64,000 bases of DNA from Aeromicrobium sp. PE09-221 (GTDB taxonomy: Bacteria > Actinomycetota > Actinomycetes > Propionibacteriales > Nocardioidaceae), in contig NZ_MIJB01000025.1 of NCBI RefSeq assembly GCF_002174305.1, positions 62,001 through 126,000 of the forward strand, written 5' to 3'. The notes under the pieces were generated by a model, which saw nothing but the letters and a program-made list of their open reading frames with translations, had not been told where the DNA came from and searched no databases. A program made the translations under genes and the position numbers. Each line of letters starts with the position of its first letter. Within the stretch, counting starts at the first letter, position 1. Below, piece by piece: positions 1-64,000 of the stretch.

Positions 1-531
1 GTAGACGATCCCCACAGCCTCGAAGGCCTCGGCTGCGGTCGTCAGTGCGGCCCCGATGATCGCCGGGATCGCATACAGCTCGCCGCTGAAGACGACGGGC
101 GTACGCCCTGACAGCACATCGCGGACGATGCCGCCGCCCACGGCGGTGAGGACCCCGAGCAACACCGCCGTCGCGGGGGCGATGTCGTGACTCAACGCGG
201 CAATCGTGCCGGTGACGCAGAAAGTCGCGAGACCGACGGCATCGAGCAACATCACGACGCGCTCACGACGCAGTACCCGGTCGTGCTGCCAGAAGATGAG
301 CGCGGCCGCGAGGGTCGCCGTCAACAAACGTTCCCAGCTGCCGATATTGACCGGAGGATTGACGCCGAGCAACACATCGCGGAGAACCCCTCCGCCGAGT
401 CCTGTCATCATCGCAAGAACCACGAGGCCGACGATGTCGAAATCCCGCCGGACCCCGACGAGCGCACCGGTCATGGCGAAGACGAAGATGCCCGAGAACT
501 CCAGCACCGCAAGCACGGTTGCAGTCACCAC
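1..531 (-). CDS. TRIC/UPF0126 family membrane protein (C-terminus beyond window)
   Basis: The minus strand reads open from a GTG at 531 to the window edge (177 codons), so the C-terminus is missing. The protein is hydrophobic and holds two copies of the diagnostic loop of the UPF0126/TRIC domain: GGGVLRDVLLG in the first half and GGGIVRDVLSG in the second, each followed by more membrane segments. Known family members are small inner-membrane channels or transporters (prokaryotic TRIC cation channels; YicG-type proteins). Family membership is clear and the transported species is not. The GTG start is set by an in-frame TGA seven codons upstream; no good ribosome-binding site precedes it. It reads away from the neighbouring CRISPR array and shows no sign of being part of it. 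Confidence 0.85.
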   Translation of the reverse strand, partial: MVTATVLAVLEFSGIFVFAMTGALVGVRRDFDIVGLVVLAMMTGLGGGVLRDVLLGVNPPVNIGSWERLLTATLAAALIFWQHDRVLRRERVVMLLDAVGLATFCVTGTIAALSHDIAPATAVLLGVLTAVGGGIVRDVLSGRTPVVFSGELYAIPAIIGAALTTAAEAFEAVGIVY

Positions 532-644
532 GACATCGTAGGTGCTCGGCGCTACTCACCTCCCCTCCCCCGGGCCGGATCGGACGCGCATGACGAAAGA
601 TGTGGTTCTGTGGTTGCCCTGGCCGCCACCGACGCACATGCGGG

Positions 645-1652
645 GGATCATCCCCGCTCGTGCGGGGAGCACGGCGACGATGGCCTTGGCGTTCTCGGTG
701 ATGGCAGGATCATCCCCGCTCGTGCGGGGAGCACCCGGTCACCCTCGCGGGCGCCGATGACGCCGGTGGGATCATCCCCGCTCGTGCGGGGAGCACAATG
801 GTTGTTCTACCCAGAATCCTGGGCAACACGGATCATCCCCGCTCGTGCGGGGAGCACCGACGCATCTGCTGGAGATTGGTCTCGATGATGGGATCATCCC
901 CGCTCGTGCGGGGAGCACTTCATCCTCGACAAGATCCACCCCGACCGAAAGGGATCATCCCCGCTCGTGCGGGGAGCACCACTGGTCGTCACCGCCCACG
1001 ATGCCCGGGAGGGGATCATCCCCGCTCGTGCGGGGAGCACGTGCGCCTTCACCGATCGTCATCGTCGCCATGCGGATCATCCCCGCTCGTGCGGGGAGCA
1101 CGCCGCAGGGCAATATCCACGCCGAAGCGGTCACGGATCATCCCCGCTCGTGCGGGGAGCACCGACCTGTGGGCATTGACCCGGGTGATGTTGTCCGGAT
1201 CATCCCCGCTCGTGCGGGGAGCACGCCATCTCCTCGACGTGCGCGACCTCCTTGCGCGGATCATCCCCGCTCGTGCGGGGAGCACAGGGCCTGGGCCTAG
1301 TTGGCTTCGACGAGGAGGGGATCATCCCCGCTCGTGCGGGGAGCACGAACGGTCGCGTTACTGTGCATGCTCTTTCTCCGGATCATCCCCGCTCGTGCGG
1401 GGAGCACGTAGTCCTGCCACTGCCAGGCCGAGGAGCCCATGGGATCATCCCCGCTCGTGCGGGGAGCACCGCTCGCCCTGCGTTTCGCGACCGGTGAGTG
1501 GGGGATCATCCCCGCTCGTGCGGGGAGCACCGCCCAGAACGCGCCGCCGACGGCGACGATGGGGGATCATCCCCGCTCGTGCGGGGAGCACATTGCGCGG
1601 GTCGCGGACGCCCGTTCGGCGGGCGGATCATCCCCGCTCGTGCGGGGAGCAC
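645..1652 (-). CRISPR. Type I-E CRISPR array, 17 repeats and 16 spacers
   Basis: Seventeen identical 28-base repeats (plus strand GGATCATCCCCG...GGGGAGCAC, with an internal CCCCGC/GCGGGG palindrome) begin at 645, 707, 769, 830, 891, 952, 1013, 1074, 1135, 1197, 1258, 1319, 1380, 1442, 1503, 1564 and 1625. Spacers are 33 bases, four of them 34. The reverse complement (GTGCTCCCCGC...GGGGATGATCC) is the usual type I-E repeat, so the transcribed strand should be minus and the leader should lie right of 1652. All 16 spacers differ. The base just left of each repeat is C or G in 16 of 17 cases, like the PAM-derived last repeat base of type I-E. No cas gene occurs in this window; they may lie elsewhere in the genome. 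Short frames through the array are artefacts. Confidence 0.98.
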
Positions 1653-1715
1653 ACTTGCTGACCTGGGCAAACATCCGGCGTTCACCGGTTTCAGCATCAC
1701 TTTTCTACCACGCCC
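1653..1715 (-). promoter_or_regulatory. Probable CRISPR leader
   Basis: This sequence directly abuts the last repeat on the side predicted to be the 5' end. Read on the minus strand it is locally less GC-rich (GGTAGAAAAGTGATG...), carries a TTTGCCCAGGTCAGCAAG element just before the first repeat, and contains no open gene. Position and composition fit a leader that holds the promoter and the adaptation signals. The leader call is an inference from repeat orientation and not a database match. The rest of the gap up to 1796 shows nothing else recognisable. Confidence 0.5.
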
Positions 1716-1796
1716 CGATCACTCACGGGACCCGTTTGGGGTGGGTGTGGATGGACGCAGAAAGTGTCAGCAGGTTGCCCTAAAGTGGGAACCAGA

Positions 1797-1812
1797 TCGA
1801 ACACCAGTTCGA
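1797..1812 (+). promoter_or_regulatory. SOS (LexA) box
   Basis: The bases TCGAAC-ACCA-GTTCGA form a perfect match to the mycobacterial SOS box consensus TCGAAC-N4-GTTCGA. It ends 35 bases before the ATG of the DUF222/HNH gene. In M. tuberculosis, genes of the related 13E12 repeat family are part of the LexA regulon, so both the site and its target fit. LexA binding here is predicted, not shown. Confidence 0.8.
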
Positions 1813-1847
1813 CACCAAGAGGTTTCACTGTCAGGGGGTGAACAGAG

Positions 1848-3223
1848 ATGGTCGCAGTACTCAACGAACCCACACCACTGGGTGCGGAGCTTGCCGCGTT
1901 GCAGGGGGTGATCGACCGACTCGACCCCCTCGTCCGCGCGGGACTCACTCCCGCCGACGCCCAGCAATTGAGTGCCGCGGTCGGTCGGGTGAAGAACCGG
2001 CTCGACGCGTTGACGGTGCGGGCGGCGCGGGTGATCCACGACAGCCGCCTCGCCCGCCGCCACGGCGCCACTTCGACCGGGGACCTGCTCGGCAGGGATC
2101 TGGGCAACGACCGTTCTGCCGGAAACCGGCTCCTCGGAGTAGCGAGAGATGTTCCCGAGGAGTCGTTGACTGACCAGGCGCTCTCTTCCGGTGATCTGAC
2201 GTTGAATCAGGCCCGGATCATCACCGACGGACTCAACAACCTCCCCACCAACACCACACCCGAACAGCGGGCCCTGGCCGAACAGGCCCTGATCGCCGAC
2301 GCCCGCCGGTTTACGCCCAAGGACCTGCGGGCGCGGGCGGATCGGATCGCGGACCAGTGGGCCGACAAGACCACCGTCGACCGCCACGAATCCGATTTGC
2401 TTCAGGAGCGGGAGCAACACGCCTGGGAACAGACGAGACTGTCCATGTGGGCGAACGGGGACGGCACCACCAGTGGCCGGTTCACCATCCCCGACGCGCA
2501 GGCCGCCATGCTCAAGACCGTGCTCGACGCGTACGCCTCACCCAGGCGCGCGTCCATGCTCGGACGCGAGATCGACGACTACACCACCCGGGTCGGACAG
2601 GGATTCTGTGAACTGATCGAACGCGTCCCCACCGACCGGCTCCCGAACCACGGCGGCAACAACCTCCTCGTCACCGTCAACATGAACCTCGCGGACTTGG
2701 AGGGCCGCATCGAGGACGCCGCACCCGGCACCATCACCACCGACGGCACCCGCCTCTCGCCCGGACAGACCCGCCGGCTGGCATGTGACGCGAAGCTACT
2801 CCCGCAAGTCTTCGGCGGCGAATCGGTTCCCCTCGACCTCGGACGCGAAGAACGCCTCTTCACCCGATATCAGCGGTTCGCGATCGCCAACCGCGACGGC
2901 GGCTGCGCCGCACCCGACTGCGATCGCCCACCCGGAATGGAGCCGTCGCACCACGGGCATAGCCGCGACGGAGTGTGAAGCCCATCATGGCGACAGAACC
3001 TGGGCAGACGGAGGAACCACCAACCGTCAAAGACGCCATCCCCATCTGCGCCGAACATCACCGACACATCCACACCGGACACCTCCAATGCCGTCTAAAC
3101 CCACGAGACGGCACCCCCGAATTCCGCACACCCAGAACCCGACAATGGAAACGCCACCACCGACGGCGACCCAAGCGTGACCGCGGACGTAATCTGGACG
3201 CGAGGTGGTTCGATGACGCGTGA
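1848..3223 (+). pseudogene. DUF222/HNH endonuclease (13E12 family), disrupted
   Basis: The frame from 1848 gives a normal DUF222 domain (about residues 20-330) and enters the HNH region with CAAPDCDRPPG, but then meets a stop at 2978. The expected continuation is present in two other frames: ECEAHHGDRTWADGGTTN encoded around 2967-3023, and then VKDAIPICAEHHRHIH with LNPRDG further on, from about 3025. A stretch of roughly 38 bases (about 2937-2972) therefore seems to have been inserted between the DRPPG and CEAHH codons, and one extra base lies near 3024. The intact protein would bind DNA and cut it with the HNH motif; this copy would lack both halves of the nuclease site. It sits behind a perfect SOS box and a GGGGGTGAACAG ribosome-binding region. 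Confidence 0.85.
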
Positions 3224-3782
3224 TGACAGTCGCCAGCGCACGATGCGCTATCGGTCGGGCGAGCAAGCACGGTCCAACTCCCAAGCGGAGCAGAGCGCGT
3301 ACGAAGCAGCCCGCGAGCGCCGCCTCGAAGCTCAACCCCTATGGATCGACCAGCAGATCCGCTCAGCGATGGAGCGCGGCGAATTCGACGATCTCCCCTA
3401 CGCCGGCAAGCCTCTCCCCGACCGGCTCCTTCGTGACGACCCGGACTGGTGGGTCAAACAGCTCATCGAACGCGAACAAGTCAGCGGTGTCCTTCCACCG
3501 GCACTGCAGCTTCGCAAGGACGATGAAGCCTTGGACGAGCTCCTCGACACCATCTCCTCGGAGCGACGCGTCCGCGAGGAGATCGCGTCATTCAACGCCC
3601 GCGTCATCGAGGCCCGACGCCAGCTTCTCGGTGGGCCACCTGTCGTCACGCTCCTACGCGATGTCGAGGCCGAGGTCGCCGGCTGGCGTGAACGCGCCGA
3701 AACTCGACGCATCGCCGCACAACGTCGCGACCACGCGGCCTCCACTCCACCCCGGCGTCGACGCTGGCTCCGGCGCTCATGA
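3213..3782 (+). CDS. DUF1992 (DnaJ-homologue) domain protein
   Basis: This 189-residue protein has the DUF1992 signature LWIDQQIRSAMERGEFDDLP-YAGKPL followed by DDPDWWVKQLIEREQ, seen in DnaJC28-like proteins of unknown biochemical role. It is charged, has no membrane segment and ends in an arginine-rich tail. The ATG at 3213 was chosen because GAGGTGG lies five bases upstream; a longer frame from a GTG at 3177 is possible but would start inside the broken HNH gene. Its last four bases overlap the glycosylase gene (ATGA), so the two are probably translated together. Confidence 0.8.
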   Translation: MTRDDSRQRTMRYRSGEQARSNSQAEQSAYEAARERRLEAQPLWIDQQIRSAMERGEFDDLPYAGKPLPDRLLRDDPDWWVKQLIEREQVSGVLPPALQLRKDDEALDELLDTISSERRVREEIASFNARVIEARRQLLGGPPVVTLLRDVEAEVAGWRERAETRRIAAQRRDHAASTPPRRRRWLRRS

Positions 3783-4669
3783 CACTGCGCATCGAGCTCC
3801 CCGGCCGCTACGACCTCCACCGCTCCCTGAGTCCCCTGCGACGCGGCCCCTACGACCCGACATTCCGATACCGTGACGACGTTGTCTGGAACGCTGTTCG
3901 CACACCAGATGGGCCCGCCACCTTGCGGCTGCGCCAGCTCACCCCCTGCCTCGTGGAGGCCGACGCATGGGGTCCAGGCACCGACTGGGCCGCTGCCCGA
4001 CTACCCGGCCTACTGGGCGCCGCCGACAACCCGCACAGCTTCACCCCGGCAGACCCGTTCATGGCCGAGCTCCTCCATCGCACACCCGGGCTACGCCTAC
4101 CCCGGACGTTCAGAGTCCTCGACGCGCTCGTCCCCGCCATCATCGAGCAGAAGGTACTCGGGGTCGACGCGTTCCATGCGTGGGGCCGCATCCTCCGCTA
4201 CGCAGGAAGCCCCGCGCCAGGCCCGGCCCCCTCAGGGCTCACCGCCCCACCAGACGCCGCCGGTTGGTCCGCGGTCCCCGCCTGGGAATGGCACCGGGCA
4301 GGCGTGGGACCACAGCGCTACCGCACCGTCCAAGCGGCAGTCAGGGTCGGAGACCGCCTTCAGCAACTACCGGCCACACGGCTTCCTGCCGCGCTCTCCC
4401 CCATCCCCGGCGTCGGCCGCTGGACCATCGCCGAGACGGTCGCGAGAGTCCACGGCGACCCTGACGCCGTGCCCTGGGGCGACTACCATCTCGGACGCCT
4501 CGTCGGCACGGCCCTCGCGGGACACATCGTCGATGACGACACCACGATCGCCCGTCTCCTCGCGCCCTACGCTCCCCACCGCTACCGCGCCGTGCGCCTC
4601 CTGGCACTCCATGTGCGAGTCCCCCGCCGAGGACCCCGACGAGCCCGCATCGACTACCGCTCGCGATAA
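3779..4669 (+). CDS. DNA-3-methyladenine glycosylase 2 family protein (AlkA-like)
   Basis: The 296-residue protein should excise alkylated bases in base-excision repair. The helix-hairpin-helix/GPD module is in the C-terminal half: IPGVGRWTIAETVARV near residues 208-223 is the hairpin, and VPWGDYHLG carries the aspartate expected as the catalytic residue (AlkA has DDYLI there). An earlier segment, ALVPAIIEQKVLGVDAF, matches the conserved helix before the hairpin. The family's Fe-S cysteine cluster is absent, as in AlkA. It overlaps the DUF1992 gene by four bases. It could have a narrower substrate range than AlkA, because the N-terminal domain is shorter and divergent. Confidence 0.85.
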   Translation: MTLRIELPGRYDLHRSLSPLRRGPYDPTFRYRDDVVWNAVRTPDGPATLRLRQLTPCLVEADAWGPGTDWAAARLPGLLGAADNPHSFTPADPFMAELLHRTPGLRLPRTFRVLDALVPAIIEQKVLGVDAFHAWGRILRYAGSPAPGPAPSGLTAPPDAAGWSAVPAWEWHRAGVGPQRYRTVQAAVRVGDRLQQLPATRLPAALSPIPGVGRWTIAETVARVHGDPDAVPWGDYHLGRLVGTALAGHIVDDDTTIARLLAPYAPHRYRAVRLLALHVRVPRRGPRRARIDYRSR

Positions 4670-4730
4670 GCCCAGACCACCGGTCCTTCCTCGACGAGCG
4701 GCACTCCGCCCATCACCGGACACTGGAGAC

Positions 4731-5339
4731 GTGGAGCATCGATTCGTCGGTCATATCGCCGGTATGGGCACCACGTCGGGCACACGCATCGTGGCGGGGG
4801 TGTGGGACCAGTCCCCCTTCGGCCGCTTCTGCGACGTGATGGTCGAAGAACCCTCCGGCCATCGGACACTGCTCGCCCCCGATACCGAGATCGCGGACTT
4901 CATCGCCGAAACCTATACCTTCGACTCCATCGACATCGCCCCCGTGACGGTCACCGTCGATCACGCGCTCTGGGCCGTCCGGCACCGAGCGCTCACCCTC
5001 GACTGGCAGATCGGACGACGGCGCCTCCTCGGCGGCCTGCTGCGCACAGTGCCTGCGCGACTGCGCCACAGCGAGTCCTGGGCACGCGTCATCGACCCAG
5101 CGGCACGCCTAGTGCAACCAGGAGTGCGCACCCACGGCACCGCGGGCAACGGACGCGTCGAGTGGTACGCCGCCCACGACCTCCACGTGCTCGTCGCGGC
5201 TACCGGCACCTGGCGCGGCGCCTCCCTCGGCACCCTCGCCCCGCTGACCCCGCCGGTGTCCTTCGGATTCTCCTCAGCACCGCGGCGCCCCTCGCTGACC
5301 CGGGTGACGAGTGTCATCCGCGATGAGGACAACAGTTAG
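4731..5339 (+). CDS. Conserved hypothetical protein
   Basis: I do not recognise this 202-residue protein. It starts at a GTG preceded by GGAGAC; an ATG at 4764 is an alternative start. It has no signal peptide or clear membrane span. The composition is soluble and rich in Arg, Trp and Val, with segments such as VWDQSPFGRFCDVMVEEPSG and GNGRVEWYAAHDLHVLVAATGTWRG split by a basic middle region (QIGRRRLLGGLLRTVPARLR). It reads like a lipid- or ligand-facing beta protein, but that is only an impression. Codon use is typical of the neighbours and the frame runs uninterrupted to TAG at 5339, so it is probably a real gene. It lies between a repair glycosylase and a PPOX protein, which suggests no clear function. 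Confidence 0.6.
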   Translation: MEHRFVGHIAGMGTTSGTRIVAGVWDQSPFGRFCDVMVEEPSGHRTLLAPDTEIADFIAETYTFDSIDIAPVTVTVDHALWAVRHRALTLDWQIGRRRLLGGLLRTVPARLRHSESWARVIDPAARLVQPGVRTHGTAGNGRVEWYAAHDLHVLVAATGTWRGASLGTLAPLTPPVSFGFSSAPRRPSLTRVTSVIRDEDNS

Positions 5340-5349
5340 AGTGCGGACC

Positions 5350-5973
5350 ATGGACGCTCAGATCAGGACCGAGAGCGAGCTGCGCGAGATCCTCGGCGAG
5401 CCACACCCCCGTATACGAGACAAAGATCGCGACCGGCTCGACGATGTCCATCGCATCTTCATCGAGTCCTCGCCCTTCTGCCTCGTGGCCACGAGTGGCG
5501 CCGACGGCAGCTGTGACGTGTCGCCGAAGGGCGACCCGGCCGGCCAGCTCGCCGTCGTGCTCGACGAGAGGCGCCTGGCCCTGGCCGAGCGCCCCGGCAA
5601 TCGACGTGCCGATGGCTTCGTCAATCTCCTCGCCAATCCGCATATCGGGCTCATCTTCATCATCCCCGGCCGCGGTGACACTCTGCGCGTCAACGGCAGG
5701 GCGCGGCTGCTGCGCGCCGCTCCCTACAGCGACCTGCTGGAAGTCAAAGGCCACCGCCCGCAGATCATCTGCGAGGTCGAGGTCGAACAGGTCTTCTTCC
5801 ACTGCTCCAAGGCGTTCCTGCGTTCTGAGCTCTGGGACCCGCGATCATGGGATCCGCAGAGTATCCCTTCGCGCGCCCACATCGCGCATGCATCGGAACG
5901 ATCCGACCAGCCCCTCGACGACGTGATCGCGCACTATGAGAGCCCTTCGTACGCGACGGGGCTCTACGCCTGA
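5350..5973 (+). CDS. Pyridoxamine 5'-phosphate oxidase-family FMN-binding protein
   Basis: The 207-residue protein has the split-barrel flavin fold of the PPOX superfamily. The diagnostic run is [20 protein letters not shown] near residues 44-63, then [20 protein letters not shown] and [18 protein letters not shown]. This pattern is characteristic of the MSMEG_1024/DR2398-type subfamily, whose members bind flavin and whose substrates are mostly unknown. The ATG at 5350 gives the usual family length; a longer start at 5311 would overlap the preceding gene. It is convergent with purE and the two coding ends overlap by ten bases. Confidence 0.85.
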
Positions 5974-6461
5974 TCGCGCACCGCAGCGCCCTTCGCGCGC
6001 GCCGCGTCAGCGAGATCTTCCTGGAACCGGAGCACCCTCTGCGTGAGCTCGCCATCGCCCGCCGCGAGCATGCGGACCGCGAGCAGCCCGGCATTGCGGG
6101 CATTGCCGATCGAGACGGTCGCGACAGGAACACCTGCCGGCATCTGCACGATCGAGAGCAGCGAGTCCATGCCATCCAGGTACTTCAGCGGCACGGGCAC
6201 ACCGATGACCGGCAGGGGCGTGACGGCGGCCAGCATGCCCGGGAGGTGGGCCGCTCCCCCGGCCCCCGCGATGATCACCTCGAGGCCGCGGCCGTGAGCC
6301 TCGCGCCCATAGGCGAGCATCTCGGTCGGCATCCGGTGAGCCGAGACCACGTCGGCCTCGTAGGCGATGTCGAACTCCGCCAGAGCGTCAGCGGCGGCGC
6401 GCATCGTGGGCCAGTCCGAATCCGACCCCATGACGATACCGACGCGTGGTCGTGGGCTCAT
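5964..6461 (-). CDS. purE: 5-(carboxyamino)imidazole ribonucleotide mutase
   Basis: PurE converts N5-CAIR to CAIR in de novo purine synthesis. The 165-residue protein matches the class I family throughout: [14 protein letters not shown] at the N-terminus binds the phosphate, VVSAHRMP contains the catalytic histidine region, and [12 protein letters not shown] and [20 protein letters not shown] follow in the expected order. The ATG overlaps the purK stop codon by four bases, so the pair forms one translationally coupled unit in the order purK-purE. Confidence 0.97.
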
Positions 6462-7612
6462 CGTTCTCCTCCGTCGGTGAGAATCGCGGCGCTGCGACGA
6501 GCACGCGCCAGAACATCGTCGAGATCATCGCCCACCGCCGTCACATGGCCGACCTTGCGGCCCGGTCTCACGGACTTGCCGTAGAGGTGGATCCTGACAT
6601 CCGGCTCGGCGGCCAGGGCGATCGCACGCTGAGCGCGCAGATCGGTGACCCGGCCGCCCAGCACGTTGACCATGACCGCCCACGGCTGACGCGGTCGTGT
6701 CGAACCGAGGGGCATGTCCAGCACGGCACGCAGGTGATTCTCGAACTGGCTCGTCGATGCTCCGTCGATGCTCCAATGCCCGGTATTGTGCGGGCGCATC
6801 GCGAACTCGTTGACGAGGACCCGCCCGTCCTCGGTCTCGAAGAGCTCGACGGCGAGCATGCCGACGACGTCGAGCCCCTCGGCGACGGTCAACGCGATCC
6901 CGCTCGCGGTCTCGGCGAGCTGACCGTCCAGGCCCGGTGCCGGCGCGATGGCCTCGACGCAGATCCCGCCGGACTGCCGCGACTCCACCACGGGATAGGC
7001 GACTGTCTCCCCCGACGGACGGCGGGCGATCTGCGCCGACAGCTCACGGGTGAAGGGCACGAGCTCCTCGGCGAGCAGCCGCGCGCCACCCTCGCGCACC
7101 GCGGTGAGAGGCTCGTCCACGTCTTCCAGCGTCGCGATCTTCCAGACGCCCTTGCCGTCATAGCCGCCGCGGGTCGTCTTGACGATGAAGGGCCAGCCGA
7201 TCTCATCGCCGAAGGACCGCAGACGGCCCTGGGCCTCGGCATCAGGCTCCACGAGGCGGAAGCGGGGGCCGGGAACTCCGAGCTCGGCGAGTTTGAGCCG
7301 CATGTCGCCCTTGTCCTGGGCGTAGATCAGTGCCTGCGGGCCCGGCCGACAGGCGACTCCCTCGTCCTGCAGAGCCCGTAGATGCGCCGGCGGCACGTGC
7401 TCGTGGTCGAAGGTCACCACATCCGCACCCGCCGTGATCCGACGGAGTGTGTCCAGGTCGGTGTAATCCCCCACCGTGTGGTCGACGATCACCTGGGCGG
7501 CAGACACATCCGGCCCTTCGGCCAGCAGGCGGATGTCGATCCCCAGTGCGATGGCGGGCTGTTGCATCATCCGGGCGAGTTGTCCGCCACCGATCACAGC
7601 GAGTTCAGGCAC
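6458..7612 (-). CDS. purK: 5-(carboxyamino)imidazole ribonucleotide synthase
   Basis: PurK carboxylates AIR with ATP and bicarbonate to make N5-CAIR for PurE. The 384-residue ATP-grasp protein begins with [13 protein letters not shown], the PreATP-grasp loop, then has [23 protein letters not shown] (ATP-grasp glycine loop) and [18 protein letters not shown] near the active site. The GTG at 7612 is preferred because AGGGTG lies six bases upstream; a GTG at 7621 is also possible. The frame remains open upstream to 7846, but that part overlaps the cyclase gene and does not resemble PurK. Together with purE it forms a two-gene operon. Confidence 0.95.
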
Positions 7613-7646
7613 GGGTATCACCCTAGCGAGGCCCGTCCCGCCCGGC

Positions 7647-8639
7647 TCAGCGGCTGCGGAAACCGCGCCGTTCCGAGACCGTGATCGGCGACACGTTGCC
7701 GAATCCGCGCAGGAGACGCGGCGGAAGGACCCGCGTCTCGAAGTCATCGCCGAGCCGGTCGGCCGTGGTCTTGTCGATGAGGACCCGATTGCTACGTGCG
7801 ACGTGGGAGAGCCGTGCCGCGAGGTTGACCGGGGGTCCGAACACATCGCCCAGCCGGCTCAGCACCGATCCCGTGGCCAATCCCACCCGCAGGCTGGGCA
7901 ACCCGTCACTGGTGGACAGACGGCGGACGATCTCGAGTGCGATCCGCGTCGCCTGGACAGGATCGGGACACACGTAGAGGACGGCGTCACCCAGGGTCTT
8001 GATGACCCGCCCGCCATGGGACGTGATCAAATCGGTCGCGCGCGTCTCGAAGGTCTCGACGATCCGGGCAAGACCCGCGTCGTCCAACTCATTCGACAGT
8101 GCCGTGAACCGCGACAGGTCCGCGAAGCCGACCGACATCGTGGTGGAGAGCAGCTCCTCGTCGAGCGCGCCCTGGGCCTCGAGCCGGGACGCCGCGGCCG
8201 CCAGGTGACGCCTCCAGGCGTGGATCATGAGCTGTTCGAAGGCTGGGCCGGCGGTGGCCACCAGGGCCATCGCCGCCTCCATGCGGTTGCCGGCGCGTCC
8301 CTCATCGACATCCTGCTCCAGCTGGTCGACGACTGTGGACACCTGCCAGTCGGCCAGCCGCGCCATCGTCTGGCCGACGGCGCGGGTCAGCCGGAAAGTG
8401 GTGTCCTCACCGAGAACACCATGCTCGATGGCGGAGGCGACGATCGCGACGGCCTCGGCATCGGACTCGCCGAAGGCCGCGTCCTCACCGGGGTCGGGGA
8501 AGCCGAGAGCACGCCACAGGCGCCGAGTGTTCTCCGGCGACAGACCACCCTTCTCGGCGACCTCGTCGCTGGTCAGATCGAGCCGGGAGCCGAGGATGAG
8601 CGAGACCAATTCGTCGCGCTCATCAGCTCGATTCGCCAC
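7647..8639 (-). CDS. Class III adenylate cyclase with Rv1264-like regulatory domain
   Basis: The C-terminal half (about residues 165-330) is a class III cyclase catalytic domain. FADLSRFT and KTLGDAVLY supply the two metal-binding aspartates, the lysine in IKTLGD and aspartate in GDVFGPPVNLAARL are the pair that selects ATP, and NLAAR provides the transition-state asparagine and arginine. Activity as an adenylate cyclase acting as a homodimer is therefore expected. The helical N-terminal half (LTSDEVAEKGGLSPENTRRLWRALG and following) resembles the autoinhibitory, pH-responsive domain described for M. tuberculosis Rv1264. No membrane segment is visible. It overlaps the PH-domain gene by 17 bases, so the two are probably co-expressed. 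Confidence 0.9.
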   Translation of the reverse strand: MANRADERDELVSLILGSRLDLTSDEVAEKGGLSPENTRRLWRALGFPDPGEDAAFGESDAEAVAIVASAIEHGVLGEDTTFRLTRAVGQTMARLADWQVSTVVDQLEQDVDEGRAGNRMEAAMALVATAGPAFEQLMIHAWRRHLAAAASRLEAQGALDEELLSTTMSVGFADLSRFTALSNELDDAGLARIVETFETRATDLITSHGGRVIKTLGDAVLYVCPDPVQATRIALEIVRRLSTSDGLPSLRVGLATGSVLSRLGDVFGPPVNLAARLSHVARSNRVLIDKTTADRLGDDFETRVLPPRLLRGFGNVSPITVSERRGFRSR

Positions 8640-9144
8640 GAGGAACCTCCTGATGCGTGTCGTGGGCGTCGAAGACCAGTCCGCTCACGGTCCGGTGAAA
8701 GCGTTCGATGCGCGGGATGTCGTGGAGCTTGAGCCCCTCCTGCTGCGAGGCATCGTGTACGACGAGCGTGCCGCAGCCGAGGAGGCGATCAATCAGGTGT
8801 TTCTCGTAGTTCACGTCGTTGATGCGCATGAGCGGGATCACCCGGCCGGTGCGGGTGAGGATGCCGCGCTGCTCCACGATCCGCAGATTGGTCAGCGTGT
8901 AGGTCCACAGGTACCAGCGCAGGAACGGGATCACGGTCGTGACGATGAAGAGCACCGTGACGACCACGATGACGATCCCGCGGGCCCACCCGTCGCCACG
9001 CGATCCGATGAACCCCACGGCGAATCCGGCGACACCCATGAGCACGAGTCCGAGCAGGAAGGGGACGACGAGGACCTTGATGTGGGTGCGCGTCTCCTCG
9101 ACGACTTCCTCTTCATCGAGGAGGAGCTTGCGCGACAGGCTCAT
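8623..9144 (-). CDS. PH domain-containing (bPH2/DUF304) membrane protein
   Basis: The 173-residue protein has two adjacent membrane helices (about residues 25-70, VLVVPFLLGLVLMGVAGFAV and IVIVVVTVLFIVTTVIPFL), followed by a bacterial PH-like domain with the typical YTLTNLRIVEQRGILTRTGRVI stretch broken over residues 80-105 and IPLMRINDVNYE. The position next to birA and purK matches the Rv3278c-type gene of mycobacteria. Function in that family is not established; membrane-associated ligand binding is likely. The stop codon lies inside the start of the cyclase gene. Confidence 0.85.
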   Translation of the reverse strand: MSLSRKLLLDEEEVVEETRTHIKVLVVPFLLGLVLMGVAGFAVGFIGSRGDGWARGIVIVVVTVLFIVTTVIPFLRWYLWTYTLTNLRIVEQRGILTRTGRVIPLMRINDVNYEKHLIDRLLGCGTLVVHDASQQEGLKLHDIPRIERFHRTVSGLVFDAHDTHQEVPRGESS

Positions 9145-9199
9145 GGGGCTGATTCTGTCATGCGGGTGTAACGACGGGAATGCTCACGACGCGTCCGGA

Positions 9200-10027
9200 T
9201 CAGGGGGCGGGCCGGACATGGACCACGTCGCCGGAGCTGAACGACGCGCCGTCGACGACGAGTCGACCATCGGCATCGATGGTCTCGGCGGTGCCCACGA
9301 AAGGATCGCCGCCCGGTCGTTCGATACGGACCTCCTGGCCGAGGGTGACGCACCGGCGCAGGAAGGCCTCGCGGATCGGATCGATCGCGTCAGGGCGCGG
9401 ATCCTCCCATCGCGCGACCCAGTGATCGAGGCCTTCCAGCAGCTCGACGAGGACTGCCAGACGGTCCAGATCGCGTGCTCCTTCGAGGGCGAGGGAAGTC
9501 GCCGTCGCCGTGGGGAGCTCGTCACGGCGCGCGGCGATGTTCAGTCCGATGCCGATCACCGCGCCTGCCTCCAGCCCGGGGGTCTCGACACGCTCGAGCA
9601 GGATGCCGCAGATCTTGCGTCTCCCGACCAGGACGTCGTTCGGCCACTTGATACCGCTGCCGCTCACTCCGCGGGCACGCACGAGATCATCGACGGCGAG
9701 TCCGGCGATCAGGGGCAGCCAGCTCCAGCGACCGACAGGAACCGCGGGCCTGATGAGCGCGGAGACAGCGACCCCCGATCGCCCCGGGAGCGCGAAGCTG
9801 CGCCCGAGCCGTCCTTTACCGGCGTCCTGCCGATCCGCGGCGACGACCGAGCCCGTGGGAGCGCCCTCACGTGCCATCGATGCGAGATCAGTGTTGGTGC
9901 TCGACGTCCGCCCCGGCACCACGATGTCGCCACGCCACCGCGTGCGGGTCAATCGTGCTCGCAGCTCCTCGGTGGCGAGAGGGCTGCGGGATAGATCACA
10001 GGGACCGGGAGGGCGCGAGAGAGACAC
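9200..10027 (-). CDS. birA: Biotin-[acetyl-CoA-carboxylase] ligase, monofunctional
   Basis: BirA attaches biotin to the carrier domain of acyl-CoA carboxylase alpha subunits, here most likely AccA3. The catalytic domain shows SSTNTDL, the biotin-binding [10 protein letters not shown] (GRGRxGR in most members), [19 protein letters not shown] and the GIGLNI loop. There is no N-terminal helix-turn-helix, so it is an enzyme without the repressor function of E. coli BirA; this is usual in actinobacteria. A GTG start at 10027 leaves 17 bases to the divergent accD5 start, placing ligase and carboxylase genes back to back on one short regulatory region. Confidence 0.95.
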
Positions 10028-10044
10028 GGTCTAAGGTAAGCCAC

Positions 10045-11645
<1,601 letters not shown>

Positions 11646-11649
<4 letters not shown>

Positions 11650-11882
11650 GCGAGCAGCAGGAGCAGGCCCAGGCCACCCCGGTGCTTCGGGTCGTCAAGG
11701 GCGACCTCACCGAAGAGGAGCTCGCGGCGCTCGTAGCCGTGGTCTCGGTCCGCAATGCGGCCGCGGCCAATGCCGCGGCACGCCGTCCGCGCCGGGCGCG
11801 TTCCGAGTGGGGTCATCCGGTGCGACAGCATCGCGCCGCGCTGCGCGTCGGCCCCGGACAGTGGCGCTCGAGCGCCTGGTGA
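11646..11882 (+). CDS. Acyl-CoA carboxylase epsilon subunit (AccE5-like)
   Basis: This 78-residue protein fits the small epsilon subunits that tie the alpha and beta subunits together in actinobacterial acyl-CoA carboxylases. [20 protein letters not shown] is the usual N-terminal motif, followed by an Ala/Arg-rich linker and a short tryptophan-containing tail ([25 protein letters not shown]). It is shorter than M. tuberculosis AccE5, as small family members often are. It overlaps accD5 by four bases at its start and maf by four bases at its end, so all three should be translationally coupled. Confidence 0.9.
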
Positions 11883-12472
11883 GACCCCTCGTGCTCGCCT
11901 CAGCGTCTCCGGCTCGGCTGGAGACGCTGAGGCGAGCGGGCCTGGAGCCGGAGGTCATCGTCTCCGGTGTCGACGAGACCGAGGTGGTCGCGCCGACACC
12001 GGGCCGGTTGGCGGCGGTCCTCGCCGAGTTGAAGTGCCGGGCCGTCGCCGCCGGACGACCCGATCGGCTCGTGCTCGGATGTGATTCGGTTCTCGAGTTC
12101 GACGGCGAGGCACTGGGCAAGCCACGCGATCCCGAGGTGGCTCGCGAGCGATGGCAGGCCATGCGCGGCAATGCCGGCGTGCTCCATACCGGTCACTGCC
12201 TGCGACGAGGTGACGACGAGGTCGTGCGGTCCGTCGCGACGCGGGTTCACTTCGCCTACGTCACCGACGAGGAGATCGACGCCTATGTGGCGTCCGGCGA
12301 GCCTCTGCAGGTCGCGGGTGGCTTCACCATCGACGGTCTGGGCGGGGCCTTCATCAGCCGCATCGAGGGCGACCACCACAATGTCACGGGTCTCAGCCTC
12401 CCGGTTCTGCGCGAGATGCTGCACGATTTCGGTGTCCTCTGGACCGATCTGTGGAGCATCCGCCGACCGTGA
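11879..12472 (+). CDS. maf: Maf family nucleotide pyrophosphatase
   Basis: Maf proteins hydrolyse non-canonical or selected canonical nucleoside triphosphates to monophosphates. The 197-residue product starts LVLASASPARLETLRRAG, matching the LASxSPRR phosphate-binding motif with SPARLE in place of SPRRxE. VSGVDETE, LGCDSVLEFDG (catalytic aspartate) and GKPRDPEVARERWQAMRGN follow, ending in the usual GLSLPVLREML. The GTG start at 11879 overlaps the stop of the epsilon subunit. The stretch 12473-12572 between this gene and the convergent fadE25 gene holds no recognisable gene. Confidence 0.93.
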   Translation: MRPLVLASASPARLETLRRAGLEPEVIVSGVDETEVVAPTPGRLAAVLAELKCRAVAAGRPDRLVLGCDSVLEFDGEALGKPRDPEVARERWQAMRGNAGVLHTGHCLRRGDDEVVRSVATRVHFAYVTDEEIDAYVASGEPLQVAGGFTIDGLGGAFISRIEGDHHNVTGLSLPVLREMLHDFGVLWTDLWSIRRP

Positions 12473-12572
12473 GCCCGCCGGTCACGACCTCGCGCAGGCC
12501 GGCGCGGAATACGCCGAAAGACTGGATGAGATGGCTGCCGGCTCCGAACGGCCGGGGCATCGACCGTGGTCG

Positions 12573-13739
12573 CTACTCGACCGGGAGCCCGAGTCCGCGT
12601 GCGATGAGCATTCTCTGCACCTCGCTGGTGCCCTCGCCGATCTCGAGGATCTTGGCGTCCCGGTAGAAGCGGGCCACCGGGTACTCCTCCATGAATCCGT
12701 ATCCGCCGAAGATCTGCGTGGCGACGCGAGTAGCCGTGACCGCGGCTTCGGAGGTGTAGAGCTTGGCGATCGATGCGGCCTGTGTGAACTCCGGCCCTGT
12801 CCGACCCGCATCCTTCATCGCGGCGGCGCGATAGGTCAGTGCGCGGCCCGCGGCGGCCATCACGGCCAGATCGGCGAGCTGGAAGGCGACACCCTGCTTG
12901 CTGCCGATCGGCACCCCGAAGGTGTGCCGTTCCCCCGCGTAGGCGCGGCAGAGCTCCAAGCAACCCTCGATCAGACCGACCGCGAGCGCCGCGATGGCGA
13001 CCCGGCCGTCATCGAGGGTGGCGAGGAACTGAGCGTAGCCGCGTCCCCGTTCTCCGAGCAGGTGGTCCTCCGGTACCCGGGCATCGGTGAAGGTGAGCGG
13101 GTGGGTGTCGCTGATGTGCCATCCGAGCTTGTCATACGCGCGCTCGGCGACAAAGCCGGGCGTGTCGGCCGGCACGATGATCGCCGAGATCTCAGGACGT
13201 CCACCTTCGCGCTCGCCGGTCCTAGCAGTGACGGTCACCAGGGAGGTGATGGCACTGCCGGAGTTGGTGATGAACTGCTTGCTGCCGTTGATGACCCAGG
13301 TGTGCTGGTCGAGCACGGCTCGTGTGGTGGTCGCCCCCGCATCCGAACCGGCTCCGGGCTCCGTCAGGCCGAAGCCGGCAAGCGCGCGACCGGCGACGAG
13401 ATCGGGCAGCCACCGCTCCTTCTGCTGCTGCGACCCGAAGGTCAGGATCGGATTGATGCCGAGCCCTACGCCGGCTTCGAGGGTGATACCGATGGACTGG
13501 TCGACACGTCCGAGCTCCTCGATGGCCACGCAGAGGCTGGTGAAGTCGGCGCCGGCTCCGCCGTACTCCTCCGGGGCGGTCAATCCGAAGAGTCCGAGGT
13601 CTCCCATCGCCTGGATCGTCTCGACGGGAAAGTGATGATCCCGGTCCCACCCTGCGACATATGGGGCGATGTGCGCAGCAGCGAAGTCGCGCACGACATG
13701 CCGGAACTCCTCGTGCTCGCGCGACAGTTCGAAATCCAT
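12573..13739 (-). CDS. Acyl-CoA dehydrogenase, FadE25-like
   Basis: The 388-residue flavoenzyme should oxidise an acyl-CoA to the trans-2-enoyl-CoA. It has the full family layout: LTAPEEYGGAGADF, the FAD-binding FGLTEPGAGSDAG and the substrate-side VINGSKQFITNS. The C-terminal helical domain has FGVPIGSKQGVAFQLADLAV and EIGEGTSEVQRMLIAR, where the glutamate before GT is the catalytic base position. It is convergent with maf and divergent from accA3. The M. tuberculosis counterpart in this gene neighbourhood is fadE25 (Rv3274c). The natural acyl chain is unknown. An inverted repeat lies 11 bases upstream of the ATG. Confidence 0.92.
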   Translation of the reverse strand: MDFELSREHEEFRHVVRDFAAAHIAPYVAGWDRDHHFPVETIQAMGDLGLFGLTAPEEYGGAGADFTSLCVAIEELGRVDQSIGITLEAGVGLGINPILTFGSQQQKERWLPDLVAGRALAGFGLTEPGAGSDAGATTTRAVLDQHTWVINGSKQFITNSGSAITSLVTVTARTGEREGGRPEISAIIVPADTPGFVAERAYDKLGWHISDTHPLTFTDARVPEDHLLGERGRGYAQFLATLDDGRVAIAALAVGLIEGCLELCRAYAGERHTFGVPIGSKQGVAFQLADLAVMAAAGRALTYRAAAMKDAGRTGPEFTQAASIAKLYTSEAAVTATRVATQIFGGYGFMEEYPVARFYRDAKILEIGEGTSEVQRMLIARGLGLPVE

Positions 13740-13749
13740 GTGGTCAGGT

Positions 13750-13765
13750 TAACACTCATTAACTG
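13750..13765. promoter_or_regulatory. Candidate operator upstream of the fadE25-like gene
   Basis: GTTAA-CACTCA-TTAAC is a perfect inverted repeat of five bases per arm in the divergent region between the fadE25-like gene (start 13739) and accA3 (start 13919). TetR-type regulators of fatty-acid genes use similar AT-rich half sites. No regulator is encoded next to it, so its ligand and protein are unknown. The remaining 150 bases to accA3 show no other signal I can name. Confidence 0.35.
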
Positions 13766-13918
13766 GGGCGTCCCATTCGGCGTGCCCTCGATCACGGCTT
13801 CCCGTCGCGTGACCCGGGTCACCCGTCGACCAGGACCTGAGACCTGCGACACTCGGCGGCGAACCCACGCCCTAGACTCGGCCTGCAGCCGCTGCTGCGT
13901 CGACGACAAGGAGTTCAT

Positions 13919-15685
13919 GTGACGACGCCGTTGAAGAAGGTACTCATCGCCAACCGTGGCGAGATCGCGGTGCGAGTGATCCGCGCCGCCAGGGACGCCG
14001 GGATCGGCAGCGTGGCGGTCTACGCCGAGCCCGACCGCGATGCGCTGTTCGTACGGCTGGCCGACGAGGCCTACTCCCTCGAAGGAGCCACGCCGGGCGA
14101 CTCCTACCTCTCCATCGAGAAGATCATCGCCGTCGCCGAGCGCAGCGGCGCCGACAGCGTCCACCCCGGCTACGGCTTCCTCGCCGAGAACGCCGAGTTC
14201 GCCCAGGCCGTCATCGACGCCGGGCTGATCTGGATCGGCCCCTCCCCTGACGCCATCGAGGCCCTCGGCGACAAGGCCAAGGCCAAGCACATCGCCGAGC
14301 GGGCGAACGCGCCCCTGGCTCCCGGCACCAAGGACCCGGTCGCCGGCGCCGACGAGGTCGTCGAGTTCGCGCAGGAGAACGGCCTTCCCGTCGCCATCAA
14401 GGCGGTCTTCGGCGGCGGTGGCCGTGGTCTCAAGGTCGCTCGCACGATCGAGGAGATCCCTGACCTGTACGAGTCGGCCGTCCGTGAGGCCGTCTCGGCC
14501 TTCGGTCGCGGCGAGTGCCTCGTCGAGAAGTTCCTCGACAAGCCGCGCCATGTCGAGACCCAGTGCCTCGCCGACCAGCACGGCAATGTCGTCGTGGTCT
14601 CGACCCGCGACTGCTCGCTGCAGCGTCGCCACCAGAAGCTCGTCGAGGAGGCTCCGGCGCCCTTCCTGAGCGACGAGCAGCTCACGACCCTCTACGAGTC
14701 CAGCAAGGCCATCCTGCGCGAGGCCGGTTATGTCGGAGCGGGCACCTGTGAGTTCCTGGTCGGCAGCGACGGCACCATCAGCTTCCTGGAGGTCAACACC
14801 CGCCTGCAGGTCGAGCACCCGGTGTCCGAGGAGGTCACCGGTCTCGACCTGGTCCGCGAGATGTTCCGCATCGCGGCGGGCGAGGAGCTCGGCTACGAAG
14901 ACCCGGAGATCCGCGGACACTCGATCGAGTTCCGGATCAACGCCGAGGACGGTGGCCGCGGCTTCCTGCCCGCTCCGGGCACGCTCACCTCCTGGGATCC
15001 GCCGGCGGGCCCTGGCGTCCGCGTCGACTCCGGCTATGTGGTCGGTGAGACCATCCCCGGGGCCTTCGACTCCCTCGTCGCCAAGCTCATCGTCACCGGC
15101 GCCACGCGCCAGCAGGCGATCGAGCGCTCGCGACGCGCACTGGCGGAGTTCGTCGTCGATGGCATGCCCACGGTGATCCCCTTCCACTCGAGTGTGCTCA
15201 ACGACCCCGCATACACCGCAGAGAACGGCTCGTTCGACGTCTACACGACCTGGATCGAGACCGACTACGACAACCAGCTGGAGCCGTACGCCGGTGCGGC
15301 AGGCGTGGCCGACGAGACCGGTGAACGCGAGCGCGTGACGGTCGAGGTCGGCGGCAAGCGCGTCGAGGTCGTCCTGCCCGGCGGTCTGGGCGCCACCGCG
15401 GTGGCTGCCCCGGGCCAGAAAAAGGCCAAGCGCAAAGCCGGCTCCGGTGGCGGAGCGGCCGTCAGCGGCGATGCCCTCACCTCGCCGATGCAGGGCACGG
15501 TGGTCAAGCTCACGGTCGAGGATGGCCAGGAGGTCGCCGAGGGCGATCAGGTGCTGGTGATCGAGGCGATGAAGATGGAGCAGCCCATCACCGCTCACAA
15601 GCCGGGCGTCATCACATCGCTGGACGCCGAGGTCGGTGCGACCGTCTCGGCCGGTGCCGTGATCTGCGAGATCAAGGACGCCTGA
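13919..15685 (+). CDS. accA3: Acyl-CoA carboxylase alpha subunit (biotin carboxylase + BCCP)
   Basis: The 588-residue alpha subunit carboxylates its own biotin with ATP and bicarbonate and hands the carboxyl group to AccD-type beta subunits. The biotin carboxylase part (1 to about 450) contains [34 protein letters not shown], the ATP-grasp loop [13 protein letters not shown] and [20 protein letters not shown] basic, Gly-rich linker ([13 protein letters not shown]) precedes the carrier domain, whose EAMKMEQ at about residue 549 holds the biotinylated lysine. The GTG at 13919 is the only sensible start, since an ATG two bases earlier runs into a stop. The gene location and fusion match accA3 of Mycobacteriales. 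Confidence 0.95.
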
Positions 15686-15689
15686 GTTC

Positions 15690-15748
15690 GTTACCGATGA
15701 CGAAGGGCCGTTCACCCGTCGGGTGAGCGGCCCTTCGTCATCGGTAAC
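15690..15748. terminator. Bidirectional terminator hairpin
   Basis: A perfect 21-base stem (15690-15710 pairing with 15728-15748) is extended by an inner six-base stem TCACCC/GGGTGA around a three-base loop. It lies between the stop of accA3 on the plus strand and the stop of the amidase gene on the minus strand, three bases from the latter, so it can end both transcripts. There is no long T run, as is common in actinobacteria. Confidence 0.85.
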
Positions 15749-15750
15749 GG

Positions 15751-18700
15751 TTAGAATCCGAACCAGTTCGATTTGAGCCCGAAGGCCGTGCGTGCGCCGT
15801 TGCCGGTGACCTCGACCGAGCCGCCGCTCCCAGTGATGCGGACCTTGTCGACGCGTCCTCCCATGGCTCCGTAGCCATTGCGCGCGGTGACCTGGATGGT
15901 CCGGGGAGTGCCGATCTGCGGGTAGGCCCGCCTCACGGCGTCAGCGGTGAGGGTCGTCGTCCACGAGTGGTTCGGATTGCTGGACACGGCGTCCCAGTCG
16001 TCCTTCACCGGTTTGAGGTAGGGATGATCCCTCGGGTAGCTCGGCCAATTGGTGTACCCGCCGGAGGAGCTCGAGTACTGCGTGAAAGCCGGCGTCCCGT
16101 TGTACATCAGCACCTGCCCCCGCGTGGCATCGATGGCGGTGTTGGTCGTCACGGCCTCGGCCGAGACCGCGCCGTACACCTGGCAGGCCGTCGTGTCGCA
16201 GATATCGTAGTCGGCACGGCCTGGGTTCATGGTGCGGAGAGCGTACGTGCGGGCGGCGACCGCCTGCGAGCGCAATGCCTGCTGATGCCAGCCCGACGGC
16301 ATCTCCCGCGGCACGACACCGCGGATGTAGTCGTCGAGGCTGAACAGCTCGTTGACGGTGGTGCGAGCCGAGCCCGAGCCGGTCCACCAGCGGATGACGC
16401 CGCGGAAGGTCCGGTCTTGGGAACCGAAGAGGGCCGTCACGGTCCCGCCGTCGACACCGAACTGCACGTCCCCGCGCCACGTGCCGCCGTGGTTGTGCCA
16501 CCTGCCCCCGGTGTTGTAGCGCAGCTGATTGCGCGACGAGTCTCCGGCTCGCACCACCTGCCACAGATCGACATGGCGTCCATCGGGACGCGCGGGCAGG
16601 ACCTTGTTCGGTCCGCCGCCGGCGCTCTGCACCATCAGCCCGCTCTTCGGGCGTACGGTGAGTGCGTCGGTGGGCGCACCGCTGATCTGCACACGGATCT
16701 TCGCGTTCCGCGTGGCCAGCGTCGTACCCGGGTAGTAGTGGCTCAGGATCTGCTGGAAGGTACGTCCTGCCAGCGCTCCCCCTTGCGCCCCGTACTGGCT
16801 CATCCCCACTCCGTGGCCGTAACCGTGCCCCTTCATCGTCACCGAACCGTTCGAGAACGTCGCCGAATTGCTCGAGTTCGCCTTGGTCGTGAAGGTGTGT
16901 TCTTTGCTGAAGTAGCTCTGAGTTGCTCCGGGCGCCCTGGCGGCGATCACGACGCGGTACGTGGTGCCGGGCTTGAGACCGGTGAGACTGATGGTGGTAC
17001 CGCTGATATCGCGGGTGTTGCTGTTGGGCGAACCTTCGCCCCATTTGACTCGATAGTTTGTGGCATAGGGCACCGTGGTCCATGACAACCCGAGGGTGTT
17101 CACCGTGGACGAGGTCAGCTTGAGCCCGGTGGGAGTTGCAAGTCGGCCACTGAAATTCTTGGTTGTGAAGGTGTGTTCTTTGCTGAAGTAGCTCTGGGTC
17201 GCTCCGGGCGCCCTGGCGGCGATGACGACGCGGTACGTGGTGCCGGGCTTGAGACCGGTGAGATTGACACTCGTGCCACTGACATCGCGACTGTTGTCGT
17301 TCGGACTGTTCTCACCCCATTTGACACGGTACGTGGCTGCTCCGCCCACCCCGGTCCACGACAGATTCAAACTGGTCTCCCCCACGGACGAGAGTTTCAA
17401 CCCCGTCGGAGTCGCGAGTCTGCCACTAGCGTTTTGGGTTGTGAAGGTGTGTTCTTTGCTGAAGTAGCTCTGAGTTGCTCCGGGTGCACTGGCGGCGATG
17501 ACGACACGGTACGTGGTGCCGGGCTTGAGACCGGTGAGATTGACACGCGTGCCACTGACCGTCCGAGCGTTGTCGTTCGGTGAGTTCTCACCCCATTTGA
17601 CCCGGTAACTAGTCGCCTGAGGGACCTTGCCCCACGACAACGAGAGACTGTCATTCGTGGAAGCCACCGACGTGAGGCCTGTCGGAGTGGCCAACCGGGT
17701 TGTGAAGGTGTGTTCTTTGCTGAAGTAGCTCTGGGTCGCTCCGGGCGCCCTGGCGGCGATGACGACGCGGTACGTGGTGCCGGGCTTGAGACCGGTGAGA
17801 TCGACACGCGTGCCACTGACATCGCGACTGTTGTCGTTCGGACTTTTCTCACCCCATTTGACACGGTACGTGGCTGCTCCGCCCACCCCGGTCCAGGAGA
17901 GGTTCAGGTTCGACACACCACTGGAGTTGAGTTTGAATCCCGTCGGAGTCGCCAGCCTCCCACCCACAGTGAAAGTGTGTTCTTTAGTGAAGTAGCTCTG
18001 GGCCGCGCCCGGTGCGCTAGCGGCGATGACGACGCGGTACGTGGTGCCGGGCTTGAGACCGGTGAGATCGACACGCGTGCCACTGACCGTCCGAGCGTTG
18101 TCGTTCGGTGAGTTCTCACCCCATTTGACCCGGTAACTAGTCGCCTGAGGGACCTTGCCCCACGACAACGAGAGACTGTCATTCGTGGAAGCCACCGACG
18201 TGAGGCCTGTCGGAGTGGCCAACCGGGTTGTGAAGGTGTGTTCTTTGCTGAAGTAGCTCTGGATAGCGCCCGGTGCACTGGCGGCGATGACGACGCGGTA
18301 CGTGGTGCCGGGCTTGAGACCGGTGAGATCGACACGCGTGCCACTGACCGTCCGAGCGTTGTCGTTCGGACTGTTCTCACCCCATTTGACCCGGTAACTA
18401 GTCGCCCCACCGACTCCGGCCCACGCCAGACTCAAATTGGACTCTCCCACGGACGAGAGGTTCAACCCCGTCGGAGTCCCGAGCCTCGTGGGCTTCGGGG
18501 GGCTGCTGTGCATCAGCTTGTCGACATCTGCGCGTAGGCCGTTGCCGGCGTTCAGCCAGTCCAGCCCGTAGCGTCCCGGACAAGCGGTGGCCGTCCAGTT
18601 GCGGTGACCGTTGACGGTGAAATTGGTGCGGCCCGCCAGGGTGACCTGGGTCAGCGGTTTGAGGCCGAAACGCTGGAGCCGCCAGGCCGTCAACCGGCTG

Positions 18701-19809
18701 ACGGTACTGCGCAGGGTGCCCCACTCACCGTTCCAGATATTGGCCGACTCGAAGTTGCCCATCATCGCGATGCCGGTGCTGTTGTCGTTCACCGCTCCGA
18801 CACCTGCGTGTGCGCCTCGCCTGTGTCCGGCGATGCTGCCCGCGCGACCTTCGAATATCTGTCCGTACTTGTCGACGAGGAAGTTGTAACCGATATCGCA
18901 CCAGCCGTTGGTGACGATGTGCATCGTCTGATAGCTGCGCACGATCCCCGCGGACTGGGCCTTCGAGTAGGAGTTGGCACCTGCGGTGTGATGGATGACG
19001 ACGCTGCGCATCGAGCCCCGTGTGGCATCACAACGCTGTCCGGGGCCGGCGCCCCAGCCGGCGCGCGTGATGATCGCCGGCTGCGCGACGGATGCAAGAC
19101 CCGTCAGCTGGCCCGCTCCCCCACCTTCGGGTGTCGCGACGTCCTCGGGTCCCGGGTCCACGGTGGTGATCTTCAGGTCCGGAAGCGCGCCCTGATCCGA
19201 GGTCACCCGCGCCCGCACACCGTCGGCAGGCTCGGAGGTCCACAACGGATCGCTGGCCGAGGGCGAACCTTCACCATCGGCGAGCGCGAGGTCTTCCCAT
19301 TCGGTCCACTCGCCCGCGACGCGCACGCTCATCACGATCGAGACACCCGTGGCCTCGGCCTCCGGGTCCCAGCTGACCGCTGCCATGTGGAAGGGACTGA
19401 GATCCACCTTCTCGAGGATCGAGTCATCGGTGGCCGACAAGGCGCGGAGCGTATCCTCGGGAACCTCCACGTTCTCCACGGTGACCAGATCCGAGAGGGC
19501 TCCGTCGTCGACCCGTTCGGCCTGGAGCGCCCCGAGGATCGGCGCATCGGCAGAAGGAGCACCCTCGACGGGGGTAGAAGGCGCTTCTTCCACCTGCGGC
19601 TCGGAGGATTCCGCAGGAGGCTGCTCCTCAACGGGCGCGGGAGACTCTTCTGCCTCTACGGGCGCCGTGGTCGCCGTCCCGGCAGGCGGAACGGCGGGAG
19701 TCGGCTCGGCCGCAGCGGGCTCGAAGGCGACGAGCACCAGCAGCAGGCTGATGAGAAGGGCGGCAGCGGAACGAAGCGACAGCAACCGAGAATGCATGGG
19801 GAAGTCCAT
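15751..19809 (-). CDS. Exported PGRP/amidase - six FN3 repeats - SpoIID cell-wall protein
   Basis: The 1352-residue protein appears to be a two-headed peptidoglycan hydrolase. A signal peptide (SAAALLISLLLVLVAF, cleavage near AAAEP) is followed by a Pro/Glu-rich segment to about residue 90. The N-acetylmuramoyl-L-alanine amidase/PGRP domain has zinc ligands in VVIHHTAG (about residue 272), NGHRNW and TACPGRYG. Six fibronectin type III-like units (about 435-980), each with YRVKWG and TGLKPGTTYRVVIAA, form a spacer. The C-terminal SpoIID domain has GHGYGHGVGMSQYGAQ, DDYIRGVVPREMPSGW and LRSQAVAARTYAL. The family acts on septal or sporulation peptidoglycan elsewhere; this is a non-sporulating lineage. 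An ATG at 19797 is an alternative start. Confidence 0.9.
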   Translation of the reverse strand: MDFPMHSRLLSLRSAAALLISLLLVLVAFEPAAAEPTPAVPPAGTATTAPVEAEESPAPVEEQPPAESSEPQVEEAPSTPVEGAPSADAPILGALQAERVDDGALSDLVTVENVEVPEDTLRALSATDDSILEKVDLSPFHMAAVSWDPEAEATGVSIVMSVRVAGEWTEWEDLALADGEGSPSASDPLWTSEPADGVRARVTSDQGALPDLKITTVDPGPEDVATPEGGGAGQLTGLASVAQPAIITRAGWGAGPGQRCDATRGSMRSVVIHHTAGANSYSKAQSAGIVRSYQTMHIVTNGWCDIGYNFLVDKYGQIFEGRAGSIAGHRRGAHAGVGAVNDNSTGIAMMGNFESANIWNGEWGTLRSTVSRLTAWRLQRFGLKPLTQVTLAGRTNFTVNGHRNWTATACPGRYGLDWLNAGNGLRADVDKLMHSSPPKPTRLGTPTGLNLSSVGESNLSLAWAGVGGATSYRVKWGENSPNDNARTVSGTRVDLTGLKPGTTYRVVIAASAPGAIQSYFSKEHTFTTRLATPTGLTSVASTNDSLSLSWGKVPQATSYRVKWGENSPNDNARTVSGTRVDLTGLKPGTTYRVVIAASAPGAAQSYFTKEHTFTVGGRLATPTGFKLNSSGVSNLNLSWTGVGGAATYRVKWGEKSPNDNSRDVSGTRVDLTGLKPGTTYRVVIAARAPGATQSYFSKEHTFTTRLATPTGLTSVASTNDSLSLSWGKVPQATSYRVKWGENSPNDNARTVSGTRVNLTGLKPGTTYRVVIAASAPGATQSYFSKEHTFTTQNASGRLATPTGLKLSSVGETSLNLSWTGVGGAATYRVKWGENSPNDNSRDVSGTSVNLTGLKPGTTYRVVIAARAPGATQSYFSKEHTFTTKNFSGRLATPTGLKLTSSTVNTLGLSWTTVPYATNYRVKWGEGSPNSNTRDISGTTISLTGLKPGTTYRVVIAARAPGATQSYFSKEHTFTTKANSSNSATFSNGSVTMKGHGYGHGVGMSQYGAQGGALAGRTFQQILSHYYPGTTLATRNAKIRVQISGAPTDALTVRPKSGLMVQSAGGGPNKVLPARPDGRHVDLWQVVRAGDSSRNQLRYNTGGRWHNHGGTWRGDVQFGVDGGTVTALFGSQDRTFRGVIRWWTGSGSARTTVNELFSLDDYIRGVVPREMPSGWHQQALRSQAVAARTYALRTMNPGRADYDICDTTACQVYGAVSAEAVTTNTAIDATRGQVLMYNGTPAFTQYSSSSGGYTNWPSYPRDHPYLKPVKDDWDAVSSNPNHSWTTTLTADAVRRAYPQIGTPRTIQVTARNGYGAMGGRVDKVRITGSGGSVEVTGNGARTAFGLKSNWFGF
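17542..17734 (-). repeat. FN3-coding repeat, copy A
   Basis: These 193 bases are identical to 18070-18262, exactly 528 bases away, which is two FN3 units (176 codons). Outside the block the two regions diverge by scattered changes. This marks a recent in-frame duplication of a two-unit segment inside the amidase/SpoIID gene. Confidence 0.95.
18070..18262 (-). repeat. FN3-coding repeat, copy B
   Basis: Perfect 193-base match to 17542-17734 in the same orientation. It encodes the SVASTNDSLSLSWGKVP type of FN3 unit, which alternates with a second unit type (SWTGVGGAATYRVKWG), as expected from duplication of a pair. Confidence 0.95.
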
Positions 19810-19921
19810 TCCTGGGACACATGTGACGAGTGTGAAACGTGTTGTCAGAGAGGATTATGACCTGATATTCCGGCCGAATGCCACCGCAAGGTCACCACCT
19901 GCGAAAGCACATCCGTGTAAT

Positions 19922-21301
19922 TCACACGAGGCGGTGCAGGCGGCGTGCGGCCTCCGCGACGGAGCCCGACATCGACGGATACACCGTGAAGGCTTCTGCG
20001 ACGTGATCGGCGGTCAGCTGAGCCGATACGGCAACCGACACCGAGTGGATCAGTTCGCTGGCTCGTGGACCGACCACGACCCCGCCGACGAGGGTGCCGA
20101 TGCCCTGCCGGGCGAACAGCTTGACGAAGCCGTCGTGGACGCCCTGCATCTTGGCGCGTGGATTGGAGGCCAGGGGCAGGATCGTGGAGTCCACGATCAG
20201 GCCGCGCTCCTCGATCTGCCGCTGGGAGAGGCCGACCGTCGCGATCTCCGGTGAGGTGAAGATATTGCTGGAGACCTTCAGGCGTGACAGCGGATTGACC
20301 GCGTCACCGAGCAGGTGAGCCATCGCGATGCGCCCCTGCTGGGCCGCGACCGACGCGAGCATCAGCACACCAGTGCAGTCACCCGCGGCGTAGATGCCCG
20401 GTACGGACGTCCGCGAGACCTTGTCGACCGCGATGAATCCGCCATCATCGGTCTCGACGCCGACCGCATCCAGCCCGAGGTCACTCGTATTCGGGATGGA
20501 ACCGAGCGCCAGCAGGCAGTGCGAGCCCTCCACGGTCCGCCCGTCGGTGAGGGTCACGACGACCCGCTCGCCATCGCGGGCGACCGAGGCCATCCGCGAA
20601 TTGCCCATCACGGTCATCCCGCGGCGGGTGAAGACATTCTCGATGAGATTCGCGGCATCCGGATCCTCTCCGGGAAGCACTCGGTCCCGGCTGGACACCA
20701 GCGTCACCTGGGCACCGAGACCGTTGTACGCGCTCGCGAACTCGGCACCCGTGACACCGGAGCCGACGACGATCAGATGATCGGGGATCTCCTCCAGACC
20801 GTAGACCTGCTCCCAGGTCAGGATGCGCTCTCCATCGGGCTGAGCATCGGGGCTGACCCGGGGATGAGCGCCGGTGGCCAGCAGGATGCTGTCCGCCGCG
20901 ACGGCGCGCTCCCCTTCGTCGGTAGTGGCGATCACGGTGCCGGGCGCATCGATGCGTCCCGTGCCCTTGAGGATCTCGACGCCGGCCGAACGCAGCCGAT
21001 CCTCGATGTCATGTGACTGCGCCTGCGCCAACCGCAGCACACGTGCATTCACCGATGCGAGATCGGCGCGGACCATCGACGGGATCTCGACGCCCAGCTC
21101 GGCCGACGTGCCGACCTCGGTCAGCAGATCGGAGGTGGCGATGAGGGTCTTGCTCGGTACGCAGTCAGTGAGGACAGTCGACCCGCCGAGCCCGTCGCGA
21201 TCGATGACGGTGACATCGGCTCCCGATCTGCGCGCCACCAGCGCCGCCTCGTAGCCGCCGGGTCCGCCTCCGATGATCGCCACATGAGTCACGGGAGACA
21301 T
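19922..21301 (-). CDS. lpdA: NAD(P)H-quinone dehydrogenase, LpdA-like flavoprotein
   Basis: The protein has the dihydrolipoamide dehydrogenase fold: FAD motif VAIIGGGPGGYEAALVAR at the N-terminus, NAD(P) motif VVGSGVTGAEFASAY and FAD-binding GIYAAGDCTGV. The redox-active CxxxxC pair is missing; GLGGSTVLTDCVPSKT keeps only the second cysteine. That is also the case in M. tuberculosis LpdA (Rv3303c), described as a quinone reductase and not a lipoamide dehydrogenase, so this name is preferred. The ATG at 21301 was chosen over an earlier in-frame start at 21316 by homology to the family N-terminus. The gap 19810-19921 before the amidase start holds no gene. Confidence 0.9.
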   Translation of the reverse strand: MSPVTHVAIIGGGPGGYEAALVARRSGADVTVIDRDGLGGSTVLTDCVPSKTLIATSDLLTEVGTSAELGVEIPSMVRADLASVNARVLRLAQAQSHDIEDRLRSAGVEILKGTGRIDAPGTVIATTDEGERAVAADSILLATGAHPRVSPDAQPDGERILTWEQVYGLEEIPDHLIVVGSGVTGAEFASAYNGLGAQVTLVSSRDRVLPGEDPDAANLIENVFTRRGMTVMGNSRMASVARDGERVVVTLTDGRTVEGSHCLLALGSIPNTSDLGLDAVGVETDDGGFIAVDKVSRTSVPGIYAAGDCTGVLMLASVAAQQGRIAMAHLLGDAVNPLSRLKVSSNIFTSPEIATVGLSQRQIEERGLIVDSTILPLASNPRAKMQGVHDGFVKLFARQGIGTLVGGVVVGPRASELIHSVSVAVSAQLTADHVAEAFTVYPSMSGSVAEAARRLHRLV

Positions 21302-21383
21302 TCTCGCGCAGAGCACGGCTCATGGGCCAATCGCCCGGCGCCCGTTACCGCTTCGGGCGTGGGATATCAGCGCCGATCGGGGG

Positions 21384-22151
21384 TCAGCGTCGTGGACGCC
21401 GGGGCACGACGAGTGGTCGGCCGTCCGGGCCGTCGATGACGTCCACCGCCACCCCGTAGACCTCGGCGATCCGCTCGGCCTCCAGAACGTGCTCCGGTGC
21501 GCCATGTGCGACGAGGCTGCCGCCGTCCAGCAGCGCGACGCGATCGGCGTAGGCGGCCGCGAGCGAGAGGTCGTGGAGCACCACGACGACCGTCCGGCCC
21601 TGCCGCGCGTCATCGGCCGCGTGCGCCAGGACATCCTCCTGGTGGCGAAGATCCAGTGCCGCGGTCGGCTCGTCGAGCAGGACGACGGGAGTCTGCTGGG
21701 CGAAGACCCGCGCCAGCGCCACCCGGGCCTGCTCACCGCCGGACAACGCTTGCGCCGAGCGTCCTCGCAGGTGGGCGATGTCCGCACGGTCGATGGCGTG
21801 ATCCACGGCCTCACGGTCGCGGTCGGGCTCCGCGGGCCATGGGGCGCGCCCCATGGCCACGACATCGTCCACCGTGAAGGCGAAGCTCACGGCATTCTTC
21901 TGCAGCAGGACCGCCCGTTCACGTGCGAGCTCGGCCGCCGGCCACGCGGAGACGGCGCGATCGTGCAAGAGGGCCGTGCCCTCCGCGTCGATATCACCCG
22001 CGAGGACACCGAGCAGGGTCGACTTGCCGGCGCCATTCGGTCCCACGATCGCGAGGAGTGTCCCCTCGTCGATCTCCAGGCTGACCTCGTCGAGGACGGC
22101 TCGGCCTCCGCGCCGGACAGTGACCCGGTCGAGCCGGTAGGTGGTCGCCAT
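21384..22151 (-). CDS. hmuV: Haem/iron ABC transporter ATP-binding protein
   Basis: The ATPase of the importer has Walker A VGPNGAGKSTLLGVLAG, the Q-loop VLLQKNAVSFAFTVDDVVAMG, signature LSGGEQARVALARVFAQ, Walker B PVVLLDEPTAALD and the H-loop VVLHDLS. FTVDDVV and the RIAEVYGV motif near the C-terminus are typical of haem and ferrisiderophore importer ATPases. The ATG at 22151 shares its last base with the permease stop region, so the three transporter genes are translationally coupled. The gene symbol follows the haem-importer reading of the operon; a siderophore substrate is not ruled out. Confidence 0.88.
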   Translation of the reverse strand: MATTYRLDRVTVRRGGRAVLDEVSLEIDEGTLLAIVGPNGAGKSTLLGVLAGDIDAEGTALLHDRAVSAWPAAELARERAVLLQKNAVSFAFTVDDVVAMGRAPWPAEPDRDREAVDHAIDRADIAHLRGRSAQALSGGEQARVALARVFAQQTPVVLLDEPTAALDLRHQEDVLAHAADDARQGRTVVVVLHDLSLAAAYADRVALLDGGSLVAHGAPEHVLEAERIAEVYGVAVDVIDGPDGRPLVVPRRPRR

Positions 22152-23173
22152 CAGCCCCAGCCTCCGGACCGAGCCCGCGTCTGGCGGATGAGCACGAAGA
22201 AGAAGGGGCCGCCGATGAGCGCGGTGAGCATGCCGAGCGGGAGATCGGCTCCGGGCACCAGCGTGCGCGCCACGAGATCGCACCAGACGATGAGCGCCGC
22301 GCCGGCGATCACGCTCGCGACGATCAGCGTGCGGTGCGCGGGACCGAGCAGCATCCGCATCGCATGCGGGACGACCAGCCCCACGAAGGCGATGATCCCC
22401 GCGAAGGACACCGCCGCGGCGGTCACGAGCGCGACGATCCCGATGGAGCCGATGCGCAGGAGCTCCACCCGCACGCCGAGATGCGCGGCGCTGCGCTCAC
22501 CGAGGCTCAACAGGTCGTAGCGGCGCGCCAGGGCGAAGGCGACGATGATCGACGGGACGGCCACGAGGGTCACGAAGGCGACCTCGTGCCAGCGGGCGCC
22601 GTTCAGCGATCCGAGCTGCCAGAACACGATCTGCTCGCGGGCGGAGGTATCGCCGAGAAACATCGTCAAGGCGATACCGGCACCGGCGAAGGCATTCACC
22701 GCGATACCGGTCAGCAGTAGCGTGACGACTTCGGTACGGCCCTCGGCGCGCGCTGTCAGATAGACCAGCAGCGTCGCGACGAAGCCGGCGACGAAGGCAG
22801 CGGCCGCAGTCACACCGGCCGCAGTGACTCCCGCGGCGATGACGGCGGCGGCACCGAGCGCGGCCCCAGAGGACACGCCCACGACGCCGGGCTCGGCGAG
22901 CGGGTTCCCGAAGATCGCCTGCATGATGACGCCGCCGACGGCAAGGCACGCGCCCACCATGATCCCGAGGGCCAGCCGCGGGAAGCGGATCTGCGCCAGC
23001 GTCTGGGCGATGATGTCGTCGCTGGGATACCACGATGTGGAGATCCCCACGGACTTCAGCGCTGCCCCCAGGACATCCGTGACATCCACCGGCAGCTGCC
23101 CGACCGCGGCGGACACGACGACGCCGATGACCAATGCGGCGACGAGGCCGCCGAGGACGAGGACTCGCTTCAC
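22151..23173 (-). CDS. hmuU: Haem/iron ABC transporter permease (FecCD family)
   Basis: The 340-residue protein is a FecCD/BtuC-type permease with about ten hydrophobic segments. The conserved family blocks are visible: LRIGSIGIVALVTAAAVSFA, GIIAFVGLVVPHAMRMLLG and RTLVPGADLPLGMLTALIGG (the coupling region with its PxG motif). IRFPRLALGIMVGACLAVGG is the usual N-terminal RxPR-type stretch. It overlaps the substrate-binding protein gene by four bases. Confidence 0.92.
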   Translation of the reverse strand: MKRVLVLGGLVAALVIGVVVSAAVGQLPVDVTDVLGAALKSVGISTSWYPSDDIIAQTLAQIRFPRLALGIMVGACLAVGGVIMQAIFGNPLAEPGVVGVSSGAALGAAAVIAAGVTAAGVTAAAAFVAGFVATLLVYLTARAEGRTEVVTLLLTGIAVNAFAGAGIALTMFLGDTSAREQIVFWQLGSLNGARWHEVAFVTLVAVPSIIVAFALARRYDLLSLGERSAAHLGVRVELLRIGSIGIVALVTAAAVSFAGIIAFVGLVVPHAMRMLLGPAHRTLIVASVIAGAALIVWCDLVARTLVPGADLPLGMLTALIGGPFFFVLIRQTRARSGGWG

Positions 23174-24318
23174 GAGCCCTCACCGGGCGCGTACACCGCG
23201 CGTGCCAGGGCATCGAGGACTCCCGCCGAACGAGGTCCGAAGGACAGCACATCGGTATCGGCCATGTCGACGATGCGCCGCTTCTGACCCGCAGTCGTAA
23301 GGGCCAGCGCGGGCTTGCTCGCCAGGAGGCCGTCCACACCGCCGGCGGACTCGAGTCCCTTCGTCATGACCAGCAGCAGATCGGGGTCGGCCGCGACGAT
23401 TGCCTCGTCGGTCAACGGCGTGTACTCGCGCCACCCCTGATCGGTGCCGACATCGATGCCGCCGAGACGCTGGACCAGGTCGTCGGCACCCGATCCGGGG
23501 CCGAAGAGGTAATAGACCCCGGAGTCACCCCGCAGATACAGGAACGCCATCCGTAGGCGTTCACCCTCCGCGGGCACGAGATGATCGTCGATCGTCGTCG
23601 ACACCTCCTCGATCTCGGCGAGGATCCGGTCGGCGAGCCGCTCGCCTTCGTCCGCCAGCCCGAGCGCGGCGCCGACGTCCCGCGCCTGCTGTGCGGCACC
23701 CTCGAAGGAGGCTGCCCGCGGGATGACAACGAGGGGGACGCCGGCATCGGCGATCTGCTCGACGACATCGCGCGGTCCGATGGAGCCGTCGGTCAGCACC
23801 ACCGTGGGACGCAGCGCCAGCACCGATTCGACGTTGATCGCATGACCGCCGCTCGTCACGACCTCGACATCGTCGATGCCGGGGAAGGAGGCGGCCTGGT
23901 CCCGGCCCACGAGCCGATCGCCCATCCCCAGACCCCAGATGGTCGATGACAGCGAGCCGGAGATGTCGAAGGCGACGATCCGCGAGGTGTCGTCGACCGT
24001 GACCTCGGTGTCCCCCGTCGTCAGCGCCGAGGCGACGGTCACCGGCAGCTCAGGCTCGGCGCGACCGACGATGGGCTCCACGGAACGATCGGAGAGCGCA
24101 GCCGTCGACGGACCCTCGATCGAGAAAGGGTCCTGCGGACTGAGAGAGGACAGCGGGGCCAGATCAGCCCCGGTGCCGGTATCGGGGCCCTCGTCCCTTG
24201 CGGCTCCACCTTGGCAGGCGCTCAGAGTGAGGAGGGCGCCGGCCAGAAGCGCCGTAAGGAGCGCTCGCGCAGGACCCCGAGTCCTCGTGCCGGTCGACTG
24301 CGATGGTGCTGCGGACAC
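23170..24318 (-). CDS. hmuT: Haem/iron ABC transporter substrate-binding lipoprotein
   Basis: This is the extracellular binding protein of the importer. A basic N-terminus and a hydrophobic stretch end in LLTLSACQGG, a lipobox with the cysteine to be lipidated. The mature part has the periplasmic-binding-protein fold of the haem-binding family: GDRLVGRDQAASFPGI, VTSGGHAINVESVLALRPTV and ILAEIEEVSTTIDDHL, ending with LSFGPRSAGVLDAL. This order is typical of HmuT. The GTG at 24318 has GAGGAG nine bases upstream; a TTG at 24324 is possible. A DtxR/IdeR-like box upstream suggests iron-repressed expression of the three genes. Confidence 0.9.
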   Translation of the reverse strand: MSAAPSQSTGTRTRGPARALLTALLAGALLTLSACQGGAARDEGPDTGTGADLAPLSSLSPQDPFSIEGPSTAALSDRSVEPIVGRAEPELPVTVASALTTGDTEVTVDDTSRIVAFDISGSLSSTIWGLGMGDRLVGRDQAASFPGIDDVEVVTSGGHAINVESVLALRPTVVLTDGSIGPRDVVEQIADAGVPLVVIPRAASFEGAAQQARDVGAALGLADEGERLADRILAEIEEVSTTIDDHLVPAEGERLRMAFLYLRGDSGVYYLFGPGSGADDLVQRLGGIDVGTDQGWREYTPLTDEAIVAADPDLLLVMTKGLESAGGVDGLLASKPALALTTAGQKRRIVDMADTDVLSFGPRSAGVLDALARAVYAPGEGS

Positions 24319-24367
24319 AGACAACGTCTCCTCGGGGCCGGAGGACGCCGTGAGCGGCGTCAGATGG

Positions 24368-24386
24368 TTAGGCTAGGCTCAGTAAA
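24368..24386 (-). promoter_or_regulatory. DtxR/IdeR-like iron box
   Basis: TTAGGCTAGGCTCAGTAAA matches 13 of 19 positions of the DtxR/IdeR consensus TTAGGTTAGCCTAACCTAA, with the left half nearly complete. It lies about 50 bases upstream of the haem importer operon, the expected place for iron-dependent repression. The right half is weak, so affinity may be moderate. Confidence 0.6.
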
Positions 24387-24461
24387 ACACAGCGAAGTCG
24401 TCCATCATCACGCGACCCGAACCCCACGGGATCGATGCCCGCTTTCGCGTAGGGTGTGCTC

Positions 24462-25262
24462 GTGACCGCCTACGATCGAGCCCGACAAGCCGCCGAAGCC
24501 TTGCGTGAACGCACCGGCGGCGTCAAGCACAGCCTGGCGCTGGTGATGGGATCGGGGTGGCTGCCGGCAGCCGATGCCTTGGGCGCACCGCTCGTAGAGT
24601 TCCCGGCCTCCGACCTCCCGCATTTCACCGCTCCGGCGGTCGCCGGGCAGGGGGGCACCATCCGGTCGGTGCCGGTGGGCGACACCCATGCCCTCGTCTT
24701 CCTCGGACGGACCCATTTCTACGAGGGACGAGGCGTGGAGGCCGTCGTCCACGCCGTCCGCACGGCCGCCGCTGCCGGGGTCGAGACCATCGTGCTGACC
24801 AATGGCTGCGGTGGACTCGATCCATCGTGGACACCGGGTACTCCCGTCCTGATCCGCGACCACATCAATCTCACCGCGACCTCCCCCATCGTCGGCGCCA
24901 CGTTCATCGACCTCACCGACCTCTACTCCCCGCGTTTGCGAGAACTCGTGCGTGAGGTCGAACCGGGCATCGACGAAGGGGTCTACGTCCAGTTCCCCGG
25001 CCCCCACTACGAGACGCCCGCTGAGATCGCGATGGTCCGGGCCATCGGCGGGGATCTCGTCGGCATGTCCACCGTCCTCGAGGCGATCGCCGCTCGCGAG
25101 GCGGGACTGGAGGTGCTCGGCATCAGCCTCGTGACCAATCTCGCCGCGGGCATCAGCGGAGAGCCGCTCAACCACGAGGAGGTGCTGGAGGCCGGCCGAG
25201 CCTCCGCGGCACGTATGGGCACACTCCTCGCCGACCTCCTCCCCCGCGTGCCCCGCGCATGA
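24462..25262 (+). CDS. punA: Purine nucleoside phosphorylase, trimeric type
   Basis: The enzyme cleaves inosine and guanosine with phosphate during purine salvage. The 266-residue protein shows [11 protein letters not shown] (phosphate-binding serine), [38 protein letters not shown] and [20 protein letters not shown], the class II (trimeric, 6-oxopurine) pattern, and ends [10 protein letters not shown]. The GTG at 24462 is used because AGGGTG lies five bases upstream. The downstream phosphosugar mutase fits: together they release and rearrange pentose phosphates. In M. tuberculosis the same two genes (deoD and pmmB) are adjacent. Confidence 0.94.
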
Positions 25263-25296
25263 GCGAGCGAACGATCAGCATGTCAGGCTGGTTCGC

Positions 25297-26919
25297 ATGA
25301 CCGGTCCCGAGGCCATCGACCTGGCTCGCGCATGGATCGCCCAGGACCCGGACGATGAGACCCGCGCGGAACTCCAACGTCTGGTGGAGCGTCGCGAACA
25401 TGCGGTACTGGCCCGCCGCTTCGCCGGCAGGCTGACCTTCGGCACGGCCGGTCTCCGCGGCGAGCTCGGGGCGGGACCCACCCGGATGAACCGCGTGGTC
25501 GTCGCGCAGGCGGCTCGCGGACTCGCCGACTATCTGCGGTCCCGGCACGAGCATCCGACGGTGGTGATCGGCTACGACGCGCGGGAGAAGTCGGACCGCT
25601 TCGCCCGTGACACCGCCGAGATCCTCAGAGGAGCGGGTATCGGGGCGGTTCTGTTCAGCGCACCGACGCCGACCCCCGTCCTCGCCTTCGCGATCCGTCA
25701 TCTCGGCTGCGTCGCCGGGGTGATGGTCACCGCATCGCATAATCCTCCGCGCGACAACGGCTACAAGGTCTATCTCGGTGACTCCAGTCAGATCGTGCCC
25801 CCGGCCGACACGGAGATCGCCGAGGCGATCTCCGCCGTCGGCCCCATCGACACGCTGCCGAGGGGTGACGACTACCAGCTCGTCGGCGAGGACGTGATCG
25901 AGGCATATCTGGACGTGGCCGTCGCGCTCGTGGGCGAGCCGCCCGCGGTCCCGCTGGATGTCGTCTACACCCCTCTGCACGGTGTCGGACTCGACATCAT
26001 GAGCGAGGCGGCGCGCCGGGCCGGTTTCGCCCCTCTGCATGTCGTCGCCGATCAGGCCGAACCCGATCCGCGCTTCCCGACCGTGGCCTTTCCCAATCCC
26101 GAAGAACCCGGTGCGATGGACCTCGCCCTCGCGCAGGCGCGTGAGATCGGTGCCGACCTCGTGATCGCCAACGATCCCGATGCCGACCGATGCGCCGTGG
26201 CCGTGCCAGTGGGAGACGACTATCGGATGCTCAGCGGCGATGAGCTGGGCGCCCTGCTGGCCGATCAACTGTTGGCCTGCGGGATAGAAGGCACCTACGC
26301 ATCATCGATCGTCTCCTCGGATCTGCTCGGCCGCCAAGCGGTGGCATACGGACAGCCCTGGCGTCAGACCCTGACGGGATTCAAGTGGATCGGCAAGGTC
26401 GATGGTCTCGCATTCGGCTACGAGGAGGCGCTCGGCTACTGCGTGGCGCCCGCTATCGCCCGCGACAAGGACGGCATCACCGCCGCGCTCGCCGTTCTGC
26501 GGCTCGCCACACGGCTGAAACAGCGCGGAGCCGGCCTGATGGACCGTCTGCACGAGATCTACGCGGAACACGGCTGGCACGCCACCGGGCAGGTAGCGCT
26601 GCGCGTCGACGATCTGTCGATGATCACCGAGACGATGGACCGACTGCGCACCTCACCGCCGACCGAACTGGGCGGACGCGCGGTCACACGGGTCGACGAT
26701 CTGGCCGCGGGATATGCGGGTCTACCGCCCACCGACGGCATCCGACTGCAGCTCGGCGATAACGCCCGTGTCATCGTGCGTCCGTCCGGTACGGAGCCGA
26801 AGGTCAAGTGCTATCTGGAGGTCGTGATCCCGGTCGGTGACGACCTGGCCGATGCCGAGCGCCGGGCGACCGAGGAGCTGGAGCGTCTGCGCACCGATGT
26901 CACCGAGTTGCTCAGCTGA
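25297..26919 (+). CDS. pmmB: Phospho-sugar mutase (PmmB / phosphopentomutase-like)
   Basis: The 540-residue alpha-D-phosphohexomutase-family enzyme should move a phosphate between the C1 and C6 (or C5) hydroxyls of a sugar. All four family motifs are present: FGTAGLRGELG (domain 1), MVTASHNPPRDNGYKVY with the phosphoserine (about residue 145), the metal loop NDPDADRCAVAV (about 288-299) and VIVRPSGTEPKVKCYLE (phosphate binding, C-terminus). The family is annotated as phosphomannomutase in mycobacteria; next to a nucleoside phosphorylase, a phosphopentomutase role is at least as likely. It starts 34 bases after the phosphorylase stop and is probably in the same operon. Confidence 0.9.
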   Translation: MTGPEAIDLARAWIAQDPDDETRAELQRLVERREHAVLARRFAGRLTFGTAGLRGELGAGPTRMNRVVVAQAARGLADYLRSRHEHPTVVIGYDAREKSDRFARDTAEILRGAGIGAVLFSAPTPTPVLAFAIRHLGCVAGVMVTASHNPPRDNGYKVYLGDSSQIVPPADTEIAEAISAVGPIDTLPRGDDYQLVGEDVIEAYLDVAVALVGEPPAVPLDVVYTPLHGVGLDIMSEAARRAGFAPLHVVADQAEPDPRFPTVAFPNPEEPGAMDLALAQAREIGADLVIANDPDADRCAVAVPVGDDYRMLSGDELGALLADQLLACGIEGTYASSIVSSDLLGRQAVAYGQPWRQTLTGFKWIGKVDGLAFGYEEALGYCVAPAIARDKDGITAALAVLRLATRLKQRGAGLMDRLHEIYAEHGWHATGQVALRVDDLSMITETMDRLRTSPPTELGGRAVTRVDDLAAGYAGLPPTDGIRLQLGDNARVIVRPSGTEPKVKCYLEVVIPVGDDLADAERRATEELERLRTDVTELLS

Positions 26920-26988
26920 CCCCGCTCCCCGCTCCTTCCCCCTCCCTCCTGCACCATCCCTTCCCGTCCCTGCCGACGAGCGGGTGCG

Positions 26989-28251
26989 TCAGCCGAGCAC
27001 GGAGACCAGAGCGTGGAGCACCAGTCCGACCAGCCCGCCGACGACGGTGCCGTTGATCCGGATGAACTGCAGATCCCGGCCGGCCAGCAGCTCGACCCGC
27101 CGTGCCGTCTCCTTGCCGTCCCAGCGGTCCACGGTCGCCGAGATGATCGTCGCCACCTCGGGGCCGTACCGCTCGACCAGGTGCCCGACGGCATCGCGCA
27201 CGGCGCGATCGACCCGGGCTGCCAGTGAGGGATCGTGCTGGAGCCGCTCGGCGAAGGCGATGACCTCGGCGGTGATCCGGCGACGCAGGAGGCCCTCGTC
27301 GTCACGCAGAGCCGTGACCGCGGCCTGCCGGAAGGCCTCCCACAACCGCGTGGCCGTCGCGACCGCCTTCGGCTGGGCCAGCAGCCGCGCTTTCAGACGC
27401 TCGGCTGCCTCCATCGTCGCGTCGTCGTGCTGCAGGTCGTCCGCGAGATCGGCCAGCCAGTGATCGAGGGCTTGCCGCGCCGAGTGCCCCTGATCGTCCC
27501 GGATATCGGCGAGCCAGGTCGTGACTTCACGCAGGATCCGGTCGGAGACCAACCGGTTCGCCCACTCGGGCGCCCAGCTGGGAGCTCGCTCCGTGACGAG
27601 CGAGGTGATCCTCTCCGGATGCCGGTCGACCCAGCCGGATAGCTCGTCCAGCACGAGATCGACCAGACCGCTGTGCGCTCTGTCGTCGACGATCTCCGCG
27701 AGCAGCTGGCCCACCGCGGGACTTATCCGTTCGTCGAGGAGACGCGGCACCACCACGTCATTCCACAGCGCCGCGACATCCTCCGGCGAGATCGCCTCGA
27801 GGATGTCGGCACCGATCTGTGAACCTTCGGCCACCACACGGCGGGCGTGGCGGGGCGCCGCCAGCCACTCCCCCGCGCGTCGCGCCACCTCTGCATCCTC
27901 GATCCGTTCCGTGACGATCTGCGGTTGCATGAAGTTCTCGCTGACGAACTCCTGCAAGCTCGCGCCGAGCTGTTCCTTCTTGCGCGGGATGAGCGCGGTG
28001 TGCGGGATCGGCAGGCCGAGCGGCCGCTTGAACAACGCAGTGACCGCGAACCAGTCAGCGATCGCCCCCACCATCGCCGCCTCGGAGGCCGCGTGGACAT
28101 AGCCCACCCAGCCCTGGCCATCCAGGGTCAGCACGAAGACCCCTGCCGCGGCGACCAGGAAGGAGGTCGCGACGACTCGCATCCGGCGCAGCCGCCGACG
28201 TCGCTCCTCGTCCGCGTCGACCTGCCCGTTGCTCAGCGCGATGCTCGTCAT
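26989..28251 (-). CDS. DUF445 (YjiN-like) membrane protein
   Basis: The 420-residue protein begins with an Arg-rich stretch and a hydrophobic segment (VVATSFLVAAAGVFVLTL), followed by the family hallmark AASEAAMVGAIADWFAVTALF-KRPLGLPIPHTALIPR. It continues with a long helical body and a C-terminal hydrophobic segment (INGTVVGGLVGLVLHALV). This is the complete DUF445 layout, a predicted two-helix membrane-anchored protein of unknown function. It is convergent with pmmB. The 69 bases between them are pyrimidine-rich with no clear hairpin. The ATG at 28251 lies 100 bases from the divergent CPBP gene. Confidence 0.88.
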   Translation of the reverse strand: MTSIALSNGQVDADEERRRRLRRMRVVATSFLVAAAGVFVLTLDGQGWVGYVHAASEAAMVGAIADWFAVTALFKRPLGLPIPHTALIPRKKEQLGASLQEFVSENFMQPQIVTERIEDAEVARRAGEWLAAPRHARRVVAEGSQIGADILEAISPEDVAALWNDVVVPRLLDERISPAVGQLLAEIVDDRAHSGLVDLVLDELSGWVDRHPERITSLVTERAPSWAPEWANRLVSDRILREVTTWLADIRDDQGHSARQALDHWLADLADDLQHDDATMEAAERLKARLLAQPKAVATATRLWEAFRQAAVTALRDDEGLLRRRITAEVIAFAERLQHDPSLAARVDRAVRDAVGHLVERYGPEVATIISATVDRWDGKETARRVELLAGRDLQFIRINGTVVGGLVGLVLHALVSVLG

Positions 28252-28351
28252 GCGGGAACTCTAGTGTCCGCGGTCCTCGGCCGCGTCGGGTATCCGACCG
28301 GGACATTAGACTCGATCTCGTGCCCAGCGAACCCCCCTCCACCCCGGTCAC

Positions 28352-29107
28352 ATGCCGGCGGTGACGCGCAGCGGTCTCCGGGCCGAGATCTGGATCGTCC
28401 TGGGGCTCTCCCTCGGCCAGTCGGCCGTCTACGCGGTGCTCAGCCTGCTGCGGAAGCTCGCCGAGGGGGGCGTCGGGGGATCGACGGCGACCCTCAATCC
28501 ATCGCGCGCGGACGTGCAGTGGCTCGATCTGACCCTGCAGCTGCTCTCGATCTTCTTCGCGCTCGTCCCGGTCGCCCTCGCCCTCTACCTGCTGAGTCTC
28601 GACGGTCAGCGTCCCGGCGTCCTGAAGAGACTCGGACTGGACGGTTCGCGTCCTCTGCACGATGCTGCCTGGGGTGCTGCGCTGGCCGCCGTCATCGGAC
28701 TGCCGGGACTCGGTCTGTATGCCGCCGGGCGAGCGCTGGGATTGACGGCCGATATCGTCCTCAGCCCGGCCGATGCGTACTGGTGGACACCGATCGTGCT
28801 GATCCTCGCGGCCGTGCAGAATGCCGTGCTGGAGGAGGTCGTCGTGGTCGGCTACCTCATGACACGGTTGCGACAGCTGCGGTGGGGCGTGCCCGCTGCC
28901 ATCGCGGTGAGCGCGCTGCTGCGCGGCACTTATCACCTCTACCAGGGCTTCGGCCAGGGCGTGGGCAATGCGATCATGGGAGTGGTGTTCGGCTACTGGT
29001 TCCACCGGACCGGTCGCGTGCTGCCGCTCGTCATCGCCCACACGATCCTCGATGTGGTGGCATTCGTCGGCTACGCGTTCCTCGCCGAGACCCTCGGACT
29101 GCGCTGA
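28352..29107 (+). CDS. CPBP family intramembrane metalloprotease
   Basis: The 251-residue protein has about eight membrane spans and the CPBP (Abi) region: LEEVVVVGYLMTRLRQL (glutamate pair), SALLRGTYHLYQGFGQ (histidine) and VIAHTILDVV (final histidine). The usual arginine of the EExxxR motif is replaced by valine. The two glutamates and both histidines, thought to hold the metal, are kept, so a protease role is still plausible. Targets in this subfamily are unknown. The hrpA ATG follows three bases after the stop, which suggests co-transcription. Confidence 0.85.
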   Translation: MPAVTRSGLRAEIWIVLGLSLGQSAVYAVLSLLRKLAEGGVGGSTATLNPSRADVQWLDLTLQLLSIFFALVPVALALYLLSLDGQRPGVLKRLGLDGSRPLHDAAWGAALAAVIGLPGLGLYAAGRALGLTADIVLSPADAYWWTPIVLILAAVQNAVLEEVVVVGYLMTRLRQLRWGVPAAIAVSALLRGTYHLYQGFGQGVGNAIMGVVFGYWFHRTGRVLPLVIAHTILDVVAFVGYAFLAETLGLR

Positions 29108-29110
29108 CCC

Positions 29111-32100
29111 ATGAGACTGACCTTCGACCCCGCCCTGCCGATCGCCGAACGACACGACGAGATCGCCGAGCTGCTCACCCAGCACCAGGTGGTCGTCATC
29201 GCTGGCGAGACCGGCTCCGGCAAGACCACCCAGCTCCCGAAGATCGCCTATGAGCTCGGGCGTCGCCATATCGCTCATACCCAGCCCCGACGGATCGCCG
29301 CACGATCCGTCGCCCGACGGATCGCTGACGAATGCGAGGTCGAGCTCGGCGACGAGATCGGCTACGCCGTGCGCTTCGACGACCAGACCAGCGACACGAC
29401 CGCGATCAAGTTGATGACCGACGGTCTGCTCCTCGCCGAGCTCCAGGGTGATCCGGATCTGCGGCAGTACGACACGGTCATCATCGACGAGGCCCATGAA
29501 CGATCGCTCGCGATCGACTTCCTGCTGGGCTATCTCAAACGTCTCCTCCCTCGCCGACCGGATCTCCAGGTCATCATCACCTCGGCCACGATCGACGTCG
29601 CACGGTTCTCCGAGATGTTCGACGACGCGCCGGTGATCGAGGTCTCCGGAAGGACCTACCCGGTCGAGGTCCGCTACCGCCCGCTTGCGGAGTCCGATGC
29701 CTCCGATCTCGCCGACGCGATCGACCAGGCGATCCGCGAACTGCCACGCGAGGGCGACATCCTCGTCTTCCTCTCCGGGGAGCGCGAGATCCGCGACACC
29801 GCCGAGTACCTGGGCGGCAAGAAGTACCCGCGCACGGAGATCCTGCCGCTATACGGGCGGCTCGCCGCCCAGGACCAGCAGAAGATCTTCTCCTCCCATC
29901 CTGGCCGGCGCATCGTGTTGTCGACGAATGTGGCCGAGACCTCGCTGACCGTGCCGGGCATCCGCTATGTGATCGACTCGGGGCTCGCGCGGATCAGCCG
30001 GTACAGCAATCGCCTGAAGGTGCAGCGCTTGCCGATCGAGCCGATCTCGCAGGCCAGCGCGGCCCAGCGGGCCGGCCGCTGTGGTCGTGTCGCGGATGGC
30101 ATCTGCATCCGGTTGTACTCGGAGGAGGATTTCGACGGCAGGCCCGAGTTCACCGATCCGGAGATCTTGCGCACCAATCTCGCCTCGGTGCTTCTGCAGA
30201 TGGCGGCTCTCAAGCTGGGGGATATCGACGACTTCCCGTTCCTCGACCCACCGGATCGCCGCGCCGTCAACGATGGTCTGAGCCTGCTGACGGAACTCGG
30301 TGCCCTCGATGGCCGCCGCCTGACCAAGCTCGGTCGCACGATGTCGGGACTTCCCGTCGATCCACGTCTCGGTCGGATGCTGCTGGCCGCCGATCGCCTC
30401 GGGTGCCTGGCCGATGTCCTGGTGATCGTGGCCGCCATGTCCATCCAGGATCCGCGCGAACGTCCGCTGGAGCGTCAGCAGGCAGCCGACGAGAAGCACC
30501 GGCGCTTTCACCAGCCCGATTCGGACTTCCTGTCCTATATGAGTCTCTGGACATATCTGCGCGAACAGCGCGACGCGCTGTCGCACAGCAAGTTTCGGCG
30601 GATGTGCCACGACGAGTTCATCCACTACCTCCGCGTCCGCGAGTGGCAGGATGTGCACTCCCAGCTGCGTCGCACAGTCCGCGACCTCGGCATGAAGCCG
30701 AAGCGCGAGCTGAGCGGGGATGCCGACGCGATCCACCAGGCGCTCCTGACGGGTCTCCTCGGTCATGTCGCGCTCCGCGAACCGGATGGGCGGGAGTTCC
30801 TCGGGGCCCGCGGTGCTCGTGTCATGGTCTTCCCCGGCTCGGGCCTGGCTAAGAAGCCGCCGCGGTGGATCATGGCCGGCGAACTCGTCGAGACCTCGCG
30901 GCTATGGGCCAGGACCGTGGCGCGGGTGGATCCGGACTGGATCGAGAAGGCCGCCGGACACCTGCTCAAGCGCCAGTACGCCGAGCCCTACTGGTCCTCG
31001 CGCCGCGGCACCGCGATGGCCAAGGAACGAGCGACGCTGTACGGGATCCCCGTCGTCGTCGATCGGCCGGTCCAGTTGTCGCGTGTCGACCCCGTCCTCG
31101 CGCGAGAGCTCTTCATCCGGCATGCGCTGGTCGAGGGCGATTGGCGCACGAATCACCGGTTCTTCCACAAGAATCGCGCGCTGCTCGACGACATCGCCGA
31201 GCTCGAGGACAGGCTGCGCCGCCGGGACCTGCGGGTCGACGACCAGACGCTGTTCGACTTCTACGACGAGCGCCTCCCGCAGGAGATCGTGTCGGCTCGA
31301 CACTTCGACAGCTGGTGGAAGAAGACGCGGCGGCAGGAGCCCGGGCTGTTGACCTTCGACCCGGCGATGCTCCGCGCCGACGAGCTCGGCTCCGATATCG
31401 ATGAGCAGTTCCCGACCACCTGGACGACGCAGAGCAGCGATTACGACGTCGAGTACGTCTTCGACCCGCAGTCCAGCGTCGACGGCCTCGTCGTCACCCT
31501 CCCGGTCGACGAGCTGCTCGCGGTCGACGAGCGAACCTTCGGCTGGCACGTGCCTGGCCATCGTCGTGAGCTCGTCACCGAGCTCATCCGCACGCTGCCG
31601 AAGGCTCAGCGCAGAAACTTCGCTCCTGCCGGGCAGTACGCCGAACGGATCGTGCCGGAGCTCGATGTGGAGGCCCCCGACATCGTCGAGGAGCTCGCCC
31701 GCCGGTTGAGCAGCTCCTCGGGCATGGCCGTGCGGCCGGAGGATTTCGATCCGGCGGCCGTGCCCGATCACTTGCGGGTCACCTACCGCATCGTCGATGA
31801 CGGTGAGGAGATCGCGAGCGGCAAGGATCTGGCCGAGCTGCGACGCGAGCTCGAGCCGCGCCTGCGCAGCGATCTACACGCGATGGCCGAGCAGGAGGAG
31901 CGCACCGGATTGACACGCTGGGAGGTGGGCACCCTCGAAGAGACGGTCGAGGCCGGGCAGATCATCGGCTATCCGGCGCTGGTCGACGACGGTGACAGCG
32001 TCTCGCTGCGTGTCCTGTCATCCGCCGATCAACAGCAGGCGGCGATGGTCTGGGCGCAGTCGCGGTTGATCGCGCTCACGACTCCGTCGCCCGCCTCGCA

Positions 32101-32746
32101 TCTGGCGTCAGCCCTGGCTCTCGACCAGAAGCTGCTGCTCTCCACGGCTCCCTATCGGGATCCGGGGGTCCTCATCGAGGACGCGCGGATGGCGGCGCTC
32201 GACGCGTTGGTCGTGCGGCATGGCGGTCCGGTCCAGGACGAGAACGCCTTCACCTCCCTCGCCGAGGCCGTGCGGGCGGATGTCTACCCGCTCGCGGAGA
32301 GGACGGTGCAGAGCGTGGTGGAGGCACTGCGGGTGCTGGGCGACATCACACCGGGCAGCGACGAGGCGGGCGAAGACGTCAAGGTCCAGTTGTCCTGGCT
32401 CGTGTACCCCGGATTCGTCCGCGAGATGGGCGCGGACCGGATGCCGCGGTTGCGAGTGTATCTGGAAGCGGCGCGTCGTCGGCTGCGTGCGCCGCTCACC
32501 CGCGATCTCGCGGCGACACAGGATCTCGAGGCCCGTTTCCACGGGCTCACCGGCGATCTCCCGCTGTGGCTCCGGCGAAGCGCCCCAGTGCAGGAGGCGC
32601 GGTGGGCATTGGAGGAGCTGCGCGTCAGTCTGCTCGCGCAGGACCTCCGCGCGGCGATCCCGGTCTCCGTCAAGCGCGTGACGAAGCTCTTGGATGCCCT
32701 GGAACAACATCTCGCCGCGGCCACGCAGCCGACGCCAGCCCGGTAG
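29111..32746 (+). CDS. hrpA: ATP-dependent RNA helicase HrpA (DEAH box)
   Basis: The 1211-residue protein is a full-length bacterial HrpA, a 3'-5' RNA helicase linked elsewhere to mRNA processing and rescue of stalled ribosomes. Motif I is GETGSGKTTQ (about residue 34), motif Ia TQPRRIAARSVARRIA, motif II IIDEAHERSL (about 126), motif III TSATID, and motifs V and VI are VLSTNVAETSLTVPG and QRAGRCGRV. HA2 and OB-fold regions and the long HrpA-specific C-terminal DUF3418 domain follow. It lies three bases behind the CPBP gene and is followed by a hairpin. Confidence 0.95.
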   Translation: MRLTFDPALPIAERHDEIAELLTQHQVVVIAGETGSGKTTQLPKIAYELGRRHIAHTQPRRIAARSVARRIADECEVELGDEIGYAVRFDDQTSDTTAIKLMTDGLLLAELQGDPDLRQYDTVIIDEAHERSLAIDFLLGYLKRLLPRRPDLQVIITSATIDVARFSEMFDDAPVIEVSGRTYPVEVRYRPLAESDASDLADAIDQAIRELPREGDILVFLSGEREIRDTAEYLGGKKYPRTEILPLYGRLAAQDQQKIFSSHPGRRIVLSTNVAETSLTVPGIRYVIDSGLARISRYSNRLKVQRLPIEPISQASAAQRAGRCGRVADGICIRLYSEEDFDGRPEFTDPEILRTNLASVLLQMAALKLGDIDDFPFLDPPDRRAVNDGLSLLTELGALDGRRLTKLGRTMSGLPVDPRLGRMLLAADRLGCLADVLVIVAAMSIQDPRERPLERQQAADEKHRRFHQPDSDFLSYMSLWTYLREQRDALSHSKFRRMCHDEFIHYLRVREWQDVHSQLRRTVRDLGMKPKRELSGDADAIHQALLTGLLGHVALREPDGREFLGARGARVMVFPGSGLAKKPPRWIMAGELVETSRLWARTVARVDPDWIEKAAGHLLKRQYAEPYWSSRRGTAMAKERATLYGIPVVVDRPVQLSRVDPVLARELFIRHALVEGDWRTNHRFFHKNRALLDDIAELEDRLRRRDLRVDDQTLFDFYDERLPQEIVSARHFDSWWKKTRRQEPGLLTFDPAMLRADELGSDIDEQFPTTWTTQSSDYDVEYVFDPQSSVDGLVVTLPVDELLAVDERTFGWHVPGHRRELVTELIRTLPKAQRRNFAPAGQYAERIVPELDVEAPDIVEELARRLSSSSGMAVRPEDFDPAAVPDHLRVTYRIVDDGEEIASGKDLAELRRELEPRLRSDLHAMAEQEERTGLTRWEVGTLEETVEAGQIIGYPALVDDGDSVSLRVLSSADQQQAAMVWAQSRLIALTTPSPASHLASALALDQKLLLSTAPYRDPGVLIEDARMAALDALVVRHGGPVQDENAFTSLAEAVRADVYPLAERTVQSVVEALRVLGDITPGSDEAGEDVKVQLSWLVYPGFVREMGADRMPRLRVYLEAARRRLRAPLTRDLAATQDLEARFHGLTGDLPLWLRRSAPVQEARWALEELRVSLLAQDLRAAIPVSVKRVTKLLDALEQHLAAATQPTPAR

Positions 32747-32896
32747 TCGGGGCGGTCATCCTCGCGCGCTGGCGACCATTCTGCAGCAGCGTGAGCCTCC
32801 GGGCGGTGAGCCATCGACCTCTGTCAGTCAGAATGGCCGCTGGCGTGGCGAGCGGTGGTTGATGACACACCGCTCTCGGTCCAGAGCGCAGAAAGA

Positions 32897-32930
32897 ATGC
32901 TCTCGCGAGCCACAACGCCCACGAGAGCAT
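32897..32930. terminator. Hairpin between hrpA and the FKBP gene
   Basis: ATGCTCTCG (32897-32905) pairs perfectly with CGAGAGCAT (32922-32930) around a 16-base loop. It lies between the convergent hrpA and FKBP stops. A second, weaker pair, CCATTCTG near 32777 and CAGAATGG near 32832, lies closer to hrpA. No coding frame of interest lies in the 203-base gap. Confidence 0.55.
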
Positions 32931-32949
32931 CCCTACCGAGCAGGATCGC

Positions 32950-33312
32950 TCAGCCGACGCCGAGCAGGTCGATGATGAAGACGAGCGTGCGGCCAGAGAG
33001 TCGGTGACCCCCGCCGGCCGGGCCGTAGGCAAGCTCCGGCGGGGCGATGATCTGGCGGCGACCGCCGACCTTCATCCCGGGGATGCCCTGCTGCCAGGCG
33101 GCGATGAGCTGAGGAAGCGGGAAGCGCGCGGACTGCCCGCGATCCCACGAGGCGTCGAACTGCTCTCCGGTCTCGAAGTCGACACCCACGTAGTGGACGT
33201 CGACGACGCCACCGGGCACCGCCTCGGGACCGTCGCCCTCGATCAGGTCCGCGACCTGGAGCTCGGCGGGCGGGGGTCCTTCGATGAAGTCGACTTCAGG
33301 CTTGGAGGTCAT
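32950..33312 (-). CDS. FKBP-type peptidyl-prolyl cis-trans isomerase
   Basis: The 120-residue single-domain FKBP should speed folding around proline bonds in the cytoplasm. Family hallmarks are VDVHYVGVDFETGEQFDAS, FPLPQLIAAWQQGIPGMKVG (active-site tryptophan region), GGRRQIIAPPELAYGPAG and LVFIIDLLGV at the end. No signal peptide is visible. The ATG at 33312 has AAGGA seven bases upstream; starts further up would run into the divergent dehydrogenase. The two divergent starts are only 19 bases apart. Confidence 0.93.
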   Translation of the reverse strand: MTSKPEVDFIEGPPPAELQVADLIEGDGPEAVPGGVVDVHYVGVDFETGEQFDASWDRGQSARFPLPQLIAAWQQGIPGMKVGGRRQIIAPPELAYGPAGGGHRLSGRTLVFIIDLLGVG

Positions 33313-33331
33313 ACCTGCCATCCTTGCACGT

Positions 33332-34354
33332 ATGCGCGCGACGATCCTCACATCCCCGGGCACCATCGAGATCCAGACCGTTCCAGATCCGCAGCTGACG
33401 ACCGACACCGATGCCGTCGTGCGGGTGGTGGCCTCGTGCATCTGCGGCAGCGATCTGTGGCCCTATCGAGGGCTCGAGGGTGAGCAGCCCGAGCCCCGGC
33501 GGATCGGGCACGAGTTCGTCGGCGTCGTGGAACAGGTCGGCAGTTCCGTCAGCGCGGTGCGGCCGGGTGATTTCGTCATCGCCCCCTTCCTCTACAGCGA
33601 CAACACCTGTGCTCTGTGCGAGCGCGGCGTCCACACCTCCTGCGTCAACGGCGGCGGCTATGAAGGATGCCAGTGCGAGATCGTGCGTGTCCCCCAGGCC
33701 GATGGCACCCTGGTGCGCGTGCCGGGTGGCGAGCCCGACGAGGCGCTCGTCCCGCACCTGCTCACACTCTCGGATGTCTTTCCGACCGGCCATCACGCCG
33801 CCGTCAGCGCTGGCGTCCGCGAGGGCAGCACCGTCGCGGTCGTGGGCGACGGAGCCGTCGGACTGAGTGCCATCCTGGCCGCCAAACGACTGGGCGCCTC
33901 CACCGTGGTCGCCATGTCGCGACACGCCGACCGGCAGGAGATCGCCCGCGGATTCGGCGCCGACGAGATCGTCGAGTCCCGCGGCAAGGAGGGCGCGGCC
34001 GAAGTCCGCGAGATCCTCAACGGAATCGGCGCAGATGCCGTCCTCGAATGCGTGGGCACCGGTGACAGCCTCAAGCAGGCGTTCATGTCCACCCGCCCGG
34101 GCGGCACGGTCGGCTACGTGGGCCTCCCCCACGACGCGATCATCGACCCTCGCGGCAACTTCTATCGCAATATCGGACTCGCCGGCGGTGTCGCTCCCGT
34201 GCGGCGCTATCTCGACGAGCTGCTTCCCGATGTGCTCGACGGTTCCATCGAGCCCGGCAGGGTCTTCGATCTCATGCTCGATCTCGACGAGGTGGCCGAC
34301 GGCTATCGGGCGATGGACGAGCGCCGGGCGACCAAGGTGCTGCTCACTCCCTGA
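33332..34354 (+). CDS. Zinc-dependent alcohol dehydrogenase family protein
   Basis: The 340-residue medium-chain dehydrogenase has the catalytic zinc ligands CGSD (about residue 39) and GHEFVG, and the structural zinc site region NTCALCERGVHTSCVNGG, which shows three cysteines where typical members have four. The Rossmann motif VVGDGAVGLSAILAAKRLGA and a C-terminal LDEVADGYRAMDERRATKVL complete it. The sequence resembles IMP-dehydrogenase-neighbour and glutathione-independent types, and the substrate cannot be told. The ATG at 33332 lies 19 bases from the divergent FKBP start. Confidence 0.85.
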   Translation: MRATILTSPGTIEIQTVPDPQLTTDTDAVVRVVASCICGSDLWPYRGLEGEQPEPRRIGHEFVGVVEQVGSSVSAVRPGDFVIAPFLYSDNTCALCERGVHTSCVNGGGYEGCQCEIVRVPQADGTLVRVPGGEPDEALVPHLLTLSDVFPTGHHAAVSAGVREGSTVAVVGDGAVGLSAILAAKRLGASTVVAMSRHADRQEIARGFGADEIVESRGKEGAAEVREILNGIGADAVLECVGTGDSLKQAFMSTRPGGTVGYVGLPHDAIIDPRGNFYRNIGLAGGVAPVRRYLDELLPDVLDGSIEPGRVFDLMLDLDEVADGYRAMDERRATKVLLTP

Positions 34355-34404
34355 TCGCCCGGCGGTCCTCAGCTCTGCCAGCGCTGCTGCTCGCGCCGCG
34401 TCCG

Positions 34405-35613
34405 CTATTTGAGCTGCGAGCTGGTCAGTCCCAGCACACGGCGAGCCACGATCAGCTGCTGGATCTGCTGTGTGCCCTCGAAGATGTCGAGGATCTTGGA
34501 GTCGCGGGACCACTTCTCCAGGAACTCGACCTCGCTATAGCCGACGGTGCTGGCCAGCTCGACACAGCGGAGCGTGATCTGATTACCGACCCGACCGGCC
34601 TTCGCCTTGGCCATCGAGGCCTCCAACGAGTTCGGCTTGCGATTGTCGGCCATCCACGCGGCGCTGAGCGTCAAGAGATGGGCCGCTTCCCAGTCGGCCT
34701 CCATCTGCAGGAAGGTCGCGGCAGCGGCCGACTGCGACTGGGCCGGACGGTCATAGTCGATCTCGATGCCGGCATCGGTCAGCAACTCACGGGTGAGCTC
34801 GAGGGCCGCCCGTGCACAGCCGACGGCCATCCCGGCCACCAATGGCCGCGTGTTGTCGAAGGTGGCCATCGCGCCGGCGAAACCCTTCGAGGTGTCGATC
34901 TCGGGATCGCCGAGCAGATTGGCGGCCGGGACCCGACAGTCCTCCAGCACGATGACCGCCGTGTCCGAGGCCCGGATGCCGAGCTTGTGCTCCAGGCGCT
35001 CGACTCGGATGCCGGGCAGCGACTTGGGCACGACGAAGGACTTGATCGCAGCGCGCCCCTTGCTCTTGTCGAGAGTCGCCCAGACGACCACGGAGTCGGC
35101 GCGCTCACCGGAGGTAACGAAGATCTTCTCTCCGTTGAGGACGTACTCGTCGCCGTCCTTGACCGCCGTGGTCTTGATGGCCGCCGAGTCCGAGCCGAAA
35201 CTCGGTTCGGTGATGGCCATAGCGGCCCAGGTGTCCTTGAACCGCTCGAGCTGCTCGTCATTGGCGACCGAGGCGATCGCCGAGTTTCCGAGTCCCTGGC
35301 GCGGCATCGACAGCAGCAGGCCGACATCGCCCCAGCACATCTCGATGACCGAGAGCACGGACGACATATTGGTGCCGTTCTTGACCCCGTCCTTGTCGTC
35401 ATCCTTCACGCGGACGCCCGCGGCGCCGGCACCCTGGCTCTGCCCGGACTCGTTCATGCCGTCGACGAGTGAGGCGAGGAGGTCGAGCTCCTTGGGGTAG
35501 GCGTGCTCGGCGAGGTCATAGGTTCGCGAGTTGGCGCGGAGGAAGTTGGTGGCGACCTCGTTGACCTGCTTGACGAAACCGCGGTACTTCTTGGGAGTTT
35601 CCAGATTGATCAT
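34405..35613 (-). CDS. Acyl-CoA dehydrogenase (FadE23/24-type partner 1)
   Basis: The 402-residue acyl-CoA dehydrogenase has the FAD-binding AITEPSFGSDSAAIKTTAV, the substrate-binding VLNGEKIFVTSGERAD and the C-terminal DIFEGTQQIQQLIVARRVLG with the catalytic glutamate position. Its N-terminal segment carries a charged insertion (VRVKDDDKDGVKNGTNM) not seen in typical members. It lies 13 bases downstream of a second dehydrogenase gene on the same strand, an arrangement known for fadE23-fadE24 of M. tuberculosis, where such pairs can form hetero-oligomers. The acyl substrate is unknown. Confidence 0.88.
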   Translation of the reverse strand: MINLETPKKYRGFVKQVNEVATNFLRANSRTYDLAEHAYPKELDLLASLVDGMNESGQSQGAGAAGVRVKDDDKDGVKNGTNMSSVLSVIEMCWGDVGLLLSMPRQGLGNSAIASVANDEQLERFKDTWAAMAITEPSFGSDSAAIKTTAVKDGDEYVLNGEKIFVTSGERADSVVVWATLDKSKGRAAIKSFVVPKSLPGIRVERLEHKLGIRASDTAVIVLEDCRVPAANLLGDPEIDTSKGFAGAMATFDNTRPLVAGMAVGCARAALELTRELLTDAGIEIDYDRPAQSQSAAAATFLQMEADWEAAHLLTLSAAWMADNRKPNSLEASMAKAKAGRVGNQITLRCVELASTVGYSEVEFLEKWSRDSKILDIFEGTQQIQQLIVARRVLGLTSSQLK

Positions 35614-35626
35614 GATCGTGTCGCCC

Positions 35627-36934
35627 TCAGACGAGGACCGCTCCTTCCATCACGCCGATGGCGCGCAGATCGCGATACCACCGCTCGACCGGGTGCTCCT
35701 TGACGAAACCGTGACCGCCGAGCATCTGCACCCCATCGGTGCCGATCTTCATGCCGTACTCCGCGGTCAGCTTGCGTGCGAGGGCTATCTCGCGGGAGGC
35801 GTCGAGGCCCTGGTCGACGCGTGAGGCTGCGCGCAGGGTCACCAGGCGCATGCCCTCGAGCTCGATCGCCATGTCGGCAACCGTGAAGGCCACCGCCTGG
35901 CGGTGGGCGATCGGCTCGCCGAAGGCCTCGCGCGTTGTCACGTAGTCCTTGACGTAGCCGAGGGTGGTGCGGGCGGTCCCGAGGGCGAGACCGGCCCAGG
36001 CGAGGCGTGAGAGCCGCACCATCTCACGGCAGTCCTCGACGGAGCCCAGGATGGCGTCCTCGGAGACCTCCACACCGTCGAGGGCCAGGCGTGAGAGCCC
36101 GGCGGCCCGAAGGCCCATGCTGGGGTCGTCGGCCACCTGCACCCCCGCGGCGCTCGCCTCGACGATGATCATCGACGGGCCGCGTCCCTCGACCTCGGCG
36201 GTGACGACGAAGAGCTCCGCCTCGCTCCCCCGCACGACTCCGGACTTGAGACCCGAGACCGTGTAACCCGCGCCGGCACGTCGGGCCGTGGTCTGCGGGG
36301 CCAGAGGATCGAAGAGCACAAGCGGCTCGGCGACCGCGAGGGCCGCAGCGGGGACATCGTCCCCGGCGAAGGCGGAGAGATAGCTCTGCTGCTGACCGTC
36401 GGTACCCCAGAGGGCGATCGCGGTGGCGACGGCCGAGGGCGCGAGACACGCGACCGCCTGCCCCATGTCGCCGGAGGCGAGGGCCTCGGCCACGAGCACG
36501 CCCGTGACCGCCGACCGCTCCTGCGAGAGCCCACCGAGATCCTCGGGGATGTTGATGAGCGACAGCCCGAAGTCGTTCGTCCGACCGAGGACCTCCTTGG
36601 GCGTGTCGTTGACGGCCTCGGCGCTCTCGGCGCCCGGCCGCAGGACCTCGCGCGCGAACTCCTCCACGACCTCGACCATCATCTGCTGGTCATCGGTCGG
36701 GGTGAGATCGAAGACACCGTTGGGGCCCGAGGTCGAGGGCCGTGCGCCCTGTCCTCCCGACCGCACCTTCGTGAACGTGCGCTGGGCCGTGCCGGCGGCC
36801 TTGAAGCCGTTCCTGGCTCCGTGATAGACGACTCTCTGGGTCGCGTCGCGCAAGCCGAAGCGGTCGATGACCGACGACTGCGCTAGCCGGTTCAGGACCT
36901 TGAGGCCGACGCCCATGGGATCGGTGCGAGCCAC
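35627..36934 (-). CDS. Acyl-CoA dehydrogenase (FadE23/24-type partner 2)
   Basis: The 435-residue protein has an unusual N-terminal extension of about 75 residues (GVGLKVLNRLAQSSVIDRFG and onwards) before the dehydrogenase fold begins at DLTPTDDQQMMVEVVEEFA. The C-terminal domain is recognisable (FGEPIAHRQAVAFTVADMA, MLGGHGFVKEHPVERWYRDL), but the chain stops five residues after the MEG that aligns with the catalytic EG motif, so the usual C-terminal tail is missing. It probably works with the downstream partner. The GTG at 36934 has AGGAG eight bases upstream; the in-frame ATG at 36916 is less well placed. Confidence 0.85.
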   Translation of the reverse strand: MARTDPMGVGLKVLNRLAQSSVIDRFGLRDATQRVVYHGARNGFKAAGTAQRTFTKVRSGGQGARPSTSGPNGVFDLTPTDDQQMMVEVVEEFAREVLRPGAESAEAVNDTPKEVLGRTNDFGLSLINIPEDLGGLSQERSAVTGVLVAEALASGDMGQAVACLAPSAVATAIALWGTDGQQQSYLSAFAGDDVPAAALAVAEPLVLFDPLAPQTTARRAGAGYTVSGLKSGVVRGSEAELFVVTAEVEGRGPSMIIVEASAAGVQVADDPSMGLRAAGLSRLALDGVEVSEDAILGSVEDCREMVRLSRLAWAGLALGTARTTLGYVKDYVTTREAFGEPIAHRQAVAFTVADMAIELEGMRLVTLRAASRVDQGLDASREIALARKLTAEYGMKIGTDGVQMLGGHGFVKEHPVERWYRDLRAIGVMEGAVLV

Positions 36935-36972
36935 TGCGGTGCTCCTGTTCGAGATCGGATGGCGATACAAGT

Positions 36973-36989
36973 AACTGCGGTTTGCAGTT
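36973..36989. promoter_or_regulatory. Candidate operator for the paired acyl-CoA dehydrogenases
   Basis: AACTGC-GGTTT-GCAGTT is a perfect six-base inverted repeat with a five-base spacer, 39 bases upstream of the dehydrogenase operon start. A second smaller repeat, ATAC-CGAGA-GTAT, follows within 10 bases. Both lie in the divergent region shared with the deformylase gene. A TetR-type regulator is the usual partner for such operons; none is encoded nearby. Confidence 0.4.
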
Positions 36990-37089
36990 TCACATACCGA
37001 GAGTATCCGAAAGTGGGAACACTGCCAAGCAGGTGCCCCGGGCGAGGTCGATAGTGTGGTGCCGATCATCCGTCGTCAGGAGTCCTTCC

Positions 37090-37683
37090 GTGAGCAGTGC
37101 CGAGCAGTCCCGTCCCCTCCCCGAGGGTGGCAAGGTCCTCCCCATCACCCGCTGGGGCACCCCGGTGATGCACCACGAACTGCGCGATGTCACCGAGTTC
37201 GACGACGAGCTCGCGACCTTGGTGGCAGACATGACCGCCACGATGTACGCAGCTGAGGGAGTCGGCCTGGCGGCCAATCAGGTCGGCGTCGATCTCAAGG
37301 TCTTCGTCTTCGACTGCCCCGATGCCGATCACCAGCGGATCACCGGCGTCGTCTGCAATCCGGTCCTGACCCTCCCCGAAGGCAAGGACCGCAAGCTGGA
37401 TGCCGCCGACGAAGGATGCCTCTCACTGCCCGGGGCCTTCGCCGAGTGCGCGCGGCCCGATCTCGCCACAGTGCGAGGCGTCGATCACCACGGGGAGCCC
37501 GTCGAGTTCACCGGCACCGGTCTGCTCGCCCGCTGCTTGCAGCACGAGACCGATCACCTCTTCGGCACGGTCTTCGGCGACCGCGTCCCCGACCGGGCCC
37601 GCAAGAAGCTCTACAAGCAGCACCATGCCCTCGCCGAGGACTATCCCGACGATTGGCCCGTCTCGCCCATGCGCGAGGACTGA
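37090..37683 (+). CDS. def: Peptide deformylase
   Basis: Deformylase removes the formyl group from the N-terminal methionine of new proteins. The 197-residue protein has all three family motifs in order: GVGLAANQVG (about residue 57), EGCLSLPG with the metal-binding cysteine (about 113) and QHETDHLFG with the two histidines and catalytic glutamate (about 155). The C-terminal tail is about 25 residues and basic. The GTG at 37090 follows a TCCTTCC stretch and has no strong ribosome-binding site; ORFs extended upstream do not match the family. Confidence 0.96.
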   Translation: MSSAEQSRPLPEGGKVLPITRWGTPVMHHELRDVTEFDDELATLVADMTATMYAAEGVGLAANQVGVDLKVFVFDCPDADHQRITGVVCNPVLTLPEGKDRKLDAADEGCLSLPGAFAECARPDLATVRGVDHHGEPVEFTGTGLLARCLQHETDHLFGTVFGDRVPDRARKKLYKQHHALAEDYPDDWPVSPMRED

Positions 37684-37695
37684 CTCTCCGAACCA

Positions 37696-37752
37696 CTTTT
37701 GCCGGGTTATGGCCCTTCAAGATGGCCCTGAGGGGCCACAACCCGGCAAAAG
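37696..37752. terminator. Bidirectional terminator after def
   Basis: A 20-base stem (37696-37715 pairing with 37733-37752, one mismatch) around a 17-base loop sits between the convergent def and truncated trmH stops. With the CTTTTGCCGGG arm in both orientations it can serve both strands. Confidence 0.85.
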
Positions 37753-37766
37753 TCGGACCCGAAGGG

Positions 37767-38192
37767 TCAGCGCGGGCGGAAGTGCCAGCAGGCGATGGCG
37801 GTGGAGGCGGCCACATTCAGCGAGTCGATGCCTGCAGCCATCGGGATCGTGACGCGGTGGTCGGCGGCTCGCTGCCAGTGCTCGGTCAGGCCCGGGCCCT
37901 CCGAGCCGATGACCACGGCCAGCCGCTCACCGGCTTCGGGTTCGAACTCGTCCAGCGGCACCGAATCGGCGGCCAGCGACATCGCGTAGCTGGTGAAGCC
38001 ATGCGCACGCAGCAGCTCGGGTGCGCCGTACCAGTCGTCGATCCGCGCATAGGGCAGCGAGAAGACCGCCCCCATGGCGACCTTCACCGATCGTCGATAG
38101 AGCGGATCGGCGCAGCGCGGGGACAAGAGCACGGCATCGAATCCGAGCGCCGCGACATTGCGCATGACGGCACCGATATTGGAAGCGGTCAT
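37767..38192 (-). pseudogene. TrmH/SpoU RNA methyltransferase, stranded 3' half
   Basis: The frame encodes only the C-terminal SPOUT catalytic domain: SNIGAVMRNVAALGFDAVLL (motif 1), GERLAVVIGSEGPGL (motif 2) and VTIPMAAGIDSLNVAAS (motif 3). The N-terminal substrate-binding domain is missing, and the frame meets a TAG about 42 bases upstream of the first ATG. The missing half is found 10.3 kb away, at the 5' end of the gene at 48008-48898 on the same strand, so this is the displaced native 3' end of that gene. It might still be translated from the ATG at 38192, but there is no reason to expect full function. Confidence 0.85.
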
Positions 38193-38405
38193 AAGGCGTC
38201 CTGGAGCATCTACGGCGCGTGGACTCGGTTCCTACCGGTCGACACGCCGATGAAATGAACATCGCGTCTCCGCAGATCAGAAGGTAAATACGGCCGCTCG
38301 GTCGTCATCGTCGGCCGGCTAGGAGTGTTCAATAAACCCTATGTGCCTCACTCCCCCACACACTGCCATGCTGGGACTGCGCAGCGGCGACCTGAGCTTG
38401 GGCTG

Positions 38406-38993
38406 ATGGCACTCATCGGACTCGTTCGGGTCGGGACAGACCCTCAGGACGCGAGGTTGCAACGGCAAGCACTCGAGCCGATCTGCTCACGTCTCTTCGA
38501 GGAGACAGCATCGCGTCAACGCCTGATCAAGAACCGCTCCGGGCTCCTCGCTGCTGTGGCGGAGGTCGGCGACGGGGATGTGCTTACCGTGACCCACGCA
38601 CGGAGCCTGAGCACGAGCATGGTCGACGGACTCGAGGCACTGCTGGACCTCGTTGACCGAGGAGTCGCAGTGAAGGTCCTCAATGGCCTCGCCGCGGGCG
38701 AGCACGCCGGAGACTCGGAGCTCCTCGCTGACATCCGCGAGCTCAGACAACTACGTCGAGAGCTCCAAAGCTCCCGCATCCGGGCCGGCATCCAGACGGC
38801 ACGGGAACACGGAGGCAGCCACGGCCGACCACGCACCATCAGCGACGAGACGCAGCGCGAGATTAGGATGCGGAGAGATCGAGGAGAATCGTTGCGCAGG
38901 ATCGCCGGAAGTGCTGGCGTGTCGATTGGAACCGCCCACCGCGTGCTGGCGCGACAAGGGCCTAGTCAGGGCACGTTGTCCCCTCAGCCATGA
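38406..38993 (+). CDS. Resolvase-family protein lacking the catalytic serine
   Basis: The 195-residue protein has the size and order of a small serine recombinase: LIGLVRVGTDPQDARLQRQA, a middle GDVLTVTHARSLSTSMVDGL, helix E region RELQSSRIRAGIQTAREHGG and a C-terminal helix-turn-helix (ESLRRIAGSAGVSIGTAHRV). In active members the first motif is VRVSTxxQ; here the nucleophilic serine is glycine (VRVGTDPQ), and the DRLxRS arginine cluster is altered to ARSLSTS. It is therefore probably unable to cut DNA and may act as a DNA-binding regulator. It is the first gene of the island, upstream of the hsdM genes and a pair of direct repeats. The ATG at 38406 has only a weak ribosome-binding site. The gap 38193-38405 shows no gene. 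Confidence 0.75.
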   Translation: MALIGLVRVGTDPQDARLQRQALEPICSRLFEETASRQRLIKNRSGLLAAVAEVGDGDVLTVTHARSLSTSMVDGLEALLDLVDRGVAVKVLNGLAAGEHAGDSELLADIRELRQLRRELQSSRIRAGIQTAREHGGSHGRPRTISDETQREIRMRRDRGESLRRIAGSAGVSIGTAHRVLARQGPSQGTLSPQP

Positions 38994-38995
38994 GC

Positions 38996-39027
38996 TGAGT
39001 CGGTATCGACCGTAACGTGAGTCGGTA
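38996..39027 (+). promoter_or_regulatory. Direct repeat pair upstream of the hsdM operon
   Basis: TGAGTCGGTA occurs at 38996-39005 and again at 39018-39027, 22 bases apart, or about two helical turns. It lies between the recombinase-like gene and the first hsdM, whose ATG is 40 bases further on. The phasing suits a dimeric DNA-binding protein. The resolvase-like protein just upstream is the obvious candidate, but this is inference. Confidence 0.45.
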
Positions 39028-39066
39028 GCGCCTTTGTCGCGTGGTGGAGCAATAGCTAGGAGACGG

Positions 39067-40617
39067 ATGACCGAGGATGAGGCACGCGCGGCAGCGCGGG
39101 CATTGCTGCCCCACGGCGGGAGCGATCCGCTGACGCTGGCGGAGCTTGAGCAGTACCTTGCCGCCGCGGCTGACCTGCTGCGAGGCAGCATCGACCAGGC
39201 CGACTTCAAGGCGTACATCTTCCCGCTGATGTTCTTCAAGCGGATCAGCGACGTCTACCTCGAGGAGTACGCCCAAGCGCTGGACGAGTCCGGGGGCGAC
39301 CACGAGTTCGCCCTGTTCGCGGAGAACCACCGCTTCGTGATCCCGCCCGGCAGCCACTGGGAAGACGTGCGCACCCACGCAGCGAACATCGGCACCGCCT
39401 TGCAGACTGCGTTCCGCGAGATCGAGAAGGCGAACCCCGAGACGCTGTACGGCATCTTCGGCAACGCCAGCTGGACCAACAAGGACAAGCTGCCCGATCG
39501 CAAGCTCGCCGATCTCATCGAGCACTTCTCGAGTAAGGCGCTGACCAACGCCGCTGTGCCGCCCGACGTGTTCGGCAATGCATACGAGTACCTCATCAAG
39601 AGGTTCGCCGACCAGTCGAACAAGAAGGCAGGCGAGTACTACACGCCGCGCTCGGTGGTCGGCCTGCTCGTCAACATCCTCGACCCCACAGAGGGCGAAA
39701 CGGTCTACGACCCGGCCTGCGGCACGGGTGGCATGCTGATCGAGGTCATTGAGCACGTGAAGGCCGCCGGCGGCAGCCCCAAGACGCTCTGGGGCAAGCT
39801 CTACGGGCAGGAGAAGGTGCTCGCGACCTCCGCCATCGCACGAATGAACCTTCTGCTCCACGGCATCGAGGACTTCAAAATCGTCCGCGAGGACACGCTG
39901 CGCAACCCTGCCTTCTACACGGGAAACAACCTCGCGCAATTCGACTGCGTCGTCGCCAACCCGCCGTTCTCGCTCAAGAACTGGGGCGAGCCCGAGTGGG
40001 CATCCGACAAGTGGGGCCGGAATACGCTCGGTGGTGTCCCCCCTAAGGGGTACGCCGACTGGGCGTGGGTCCAGCACATGCTCACCTCGGCGAAGCCGAA
40101 GACTGGGCGCGTCGCGGTGGTCCTGCCCCAGGGCGCGCTCTTCCGACAAGGCGCTGAGGCGCGGATCCGCACCCAGGTGCTCAAGTCGGACCTCGTCGAC
40201 GCGGTCATCGGCTTGGCTCCCAACCTGTTCTACGGCACCGGTCTCGCCGCCTGCGCGCTCATCCTCCGGCAGGTGAAGCAGCCCGGTGAGAAGGGCAAGG
40301 TGCTCTTCATCAACGGTGAAGACCTGTTCAAGCGCGGACGTAACCAAAACACCCTCCAGCCTGAGCACGCCCAGCAGATTCTCGATGCCTATGACCTCTA
40401 CTCCGACATCGAGGGCCGCTCGCGCGTCGTCGACTTGGCCGAGATCGAGGGCAACGACTACAGCCTGAATATCCCGCTCTACGTGGCCCCACACGACACC
40501 GGTGAGAAGCTCACGTTCGCGGACGCTCTAGCCAATCTCGAGACGGCGCATGCCGAGGCAACCAAGACGCGTGCCGCGCTGGAGGCCGAGCTGGTGAAGT
40601 GGGGGCTATCTGTATGA
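39067..40617 (+). CDS. hsdM: Type I restriction-modification methyltransferase subunit, HsdM 1
   Basis: The 516-residue N6-adenine methylase has the N-terminal HsdM helical domain (DFKAYIFPLMFFKRISDVY), the AdoMet motif I VYDPACGTGGMLIEV (about residue 213) and the catalytic motif IV FDCVVANPPFSLKNWG (about residue 296). LPDRKLADLIEHFS and NAYEYLIKRFADQSNKKAGE are further family blocks. With HsdS it should methylate an adenine in the target site and protect host DNA. The ATG at 39067 sits four bases behind AGGAGA. It overlaps the second methylase gene by four bases. That gene encodes a related but clearly different protein, so this is not a simple tandem duplicate. Confidence 0.93.
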   Translation: MTEDEARAAARALLPHGGSDPLTLAELEQYLAAAADLLRGSIDQADFKAYIFPLMFFKRISDVYLEEYAQALDESGGDHEFALFAENHRFVIPPGSHWEDVRTHAANIGTALQTAFREIEKANPETLYGIFGNASWTNKDKLPDRKLADLIEHFSSKALTNAAVPPDVFGNAYEYLIKRFADQSNKKAGEYYTPRSVVGLLVNILDPTEGETVYDPACGTGGMLIEVIEHVKAAGGSPKTLWGKLYGQEKVLATSAIARMNLLLHGIEDFKIVREDTLRNPAFYTGNNLAQFDCVVANPPFSLKNWGEPEWASDKWGRNTLGGVPPKGYADWAWVQHMLTSAKPKTGRVAVVLPQGALFRQGAEARIRTQVLKSDLVDAVIGLAPNLFYGTGLAACALILRQVKQPGEKGKVLFINGEDLFKRGRNQNTLQPEHAQQILDAYDLYSDIEGRSRVVDLAEIEGNDYSLNIPLYVAPHDTGEKLTFADALANLETAHAEATKTRAALEAELVKWGLSV

Positions 40618-42107
40618 GCACCAGGATCACGCAGCGCGAGCTGGAGAACTACCTGTGGGGCGCGGCGATCGTGCTCCGCGGTCTCATCGACGCCGGTGAC
40701 TACAAGCAGTACATCTTCCCTCTGGTCTTCCTGAAGCGGATCTCTGACGTCTACGACGAGGAGCACGCCGCCGCGATGGAGGTGTACGACGATGAGGAGC
40801 TCGCCGACCTCCCGGAGAACCACCGCTTCGCCATCCCCCACGGCTGCCACTGGAACGACATCCGCGGCGTCACGCACAACATCGGCGCGGCACTCCTGCA
40901 CGCCATGCGCTCCATTGAGAAGGCCAACCCCGACACACTCCCCGGCGTGTTCGGCGACGGCGACTGGGGCAACAAGGACCTGCTCCCGGACTCGACGCTG
41001 GCCGACCTCTTCGAGCACCTCTCCACCAAGACGCTCTCGATCGCCAACCTGCCCGAAGACGAGCTCGGCAACGGCTACGAGTACCTGATCAAGAAGTTCG
41101 CCGACGACTCCGGTCACACGGCGCAGGAGTTCTACACCAACCGCACGCTCGTGCACCTGATGACGAAGATGCTCGAGCCGCAACCCGGTGAGTCGGTCTA
41201 CGACCCCACTTGCGGAACCGGTGGAATGCTTATCTCCACCGCCGCCGAGCTCAAGCGGCAGGGCAAGGAGTGGCGCAACCTGCGCCTCTACGGTCAGGAG
41301 CTCAACTACGGGACCTCGGCCATCGCGCGGATGAACCTGTTCCTCCACGGCATCACCGACGGCCACATCGCCCATGGTGACACCCTCAGCCGACCGGCGT
41401 TCCTTGACGGCAAGGGCCATCTGCAGACCTTCGATGTCGTGCTGGCAAACCCGCCCTACTCCATCAAGGCATGGAACCGCGCTGCGTTCGCCAAGGACCC
41501 GTACGGTCGGAACGTGTGGGGAGTGCCACCTCAAGGACGCGCCGACTACGCATTCTTCCAGCACATCGCCAAGAGTCTCGACTCCAAGGCCGGACGAGCG
41601 GCCATTCTGTTCCCCCACGGCGTGCTCTTCCGCCGAGAAGAGGCAGCCCTGCGTGAAGCTCTGGTGAAGTCCGACCTCATCGAGTGCGTGCTCGGACTCG
41701 GTGCCGGACTGTTCTACAACAGCCCCATGGAGGCCGTGGTCGTCACGCTCCGCGCCAACAAGCCCGCCGAGCACCGGGGCAAGGTGCTGTTCATCAACGC
41801 CGTGAAGGAAGTCGCCCGCGAACAGGCACAGTCCTTCCTCCGCGAGTCGCACCAGCACAGGATCCTGGACGCCTATCACGCATTCGAGCCACAGGACGGG
41901 TTCGCTGCTGTTGCCACTCTCGACCAGATCGTCGACAAGGACCACAGTCTCGCGATCCCGCTATACGTCGCCGGCACATCCGGCAAGGAAGCCGATGAGC
42001 ACGTCGATGTCGGCGATGCCGTGGCCCAGTGGGGAGCTGCCGCGCAGGTGTCAGATCAGGCAATTACTGACGTTCTCGCGCTGCTGAGAGCGGAGGTGAC
42101 CGCGTGA
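40614..42107 (+). CDS. hsdM: Type I restriction-modification methyltransferase subunit, HsdM 2
   Basis: The 497-residue protein is a second complete HsdM: DYKQYIFPLVFLKRISDVYD, NGYEYLIKKFADDSGHTAQE, motif I VYDPTCGTGGMLISTA (about residue 196) and motif IV FDVVLANPPYSIKAW (about residue 278). It has NPPY where the first subunit has NPPF; both are active variants. The two proteins share the family blocks but differ over most of their length. A usual type I system has one HsdM that dimerises; two coupled genes suggest a heterodimer, or that each is used with a different partner. It overlaps hsdM 1 and hsdS by four bases each. Confidence 0.93.
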   Translation: MSTRITQRELENYLWGAAIVLRGLIDAGDYKQYIFPLVFLKRISDVYDEEHAAAMEVYDDEELADLPENHRFAIPHGCHWNDIRGVTHNIGAALLHAMRSIEKANPDTLPGVFGDGDWGNKDLLPDSTLADLFEHLSTKTLSIANLPEDELGNGYEYLIKKFADDSGHTAQEFYTNRTLVHLMTKMLEPQPGESVYDPTCGTGGMLISTAAELKRQGKEWRNLRLYGQELNYGTSAIARMNLFLHGITDGHIAHGDTLSRPAFLDGKGHLQTFDVVLANPPYSIKAWNRAAFAKDPYGRNVWGVPPQGRADYAFFQHIAKSLDSKAGRAAILFPHGVLFRREEAALREALVKSDLIECVLGLGAGLFYNSPMEAVVVTLRANKPAEHRGKVLFINAVKEVAREQAQSFLRESHQHRILDAYHAFEPQDGFAAVATLDQIVDKDHSLAIPLYVAGTSGKEADEHVDVGDAVAQWGAAAQVSDQAITDVLALLRAEVTA

Positions 42108-43294
42108 GCCTCAACCTCGACAAGTCGCACTGGACGCGGGTCACCTTCGGAGACGTTGTTCGCAACGTCAATGAGACCGTCCGTGATCTCGAAGCGGCCG
42201 GCATCGACCGCGTCATCGCGATGGAGCACATGGACCCCGGCGAGCTGAAAATCAGCCGGTGGGGTTCAACAGAGGACCGCACGACCTTCACGCGGCGCGT
42301 GAAGCCCGGCCAAACACTCTTCGGCAAGCGCCGCGCATACCAGCGCAAGGTCGCCTACGCCGAGTTCGACGCCGTCTGTTCTGGTGACATCTATACCTTC
42401 GAGTCCGATGAGACGCAGCTTCGCGGAGACCTGCTTCCATTCCTGGTCCGGTCGAACGGCTTTTTCGAGCATGCTCTCGGCACATCAGCCGGCTCGCTTT
42501 CACCGCGCACGAACTGGCGTGAGCTGAAGGACTTCGAGTTCGGCCTCCCTCCACTCGACGAGCAGAAGCGAATCGCTGACCTCCTCTGGTCCGTCGAGCG
42601 CCATCGGGTCAACACGCTGAGTTCCGAAATGGAGGTGTCAGGTGCGAAGTCATTGATGCTTGCCGAGCGCCTAGCCTCGGGTGCGGAGGAGCGCGGCTGG
42701 CCCCTAGAGCCCGTATCGGAGCTTGTTACTTCGGGGCCGACGAACGGGAAGTCTGCCCGCGCTAACGACGAGCAGCGAGGCGTGCCGACCTTAAGCATCA
42801 GCGCCGTGCGCGATGGCGGGGTGCGTGGCGGTGACTCTGTGAAGTGGATCGAGGTTGACCCCGACTCGGTGAGCTCGTTCCGCCTTCAGCCAAGTGACTT
42901 CCTCGTCGTGCGTGGCAATGGCAACCGCTCGCTGACCGGTCGTGGTGGCCTGGTCAATGGCGGCCTTCCCGTGGGTTGCATCTATCCGGACCTCCTCATC
43001 CGCCTTCGATTCAATCCAGACCGGATGCTGCCGGCCTTCGCGACCGAACAGTGGAACAGCGCAGCCGTGCATGCGTCGCTATTGGAGAACGCCAAGTCGA
43101 CGAATGGGATCTGGAAGATCAACGGCAAGGACATCAAGTCCCATCAACTGGTAGTTCCGCCGCTCAGGGATCAGGTCCAAATCCTGGAGGAGACGGCATC
43201 ATTTGACGAAGCGCTCGATGCCGCGCGGGCCGAGGTTTCGACTCTTGAGGTACTGAGCTCTGCATTCCTGAGTGAGATTTTCGGAGGCGACTGA
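42104..43294 (+). CDS. hsdS: Type I restriction-modification specificity subunit HsdS
   Basis: The 396-residue protein has the duplicated HsdS layout. Target-recognition domain 1 (about 1-155) ends in NWRELKDFEFGLPPLDEQKR, followed by a conserved helix; domain 2 (about 200-355) ends in GKDIKSHQLVVPPLRDQVQI and a second helix. The PPLxxQ elements mark each half, and the two recognition domains differ, so a bipartite asymmetric target is expected. The target sequence cannot be read from the protein. Base use is less GC-rich at third positions than in nearby core genes. The GTG start overlaps hsdM 2 by four bases and its stop overlaps the hsdR ATG by one. Confidence 0.92.
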   Translation: MSLNLDKSHWTRVTFGDVVRNVNETVRDLEAAGIDRVIAMEHMDPGELKISRWGSTEDRTTFTRRVKPGQTLFGKRRAYQRKVAYAEFDAVCSGDIYTFESDETQLRGDLLPFLVRSNGFFEHALGTSAGSLSPRTNWRELKDFEFGLPPLDEQKRIADLLWSVERHRVNTLSSEMEVSGAKSLMLAERLASGAEERGWPLEPVSELVTSGPTNGKSARANDEQRGVPTLSISAVRDGGVRGGDSVKWIEVDPDSVSSFRLQPSDFLVVRGNGNRSLTGRGGLVNGGLPVGCIYPDLLIRLRFNPDRMLPAFATEQWNSAAVHASLLENAKSTNGIWKINGKDIKSHQLVVPPLRDQVQILEETASFDEALDAARAEVSTLEVLSSAFLSEIFGGD

Positions 43295-46230
43295 TGGCGC
43301 AGTTCAACGAGGCGAACTCAGTCCGCGACTTCATCCGGGACCTGGTGAAGTCCATCGACGTCCAATTCGTGCCCGGCAACGAACTGCCCCGTCGTACAGA
43401 CGAGGTGTTGCTGGAAGGCGTGCTGAAGAGAGCGTTGATCAATCTCAACCCGGAGATCGAGGCGGATCCTGCTAAGGCGGAGGAAGTCATCTACAGCCTC
43501 CGCGCGATCCTGATCGCGGCTCGCAACAGCCCACATCCGGTGGTTGCCAACGAGGAGTTCATGGCGTTGCTGACCGGGCAGAAGTCGATGCCGTTCGGGC
43601 CGAACGGCGAACACACCACGGTTCGGCTGATCGACTTCGACCATGTCGACGAGGACTCGTCGAACGAGTGGATCGTCTCGACCGAGGTGACCTTCAAGCA
43701 GGGTCGGCTGGAGAAGCGGTTCGATCTCGTGCTGTGGTGCAATGGTCTGCCTCTCGTGGTTGGCGAGGCGAAGACGCCGATCCGTCCGGCGTACACGTGG
43801 ATCGACGGGGCCGCGCAGATCCACGACGACTACGAGCAAAGTGTCCCGCAGTTCTTTGTGCCCAACGTGTTCTCCTTCGCGACCGAGGGCAAGGACTTCC
43901 GTTACGGCACCATCGGCATGCCTGTCGATCTCTGGGGCCCCTGGCGCGAAGACCCTACTGATGAGGATGCGCCGGCGAAGATCGGTCTCGTCGCGGTCCA
44001 AGAGGCCGTCGAAGGCGTCCTCACTCCCCGTGCGGTGCTCGACTTTCTGCGGTTCTTCACCCTCTACGCGACTGACAAGAAGCACCGCAAGATCAAGATC
44101 ATCGCGCGATTCCAGCAGGTCCAGGCGACCAATCTGATCGTCGACCGAGTACTGCTCGGCAAGGTCAAGCAGGGCCTGATCTGGCACTTCCAGGGCTCGG
44201 GAAAGTCGCTCCTCACGGTCTTCACTGCGCTCAAACTGCGCGCGATGGCCGAGCTCACGAACCCGACGATCTTGATCGTGGTCGACCGCATCGACCTGGA
44301 CACCCAGATCACAGGCACCTTCAACGCCTCGGACGTCTCGGGCTTGGTGTCGACGGACTCGCGAGCGCAGCTCCAGACATTGCTCAGCCAGGGCGCGCGG
44401 AAGATCATCATCACCACGATCCACAAGTTCGGCGAGGCACCTGGTGTCCTCGACGCTCGGCAGAACATCATTGCGATGGTCGACGAGGCTCACCGCTCGC
44501 AGGAGGGCGACTATGGGCAGAAGATGCGTGAGGCCCTGCCCAATGCGTACGTCTTCGGTCTGACCGGTACGCCGATCAATCGGCGCGACCGCAACACGTT
44601 CAAGTGGTTCGGCGCACCCGAAGACGAGGGCGGGTACCTGTCACGGTACTCATTCCAGGACTCCATCCGCGACGGTGCGACCCTTCCGTTGCACTTCGAG
44701 CCACGACTCTCAGAAATCCACATCGACCAGGAAGCGATCGACGCGGCGTTCGAGGAACTCGCCACGGATCGCGATCTGTCCGAGAGCGACAAGATCACCC
44801 TCTCGAAGAAGGCGGCCTCGATCGAGGTGCTGATCAAGACGCCCTCGCGCATCGCGAAGATCGCTGCCGACATCGCCGCCCACTTCCAAACCAAAGTGGA
44901 GCCGCAGGGTTTCAAGGCGCAGGTCGTCGCGTACGACAAGGCCTCCTGCGTCGCGTACAAGAACGAGCTCGACAAGCACCTTGGGCCCGAAGCATCGACC
45001 ATCGTCATGTCGAAGACCCGAGGTGACTCGCCCGACTGGGCGAAGTGGACCCCAGGTGCCGAGGAGCTTGAGCAGGTTGTCGCGCGGTTCAATGACCCGA
45101 CCGACCCGCTCGAGATCATCATCGTGACGGCGAAGCTGCTGACCGGGTTTGACGCTCCGATCCTCTACTGCCAGTACCTCGACAAGCCGCTGAAGGAGCA
45201 CACGCTGCTCCAAGCGATCACTCGCACCAACCGGGTGTACCCGCCGGACAAGACCCACGGCCTGATCGTCGACTACCTCGGCATCTTCGACGACGTCGCC
45301 AGATCCCTCTCCTTCGATGAGCAGGCCGTCCGGGAGGTCGTCTCCAATATCGAGGAGCTCAAGACTCAGCTCGCGCCGGCGATGGCTGCCGCACTTGCGT
45401 TCTTCCCCGGGGTCGACCGCACGGTAGGCGGGTACGAAGGCCTCGTCCAGGCGCAATCCGTGATCGCTGACGATGTCACGAAGGACGCCTTCGGAGCGGC
45501 CTACAGCGTGGTGTCGCAGTTGTGGGAGGCGCTCAGTCCCGACCCCATGCTGGGCGAGCATCGCGACGACTACCGCTGGCTCACGGATGTCTACGAGTCG
45601 GTGCGCCCCTCCGACATCACGGGGCGACTCGTGTGGCACGCGCTCGGAGCCAAGACAATCGACCTGATCAACGAGCACGTCGCCGTCGAGATCCCGCAGA
45701 ACACCGAGACGATCGTGCTCGATGCTCAGACGATCGAAGACCTGATGACCGGTCGGCGCACCGACATCCCCACCGAAGAAATCGAGCGTCAGATCACCGC
45801 ACGCATCGCCCGGCACCTGCATAACCCGGTCTTCGTCGAACTCGGCCAGCGCCTCAACGACCTGCGCGAGCGCTACGCCGACATCCAACAGTCCAGCCTC
45901 GACTTCCTCCGAGAGCTTCTCGAACTCGCCCGCGACACCGTTGCTGCCGAGAAAGCAGTAGACGAGGTACCCCGTGAAGAGCAGGGCAAGGCGGCACTGA
46001 CTGAGCTGTTCGACGCTCTTAAGGGCGATCAGACCCCGATCATCGTCGAGAACGTCGTCAACCGGATCGACGAGGTCGTCCGTGGGGTCCGCTTCGAGGG
46101 GTGGCAGTCCACGATCCGCGGCGACCAGGAGGTCCGCCAAGCTCTGCGGAAGACCCTCTACGTCCAGTTCAAGATCCGCGACAACGACGTCTTCGAGAAT
46201 GCCCTCGGCTACGTTCGGGAGTACTACTGA
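43294..46230 (+). CDS. hsdR: Type I restriction-modification endonuclease subunit HsdR
   Basis: HsdR translocates unmethylated DNA and cuts it. The 978-residue protein has the N-terminal nuclease domain, with RFDLVLWCNGLPLVVGEAK giving the PD-(D/E)xK-type D...ExK (about residues 142-158). The motor domain has HFQGSGKSLLTVF (Walker A, about 301), IIITTIHKFGEA, MVDEAHRSQEGDYG (about 397), FGLTGTPI and AKLLTGFDAPILYCQYLDKP, with QAITRTNRVYP as motif VI. A helical C-terminal region should contact the methylase. It starts on a TGATG overlap with hsdS and shares its last base with the ATG of the next gene. Confidence 0.95.
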   Translation: MAQFNEANSVRDFIRDLVKSIDVQFVPGNELPRRTDEVLLEGVLKRALINLNPEIEADPAKAEEVIYSLRAILIAARNSPHPVVANEEFMALLTGQKSMPFGPNGEHTTVRLIDFDHVDEDSSNEWIVSTEVTFKQGRLEKRFDLVLWCNGLPLVVGEAKTPIRPAYTWIDGAAQIHDDYEQSVPQFFVPNVFSFATEGKDFRYGTIGMPVDLWGPWREDPTDEDAPAKIGLVAVQEAVEGVLTPRAVLDFLRFFTLYATDKKHRKIKIIARFQQVQATNLIVDRVLLGKVKQGLIWHFQGSGKSLLTVFTALKLRAMAELTNPTILIVVDRIDLDTQITGTFNASDVSGLVSTDSRAQLQTLLSQGARKIIITTIHKFGEAPGVLDARQNIIAMVDEAHRSQEGDYGQKMREALPNAYVFGLTGTPINRRDRNTFKWFGAPEDEGGYLSRYSFQDSIRDGATLPLHFEPRLSEIHIDQEAIDAAFEELATDRDLSESDKITLSKKAASIEVLIKTPSRIAKIAADIAAHFQTKVEPQGFKAQVVAYDKASCVAYKNELDKHLGPEASTIVMSKTRGDSPDWAKWTPGAEELEQVVARFNDPTDPLEIIIVTAKLLTGFDAPILYCQYLDKPLKEHTLLQAITRTNRVYPPDKTHGLIVDYLGIFDDVARSLSFDEQAVREVVSNIEELKTQLAPAMAAALAFFPGVDRTVGGYEGLVQAQSVIADDVTKDAFGAAYSVVSQLWEALSPDPMLGEHRDDYRWLTDVYESVRPSDITGRLVWHALGAKTIDLINEHVAVEIPQNTETIVLDAQTIEDLMTGRRTDIPTEEIERQITARIARHLHNPVFVELGQRLNDLRERYADIQQSSLDFLRELLELARDTVAAEKAVDEVPREEQGKAALTELFDALKGDQTPIIVENVVNRIDEVVRGVRFEGWQSTIRGDQEVRQALRKTLYVQFKIRDNDVFENALGYVREYY

Positions 46231-47939
46231 TGAGAGTCCGACAGTTCCGACTGGAGCGTTACCGATCCATTCTCAAAAGCGAGGGAATGGATCTAAGGAC
46301 CAAGACTGTACTCGTTGGCCCGAATAACGAAGGGAAGTCGAACATCCTTCGTGGTCTGGTTGTTGGGCTGCGAGCAATCTCCGACATCGGTGACCGTAGG
46401 CCGTATCCCACAAGCGGCCGCGCGCGACGAGAGGACTGGGATTTCGAAACGTACACGTGGGAGTCGGATCTTCCCGACGTCGTTCGAGAGACGAAGCCGA
46501 ACTCAGCCACCGTTCTGGAGTTTGACTTCGAGCTCAGTGAAGAGGAAGTCGACGAGTTCAAGTCGCGCACAAAGAGCGGTAATAACGGTACCTTGAAGGT
46601 CCGACTCCGTCTCTACCGTGAACGACGTGAGATGGAGATTATCAAGCAGGGACCGGGTAGCAAGAAGATTAACGAGAAGCAGGTCGTCATCGCGAAATTC
46701 ATTTCTGAGCGAGTTCGCGTTCAGTACATCCCTGCATCCCGTCCTGCGGTCGAGTCAGTCGCATTGATGCGCGCTGAGGTACGCTCCCGTCTTGCGGCAT
46801 TGGAGAGCGATCAGCAGTATCGAGAGGCGCTGGACGTTGTGCTTGGTCGCCGGAAGGATGCCTTGGCACCGCTCGGCGCATCGGTTACCGAAGCGCTTCG
46901 ACGATTCCTCCCGAACGTCAGATCCGTCGATATTGAGCCAAGCGGACACGACTACTTCGGAGTAAGCTCGTGGGCCAGGGCAGCTTTTGACTTCATGGTC
47001 GACGACGGCGTGAAAACACCGCTCGCGTCGAAGGGTGACGGTGTGCAGCGCCTCGCTGCCATCTCTTTAGCGCACTCTCTGACACAGACAACCAAAAATG
47101 CCGACCTGATTCTCGCCGTCGAAGAACCCGAGGCCCACCTTCATCCCGCAGCGGTGCACGAGCTTCGCGTTGTCCTGGACGAGATCGCCCAAGATCAACA
47201 GGTCGTTATCACAACCCATAGCGCATTGCTCGTGAGTCGTGACGATATCGCAGGCAACGTTATTATCCGGCAGAACCGCGCAGTTCAGGCGGAGTCGCTC
47301 GGTCAGATCCGCGATGTCCTCGGGGTTCGCATCGAGGATAACCTCCACTCGGCGAGCGTCATCTTGCTCGTTGAAGGGCTCGGCGACAAGAGAATCGTCG
47401 AGGCGCTCCTGGCTGCTCAAAGCACGATAATCAAAGCCGCGCTGGCAGACGGGACGCTGCGCATCGAGATCACCACCGGCGCACCCAATATTGCGTACCA
47501 GTTCCGTCACTTCTATGACGGTGTCTGCCGCGTTCACGCTCTACTCGACGATGACGCTGCAGGGCGCAAGGCTCTCGAAGCCCTCGAGAAGGAGCACGGA
47601 TTCAGCTATCTTGACGCGACCATGGTGACGGTCGTCGGCATGAACGACTCGGAGGTGGAAGATCTGTTCGACGAAGCATTCCTGGGACCGGACATCCTCG
47701 CTCGATTCAACGTGACCCTGGATCCTGCTCACACTCACCCGCAAAAGAAGTTCAAGCTGCGTATGCAAGACTACTTCGCAGGCTCCGGTCAAGGTTGGAC
47801 TAAGGCGATCGAGGACGACCTCAAGACCCTCGTTGCCGATGCCGTCGAGCGCGATCCGGTCGCCGCCCTTCGGGCCGAACGAAGAGGACCGCTCGATGCC
47901 CTCGTTCGCGAAATTGAATCCAAGCTAGAATCGTCGTGA
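46230..47939 (+). CDS. OLD-family ATP-dependent endonuclease (ABC ATPase + TOPRIM)
   Basis: The 569-residue protein has the OLD/GajA architecture. An ABC-type ATPase has Walker A VLVGPNNEGKSNILRGL (about residue 29), an interrupted middle region and ILAVEEPEAHLHPAAVHELR (about 298) with VVITTHSALLVSR. A TOPRIM nuclease domain has ILLVEGLGDKRIVEALL (about 378, invariant glutamate) and LLDDDAAGRKALEAL (about 438, metal-binding aspartates). Such nucleases act against phage in several systems, including P2 OLD and Gabija. No UvrD/GajB helicase follows. The ATG overlaps the hsdR stop by one base, so it is the fifth gene of the restriction operon. Codon use is visibly less GC-rich than hsdR. A short GGGG/CCCC hairpin lies in the 68-base gap after it. 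Confidence 0.88.
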   Translation: MRVRQFRLERYRSILKSEGMDLRTKTVLVGPNNEGKSNILRGLVVGLRAISDIGDRRPYPTSGRARREDWDFETYTWESDLPDVVRETKPNSATVLEFDFELSEEEVDEFKSRTKSGNNGTLKVRLRLYRERREMEIIKQGPGSKKINEKQVVIAKFISERVRVQYIPASRPAVESVALMRAEVRSRLAALESDQQYREALDVVLGRRKDALAPLGASVTEALRRFLPNVRSVDIEPSGHDYFGVSSWARAAFDFMVDDGVKTPLASKGDGVQRLAAISLAHSLTQTTKNADLILAVEEPEAHLHPAAVHELRVVLDEIAQDQQVVITTHSALLVSRDDIAGNVIIRQNRAVQAESLGQIRDVLGVRIEDNLHSASVILLVEGLGDKRIVEALLAAQSTIIKAALADGTLRIEITTGAPNIAYQFRHFYDGVCRVHALLDDDAAGRKALEALEKEHGFSYLDATMVTVVGMNDSEVEDLFDEAFLGPDILARFNVTLDPAHTHPQKKFKLRMQDYFAGSGQGWTKAIEDDLKTLVADAVERDPVAALRAERRGPLDALVREIESKLESS

Positions 47940-48007
47940 CCCTCTGCAGCGACCCGATTCCCTGTCCAATAGGCGCTGGGGCAACCACCCCACTATGCTT
48001 CCTGTTC

Positions 48008-48898
48008 CTATCGCGTCGCGTAGAACGCCACGGCCGCCGACGCCGCGACGTTCAGCGAGTCCACGCCGCGCATCATCGGGATCGTCACCCGGCGGTCGAG
48101 CCGACGATCGGCCTGGCGCGTCAGCCCGTGTCCCTCCGTCCCGAACACCAGCGCCAGATGCGGGTGACCCTCGGCAACCAGATCGTCGAGTGTGATCGCT
48201 CCCTCGCCAAGCGTCATGCCGGCCACGACGTACCCGTGCTCCTTGATCATGTCGATGTCGCCAGGCCATGAGTCGATGCGTGCCCACGGAACCTGGAAGA
48301 CTGTCCCCATCGACACCCTGATCGAGCGGCGATACAGCGGGTCCGCACAGCTGGGAGTGACCAGAACACCGTCCACACCGATCGCCGCAGCCGACCTGAA
48401 AGCGGCACCAAGATTCGTGTGGTCCACAATGTTCTCGAAGATCGCGATCCGTGACCGTGTCCTCGTATTCGAGGAGAACTGCGGGGTTTCACGACCGCCC
48501 ACGTTGGTGTGATCGACCAGATCCTCGGCCACGAGCACACGATGAGCCGAGGCCAGCACCACCTCGGGAGTCGCCGGTTCGGGCCGCTCCATCGCCGCCA
48601 ACGCGCCACGATGCACGTGGAATCCGGTGACCTGCTCGATCGTCTTCTCATCGAGGACGTAACAGGGCGCATCGGTCGTCTGCAGCACATCGGCTAGTGA
48701 CTCCATCCACCGCGGGGCGAGCAGAAGGGAGCGGGGACGGTGGCCCGCCTCGACGGCCCGGCGCACGACCTTCTCCCCCTCGGCGATGTAGAGGCCGCGC
48801 TCGGTCTCCAGGAGCTTGCGCAGGCTCACGTCGCGTAGATCGGTGTAGTCGCGCAAACGCGGATCGTCCGCGCCCGCGACCTGAATCAGCTCGGCCAC
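48008..48898 (-). CDS. TrmH/SpoU RNA methyltransferase, chimeric native 5' and island 3' halves
   Basis: The 296-residue 2'-O-ribose methyltransferase-like protein has the N-terminal substrate-binding domain (LRKLLETERGLYIAEGEKVV) and a full SPOUT domain (NLGAAFRSAAAIGVDGVLV, LALVFGTEGHGL, VTIPMMRGVDSLNVAAS). Between them, VAEDLVDHTNVG is followed by about 19 extra residues (GRETPQFSSNTRTRSRIAI) and then NIVDHTNLG, so the DHTN segment is present twice. That marks the join: the first copy is the native gene and the second belongs to the island-borne 3' half. The reading frame is open across the join. Whether the extra loop allows activity is unknown. The divergent PEBP gene starts 19 bases away. 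Confidence 0.9.
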   Translation of the reverse strand: MAELIQVAGADDPRLRDYTDLRDVSLRKLLETERGLYIAEGEKVVRRAVEAGHRPRSLLLAPRWMESLADVLQTTDAPCYVLDEKTIEQVTGFHVHRGALAAMERPEPATPEVVLASAHRVLVAEDLVDHTNVGGRETPQFSSNTRTRSRIAIFENIVDHTNLGAAFRSAAAIGVDGVLVTPSCADPLYRRSIRVSMGTVFQVPWARIDSWPGDIDMIKEHGYVVAGMTLGEGAITLDDLVAEGHPHLALVFGTEGHGLTRQADRRLDRRVTIPMMRGVDSLNVAASAAVAFYATR

Positions 48899-48916
48899 CG
48901 ATCTAGGCTACGGAGT

Positions 48917-49444
48917 ATGAGCCTTGAACGACCCGTGACCCCCGACCCGTATCCGCTTCTCCCGGCCGCGGCCGTCTTCGATGTGCGCAGCGACGATATC
49001 TCCGACGGTCTGCCACTCAAGGACGACCAGGTCAACGCGGCCGGTGACACCTCGCCGCATCTGGCGTGGGGTGATCCGCCGGAGGGAACCAAGTCCTTCG
49101 TCGTGACATGTTTCGATCCCGATGCGCCTATCGTGTCCGGCTTCTGGCACTGGGTGGTCGTGGACCTGCCGGCCGACACCCGCGAGCTGCCGGCCGGAGC
49201 CGGTGCCTCGGATGACAGCCTGCCGGGGGCGGCCTTCCATGTCCGCAACGACGGCGGCGGGCTGAACTTCATGGGTGCCGCCCCGCCGAAGGGCGATCAG
49301 GTACACCGCTACTACTTCGTGGTCCACGCCGTCGGCGAGGAGTCCCTCGGCGTCGACGCGTCCGTCTCTCCCGCGGTGGTCGGCTTCAACCTGGCCTTCA
49401 AGACCCTCGGCCGCGCCATCCTCCACGGCACCTACCAGCACTGA
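48917..49444 (+). CDS. YbhB/YbcL family Raf kinase inhibitor-like protein (PEBP)
   Basis: The 175-residue protein has the phosphatidylethanolamine-binding-protein fold of the bacterial YbhB group: SPHLAWGDPPEGTKSFVVTC, CFDPDAPIVSGFWHWVVVDL with the ligand-pocket DPDAP and HW residues, and PPKGDQVHRYYFVVHAVG. No signal peptide is present, so it is probably cytoplasmic. The biological role of bacterial members is unclear. It is a single gene with its own terminator. Confidence 0.92.
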   Translation: MSLERPVTPDPYPLLPAAAVFDVRSDDISDGLPLKDDQVNAAGDTSPHLAWGDPPEGTKSFVVTCFDPDAPIVSGFWHWVVVDLPADTRELPAGAGASDDSLPGAAFHVRNDGGGLNFMGAAPPKGDQVHRYYFVVHAVGEESLGVDASVSPAVVGFNLAFKTLGRAILHGTYQH

Positions 49445-49450
49445 CGACAG

Positions 49451-49521
49451 AACCCGTTGAGTGGGACGTTCGGACGGCTGATTCGCCGTTTTCACCGTCC
49501 AAACGTCCCACTCAACGGGTT
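49451..49521. terminator. Long bidirectional terminator hairpin
   Basis: A 27-base stem (49451-49477 pairing with 49495-49521, one mismatch) around a 17-base loop, with a TTTTG run at the right end, lies between the convergent PEBP and SPFH stops. The stem is unusually long for a simple terminator. Confidence 0.85.
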
Positions 49522-49531
49522 TTGGGTGAGG

Positions 49532-50629
49532 TCAGGCGGTGGGGTCGCTCTCGGCAGGCGCTCCCTCATCGTCATCGGGGCGGGCGACCGGGGACTCGGC
49601 TTGGCGAGCGGCCTTGATGGCCTCCTCCACCGCCGAAGAGGTGTCCTCGCTGGCGACCGGAGCCTCGTCGACGATCTCCTCGTCCAGATCGACCTCGCGA
49701 CGGCTACCCCCGCTGTCGACAGGGATGTCACCGATCGCACCGCCGAGCGTGCCGAGAGCCTTGGTGAGCTCGGCCGGAATGATCCAGGTCGACGCGTTCT
49801 CGCCCGAGGCGATCTTCGGCAGCGTCTGCAGATACTGATACGAGAGCAGCTTCTGATCGGCGTTGCCGTTGTGGATCGCCTGGAAGACGGTCTCGATGGC
49901 ACGGCCCTCACCCTGGGCGCGGAGGATCGCAGCCTGCCGCTCGCCCTCCGCCGACAAGATCGCCGACTGCTTCTCACCTTCGGCCTTGAGGATCGACGAC
50001 TGCTTCTCGCCCTCGGCAGTCAGGATCGCCGACTGCCGCTCACCCTCCGCGGTCAGGATCGCCGCCCGCTTGTCACGGTCGGCACGCATCTGCTTCTCCA
50101 TCGCGTCGATGATGGTGGGCGGCGGGTCGATGCTCTTCAGCTCGACTTGGTTGACCTTGATGCCCCAGCGCGCCGTCGCGGAGTCGAGCTCGGCACCGAG
50201 CGTGCGGTTGATCTGGTCACGGCTGGTTAGCGTGTGCTCCAGCGTCATGCCGCCGATGATGTTACGGACAGTCGTCATCGTCAGCTGGTGGATCGCGTCG
50301 ATATAGCTGACGATCTCGTATGTCGCCGACACCGGATCGTTGACGGTGAAGTAGATCACCGTGTCGATCTCCACCGTCAGGTTGTCCTCGGTGATGACGC
50401 CCTGCGGCGGGAAGGAGACGACCTGCTCACGCTGATCGACTCGGTACCTGACCCGATCCAGGAACGGGATGATCAGGTGCGGTCCTGAGTTCAGCGATGT
50501 GCGATAGCGGCCGAGCCGCTCCACGATGCCGGCGTGATTCTGCGGGATGATCTTGACCGACATCGAGACGACGACCACGAGGAGCAGGACCACGAGGCCG
50601 ACGAAGACGGCGAGGGCGGAGGCCACCAT
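49532..50629 (-). CDS. SPFH/Band 7 membrane protein (stomatin/QmcA-like)
   Basis: The 365-residue protein has one N-terminal membrane helix (ALAVFVGLVVLLLVVVVSM) followed by the SPFH domain: KIIPQNHAGIVERLGRYRTS, GPHLIIPFLDRV, TVEIDTVIYFTVNDPVSATY and VRNIIGGMTLEHTLTSRDQI. A long coiled region contains five in-phase copies of AILTAEGERQ-type decapeptides (about 195-250), then a family YLQTLPKIASG stretch and an acidic tail. Members form membrane microdomain scaffolds and usually pair with NfeD proteins, as here: the NfeD gene is 14 bases upstream. Confidence 0.93.
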   Translation of the reverse strand: MVASALAVFVGLVVLLLVVVVSMSVKIIPQNHAGIVERLGRYRTSLNSGPHLIIPFLDRVRYRVDQREQVVSFPPQGVITEDNLTVEIDTVIYFTVNDPVSATYEIVSYIDAIHQLTMTTVRNIIGGMTLEHTLTSRDQINRTLGAELDSATARWGIKVNQVELKSIDPPPTIIDAMEKQMRADRDKRAAILTAEGERQSAILTAEGEKQSSILKAEGEKQSAILSAEGERQAAILRAQGEGRAIETVFQAIHNGNADQKLLSYQYLQTLPKIASGENASTWIIPAELTKALGTLGGAIGDIPVDSGGSRREVDLDEEIVDEAPVASEDTSSAVEEAIKAARQAESPVARPDDDEGAPAESDPTA

Positions 50630-50643
50630 TGTCGTTCTTCCTT

Positions 50644-51093
50644 TCAGTGATGGGCGGCGGTGACACGCGCGATCGGGCCTTCGATGGCCACGACGAGCAC
50701 CTCCGTCCCGGGTTCGAAGGTCGTATCAGCATCGAGTACGCGGGCGGTCCAGCGCTGGCCGTCGATCATGACCTGTCCAGCGTGGGCGGAGACCTGCTCA
50801 TCGACCGTGGCGTACCGGCCGACGAGACCGTGCTGGCCGGAGGGCAGTGTGGGTCCGCGGTGGATGCGCTTGACCATCTTCGGCCGGACCAGTGTCAGCA
50901 TGCTGCCCGAGACACCGCCGAAGACCAGCAAACACAGGACGAACGGCGCTCCGAGTGCGGCGACAGCGGCGGCAGCGAAGGCACCGACACCGAACATCAG
51001 GAAGACGAACTCCATGCTGGCGATCTCGACGACCGACAGCACGACGCCGATCGCCGTCCAGGTGAGCCAGATATCGTCGCCGAGCCAGTCCAT
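50644..51093 (-). CDS. NfeD family membrane protein
   Basis: The 149-residue protein has two or three hydrophobic helices (WTAIGVVLSVVEIASMEFVF, GVGAFAAAAVAALGAPFVLC) followed by a small OB-fold NfeD domain: GLVGRYATVDEQV, GQVMIDGQRWTARV and GTEVLVVAIEGPIARV. It is the short form without a protease domain. It precedes the SPFH gene by 14 bases, so the two form the usual NfeD-stomatin pair. The ABC ATPase gene lies just upstream on the same strand. Confidence 0.9.
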   Translation of the reverse strand: MDWLGDDIWLTWTAIGVVLSVVEIASMEFVFLMFGVGAFAAAAVAALGAPFVLCLLVFGGVSGSMLTLVRPKMVKRIHRGPTLPSGQHGLVGRYATVDEQVSAHAGQVMIDGQRWTARVLDADTTFEPGTEVLVVAIEGPIARVTAAHH

Positions 51094-51107
51094 GATCTAT
51101 GTCTCTA

Positions 51108-51914
51108 TCACGAAGCGGCGCGCCGCGCCGCGGGCTGTCGTCGGGCGGTGAAGCGACCGCGGTCCTCGCGGAGTTCGAGGCGCTGGCCGAAGGCTCTACT
51201 CAGCACATCGGAGGTCAGGACCTCGCGCAGCGGGCCTCGCCCGATGACCTTTCCCTCCGCGAGGATCAGCGCGTGCGTAAAGCCCTGCGGGATCTCCTCG
51301 ACGTGGTGGGTGACGAGGACGAAGGCCGCGCCGGCTGGGTCGCTGGACAGGACATCCAGGCTCGCGAGCAGATCCTCGCGCGCGCCGAGATCGAGTCCGG
51401 CCCCCGGTTCGTCGAGCAGCACAGCCTCGGGATCGGTCATCAGCGCGCGGGCGATGAGGACCCGCTTCTTCTCCCCCTCGGACAGCGTGCCGAAGCTGCG
51501 GTCGGCGAGGGGCGCGATGCCCAGCTCCGCGAGCAGCTGGTCGACCCGGCCGAAGTCGTGTTCGTCGTACTCCTCGTTCCAGCGGCCGACCACGGCGTAC
51601 GCGGCGGAGAGCACCACATTGCGCACCGCCTCGCGCGCCGGGATGCGGTCGGAGACCACGGTGGAGGTGTGCCCGATCCGGGTGCGCAGTTCGAAGACGT
51701 CGACCTGGCCGAGGGTCTCGTCGAGGATGCGGACTCGGCCCGCGGTGGGGTGCAGCGAGGCGCCGAGGATCTGCAGGAGGGTCGTCTTGCCGGCTCCGTT
51801 GGGCCCGATGACCACCCAGTGCTCACCGGCTTGGACGGTCCAGGACACCGAGTCGAGGAGCTTCCTGCCTGAACGGATGACCGTCACGTCGTCCAGCTCG
51901 AAGACAGCTGACAT
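51108..51914 (-). CDS. ABC transporter ATP-binding protein
   Basis: The 268-residue ATPase has Walker A VIGPNGAGKTTLLQILGA, signature LSEGEKKRVLIARALM, Walker B AVLLDEPGAGLD and H-loop LVTHHVEEIPQGFTHAL. No permease is encoded next to it, and the closest actinobacterial relatives are likewise orphan ATPases annotated as iron or molybdate type. The ATG at 51914 is set by AGGAGG five bases upstream; the longer frame lacks such a site. A transport role is not assured because no membrane partner is seen. Confidence 0.85.
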   Translation of the reverse strand: MSAVFELDDVTVIRSGRKLLDSVSWTVQAGEHWVVIGPNGAGKTTLLQILGASLHPTAGRVRILDETLGQVDVFELRTRIGHTSTVVSDRIPAREAVRNVVLSAAYAVVGRWNEEYDEHDFGRVDQLLAELGIAPLADRSFGTLSEGEKKRVLIARALMTDPEAVLLDEPGAGLDLGAREDLLASLDVLSSDPAGAAFVLVTHHVEEIPQGFTHALILAEGKVIGRGPLREVLTSDVLSRAFGQRLELREDRGRFTARRQPAARRAAS

Positions 51915-51991
51915 GCATCCTCCTGGTCGCGACGGCCCGGTCATCCCAACCTATCGTGTCGCCGGTGAGGGCTGACGCTACCCTCGACTCG

Positions 51992-53209
51992 ATGACCTCC
52001 GAGCATGTTCCCGCAGCCCTCCATCTCACCGTGCCGACAGTGCTGGTGACGTTGATCGGACCCGACCGCCCCGGCGTCTCGACCCGTCTGTTCGCCGAGG
52101 CGGCGGACTTCGATGTCGAGGTGATCGATGTCGAGCAGCTCGTGGTGCGCGGACGACTGGTGCTGAGCACCCTCCTGACCGAGCCGGAGTCGCCGGAGCA
52201 ACTCGAGGAGGCCATCCGCGCTTTCGCCGCACCGCTGGGCCTCGAGGTGTGGTTCGAGCACGGCGTGGGCGACAACCGTCCCCGGCGGATCGGACGTGCC
52301 CAGGTCATCGTGCTCGGTGGACCGCTCCGGCCGTCCGCGATGTCGGCCATCACCGACGGCATCCGCCGCCTCGGGGGCAATATCGACCGCATCGTCCGCA
52401 TGGCGCGCTATCCGGTGACCGCGATCCGCATGGAAGTGTCCGGCGCGGATCCCGATGCCCTGCAGCGCGACCTCGCCAGCATCGGCCACGCCGAGGGAGT
52501 CGACGTGGCGGTCCAGGAGAACGGCATCGGACGCCATGCCCAGCGCCTCGTGGTCATGGACGTCGACTCGACGCTCATCCAGGGCGAGGTCATCGAGATG
52601 CTCGCCTCGCACGCCGGCTGTGAGGCTCAGGTCGCTGAGGTCACCGAGCGGGCCATGCGCGGAGAACTCGACTTCGCCGACTCACTCCGCGCTCGCGTGG
52701 CGCAGCTCGAAGGCATCCCGGCCAGCGCCCTCGATGACGTCTACGCCAGCATCGCCTATACACCGGGCGCGCGGACGATGATCCGTACGCTCAAGCGCCT
52801 CGGCTACCGATTCGCGCTCGTCAGCGGCGGTTTCACGCAGATCATCGAGCGGATCGCCGAGGAGCTCGGCATCGACTACTTCGCGGCCAACGAACTGGAG
52901 ATCGTCGACGGACACCTCACCGGCCGCGTCGTGGGCGAGGTCGTCGACCGCGCCGGGAAGGCGACGGCCCTGCGTCGGTTCGCGGCCGAGGCTGGTATCG
53001 CCGAGCGCAACACCGTGGCGATCGGCGATGGCGCCAATGACCTCGACATGCTTGCTGCCGCCGGCCTGGGCATCGCCTTCAATGCCAAGCCCCTCGTCCG
53101 CGACCAGGCGCGCACCAGTGTCAACGTGCCCTATCTGGACACTGTGGTGTTCCTCATGGGCATCACCCGCGAAGAGGTCGAGGCGGCCGACGCCGCCGAC
53201 CAGACCTGA
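51992..53209 (+). CDS. serB: Phosphoserine phosphatase SerB with ACT domains
   Basis: SerB makes L-serine from phosphoserine, the last step of serine synthesis. The 405-residue protein has two N-terminal ACT-like domains (from VPTVLVTLIGPDRPGVSTRL to about residue 180), as in M. tuberculosis SerB2, then the HAD domain: MDVDSTLIQGEVIEMLA (nucleophile aspartate, about 190), FALVSGGFTQ and VAIGDGANDLDMLAAAG. The ACT domains are where serine feedback acts in SerB2. It is divergent from the ABC ATPase gene, with 77 bases between the starts. Confidence 0.95.
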   Translation: MTSEHVPAALHLTVPTVLVTLIGPDRPGVSTRLFAEAADFDVEVIDVEQLVVRGRLVLSTLLTEPESPEQLEEAIRAFAAPLGLEVWFEHGVGDNRPRRIGRAQVIVLGGPLRPSAMSAITDGIRRLGGNIDRIVRMARYPVTAIRMEVSGADPDALQRDLASIGHAEGVDVAVQENGIGRHAQRLVVMDVDSTLIQGEVIEMLASHAGCEAQVAEVTERAMRGELDFADSLRARVAQLEGIPASALDDVYASIAYTPGARTMIRTLKRLGYRFALVSGGFTQIIERIAEELGIDYFAANELEIVDGHLTGRVVGEVVDRAGKATALRRFAAEAGIAERNTVAIGDGANDLDMLAAAGLGIAFNAKPLVRDQARTSVNVPYLDTVVFLMGITREEVEAADAADQT

Positions 53210-53234
53210 CCGAGGGCGCCGCCCGTCGGCACCG

Positions 53235-53450
53235 TCACTCGTCGTCTTCGAGACGGAAGCCCAGCTTGAGCGTCACCTGGTAGTGCTCGACCTCATCGTC
53301 GACGATCTGCCCGCGGATACCGACCACCTCGAACCAGTCCAGGTGGCGCAGGGTCTGGGAGGCGCGCTTGATGCCGCTCTGCACAGCCTCGGTCACGCCC
53401 TCAGGCGAGGTTCCGACGATCTCGGTCACACGGTACGTACGGTTACTCAT
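53235..53450 (-). CDS. Dodecin family protein
   Basis: The 71-residue protein matches dodecin along its whole length: TYRVTEIVGTSPEGVTEAVQ, GIKRASQTLRHLDWFEVVGI with the tryptophan that stacks on flavin, and GQIVDDEVEHYQVTLKLGFR. Dodecins form hollow dodecamers that store flavin or coenzyme A. The ATG at 53450 was chosen over 53462 because the shorter form fits the family. It is convergent with serB. Confidence 0.93.
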   Translation of the reverse strand: MSNRTYRVTEIVGTSPEGVTEAVQSGIKRASQTLRHLDWFEVVGIRGQIVDDEVEHYQVTLKLGFRLEDDE

Positions 53451-53515
53451 GCGTCCCATCATGCCCCTCCCCTCGCCCTGCAGGCGACCAGGGAGGTCAG
53501 CGTAGAGTGGAGAGC

Positions 53516-53824
53516 GTGAAGCTTCGAAGGAAGCGCGATGAGGTGCACTCGATCACCTCGGCCGCTCAGTCGCACAGTGAGGCCACCTGGTCACGCGAGA
53601 AACGCTATGCCATCTCGATGGCGATCCGCACGGTGTGCTTCCTCGGAGCGGTCGCCGCGAGCGGCCCCCTGCGCTGGACCCTGCTGGTCGGGGCCGTCTT
53701 CCTTCCCTATGTCGCCGTGATCTTCGCCAACTCGCCTGCCCGCAAGGCCAGCGACGGTCCCTCACCCTTCGGACACGAGCGTCCCGAGCTCGAGCGGTCA
53801 CGCCGCGAGCTCGACGAGGACTAG
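53516..53824 (+). CDS. DUF3099 domain-containing membrane protein
   Basis: The 102-residue protein has the DUF3099 pattern: a soluble N-terminus ending RYAISMAIRTVCFLGAVAAS, a second membrane helix (RWTLLVGAVFLPYVAVIFAN) and an acidic tail. These small two-helix proteins are common in actinobacteria and have no known role. The GTG at 53516 follows GGAGAG; a GTG at 53507 is possible. SURF1 starts four bases after the stop. Confidence 0.88.
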   Translation: MKLRRKRDEVHSITSAAQSHSEATWSREKRYAISMAIRTVCFLGAVAASGPLRWTLLVGAVFLPYVAVIFANSPARKASDGPSPFGHERPELERSRRELDED

Positions 53825-53828
53825 ATCG

Positions 53829-54596
53829 GTGCTGCGTTTCCTGTGGACCCCCCGCTGGCTGGGGTTCGGTGCCTTCGTCATCGCCCTGGCCGTGACCTGC
53901 GTGCTCCTCGGAATGTGGCAGCACGACCGGCACGAGCAACGCCAACAGCGCAATGCGCAGGTCGAGAACCATGCCGAGTCCGATCCGGTTCCGATCCAGC
54001 AGGTGGCTCCACCCGGCACAGAGTGGCCCGCCGAGGACGAGTGGACCCAGGTGACCGCCACCGGTCGTTACGACGCCGAGCGCGAGGTGCTGGTCAAGTT
54101 CCAACAGCGCGGCAGCCAGCCCGGGGTCGACGTCGTGACACCACTCGTCCTCGACGACGGCAGCGCGGTCCTGGTCGACCGAGGATGGGTCCAGACACCG
54201 AACACGGCCTCGCGCCCCGACGACATCCCGCCCCCGCCGAGCGGCCGGGTGACGGTGACCGGATGGCTGCGCGCCGACAGCACCAATGACGGACAAGCAG
54301 TGCGGCCCGAGGACGGACAGGTCCGGCTGATCAGCAGCAAGGCGCTCGCCGAGCTCGTGCCCCAGGAGCTGGCCACGGGATATATCGCCCTGCGCGAGCA
54401 GAACCCTCCCCTGGACGGCCTCGAGCCCTCCGAACCGCCCGAGCTCGGCATGGGCGTCAATCTCTTCTATTCGTGGCAGTGGTACTTCTTCGCCGGGCTG
54501 GCTGCCTTCGGTTTCTTCTGGTTCGCGCGGGCAGAGCTGAAGGAACGCCGCCGTGAGCCCCAGTCACACGAGACCGACCAGCTCACGCCAAGCTGA
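53829..54596 (+). CDS. SURF1 family cytochrome c oxidase assembly protein
   Basis: SURF1 proteins help insert haem a into cytochrome oxidase. The 255-residue protein has the typical two-helix layout: FLWTPRWLGFGAFVIALAV and LGMWQHDRHEQR near the start, an external domain with VTATGRYDAEREVLV and VLVDRGWVQTP, and a C-terminal helix GVNLFYSWQWYFFAGLAAFG. The family's conserved WQ-WYF ending is clear. It follows DUF3099 directly, so co-transcription is likely. Its end overlaps the convergent ABC-F gene by 14 bases. Confidence 0.92.
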   Translation: MLRFLWTPRWLGFGAFVIALAVTCVLLGMWQHDRHEQRQQRNAQVENHAESDPVPIQQVAPPGTEWPAEDEWTQVTATGRYDAEREVLVKFQQRGSQPGVDVVTPLVLDDGSAVLVDRGWVQTPNTASRPDDIPPPPSGRVTVTGWLRADSTNDGQAVRPEDGQVRLISSKALAELVPQELATGYIALREQNPPLDGLEPSEPPELGMGVNLFYSWQWYFFAGLAAFGFFWFARAELKERRREPQSHETDQLTPS

Positions 54597-56184
54597 TCAG
54601 ATCGAAGTAGCTGTCGGACCAGATGTCCTCATCCCCATCGGGCAGCAGGAGGACGCGGTCGGGGTCCAGAGCGGCCACGGCGCCCTCATCGTGTGTCACC
54701 AGGATGATCGCGCCCTCATAGGAGCGGATCGCCCCGAGGACCTCCTCGCGCGAGGCGGGATCGAGGTTATTGGTCGGCTCGTCGAGCAACAGGACATTGG
54801 CCTTCGAGACGATCAGGCTCGCCAGTGCCAGCCGAGTCTTCTCCCCGCCGGACAGCACCGCGGCCGGCTTCGCGACATCGTCGCCGGTGAACAGGAACTG
54901 ACCCAGGACGCTGCGTGCCTCGGTCTCGGTGAGCTCGGGAGCAGCCCGCTGCATGTTGTCGAGGATCGTGCGGCTCGTGTCGAGGGTCTCGTGCTCCTGC
55001 GCGTAATAGCCGAGCTTGAGTCCGTGTCCCGGCCGGATCTCGCCGGTGTCCGGCTCGTCCATGTCGCCCAGGATGCGTAGCAGCGTCGTCTTGCCCGCGC
55101 CGTTCAGACCGAGGATCACCACACGGCTGCCCCGGTCGATGGCCAGGTCGACGTCCATGAAGACCTCGAGCGATCCGTACGACTTCGACAGGCCTTCGGC
55201 CATGAGTGGCGTCTTGCCGCACGGGGCGGGCTTGGGGAAGCCGATCTTGGCGACCTTCTCGGTCTGCCGCTCGTCTTCGAGCCCCGCCATCATCTTCTCA
55301 GCGCGCTTGATCATGTTCTGCGCGGCGACCGCCTTGGTGGCCTTCGCGCGCATCTTCTCGGCCTGCTGCAAGAGCCGTTCAGCCGTCTTGACGGTATTGG
55401 CGCGTTCGCGCTTGCGACGCTCCTCGTCGGCCTCGCGCTGCTTCAGATAGGCCTTCCAGCCCATGTTGTAGATGTCGATGACCTGGCGGTTGCCGTCGAG
55501 ATAGAAGACCTTGTTGACGGTCGTCTCGATGAGGTCGACATCGTGGCTGATGACGATGAAGCCACCGGAGAAGTCCGCGAGGAACTGGCGCAACCAGACG
55601 ATGGAGTCGTGGTCGAGGTGGTTGGTGGGCTCGTCGAGGAGCAGGATCTCCGCATCGGAGAACAGGATGCGGGCGAGCTCGACGCGGCGACGCTGACCTC
55701 CGGAGAGCGTGCTGAGGGGCTGCTCCAGGATGCGCTCGGGCAGAGCGAGCGACATCGCCATGGCATCGGCCTCGGATTCCGCCGCATAGCCGCCCGCTGA
55801 CTGGAAATCGGCATCGGCCGCCGTATAGCGCTTCATGCCGCGCTCGGCGACCTCGGGTTCGGAGGACGCCATCTCCTCCTCGGCCATGCGCAGTCGGCGC
55901 ATGGCATCGTCCAGTCCCCGCACCGAAAGGATGCGGTTGCGTGCGCTCACCGTCATGTCGTCGACCCGCGGATCCTGCGGCAGGTAGCCCACGGAGCCGG
56001 TGCGGGTGATCGTGCCGGCCGAGGGCTCTCCCCCGGCGCCGGCGAGCATCTTGGTGAGGGTGGTCTTGCCCGCGCCGTTGCGGCCGACCAGGCCGATCTT
56101 GTCGCCCTTGGCGACGCGGAACGAGACATCGGACATGAGGACGCGGGCGCCGAAACGCAGCTCCACGCCGGAGGCGGTGATCAC
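54583..56184 (-). CDS. ABC-F family ATP-binding protein
   Basis: The 533-residue protein has two ABC cassettes and no membrane segment, the ABC-F form that acts on ribosomes. Cassette 1: GLVGRNGAGKTTLTKMLAG, LSGGQRRRVELARIL, ILLLDEPTNHLD. Cassette 2: VVILGLNGAGKTTLLRILGD, LSGGEKTRLALASLIVSK, LLLDEPTNNLD. The linker between them is lysine- and arginine-rich and helical (EADEERRKRERANTVKTAE). In M. tuberculosis an ABC-F gene (Rv1473) also lies near the suf cluster. Whether it gives antibiotic resistance or regulates translation is not visible. The GTG at 56184 has TGGAG eight bases upstream. Confidence 0.92.
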   Translation of the reverse strand: MITASGVELRFGARVLMSDVSFRVAKGDKIGLVGRNGAGKTTLTKMLAGAGGEPSAGTITRTGSVGYLPQDPRVDDMTVSARNRILSVRGLDDAMRRLRMAEEEMASSEPEVAERGMKRYTAADADFQSAGGYAAESEADAMAMSLALPERILEQPLSTLSGGQRRRVELARILFSDAEILLLDEPTNHLDHDSIVWLRQFLADFSGGFIVISHDVDLIETTVNKVFYLDGNRQVIDIYNMGWKAYLKQREADEERRKRERANTVKTAERLLQQAEKMRAKATKAVAAQNMIKRAEKMMAGLEDERQTEKVAKIGFPKPAPCGKTPLMAEGLSKSYGSLEVFMDVDLAIDRGSRVVILGLNGAGKTTLLRILGDMDEPDTGEIRPGHGLKLGYYAQEHETLDTSRTILDNMQRAAPELTETEARSVLGQFLFTGDDVAKPAAVLSGGEKTRLALASLIVSKANVLLLDEPTNNLDPASREEVLGAIRSYEGAIILVTHDEGAVAALDPDRVLLLPDGDEDIWSDSYFDLISLA

Positions 56185-56344
56185 GGGAGAACTCCAGAGG
56201 ACATCAGGGACGGATGGGGCGAGACACGGCATCGTCGCGCGATGCCGGACCGTCACTCTCTCTGGATCAGCACCGGACCATCCTACCGGCCCGCCCCAGG
56301 CCGTCCGGACCCGGAGCGGAGGTATAGGCCGTGGGCACGGCAAA

Positions 56345-56397
56345 GGCGGTGAGCCTTTCCGCAGGTCATCGACCGAAGTGCGGAATGACTCACCGCC
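56345..56397 (-). terminator. Hairpin downstream of the suf operon
   Basis: GGCGGTGAG with TTCCGCA on the left arm pairs with TGCGGAA and CTCACCGCC on the right arm (56345-56363 with 56379-56397, three central mismatches, 15-base loop). It lies after the sufT stop in the direction of transcription. The right arm and following bases (56379-56401) are repeated at 56409-56431 with two changes, a 23-base tandem repeat with a 30-base period. Confidence 0.65.
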
Positions 56398-56436
56398 CAG
56401 GGCGCCGGTGCGGGATAACTCACCGCCCAGGAAGGG

Positions 56437-56796
56437 TCAGCCGATATTGAAGCCGAGGGCGCGCAACATCTCGCGGCCGTCATCGGTGATCTTGTCCGGC
56501 CCCCACGGCGGCATCCATACCCAGTCGATGCGGAACTCGTTGACGATGCCATCGAGCGCCGCGCGGGTCTGATCCTCGATGACATCGGTCAGCGGGCAAG
56601 CCGCCGAGGTGAGCGTCATCTGCAGCACCGCATTGCTGTGGTCATCGACATGCGCGCCGTAGACCAGGCCGAGGTCGACGACATTGATGCCGAGCTCGGG
56701 GTCGACGACGTCCTTCATGGCCTCGATGACGTCATCGGAGCTGGTGGGCTTCGGGGAGGTGTCGACCTGAGGCAGGTCGGAGTGGTCGGTGGTCAT
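56437..56796 (-). CDS. sufT: SUF system protein SufT (MIP18/DUF59)
   Basis: The 119-residue protein helps mature or transfer Fe-S clusters. It shows the DUF59 layout: DVVDPELGINVVDLGLVYG, VLQMTLTSAACPLTDVIEDQ with the conserved reactive cysteine, and VWMPPWGPDKITDDGREML. It is the last gene of the suf operon, four bases after sufU. The N-terminal 20 residues are variable and polar. Confidence 0.93.
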   Translation of the reverse strand: MTTDHSDLPQVDTSPKPTSSDDVIEAMKDVVDPELGINVVDLGLVYGAHVDDHSNAVLQMTLTSAACPLTDVIEDQTRAALDGIVNEFRIDWVWMPPWGPDKITDDGREMLRALGFNIG

Positions 56797-56800
56797 GGTG

Positions 56801-57277
56801 TCACTTGCCTCTCTCGTCGGACAGGGTCTGATCGGAAGCGGCGAGCGCCTGGGAGGTGGCGTCCTTCCACGCCATCCACCCGAGCAGCGCGCACTTCACG
56901 CGCGCCGGGAACTGCGCCACCCCGGCGAAAGCGATGCCGTCCTCGAGCACGTCCTCATCGGGGGTGACCTGGCCGCGGCCGTGCATCACCTCGGCGAAGG
57001 AGTCGAGAACCCGCATCGCCTCCTCGACGGTCTTGCCCGGCAGCAGGTCGTACAGCACCGAGGCCGACGCCTGACTGATGGAACAGCCCTCCGCGTCATA
57101 GGAGATATCGGACACCCGGTCGCCGTCCAGATGCACCCGCAGGGTGATCTCATCGCCGCAGGTGGGATTGACGTGATGCACCTCGGCCTCGTACGGCACG
57201 CGGAGTCCGGCCCCGTGGGGATTCTTGTAGTGATCCAGGATGATCTCCTGGTACAGGGCGTCGACGTCCATGCTCAT
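56801..57277 (-). CDS. sufU: Fe-S cluster assembly protein SufU
   Basis: SufU accepts sulfur from SufS as a zinc-dependent transferase in actinobacteria and firmicutes. The 158-residue protein has DHYKNPHGAG, NPTCGDEITLRVH (first cysteine ligand), AEGCSISQASASVL (second) and KCALLGWMAW (third), the spacing of zinc-binding SufU and not of the scaffold IscU. The ATG overlaps the sufS stop by four bases. Confidence 0.95.
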   Translation of the reverse strand: MSMDVDALYQEIILDHYKNPHGAGLRVPYEAEVHHVNPTCGDEITLRVHLDGDRVSDISYDAEGCSISQASASVLYDLLPGKTVEEAMRVLDSFAEVMHGRGQVTPDEDVLEDGIAFAGVAQFPARVKCALLGWMAWKDATSQALAASDQTLSDERGK

Positions 57278-58515
57278 CCCACCTTGAAGTACTGCTGGGT
57301 GTAGCGGATCGCCTCGGCGAGGGCGTCGATCTCGGCCTCGGTCGTGTAGAGGTAGAAGGAGGCCCGCGTGGTCGACTGCACACCGAAACGCCGGTGCGCC
57401 GGCTTGGCGCAGTGATGCCCGGCACGCACGGCGACCCCACGCGAGTCGAGCAGCTGCGCGATGTCGTGCGGATGGACCCCGTCGAGCGTGAAGCTCACCG
57501 CTCCCCCACGGTCCACGGCCTCAGAGGGACCCACGACCGTGAGACCGTCGATCTCCTGCAGCCGGCCGAGCGCGTAGGCCGTGATCGCCTGCTCGTGCGC
57601 GGCGATATTCTCCATGCCGATGGCCGACAGGTAGTCGATAGCGGCACCGAGACCGGCCGACTGCGCGATCGGCGGCGTACCCGCCTCGAAACGGTGCGGC
57701 GGCGCGGCGAAGGTGCTCCGCTCCATCGACACCGTCTCGATCATCTCGCCGCCGCCGAGGAAGGGCGGAAGCGAGGCCAGCAGGTCGTAGCGCCCCCACA
57801 GCACGCCGATCCCCGTCGGACCGACCATCTTGTGCCCCGTGAAGGCCACGAAATCGGCGCCCAGCGAGGCGACATCGACCGGGATCTGCGGCACTGCCTG
57901 CGAGGCGTCGACCGCGACCAGGGCGCCGACCTGATGTGCGCGGGCGATGACGGTGTCGAGCGGGTTGATGGTGCCCAGCATGTTCGAGACCCAGGTCAGC
58001 GAGACGATCTTGGTGCGCTCGGTGACGAGCGACTCGAGATCGTCGAGATCCAACCGTCCTTCGTCCGTCACGCCGAACCAGCGCAGCGTCGCGCCGGTGC
58101 GCTCGGCGAGCAGCTGCCAGGGGACGATATTGGAGTGGTGCTCCATCTCGGAGATGACGATCTCGTCACCTTCCCCCACGATGCCGCCGTCGCCGAGGAC
58201 ACGCGCGACGAGATTGAGCGCCTCTGAGGCGTTCTTGGTGAAGATCACTTCATCGCGCGAGGGGGCGCCGATGAACCGCGCCACCTTGTCGCGGCCGCTC
58301 TCGAAGGCCTCCGTGGCCTCCGCGCCGAGCTGGTGCATCGCACGTGCCACATTGGCGTTGTGCTCCAGATAGTGCCGCTCGATCGCCTCGACCACCTGGC
58401 GCGGCTTCTGCGAGGTATTGGCCGAGTCGAGGTAGACCAGCGGCCGATCGCCCGCGAGGGATCGCGCGAGGACCGGGAAGTCCTTGCGGATCGCCTCGAC
58501 GTCGTAGGCGCTCAC
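57274..58515 (-). CDS. sufS: Cysteine desulfurase SufS
   Basis: SufS releases sulfur from cysteine as a persulfide and passes it to SufU. The 413-residue PLP enzyme has KDFPVLARSLAGDRPLVYLD at the start, SEMEHHSNIVPWQL, FTGHKMVGPTGIGVLWGR with the PLP lysine, and VRAGHHCAKPAHRRFG with the catalytic cysteine loop of group II desulfurases. It overlaps sufC and sufU by four bases each, so the whole block is translationally coupled. Confidence 0.96.
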   Translation of the reverse strand: MSAYDVEAIRKDFPVLARSLAGDRPLVYLDSANTSQKPRQVVEAIERHYLEHNANVARAMHQLGAEATEAFESGRDKVARFIGAPSRDEVIFTKNASEALNLVARVLGDGGIVGEGDEIVISEMEHHSNIVPWQLLAERTGATLRWFGVTDEGRLDLDDLESLVTERTKIVSLTWVSNMLGTINPLDTVIARAHQVGALVAVDASQAVPQIPVDVASLGADFVAFTGHKMVGPTGIGVLWGRYDLLASLPPFLGGGEMIETVSMERSTFAAPPHRFEAGTPPIAQSAGLGAAIDYLSAIGMENIAAHEQAITAYALGRLQEIDGLTVVGPSEAVDRGGAVSFTLDGVHPHDIAQLLDSRGVAVRAGHHCAKPAHRRFGVQSTTRASFYLYTTEAEIDALAEAIRYTQQYFKVG

Positions 58516-59276
58516 AGCGCTGCTGCCGCCTTGACGTACTTGTCGTAACCCTCGGCCTCGAGCTGCTCGGCGAGCTCCTGCCCACCGGACTCCGCGAGCC
58601 GTCCCGCCACGAAGACGTGGACGTAGTCGGGCTTGATGTAGTTGAGGATGCGCGTGTAGTGCGTGATGAGCAGCACGCCGCGATCGCCCTGCGCGGTGTA
58701 GCGGTTGACGCCATCGGACACGACCCGCAGCGCGTCGATGTCCAGACCCGAGTCGGTCTCGTCGAGGACGGCGAACTTCGGGTTGAGCAGCTCCAACTGC
58801 GCGATCTCGTGGCGCTTCTTCTCACCACCGGAGAAGCCCTCGTTGACGCTGCGCTGCGCGAAGGACGGATCCAGCGTGACCCGCTCGAGGGCGGCGTTCA
58901 CGTCCTTGACCCAGGTGCGGAGCTTCGGGGCCTCACCGTCGACCGCGGTCTTGGCGGTGCGCAGGAAGTTGGCGACCGAGACGCCGGGGACCTCGACGGG
59001 GTACTGCATCGCCAGGAAGAGTCCGGCGCGCGCCCGTTCGTCGACGCTCAGCTCGAGGATGTCCTCACCGTCGAGCAGCACCTCGCCCTCGGTGATCTGG
59101 TACTTGGGGTGGCCCGCGATCGAGTACGCGAGTGTGGACTTGCCTGAGCCATTGGGGCCCATGATGGCGTGGACCTCGCCGGAGTTGATGGTCAGATCGA
59201 CGCCGCGCAGGATCTCCTTCTCACCGTCCTCGGTCTCTACCGAGACGTGAAGGTTCTTGATCTCCAGAGTGGACAT
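58512..59276 (-). CDS. sufC: Fe-S cluster assembly ATPase SufC
   Basis: SufC is the ATPase of the SufBCD scaffold. The 254-residue protein has Walker A IMGPNGSGKSTLAYSIAGH, signature FSGGEKKRHEIAQLELL, Walker B FAVLDETDSGLDIDALR and the H-loop LLITHYTRIL. The DETDSGLD variant of Walker B is specific to SufC. It overlaps sufS by four bases and follows the Rieske ferredoxin gene by four. Confidence 0.96.
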   Translation of the reverse strand: MSTLEIKNLHVSVETEDGEKEILRGVDLTINSGEVHAIMGPNGSGKSTLAYSIAGHPKYQITEGEVLLDGEDILELSVDERARAGLFLAMQYPVEVPGVSVANFLRTAKTAVDGEAPKLRTWVKDVNAALERVTLDPSFAQRSVNEGFSGGEKKRHEIAQLELLNPKFAVLDETDSGLDIDALRVVSDGVNRYTAQGDRGVLLITHYTRILNYIKPDYVHVFVAGRLAESGGQELAEQLEAEGYDKYVKAAAAL

Positions 59277-59280
59277 GCTC

Positions 59281-59604
59281 TCAGTTCTCGCTTTCGGTGG
59301 GGAGATCGACCCAGACGGTCTCTCCCTCGATCTTGGTGGCGTACACGGGGACGGGTTCGGTGGCGGGCAGGCTCAGGGCCTCGCCGGTGCGCAGATCGAA
59401 GCGCGAACCGTGGAGGAAGCACTCGATGGTGCAACCCTCCACGTCGCCGTCCGACAGCGGGATCTCGGCGTGCGAACACCAGTCCTGGATGGCATAGACG
59501 TCATCGCCTTGGCGGACCAGTGCGATGTCGACGCCGTCGACCTCGATACCGAGCGCCGCGCCCTCCGGCACGTCGCCCAGCGGAGCGGCCTCTTTGAATG
59601 ACAC
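59281..59604 (-). CDS. Rieske-type ferredoxin in the suf operon
   Basis: The 107-residue protein is a small Rieske ferredoxin of the type annotated as a non-haem-iron oxygenase ferredoxin subunit. The [2Fe-2S] ligands are CSHAEIPLSDGDV (Cys, His) and CTIECFLHGSRFDL (Cys, His). It lies between sufD and sufC in the same direction, a position it also holds in many actinobacteria. No oxygenase gene is near, so it more likely serves cluster assembly or is a test substrate of it. Confidence 0.93.
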   Translation of the reverse strand: MSFKEAAPLGDVPEGAALGIEVDGVDIALVRQGDDVYAIQDWCSHAEIPLSDGDVEGCTIECFLHGSRFDLRTGEALSLPATEPVPVYATKIEGETVWVDLPTESEN

Positions 59605-59615
59605 GGCGGGACTCC

Positions 59616-60782
59616 TCAGGACTCCAGGCGGCCGACGACGGTCGCCAGCTCGTCCTCGATCGCCGAGGTGAGGCGCTCCTGCAGGTCCGCGACACCGATC
59701 CGGCGGATGATGTCGTTGAAGAAGCCGTGCACGACCAGGCGGCGCGCCTCGGTCTCCTCGATGCCACGGCTCTGCAGGTAGAACAGGTGCTCGTCGTCGA
59801 ATCGACCGGTGGTCGACGCGTGTCCGGCGCCGGCGATCTCACCGGTCTCGATCTCCAGGTTCGGGACCGAGTCCGCCTTGGCGCCGTCGGTGAGCACGAG
59901 ATTGTCGTTCTGCTCGAAGGTCTCGATACCTTCAGCCACCTTGCGGATGAGCACATTGCCGATCCAGACCGTGTGCGCGTCCTGGCCCTGCAATGCGCCC
60001 TTGTAGACCACATTGCTGCGCGTCTTGGGCGCGGTGTGATCGACGAACTGACGATGCTCGAGATGCTGGCCGGCATCGGCGAAGTACACGCCGAACAGCT
60101 CAGCGCTGCCCCCGGTACCCCGGTAGTCGACATTCGTCGACGACCGGACGAGATCTCCGCCCAGGGTGAACTCGAAGAACCGCACCTGGGCGTCGCGACC
60201 GACCGAGACACCGTTCTGCACAGCGTGCACGGCATCGTCCTCCCAGTCGGCCAGGCTGATCACCGTGAGCTGTGCGCCATCGCCCACGAGATAGGTGACA
60301 GTGCTGCCGTAGGTGGCGCTGCCGATGTGATCGAGCAGCACGGTGGCCTTCGCGAAGGGCGCGAGCTTCACGACCGTGTGACCCCACACGATCTGATCGG
60401 CGGCCTCCCCGGACCAGTTCAGACGCACCGGCGCGTCGAGCTCGCCGTCGATATTGAGCAGCATGGCATCGGGGGCGTTCTCGACCGCGAGGGCAGCGAG
60501 CCGGTCGAGGGGAGCGATCCCTCCGAGAGCCTTGGCCTCCTCACGCGAGATCGTGCTCAGGCTCGCACCCTCGGGGAGCTCCTCGGCGAGCTTCAGCTTC
60601 GCCTCGGAGACCGGCCCGTCGAGCAGACCGCGCAACCGCTTGAGGGGCGTGAAGCGCCAGATCTCCTCCAGGCCGGTGGGCTTGGGATGGGCCTCGACGT
60701 CGTACGACGGCTCGGGGTGCAGGTGGGACTCGACGTGTTCGAGCTCCAGAGCGCTCGAGAAGTTGTCCACAGTGGCGGTCAT
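59616..60782 (-). CDS. sufD: Fe-S cluster assembly protein SufD
   Basis: The 388-residue beta-helix protein pairs with SufB to hold nascent clusters. The family core is visible: NVDYRGTGGSAELFGVYFAD, QHLEHRQFVDHTAPKTRSNV, YKGALQGQDAHTVWIGNVLI and QSRGIEETEARRLVVHGFFN near the C-terminus. It starts two bases after the sufB stop. Confidence 0.95.
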   Translation of the reverse strand: MTATVDNFSSALELEHVESHLHPEPSYDVEAHPKPTGLEEIWRFTPLKRLRGLLDGPVSEAKLKLAEELPEGASLSTISREEAKALGGIAPLDRLAALAVENAPDAMLLNIDGELDAPVRLNWSGEAADQIVWGHTVVKLAPFAKATVLLDHIGSATYGSTVTYLVGDGAQLTVISLADWEDDAVHAVQNGVSVGRDAQVRFFEFTLGGDLVRSSTNVDYRGTGGSAELFGVYFADAGQHLEHRQFVDHTAPKTRSNVVYKGALQGQDAHTVWIGNVLIRKVAEGIETFEQNDNLVLTDGAKADSVPNLEIETGEIAGAGHASTTGRFDDEHLFYLQSRGIEETEARRLVVHGFFNDIIRRIGVADLQERLTSAIEDELATVVGRLES

Positions 60783-60784
60783 GT

Positions 60785-62221
60785 TTAGCCGACCGCTCCT
60801 TCCATTTGGAGTTCGATGAGGCGGTTGAGCTCGAGGGCGTACTCCATCGGCAGCTCACGGGCGATCGGCTCCACGAAGCCGCGGACGATCATCGCCATCG
60901 CCTCGTCCTCTTCCATGCCGCGCGACATGAAGTAGAAGAGTTGGTCCTCGCTCACCTTGGAGACGGTCGCCTCGTGGCCGAGGGTGACGTCGTCCTCGCG
61001 GACGTCGACATACGGGTACGTGTCCGAGCGGCTGATCTGATCGACCAGCAGGGCGTCGCACTTGACCGTGCTGGCGGAGTGCTCGGCACCGTCCAACACC
61101 TGCAGCAGACCGCGGTAGGAGGTGCGGCCCCCGCCTCGGGCGACGGACTTGGACAGGATCGAGCTCGAGGTGCGCGGGGCTGCGTGCACCATCTTGGCGC
61201 CGGTGTCCTGGTACTGACCGACACCCGCGAAGGCGATCGACAGCGTCTCGCCGCGAGCGTGCTCGCCCATGAGGTAGACCGCCGGGTACTTCATGGTCAC
61301 CTTGGAGCCGATATTGCCGTCGACCCACTCCATGGTCGCGCCCTCCTCACAGGTGGCGCGCTTGGTGACCAGGTTGTACACATTGTTCGACCAGTTCTGG
61401 ATCGTCGTGTAGCGCACCCGGGCGTTCTTCTTGACGATGATCTCCACGACGGCCGAGTGCAGCGAGTCACTGGAGTAGATCGGCGCGGTGCAGCCCTCGA
61501 CGTAGTGCACGTACGAGTCCTCGTCGGCGATGATCAGCGTCCGCTCGAACTGCCCCATGTTCTCGGTGTTGATCCGGAAATAGGCCTGCAGCGGGATGTC
61601 CACATGGACACCCTTGGGCACGTAGATGAACGAGCCACCGGACCACACCGCCGTGTTGAGCGCGGCGAACTTGTTGTCGCCGGTCGGGATGACGGTGCCG
61701 AAGTACTCCTCGAAGATCTCCGGGTGCTCCTTCAGGGCCGTGTCGGTGTCCAGGAACAGCACGCCCTGGGCCTCGAGGTCCTCACGGATCGAGTGGTAGA
61801 CGACCTCCGACTCGTACTGCGCGGCGACACCGGCCACGAGGCGCTGCTTCTCCGCCTCGGGGATGCCGAGCCTGTCGTAGGTGTTCTTGATGTCCTCGGG
61901 CAGGTCCTCCCAGCTCTGCGCCTGCTTCTCCGAGGAGCGCACGAAGTACTTGATGTTGTCGAAATCGATGCCCGTGAGGTCAGCGCCCCAGGTGGGCATG
62001 GGCTTGCGCTCGAAGAGCTTCAGACCCTTGAGCCGCCGTTGGAGCATCCAGTCGGGCTCGTCCTTCTTGCCCGAGATGTCCCGGACGATGGCCTCGTTGA
62101 GGCCGCGTTGCGCGGTGGCACCGGCCACATCGGGATCGGCCCAGCCGAACTCATAGTTGCCGACCTCCTTCAGACCGGGGTTCAGCTCCTCGATCTGATT
62201 GGTCTCGTGCGTCGTGGTCAT
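60785..62221 (-). CDS. sufB: Fe-S cluster assembly protein SufB
   Basis: SufB is the main scaffold on which clusters are built. The 478-residue protein has the usual N-terminal part ([20 protein letters not shown]), [40 protein letters not shown] with the cysteine used in sulfur transfer, [20 protein letters not shown] and [20 protein letters not shown]. It is continuous: the intein found in SufB of M. tuberculosis is absent. The ATG at 62221 overlaps sufR by four bases; the long upstream open frame does not match the family. Confidence 0.96.
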
Positions 62222-62901
62222 GACGACACCCTCTCTGATGTGGGGGCTTTCGGAAGATGGGTGGTGCAGACACCGTCGCCGTGCGCGATGGTGGCGAGTC
62301 GCTGGACGTGCGTGCCCAGGAGCTCGGCGAAGAGCTCGGTCTCCGCATCGCACAGCTGAGGGAACTCCCCCGCGACGTGCGCGACCGGGCAATGGTGCTG
62401 GCACATCTGTTCGCCGGCTGGCGAACTGCTGACGGAGGCGGCGAAGCCGTCCTCGGTCAGAGCATGGGCGAGGAGCTGCGCACGCTCCTCGATGGTGTCG
62501 ACCGAGACGAGCAGCCCGCGGTAGCGCTCCTCGAGTCCGGCCAAGCGGAACCGGGCGAAGGCCTTGACGGCGTCATCTCCGCCGGTGGCGTGCAGATACC
62601 GCAGCGCGTCAGCTGCGAGATCGTCATAGGCCTGCGTGAACTGATCTCGTCCGGCGTCGGTAAGCACGAAGACCCGCGCCGGCCGGCCGCGCCGGCGCTG
62701 GCCGACGATCCGTTCCTCGCGGGCGGCGATGAGGCCTTGTTCGAGGAGAGCGTCGAGGTGACGACGGACCGCGGCGGGCGTGAGATCCAGGTGCTCGGCG
62801 AGGCTCGCGGCGGTCGACGCTCCGTGCGCCAGGAGGGACTCGGCCACACGCAGACGCGTCGGTGCGTCGTCAGTCGACGACGTCGCCTCGAGTGCCTGCA
62901 T
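62218..62901 (-). CDS. sufR: Fe-S-sensing transcriptional repressor SufR
   Basis: SufR represses the suf operon when its own cluster is intact. A winged helix-turn-helix at the N-terminus ([20 protein letters not shown]) and a wing with [15 protein letters not shown] are clear. Three cysteines suited to cluster binding lie near the C-terminus: [14 protein letters not shown] gives C-X12-C, and a further cysteine follows after 27 residues (GDGVCTTH). The ATG at 62901 is preferred to a GTG at 62910 because the predicted operator occupies 62907-62921; no ribosome-binding site precedes it, so the mRNA may be leaderless. It overlaps sufB by four bases and leads the operon. Confidence 0.94.
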
Positions 62902-62906
62902 GTTTT

Positions 62907-62921
62907 TCACAACACCAGTGT
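62907..62921 (-). promoter_or_regulatory. SufR operator
   Basis: On the minus strand the bases ACACT-GGTGT-TGTGA match exactly the ACACT-N5-TGTGA inverted repeat that I recall being reported for SufR of M. tuberculosis. It directly precedes the sufR ATG, where bound repressor would block transcription start. The rest of the gap to 63104 shows no gene; TATCGT near 63095 could be a -10 element for the divergent polymerase gene. Confidence 0.7.
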
Positions 62922-63104
62922 GCCGTTATTCATTCCGGCCATTCAACGAAGGATCGCCTTACCCAGCCCGTAACGTTCTGCCGGCGACCATGTACCGGCC
63001 CCGGCGGCGCTTCATCGGGCTGGCTCGTCCACCGCGGTATCGAGAGCCCCTCGTCACTGCCGGCGATATCGCCCGGCAGCGCGACCGCGGCGCTATCGTG
63101 AGGC

Positions 63105-64000
63105 ATGGCCAGTCCCGCCGCACACATCGACGCCGGTGGACGCGAAGTGCGCGTCTCCAGCCCCGATCGGATCATCTTCGAAGCGACCGATCTCACACCC
63201 GATATCACCAAGCTCGAGGTCGTCGAGTACTTCGTCAAGGTCGGTGACGGGCTCATGCGCGCACTCTGTGAGCGGCCCACGACCCTCGAGCGCTGGCCCA
63301 AGGGGGTCCGGGAGGACATGGACCTGTCGACGCGCCAGGACAACCATGGCGACGCCTTCTATCAGAAACGTGTGCCCAAGGGCGCACCCGACTACGTCGA
63401 GACGGTGCGGATCAACTTCCCCTCCGGACGCCGCGCCGACGAGATCTGCCCCACCGAGATCGCCGTCGCGGCATGGGCGGCCCACATGGGCACGATCACC
63501 TTCCATCCCTGGCCGGTGCGCCGCGCGGATGTCGACCGGCCCGATGAGCTGCGCATCGACCTCGACCCGCAGCCCGGCACGGACTTCCACGACGCCCAGC
63601 GTGTCGCTCGCAGCGCCAAGGATCTGCTGGAGGAGATCGGGATCCGCGGCTTCGCGAAGACCAGCGGCAATCGAGGGGTGCACGTCTTCGTGCGCATCGA
63701 GCCGCGCTGGACGTTCACCGATGTCCGCCACGCGGCACTCGCCTTCGGTCGCGAGCTGTCCCGACGGGATGACCGGGTCACCACCGCCTGGTGGAAGGAG
63801 GAGCGAGGCGAGCGCATCTTCGTCGACTTCAACCAGAACGCTCGCGATCGCACCATCGCGAGCGCCTACAGCCTGAGGCCGAAGCCCGGCGCGCCGGTCT
63901 CCACTCCCCTCACCTGGGACGAGCTCTTCGATCTCGACGATCCTCGCACTCTCAACCTCACCTCCGTTCCCGGACTGCTGGAGCGCCGTCCCGACGCCTG
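63105..64000 (+). CDS. LigD-type DNA primase/polymerase domain protein (C-terminus beyond window)
   Basis: The frame from the ATG at 63105 is open to the window end (298 codons) and shows the archaeo-eukaryotic primase fold of LigD polymerase domains: TKLEVVEYFVKVGDGLMRAL, RWPKGVREDMDLSTRQDNHG, FYQKRVPKGAPDYVETV, DELRIDLDPQPGTDF with the two metal-binding aspartates, and AKTSGNRGVHVFVRIEP with the catalytic histidine. WWKEERGERIFVDFNQNARD follows. Stand-alone proteins of this type (PolD1/PolD2, Rv3730c and Rv0269c class) serve repair synthesis or NHEJ-like work in mycobacteria. No ligase domain is visible before the window ends, and one cannot be excluded beyond it. Confidence 0.9.
   Translation, partial: MASPAAHIDAGGREVRVSSPDRIIFEATDLTPDITKLEVVEYFVKVGDGLMRALCERPTTLERWPKGVREDMDLSTRQDNHGDAFYQKRVPKGAPDYVETVRINFPSGRRADEICPTEIAVAAWAAHMGTITFHPWPVRRADVDRPDELRIDLDPQPGTDFHDAQRVARSAKDLLEEIGIRGFAKTSGNRGVHVFVRIEPRWTFTDVRHAALAFGRELSRRDDRVTTAWWKEERGERIFVDFNQNARDRTIASAYSLRPKPGAPVSTPLTWDELFDLDDPRTLNLTSVPGLLERRPDA

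Follow-up and report, generated by a model that had tools for sequence, protein, structure and literature searches.

What kind of element splits a SpoU-family methyltransferase gene of Aeromicrobium sp. PE09-221, supplies it with a second 3' half, and by what means did it arrive? The window, i.e., the whole stretch of DNA analysed here, comprises 64,000 nt (GCF_002174305.1, contig NZ_MIJB01000025.1, positions 62,001 to 126,000, forward strand), and coordinates below are those of the window unless a locus is named. On its minus strand lie a fused methyltransferase gene (48898-48008, 296 aa) and, ~10 kb away, a native 3' fragment of the same gene (38178-37767). The initial annotation interpreted this arrangement as a defence island that sits in trmH and uses a 3' half of its own to restore that gene. 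Here, we show that the join is exact and that empty sites exist in 45 of 49 genomes of the genus, in support of that interpretation, and we conclude that the island is probably a site-specifically integrated, integrase-less, CIME-like defence cassette moved in trans by a serine integrase.

Gene interruption and repair

The only sequence common to both joins is, as first noted, the tetranucleotide TTGG (CCAA on the minus strand), found at 38179-38182 on the left and at 48504-48507 on the right. Scripted joining of the flanks, minus the 10,325 bp between the two copies (38179, 48504), yielded 268 codons and a stop, confirming the exact joining predicted for the removal of about 10.3 kb. The rejoined gene aligns without gaps with the uninterrupted gene of Aeromicrobium piscarium (L102), with 246 of 268 aa and 697 of 804 nt identical; across the join, where the sequence reads CACACCAA followed by TATCGG, 59 of 60 nt are identical. 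The comparison with empty-site strains that had been proposed shows an uninterrupted attB in close relatives, namely in A. piscarium and as a contiguous gene in 45 of 49 Aeromicrobium genomes (counted by eye from a table, with the window genome among the 49). The four non-contiguous cases are the window genome itself, G006, which carries a second insertion, G036, in which a contig ends inside the gene, and G009, which has distant relatives of the gene only. The objection that no relative might possess an intact gene thus fails.

The island-supplied and native 3' halves are different sequences (264/444 nt identical), and the former is fused in frame, as had been claimed. The objection that the halves are merely paralogues without a join fails as well, the 268-codon rejoining being exact; the two halves group with different hosts in a tree. 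The severed native 3' (SPOUT) part occupies 37767-38178 on the minus strand, as supported by Pfam, the rejoining and its grouping with Aeromicrobium halves. The initial annotation had extended this fragment to 38192; the native fragment is real, but its start ATG comes from the island and 38183-38192 is island DNA. With this new ATG, a 141-aa SPOUT fragment (37767-38192) could, judging from the sequence, be made from the orphan. The name trmH also proved loose: the target carries a SpoU_methylase domain and a near-threshold MRM3-like N domain (Pfam and NCBIfam profiles), and no NCBIfam equivalog reached the cut-off.

Read along the minus strand, the fused gene consists of the native 5' part (48508-48898; N-terminal domain, based on Pfam and the rejoining), the right core, a right attP-type arm translated as a linker (48455-48503; arm comparison and structure model), and, in frame with the native part, the island-supplied 3' half (48008-48454), a SPOUT domain that begins with its own first beta strand and runs to the stop (Pfam and structure model). 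Since the island supplies an entire SPOUT domain, first strand included, together with a linker, the fused protein contains two copies of the target motif: the native EDLVDHTNV is followed by the linker and then by the island's RIAIFENIVDHTNLG. A structure model of the fused protein, built with 30 aligned relatives (mean pLDDT 85.1, pTM 0.83), places 184 of 296 residues at pLDDT 90 or more, with residues 121-144, including the leftover native motif, below 50. In the model, the leftover native strand is predicted to lie in a disordered linker, and the island's strand 149-154 opens the SPOUT domain, indicating that the whole catalytic domain was replaced by that of the island. We infer that the fused methyltransferase is active, and the locus clearly illustrates how a mobile element can repair a gene at the level of a domain.

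In some uninterrupted genes (L100, L103, L107, L108, L112, G018 and G335), the SPOUT domain contains or is preceded by a variable stretch or a half resembling those of the islands. These genes may have been repaired long ago and since lost the first motif by erosion, and the methyltransferase family may hold many such chimeras.

Distribution among actinobacteria

Full-length matches to fused proteins were found in 4/341 family genomes, 4/391 order genomes (G432 degenerate) and 10/394 class genomes, the three samples overlapping; a clear double motif was present in 5 of the 10 class matches, own genome included. G700, G758 and G893 exceeded the class-search cut-off and were rejected for want of a double motif; in G799, G820 and G432 the first motif is degenerate at most. 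A genome scan confirmed 567 loci, and among the best 80 of these the double motif was recognised by eye in ten, belonging to Jiangella, Brevibacterium, Leucobacter, Citricoccus, Microbacterium, Nocardioides, three Streptomyces and Actinomadura. Fusions with differing linkers at, or a few bases from, the window's codon were collected at 19 loci, among which G432 and G820 are degenerate and L132, L135, L176 and L168 form a second subgroup. Overall, the proposed search for other islands ending in a methyltransferase 3' half recovered same-codon fusions in roughly ten actinobacterial genera besides Aeromicrobium, excluding the Streptomyces/Actinomadura subgroup, a count that is approximate because some genomes may fall within genera already counted. 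Such recurrence renders a chance origin untenable, and the original observation is more general than first stated. The searches favour in-frame fusions, so that the in-frame state of all of them is partly by construction.

Where both ends were located, elements measure 10.3 kb in the window and roughly 2.2 kb in G006, 2.8 kb in Nocardioides albidus and 3.5 kb in G331; rough sizes for the others are 10.9 (G466), 8.1 (G659), 10.6 (G679), 2.0 (Jiangella), 10.8 (Brevibacterium) and 37 kb (Citricoccus). G432, G768 and G820 have a fused or degenerate fused gene with no second 3' half within the 34-38 kb fetched downstream, and we therefore read them as scars. Sinomonas mesophila (L099, 10382-19908) carries two elements in tandem with three 3' halves, the last of which has an internal stop; the left end of one element is joined to the arm of the next, and the double motif is no longer visible in the first gene. 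M. resistens has one additional partial half.

Attachment sites

The joins share CCAA (4 bp) in the window, CAA (3 bp) in N. albidus and nine bases in G006. Taken with the other joins, the sharing of CCAA only and of CAA only places the crossover at or next to AA, while the 9 bp of G006 do not tell one class of recombinase from another. Outside the core, the right ends read AACGTGNNSGGTYCCAAA or a loose variant of it, and several left ends finish with ACACC-CC just before the AA. The summed information of 14 right arms was 11.0 bits (shuffle mean 3.5, highest of 2000 shuffles 5.8) and that of 13 left arms 9.5 bits (shuffle mean 4.3, highest of 2000 shuffles 6.3), values that ignore kinship, which inflates information, and that include two left arms from one genome and leave out the Citricoccus left arm. 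The window's own left arm (38183-38210, minus strand) is a poor fit to the left-arm consensus, and under a strict arm pattern no more than 3 of 206 loci were recovered. The arms are common to the element ends beyond shuffles, as expected of serine-integrase sites. In the window genome, no P' arm was found besides the island's own copy (control 0).

Defence cargo and signs of transfer

Comparison of the six cargo genes with Pfam, PADLOC and NCBIfam bears out the designation as a defence island, the cargo being essentially a type I restriction system and an OLD-like ATPase. All six are on the plus strand: a resolvase-like protein (38406-38993, discussed below), two HsdM methyltransferase subunits (hsdM-1, 39034-40617, and hsdM-2, 40599-42107), the specificity subunit HsdS (42104-43294), the restriction subunit HsdR (43294-46230) and an OLD/AriA/GajA-like AAA ATPase (46230-47939). 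The hsd and ATPase assignments rest on Pfam and PADLOC, that of hsdR also on NCBIfam; the ATPase open reading frame as listed begins at GTG 46101, and we chose the ATG at 46230 as its start. In these three collections, neither phage structural or replication genes nor transfer families were detected among the six genes. The single type I system contains two tandem HsdM subunits (39034-42107), as does that of G679.

Two stretches that span most of hsdR and most of the hsdM pair match the element of G679, a member of another family, at 89.7-89.8% nucleotide identity, as against 69.5% for the fused gene as a whole. One stretch within the 3' part of hsdS (gene 42104-43294) has no match to G679 in a type I system of otherwise ~90% DNA identity, suggesting that a specificity part has been exchanged. 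Likewise, the island half is 92.5% identical at the amino acid level to the half of the Brevibacterium element, as against 52.5% for the host N-terminal parts. In a tree built from 37 C-terminal halves, with 8 of the 45 rows left out (A. piscarium among them), the window's native fragment groups with that of G006 and the only remaining intact Aeromicrobium row (100/97), and the window's island half with that of the Brevibacterium element (99/92). The incoming halves do not form a single clade (8 changes, of which at least 4 are forced). The occurrence of near-identical cargo or halves in other families suggests recent movement in an integrase-less state.

Related elements also carry defence genes. 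Type I restriction is shared by the window, G659 (with Mrr) and, by DNA identity, G679; G466 encodes an MmeI-type enzyme, a helicase and a GIY-YIG-type protein, Jiangella AbiD, Brevibacterium an AbiLi-like ATPase, RloB and an OLD-like ATPase, M. resistens PDC-S46 and Actinomadura NB-ARC-TPR. The Citricoccus element has a PrrC-like AAA_13 protein followed by a long cluster without defence families, and the cargo of L132 and L135 was seen as open reading frames; defence thus makes up most, though not all, of the cargo. In Citricoccus sp. CH26A (L222-L223), the element at this site is 37 kb long and includes DUF6603, PhoD, alpha-amylase, LCAT and AAA families. The idea that it carries a contractile injection system found no support, since the 8 proteins scanned gave four Pfam matches (PhoD, DUF6603, alpha-amylase and LCAT), one AAA and no tail family. 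No family match was obtained for the cargo of the G006, G331 and N. albidus elements. The first two encode similar proteins of 528 aa (G006, L036 7934-9520) and 492 aa (G331, L063 11607-13085) without a Pfam family, the former also without a PADLOC match, which are candidates for a new defence protein. The 738-aa protein of N. albidus (L060 5436-7652), with no Pfam or PADLOC match, is likewise a candidate defence protein.

Integrase and phage counterparts

The catalytic Ser and the two Arg of the LDRLGR motif have active-site roles in serine recombinases. The resolvase-like protein of the island (38406-38993) is a small serine-recombinase domain, identified by Pfam and by alignment with five PDB sequences that include a DNA-invertase and resolvases of Tn3 and gamma-delta (E 4.8e-10 to 3.8e-4). 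In it, Gly replaces the catalytic Ser, and Ser and Thr occupy the positions of the two Arg. In its relatives from the G679 and Brevibacterium elements, Thr takes the place of this Ser and both Arg are likewise missing, the C-terminal part of the Brevibacterium protein aligning poorly. In these three genomes, representing at least two genera, the pseudo-resolvase occupies the slot that an integrase holds in the IMG/VR contig L181. At E 1e-15, relatives were found in 5/296 class genomes, including the window and G679; among the remaining three, L204 keeps its catalytic motif intact and L205 and L206 have no N-terminus, and no methyltransferase piece was found in the flanks of any of these three. 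Our guess would be that the pseudo-resolvase is a DNA-binding relic or a control factor.

By profiles, catalytic residues and motif pattern, no active integrase was found in the window island. In 12 element-bearing genomes, neither PF07508 nor PF00589 matched inside the element by coordinates, with genome matches elsewhere in 9/12 and in 12/12, respectively. PF07508 was found nowhere in the G331, G679 and Sinomonas genomes, arguing against a common resident helper. Although the L181 integrase had matches in 8/10 host genomes (best 42% identity, in Jiangella), none of the ten carries such an integrase at the methyltransferase gene, by contig and coordinates. No methyltransferase piece was present at four inspected loci of L181-like integrases or in the flanks of 15 integrase loci from 197 class genomes. 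A regular-expression search for an active serine recombinase in 15 regions returned two chance matches only, and no integrase-bearing element with the core and arms of the window's subgroup was found.

Integrase-bearing counterparts were found among phages. A tblastn search of the island half against 50,697 phage records matched 40, the three best being the Streptomyces phages Kamino (PP750867) and Sitrop (MT701598; two records; genus Camvirus), whose half is 65.1% identical to that of the island. In both, a divergent serine integrase (Resolvase and Recombinase domains) adjoins the methyltransferase half, and in Kamino an attP-like dyad lies between them, with GTAGACC and GGTCTAC arms around AACGTGGGCGC. 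Kamino and Sitrop would be expected to use the same host gene. A search of IMG/VR with C-half patterns recovered Sitrop again and L181, and one with N-terminal patterns confirmed no relative. L181, a 6.7-kb contig, represents an integrated form, with the fused gene (5' end cut), other open reading frames, the integrase and the native fragment; its integrase lies at the left end of the element, adjoining the native fragment, and is transcribed inward. The ends of Kamino and L181 differ from those of the window's subgroup in their arms, and their core is displaced by a few bases. A plasmid search returned 84 records, all below 60% identity.

Mode of integration

In the mechanism that we favour, a serine integrase acting in trans would join a circular attP to the attB inside the SpoU-family methyltransferase gene, with the crossover at the AA of the motif-1 Asn codon. 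The fusion at one end would connect the native N-terminal domain, via a linker that is the translated attP arm, to the complete SPOUT domain of the element, rebuilding the enzyme, and the other end would leave the native catalytic half as a fragment; the cassette would deliver the type I restriction system and the OLD-like ATPase. The exact empty site, the recurrence, arms beyond shuffles, the phage and other integrase-bearing counterparts and the S. mesophila tandem array, which is compatible with mobilisation by a related integrase, speak for this CIME-like reading, as does the retention of attL and attR without recombination or transfer genes. The weak left arm of the window, the lack of an integrase-bearing member with the same arms and the incoming halves not being one clade speak against it. 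Both the serine-integrase chemistry of the window's subgroup and its mobilisation in trans are inferred from these comparisons. Alternatively, an integrase-bearing element or prophage could have lost its integrase after integration, leaving an island that is immobile now and kept for its useful defence cargo. A pseudo-resolvase without catalytic residues, an element without any integrase-family match, the scar-like fused genes with no native fragment downstream (G432, G768 and G820) and a window genome with no second P' arm would all suit such decay. Yet the elements of 12 genomes all show no integrase-family match while their ends and cargo look intact and their cargo differs, near-identical cargo or halves across families suggest recent integrase-less movement, and pseudo-resolvases are present in three genomes from two or more genera; we consider decay unlikely.

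Tyrosine recombinases leave a longer identical overlap at joins, and the 9 bp shared in G006 could be taken for one; the 4 bp of the window and 3 bp of N. albidus fit such enzymes poorly. The gene repair resembles that of the dusA islands (PMC4482086), but PF00589 has no match inside the elements of 12 genomes and the phage relatives carry serine integrases, so that we reject a tyrosine-recombinase element of the dusA or prfC type as highly improbable. Just as little probability remains for homologous recombination, by which a foreign methyltransferase region with flanking defence genes would have been captured within the gene. Homology between the two halves and the frequency of such genes in the class speak for it, but recombination would join the halves inside the homology without a linker, whereas each join consists of a duplicated motif and a non-homologous linker, holding the shared arm, at the same codon. 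We thus retain the reading of a cassette mobilised in trans by a serine integrase.

Comparison with known islands and implications

RlmH has a SPOUT fold, the cargo of SCC is frequently restriction-modification, and prfC is another target gene that is repaired by integrative elements. As far as the accessible part of the ECC paper describes them, SCC and ECC lie in the 3' region of an RNA methyltransferase gene (rlmH), with variable cargo and large serine recombinases. The island resembles them in site and variable cargo, and differs in that they have ccr genes and rlmH, whereas here the target is a SpoU_methylase gene, PF07508 is absent and the whole catalytic domain is replaced. The islands in dusA replace one end of an RNA-modification gene, the 5' end, and restore the lost strand, a tyrosine integrase being their only universal gene in the text accessible to us (PMC4482086); the window island has no tyrosine integrase and brings a 3' half. 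Given the other target and the absence of a ccr-type recombinase and of a tyrosine integrase, the island works in the manner of SCC and dusA islands without belonging to either group.

Streptococcal ICEs in rumA also enter a methyltransferase gene (of 23S rRNA) by a serine integrase, with 2-21 bp repeats; rumA and the integrase gene swap their 3' parts, and the accessible sections count the insertions as disruptions and describe no repair half (PMC4701971). The phage phiJoe, which has a serine integrase, and small mobile relatives share an attB near the end of the radical-SAM gene SCO2603, again with no repair half described in the accessible text (PMC5311408). CIMEs (cis-mobilizable elements), described as decayed ICEs or IMEs, keep attL and attR without integration and transfer genes and form tandem accretions (PMC5704250, accessible part); the elements here differ in being a recurrent, mostly defence-related set with phage counterparts. 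Kamino and Sitrop have a 3' half 65% identical beside a divergent serine integrase, unlike the island in being phages with an integrase and, for Kamino, in having arms other than those of the window's subgroup; the accessible text on these phages does not state their attB. In titles and abstract openings of the open-licence literature searched, a weak negative, this methyltransferase gene is not named as an attachment site.

A broader picture, possible if on the doubtful side, would be an actinobacterial pool of integrase-less defence cassettes that use one methyltransferase codon, each bringing a spare catalytic domain, so that the host would keep its enzyme and a motif resembling the target would arise anew for the next cassette. 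The serine integrases of those temperate phages that target this gene would move the cassettes in trans, so that phages would spread anti-phage systems, and the dead recombinase would be a control factor. The site is a recurrent and easily searched entry point for actinobacterial defence systems, linked to temperate phages, and it provides a source of new attB/attP pairs as well as a test case for integrase-less defence cassettes travelling on phage integrases.
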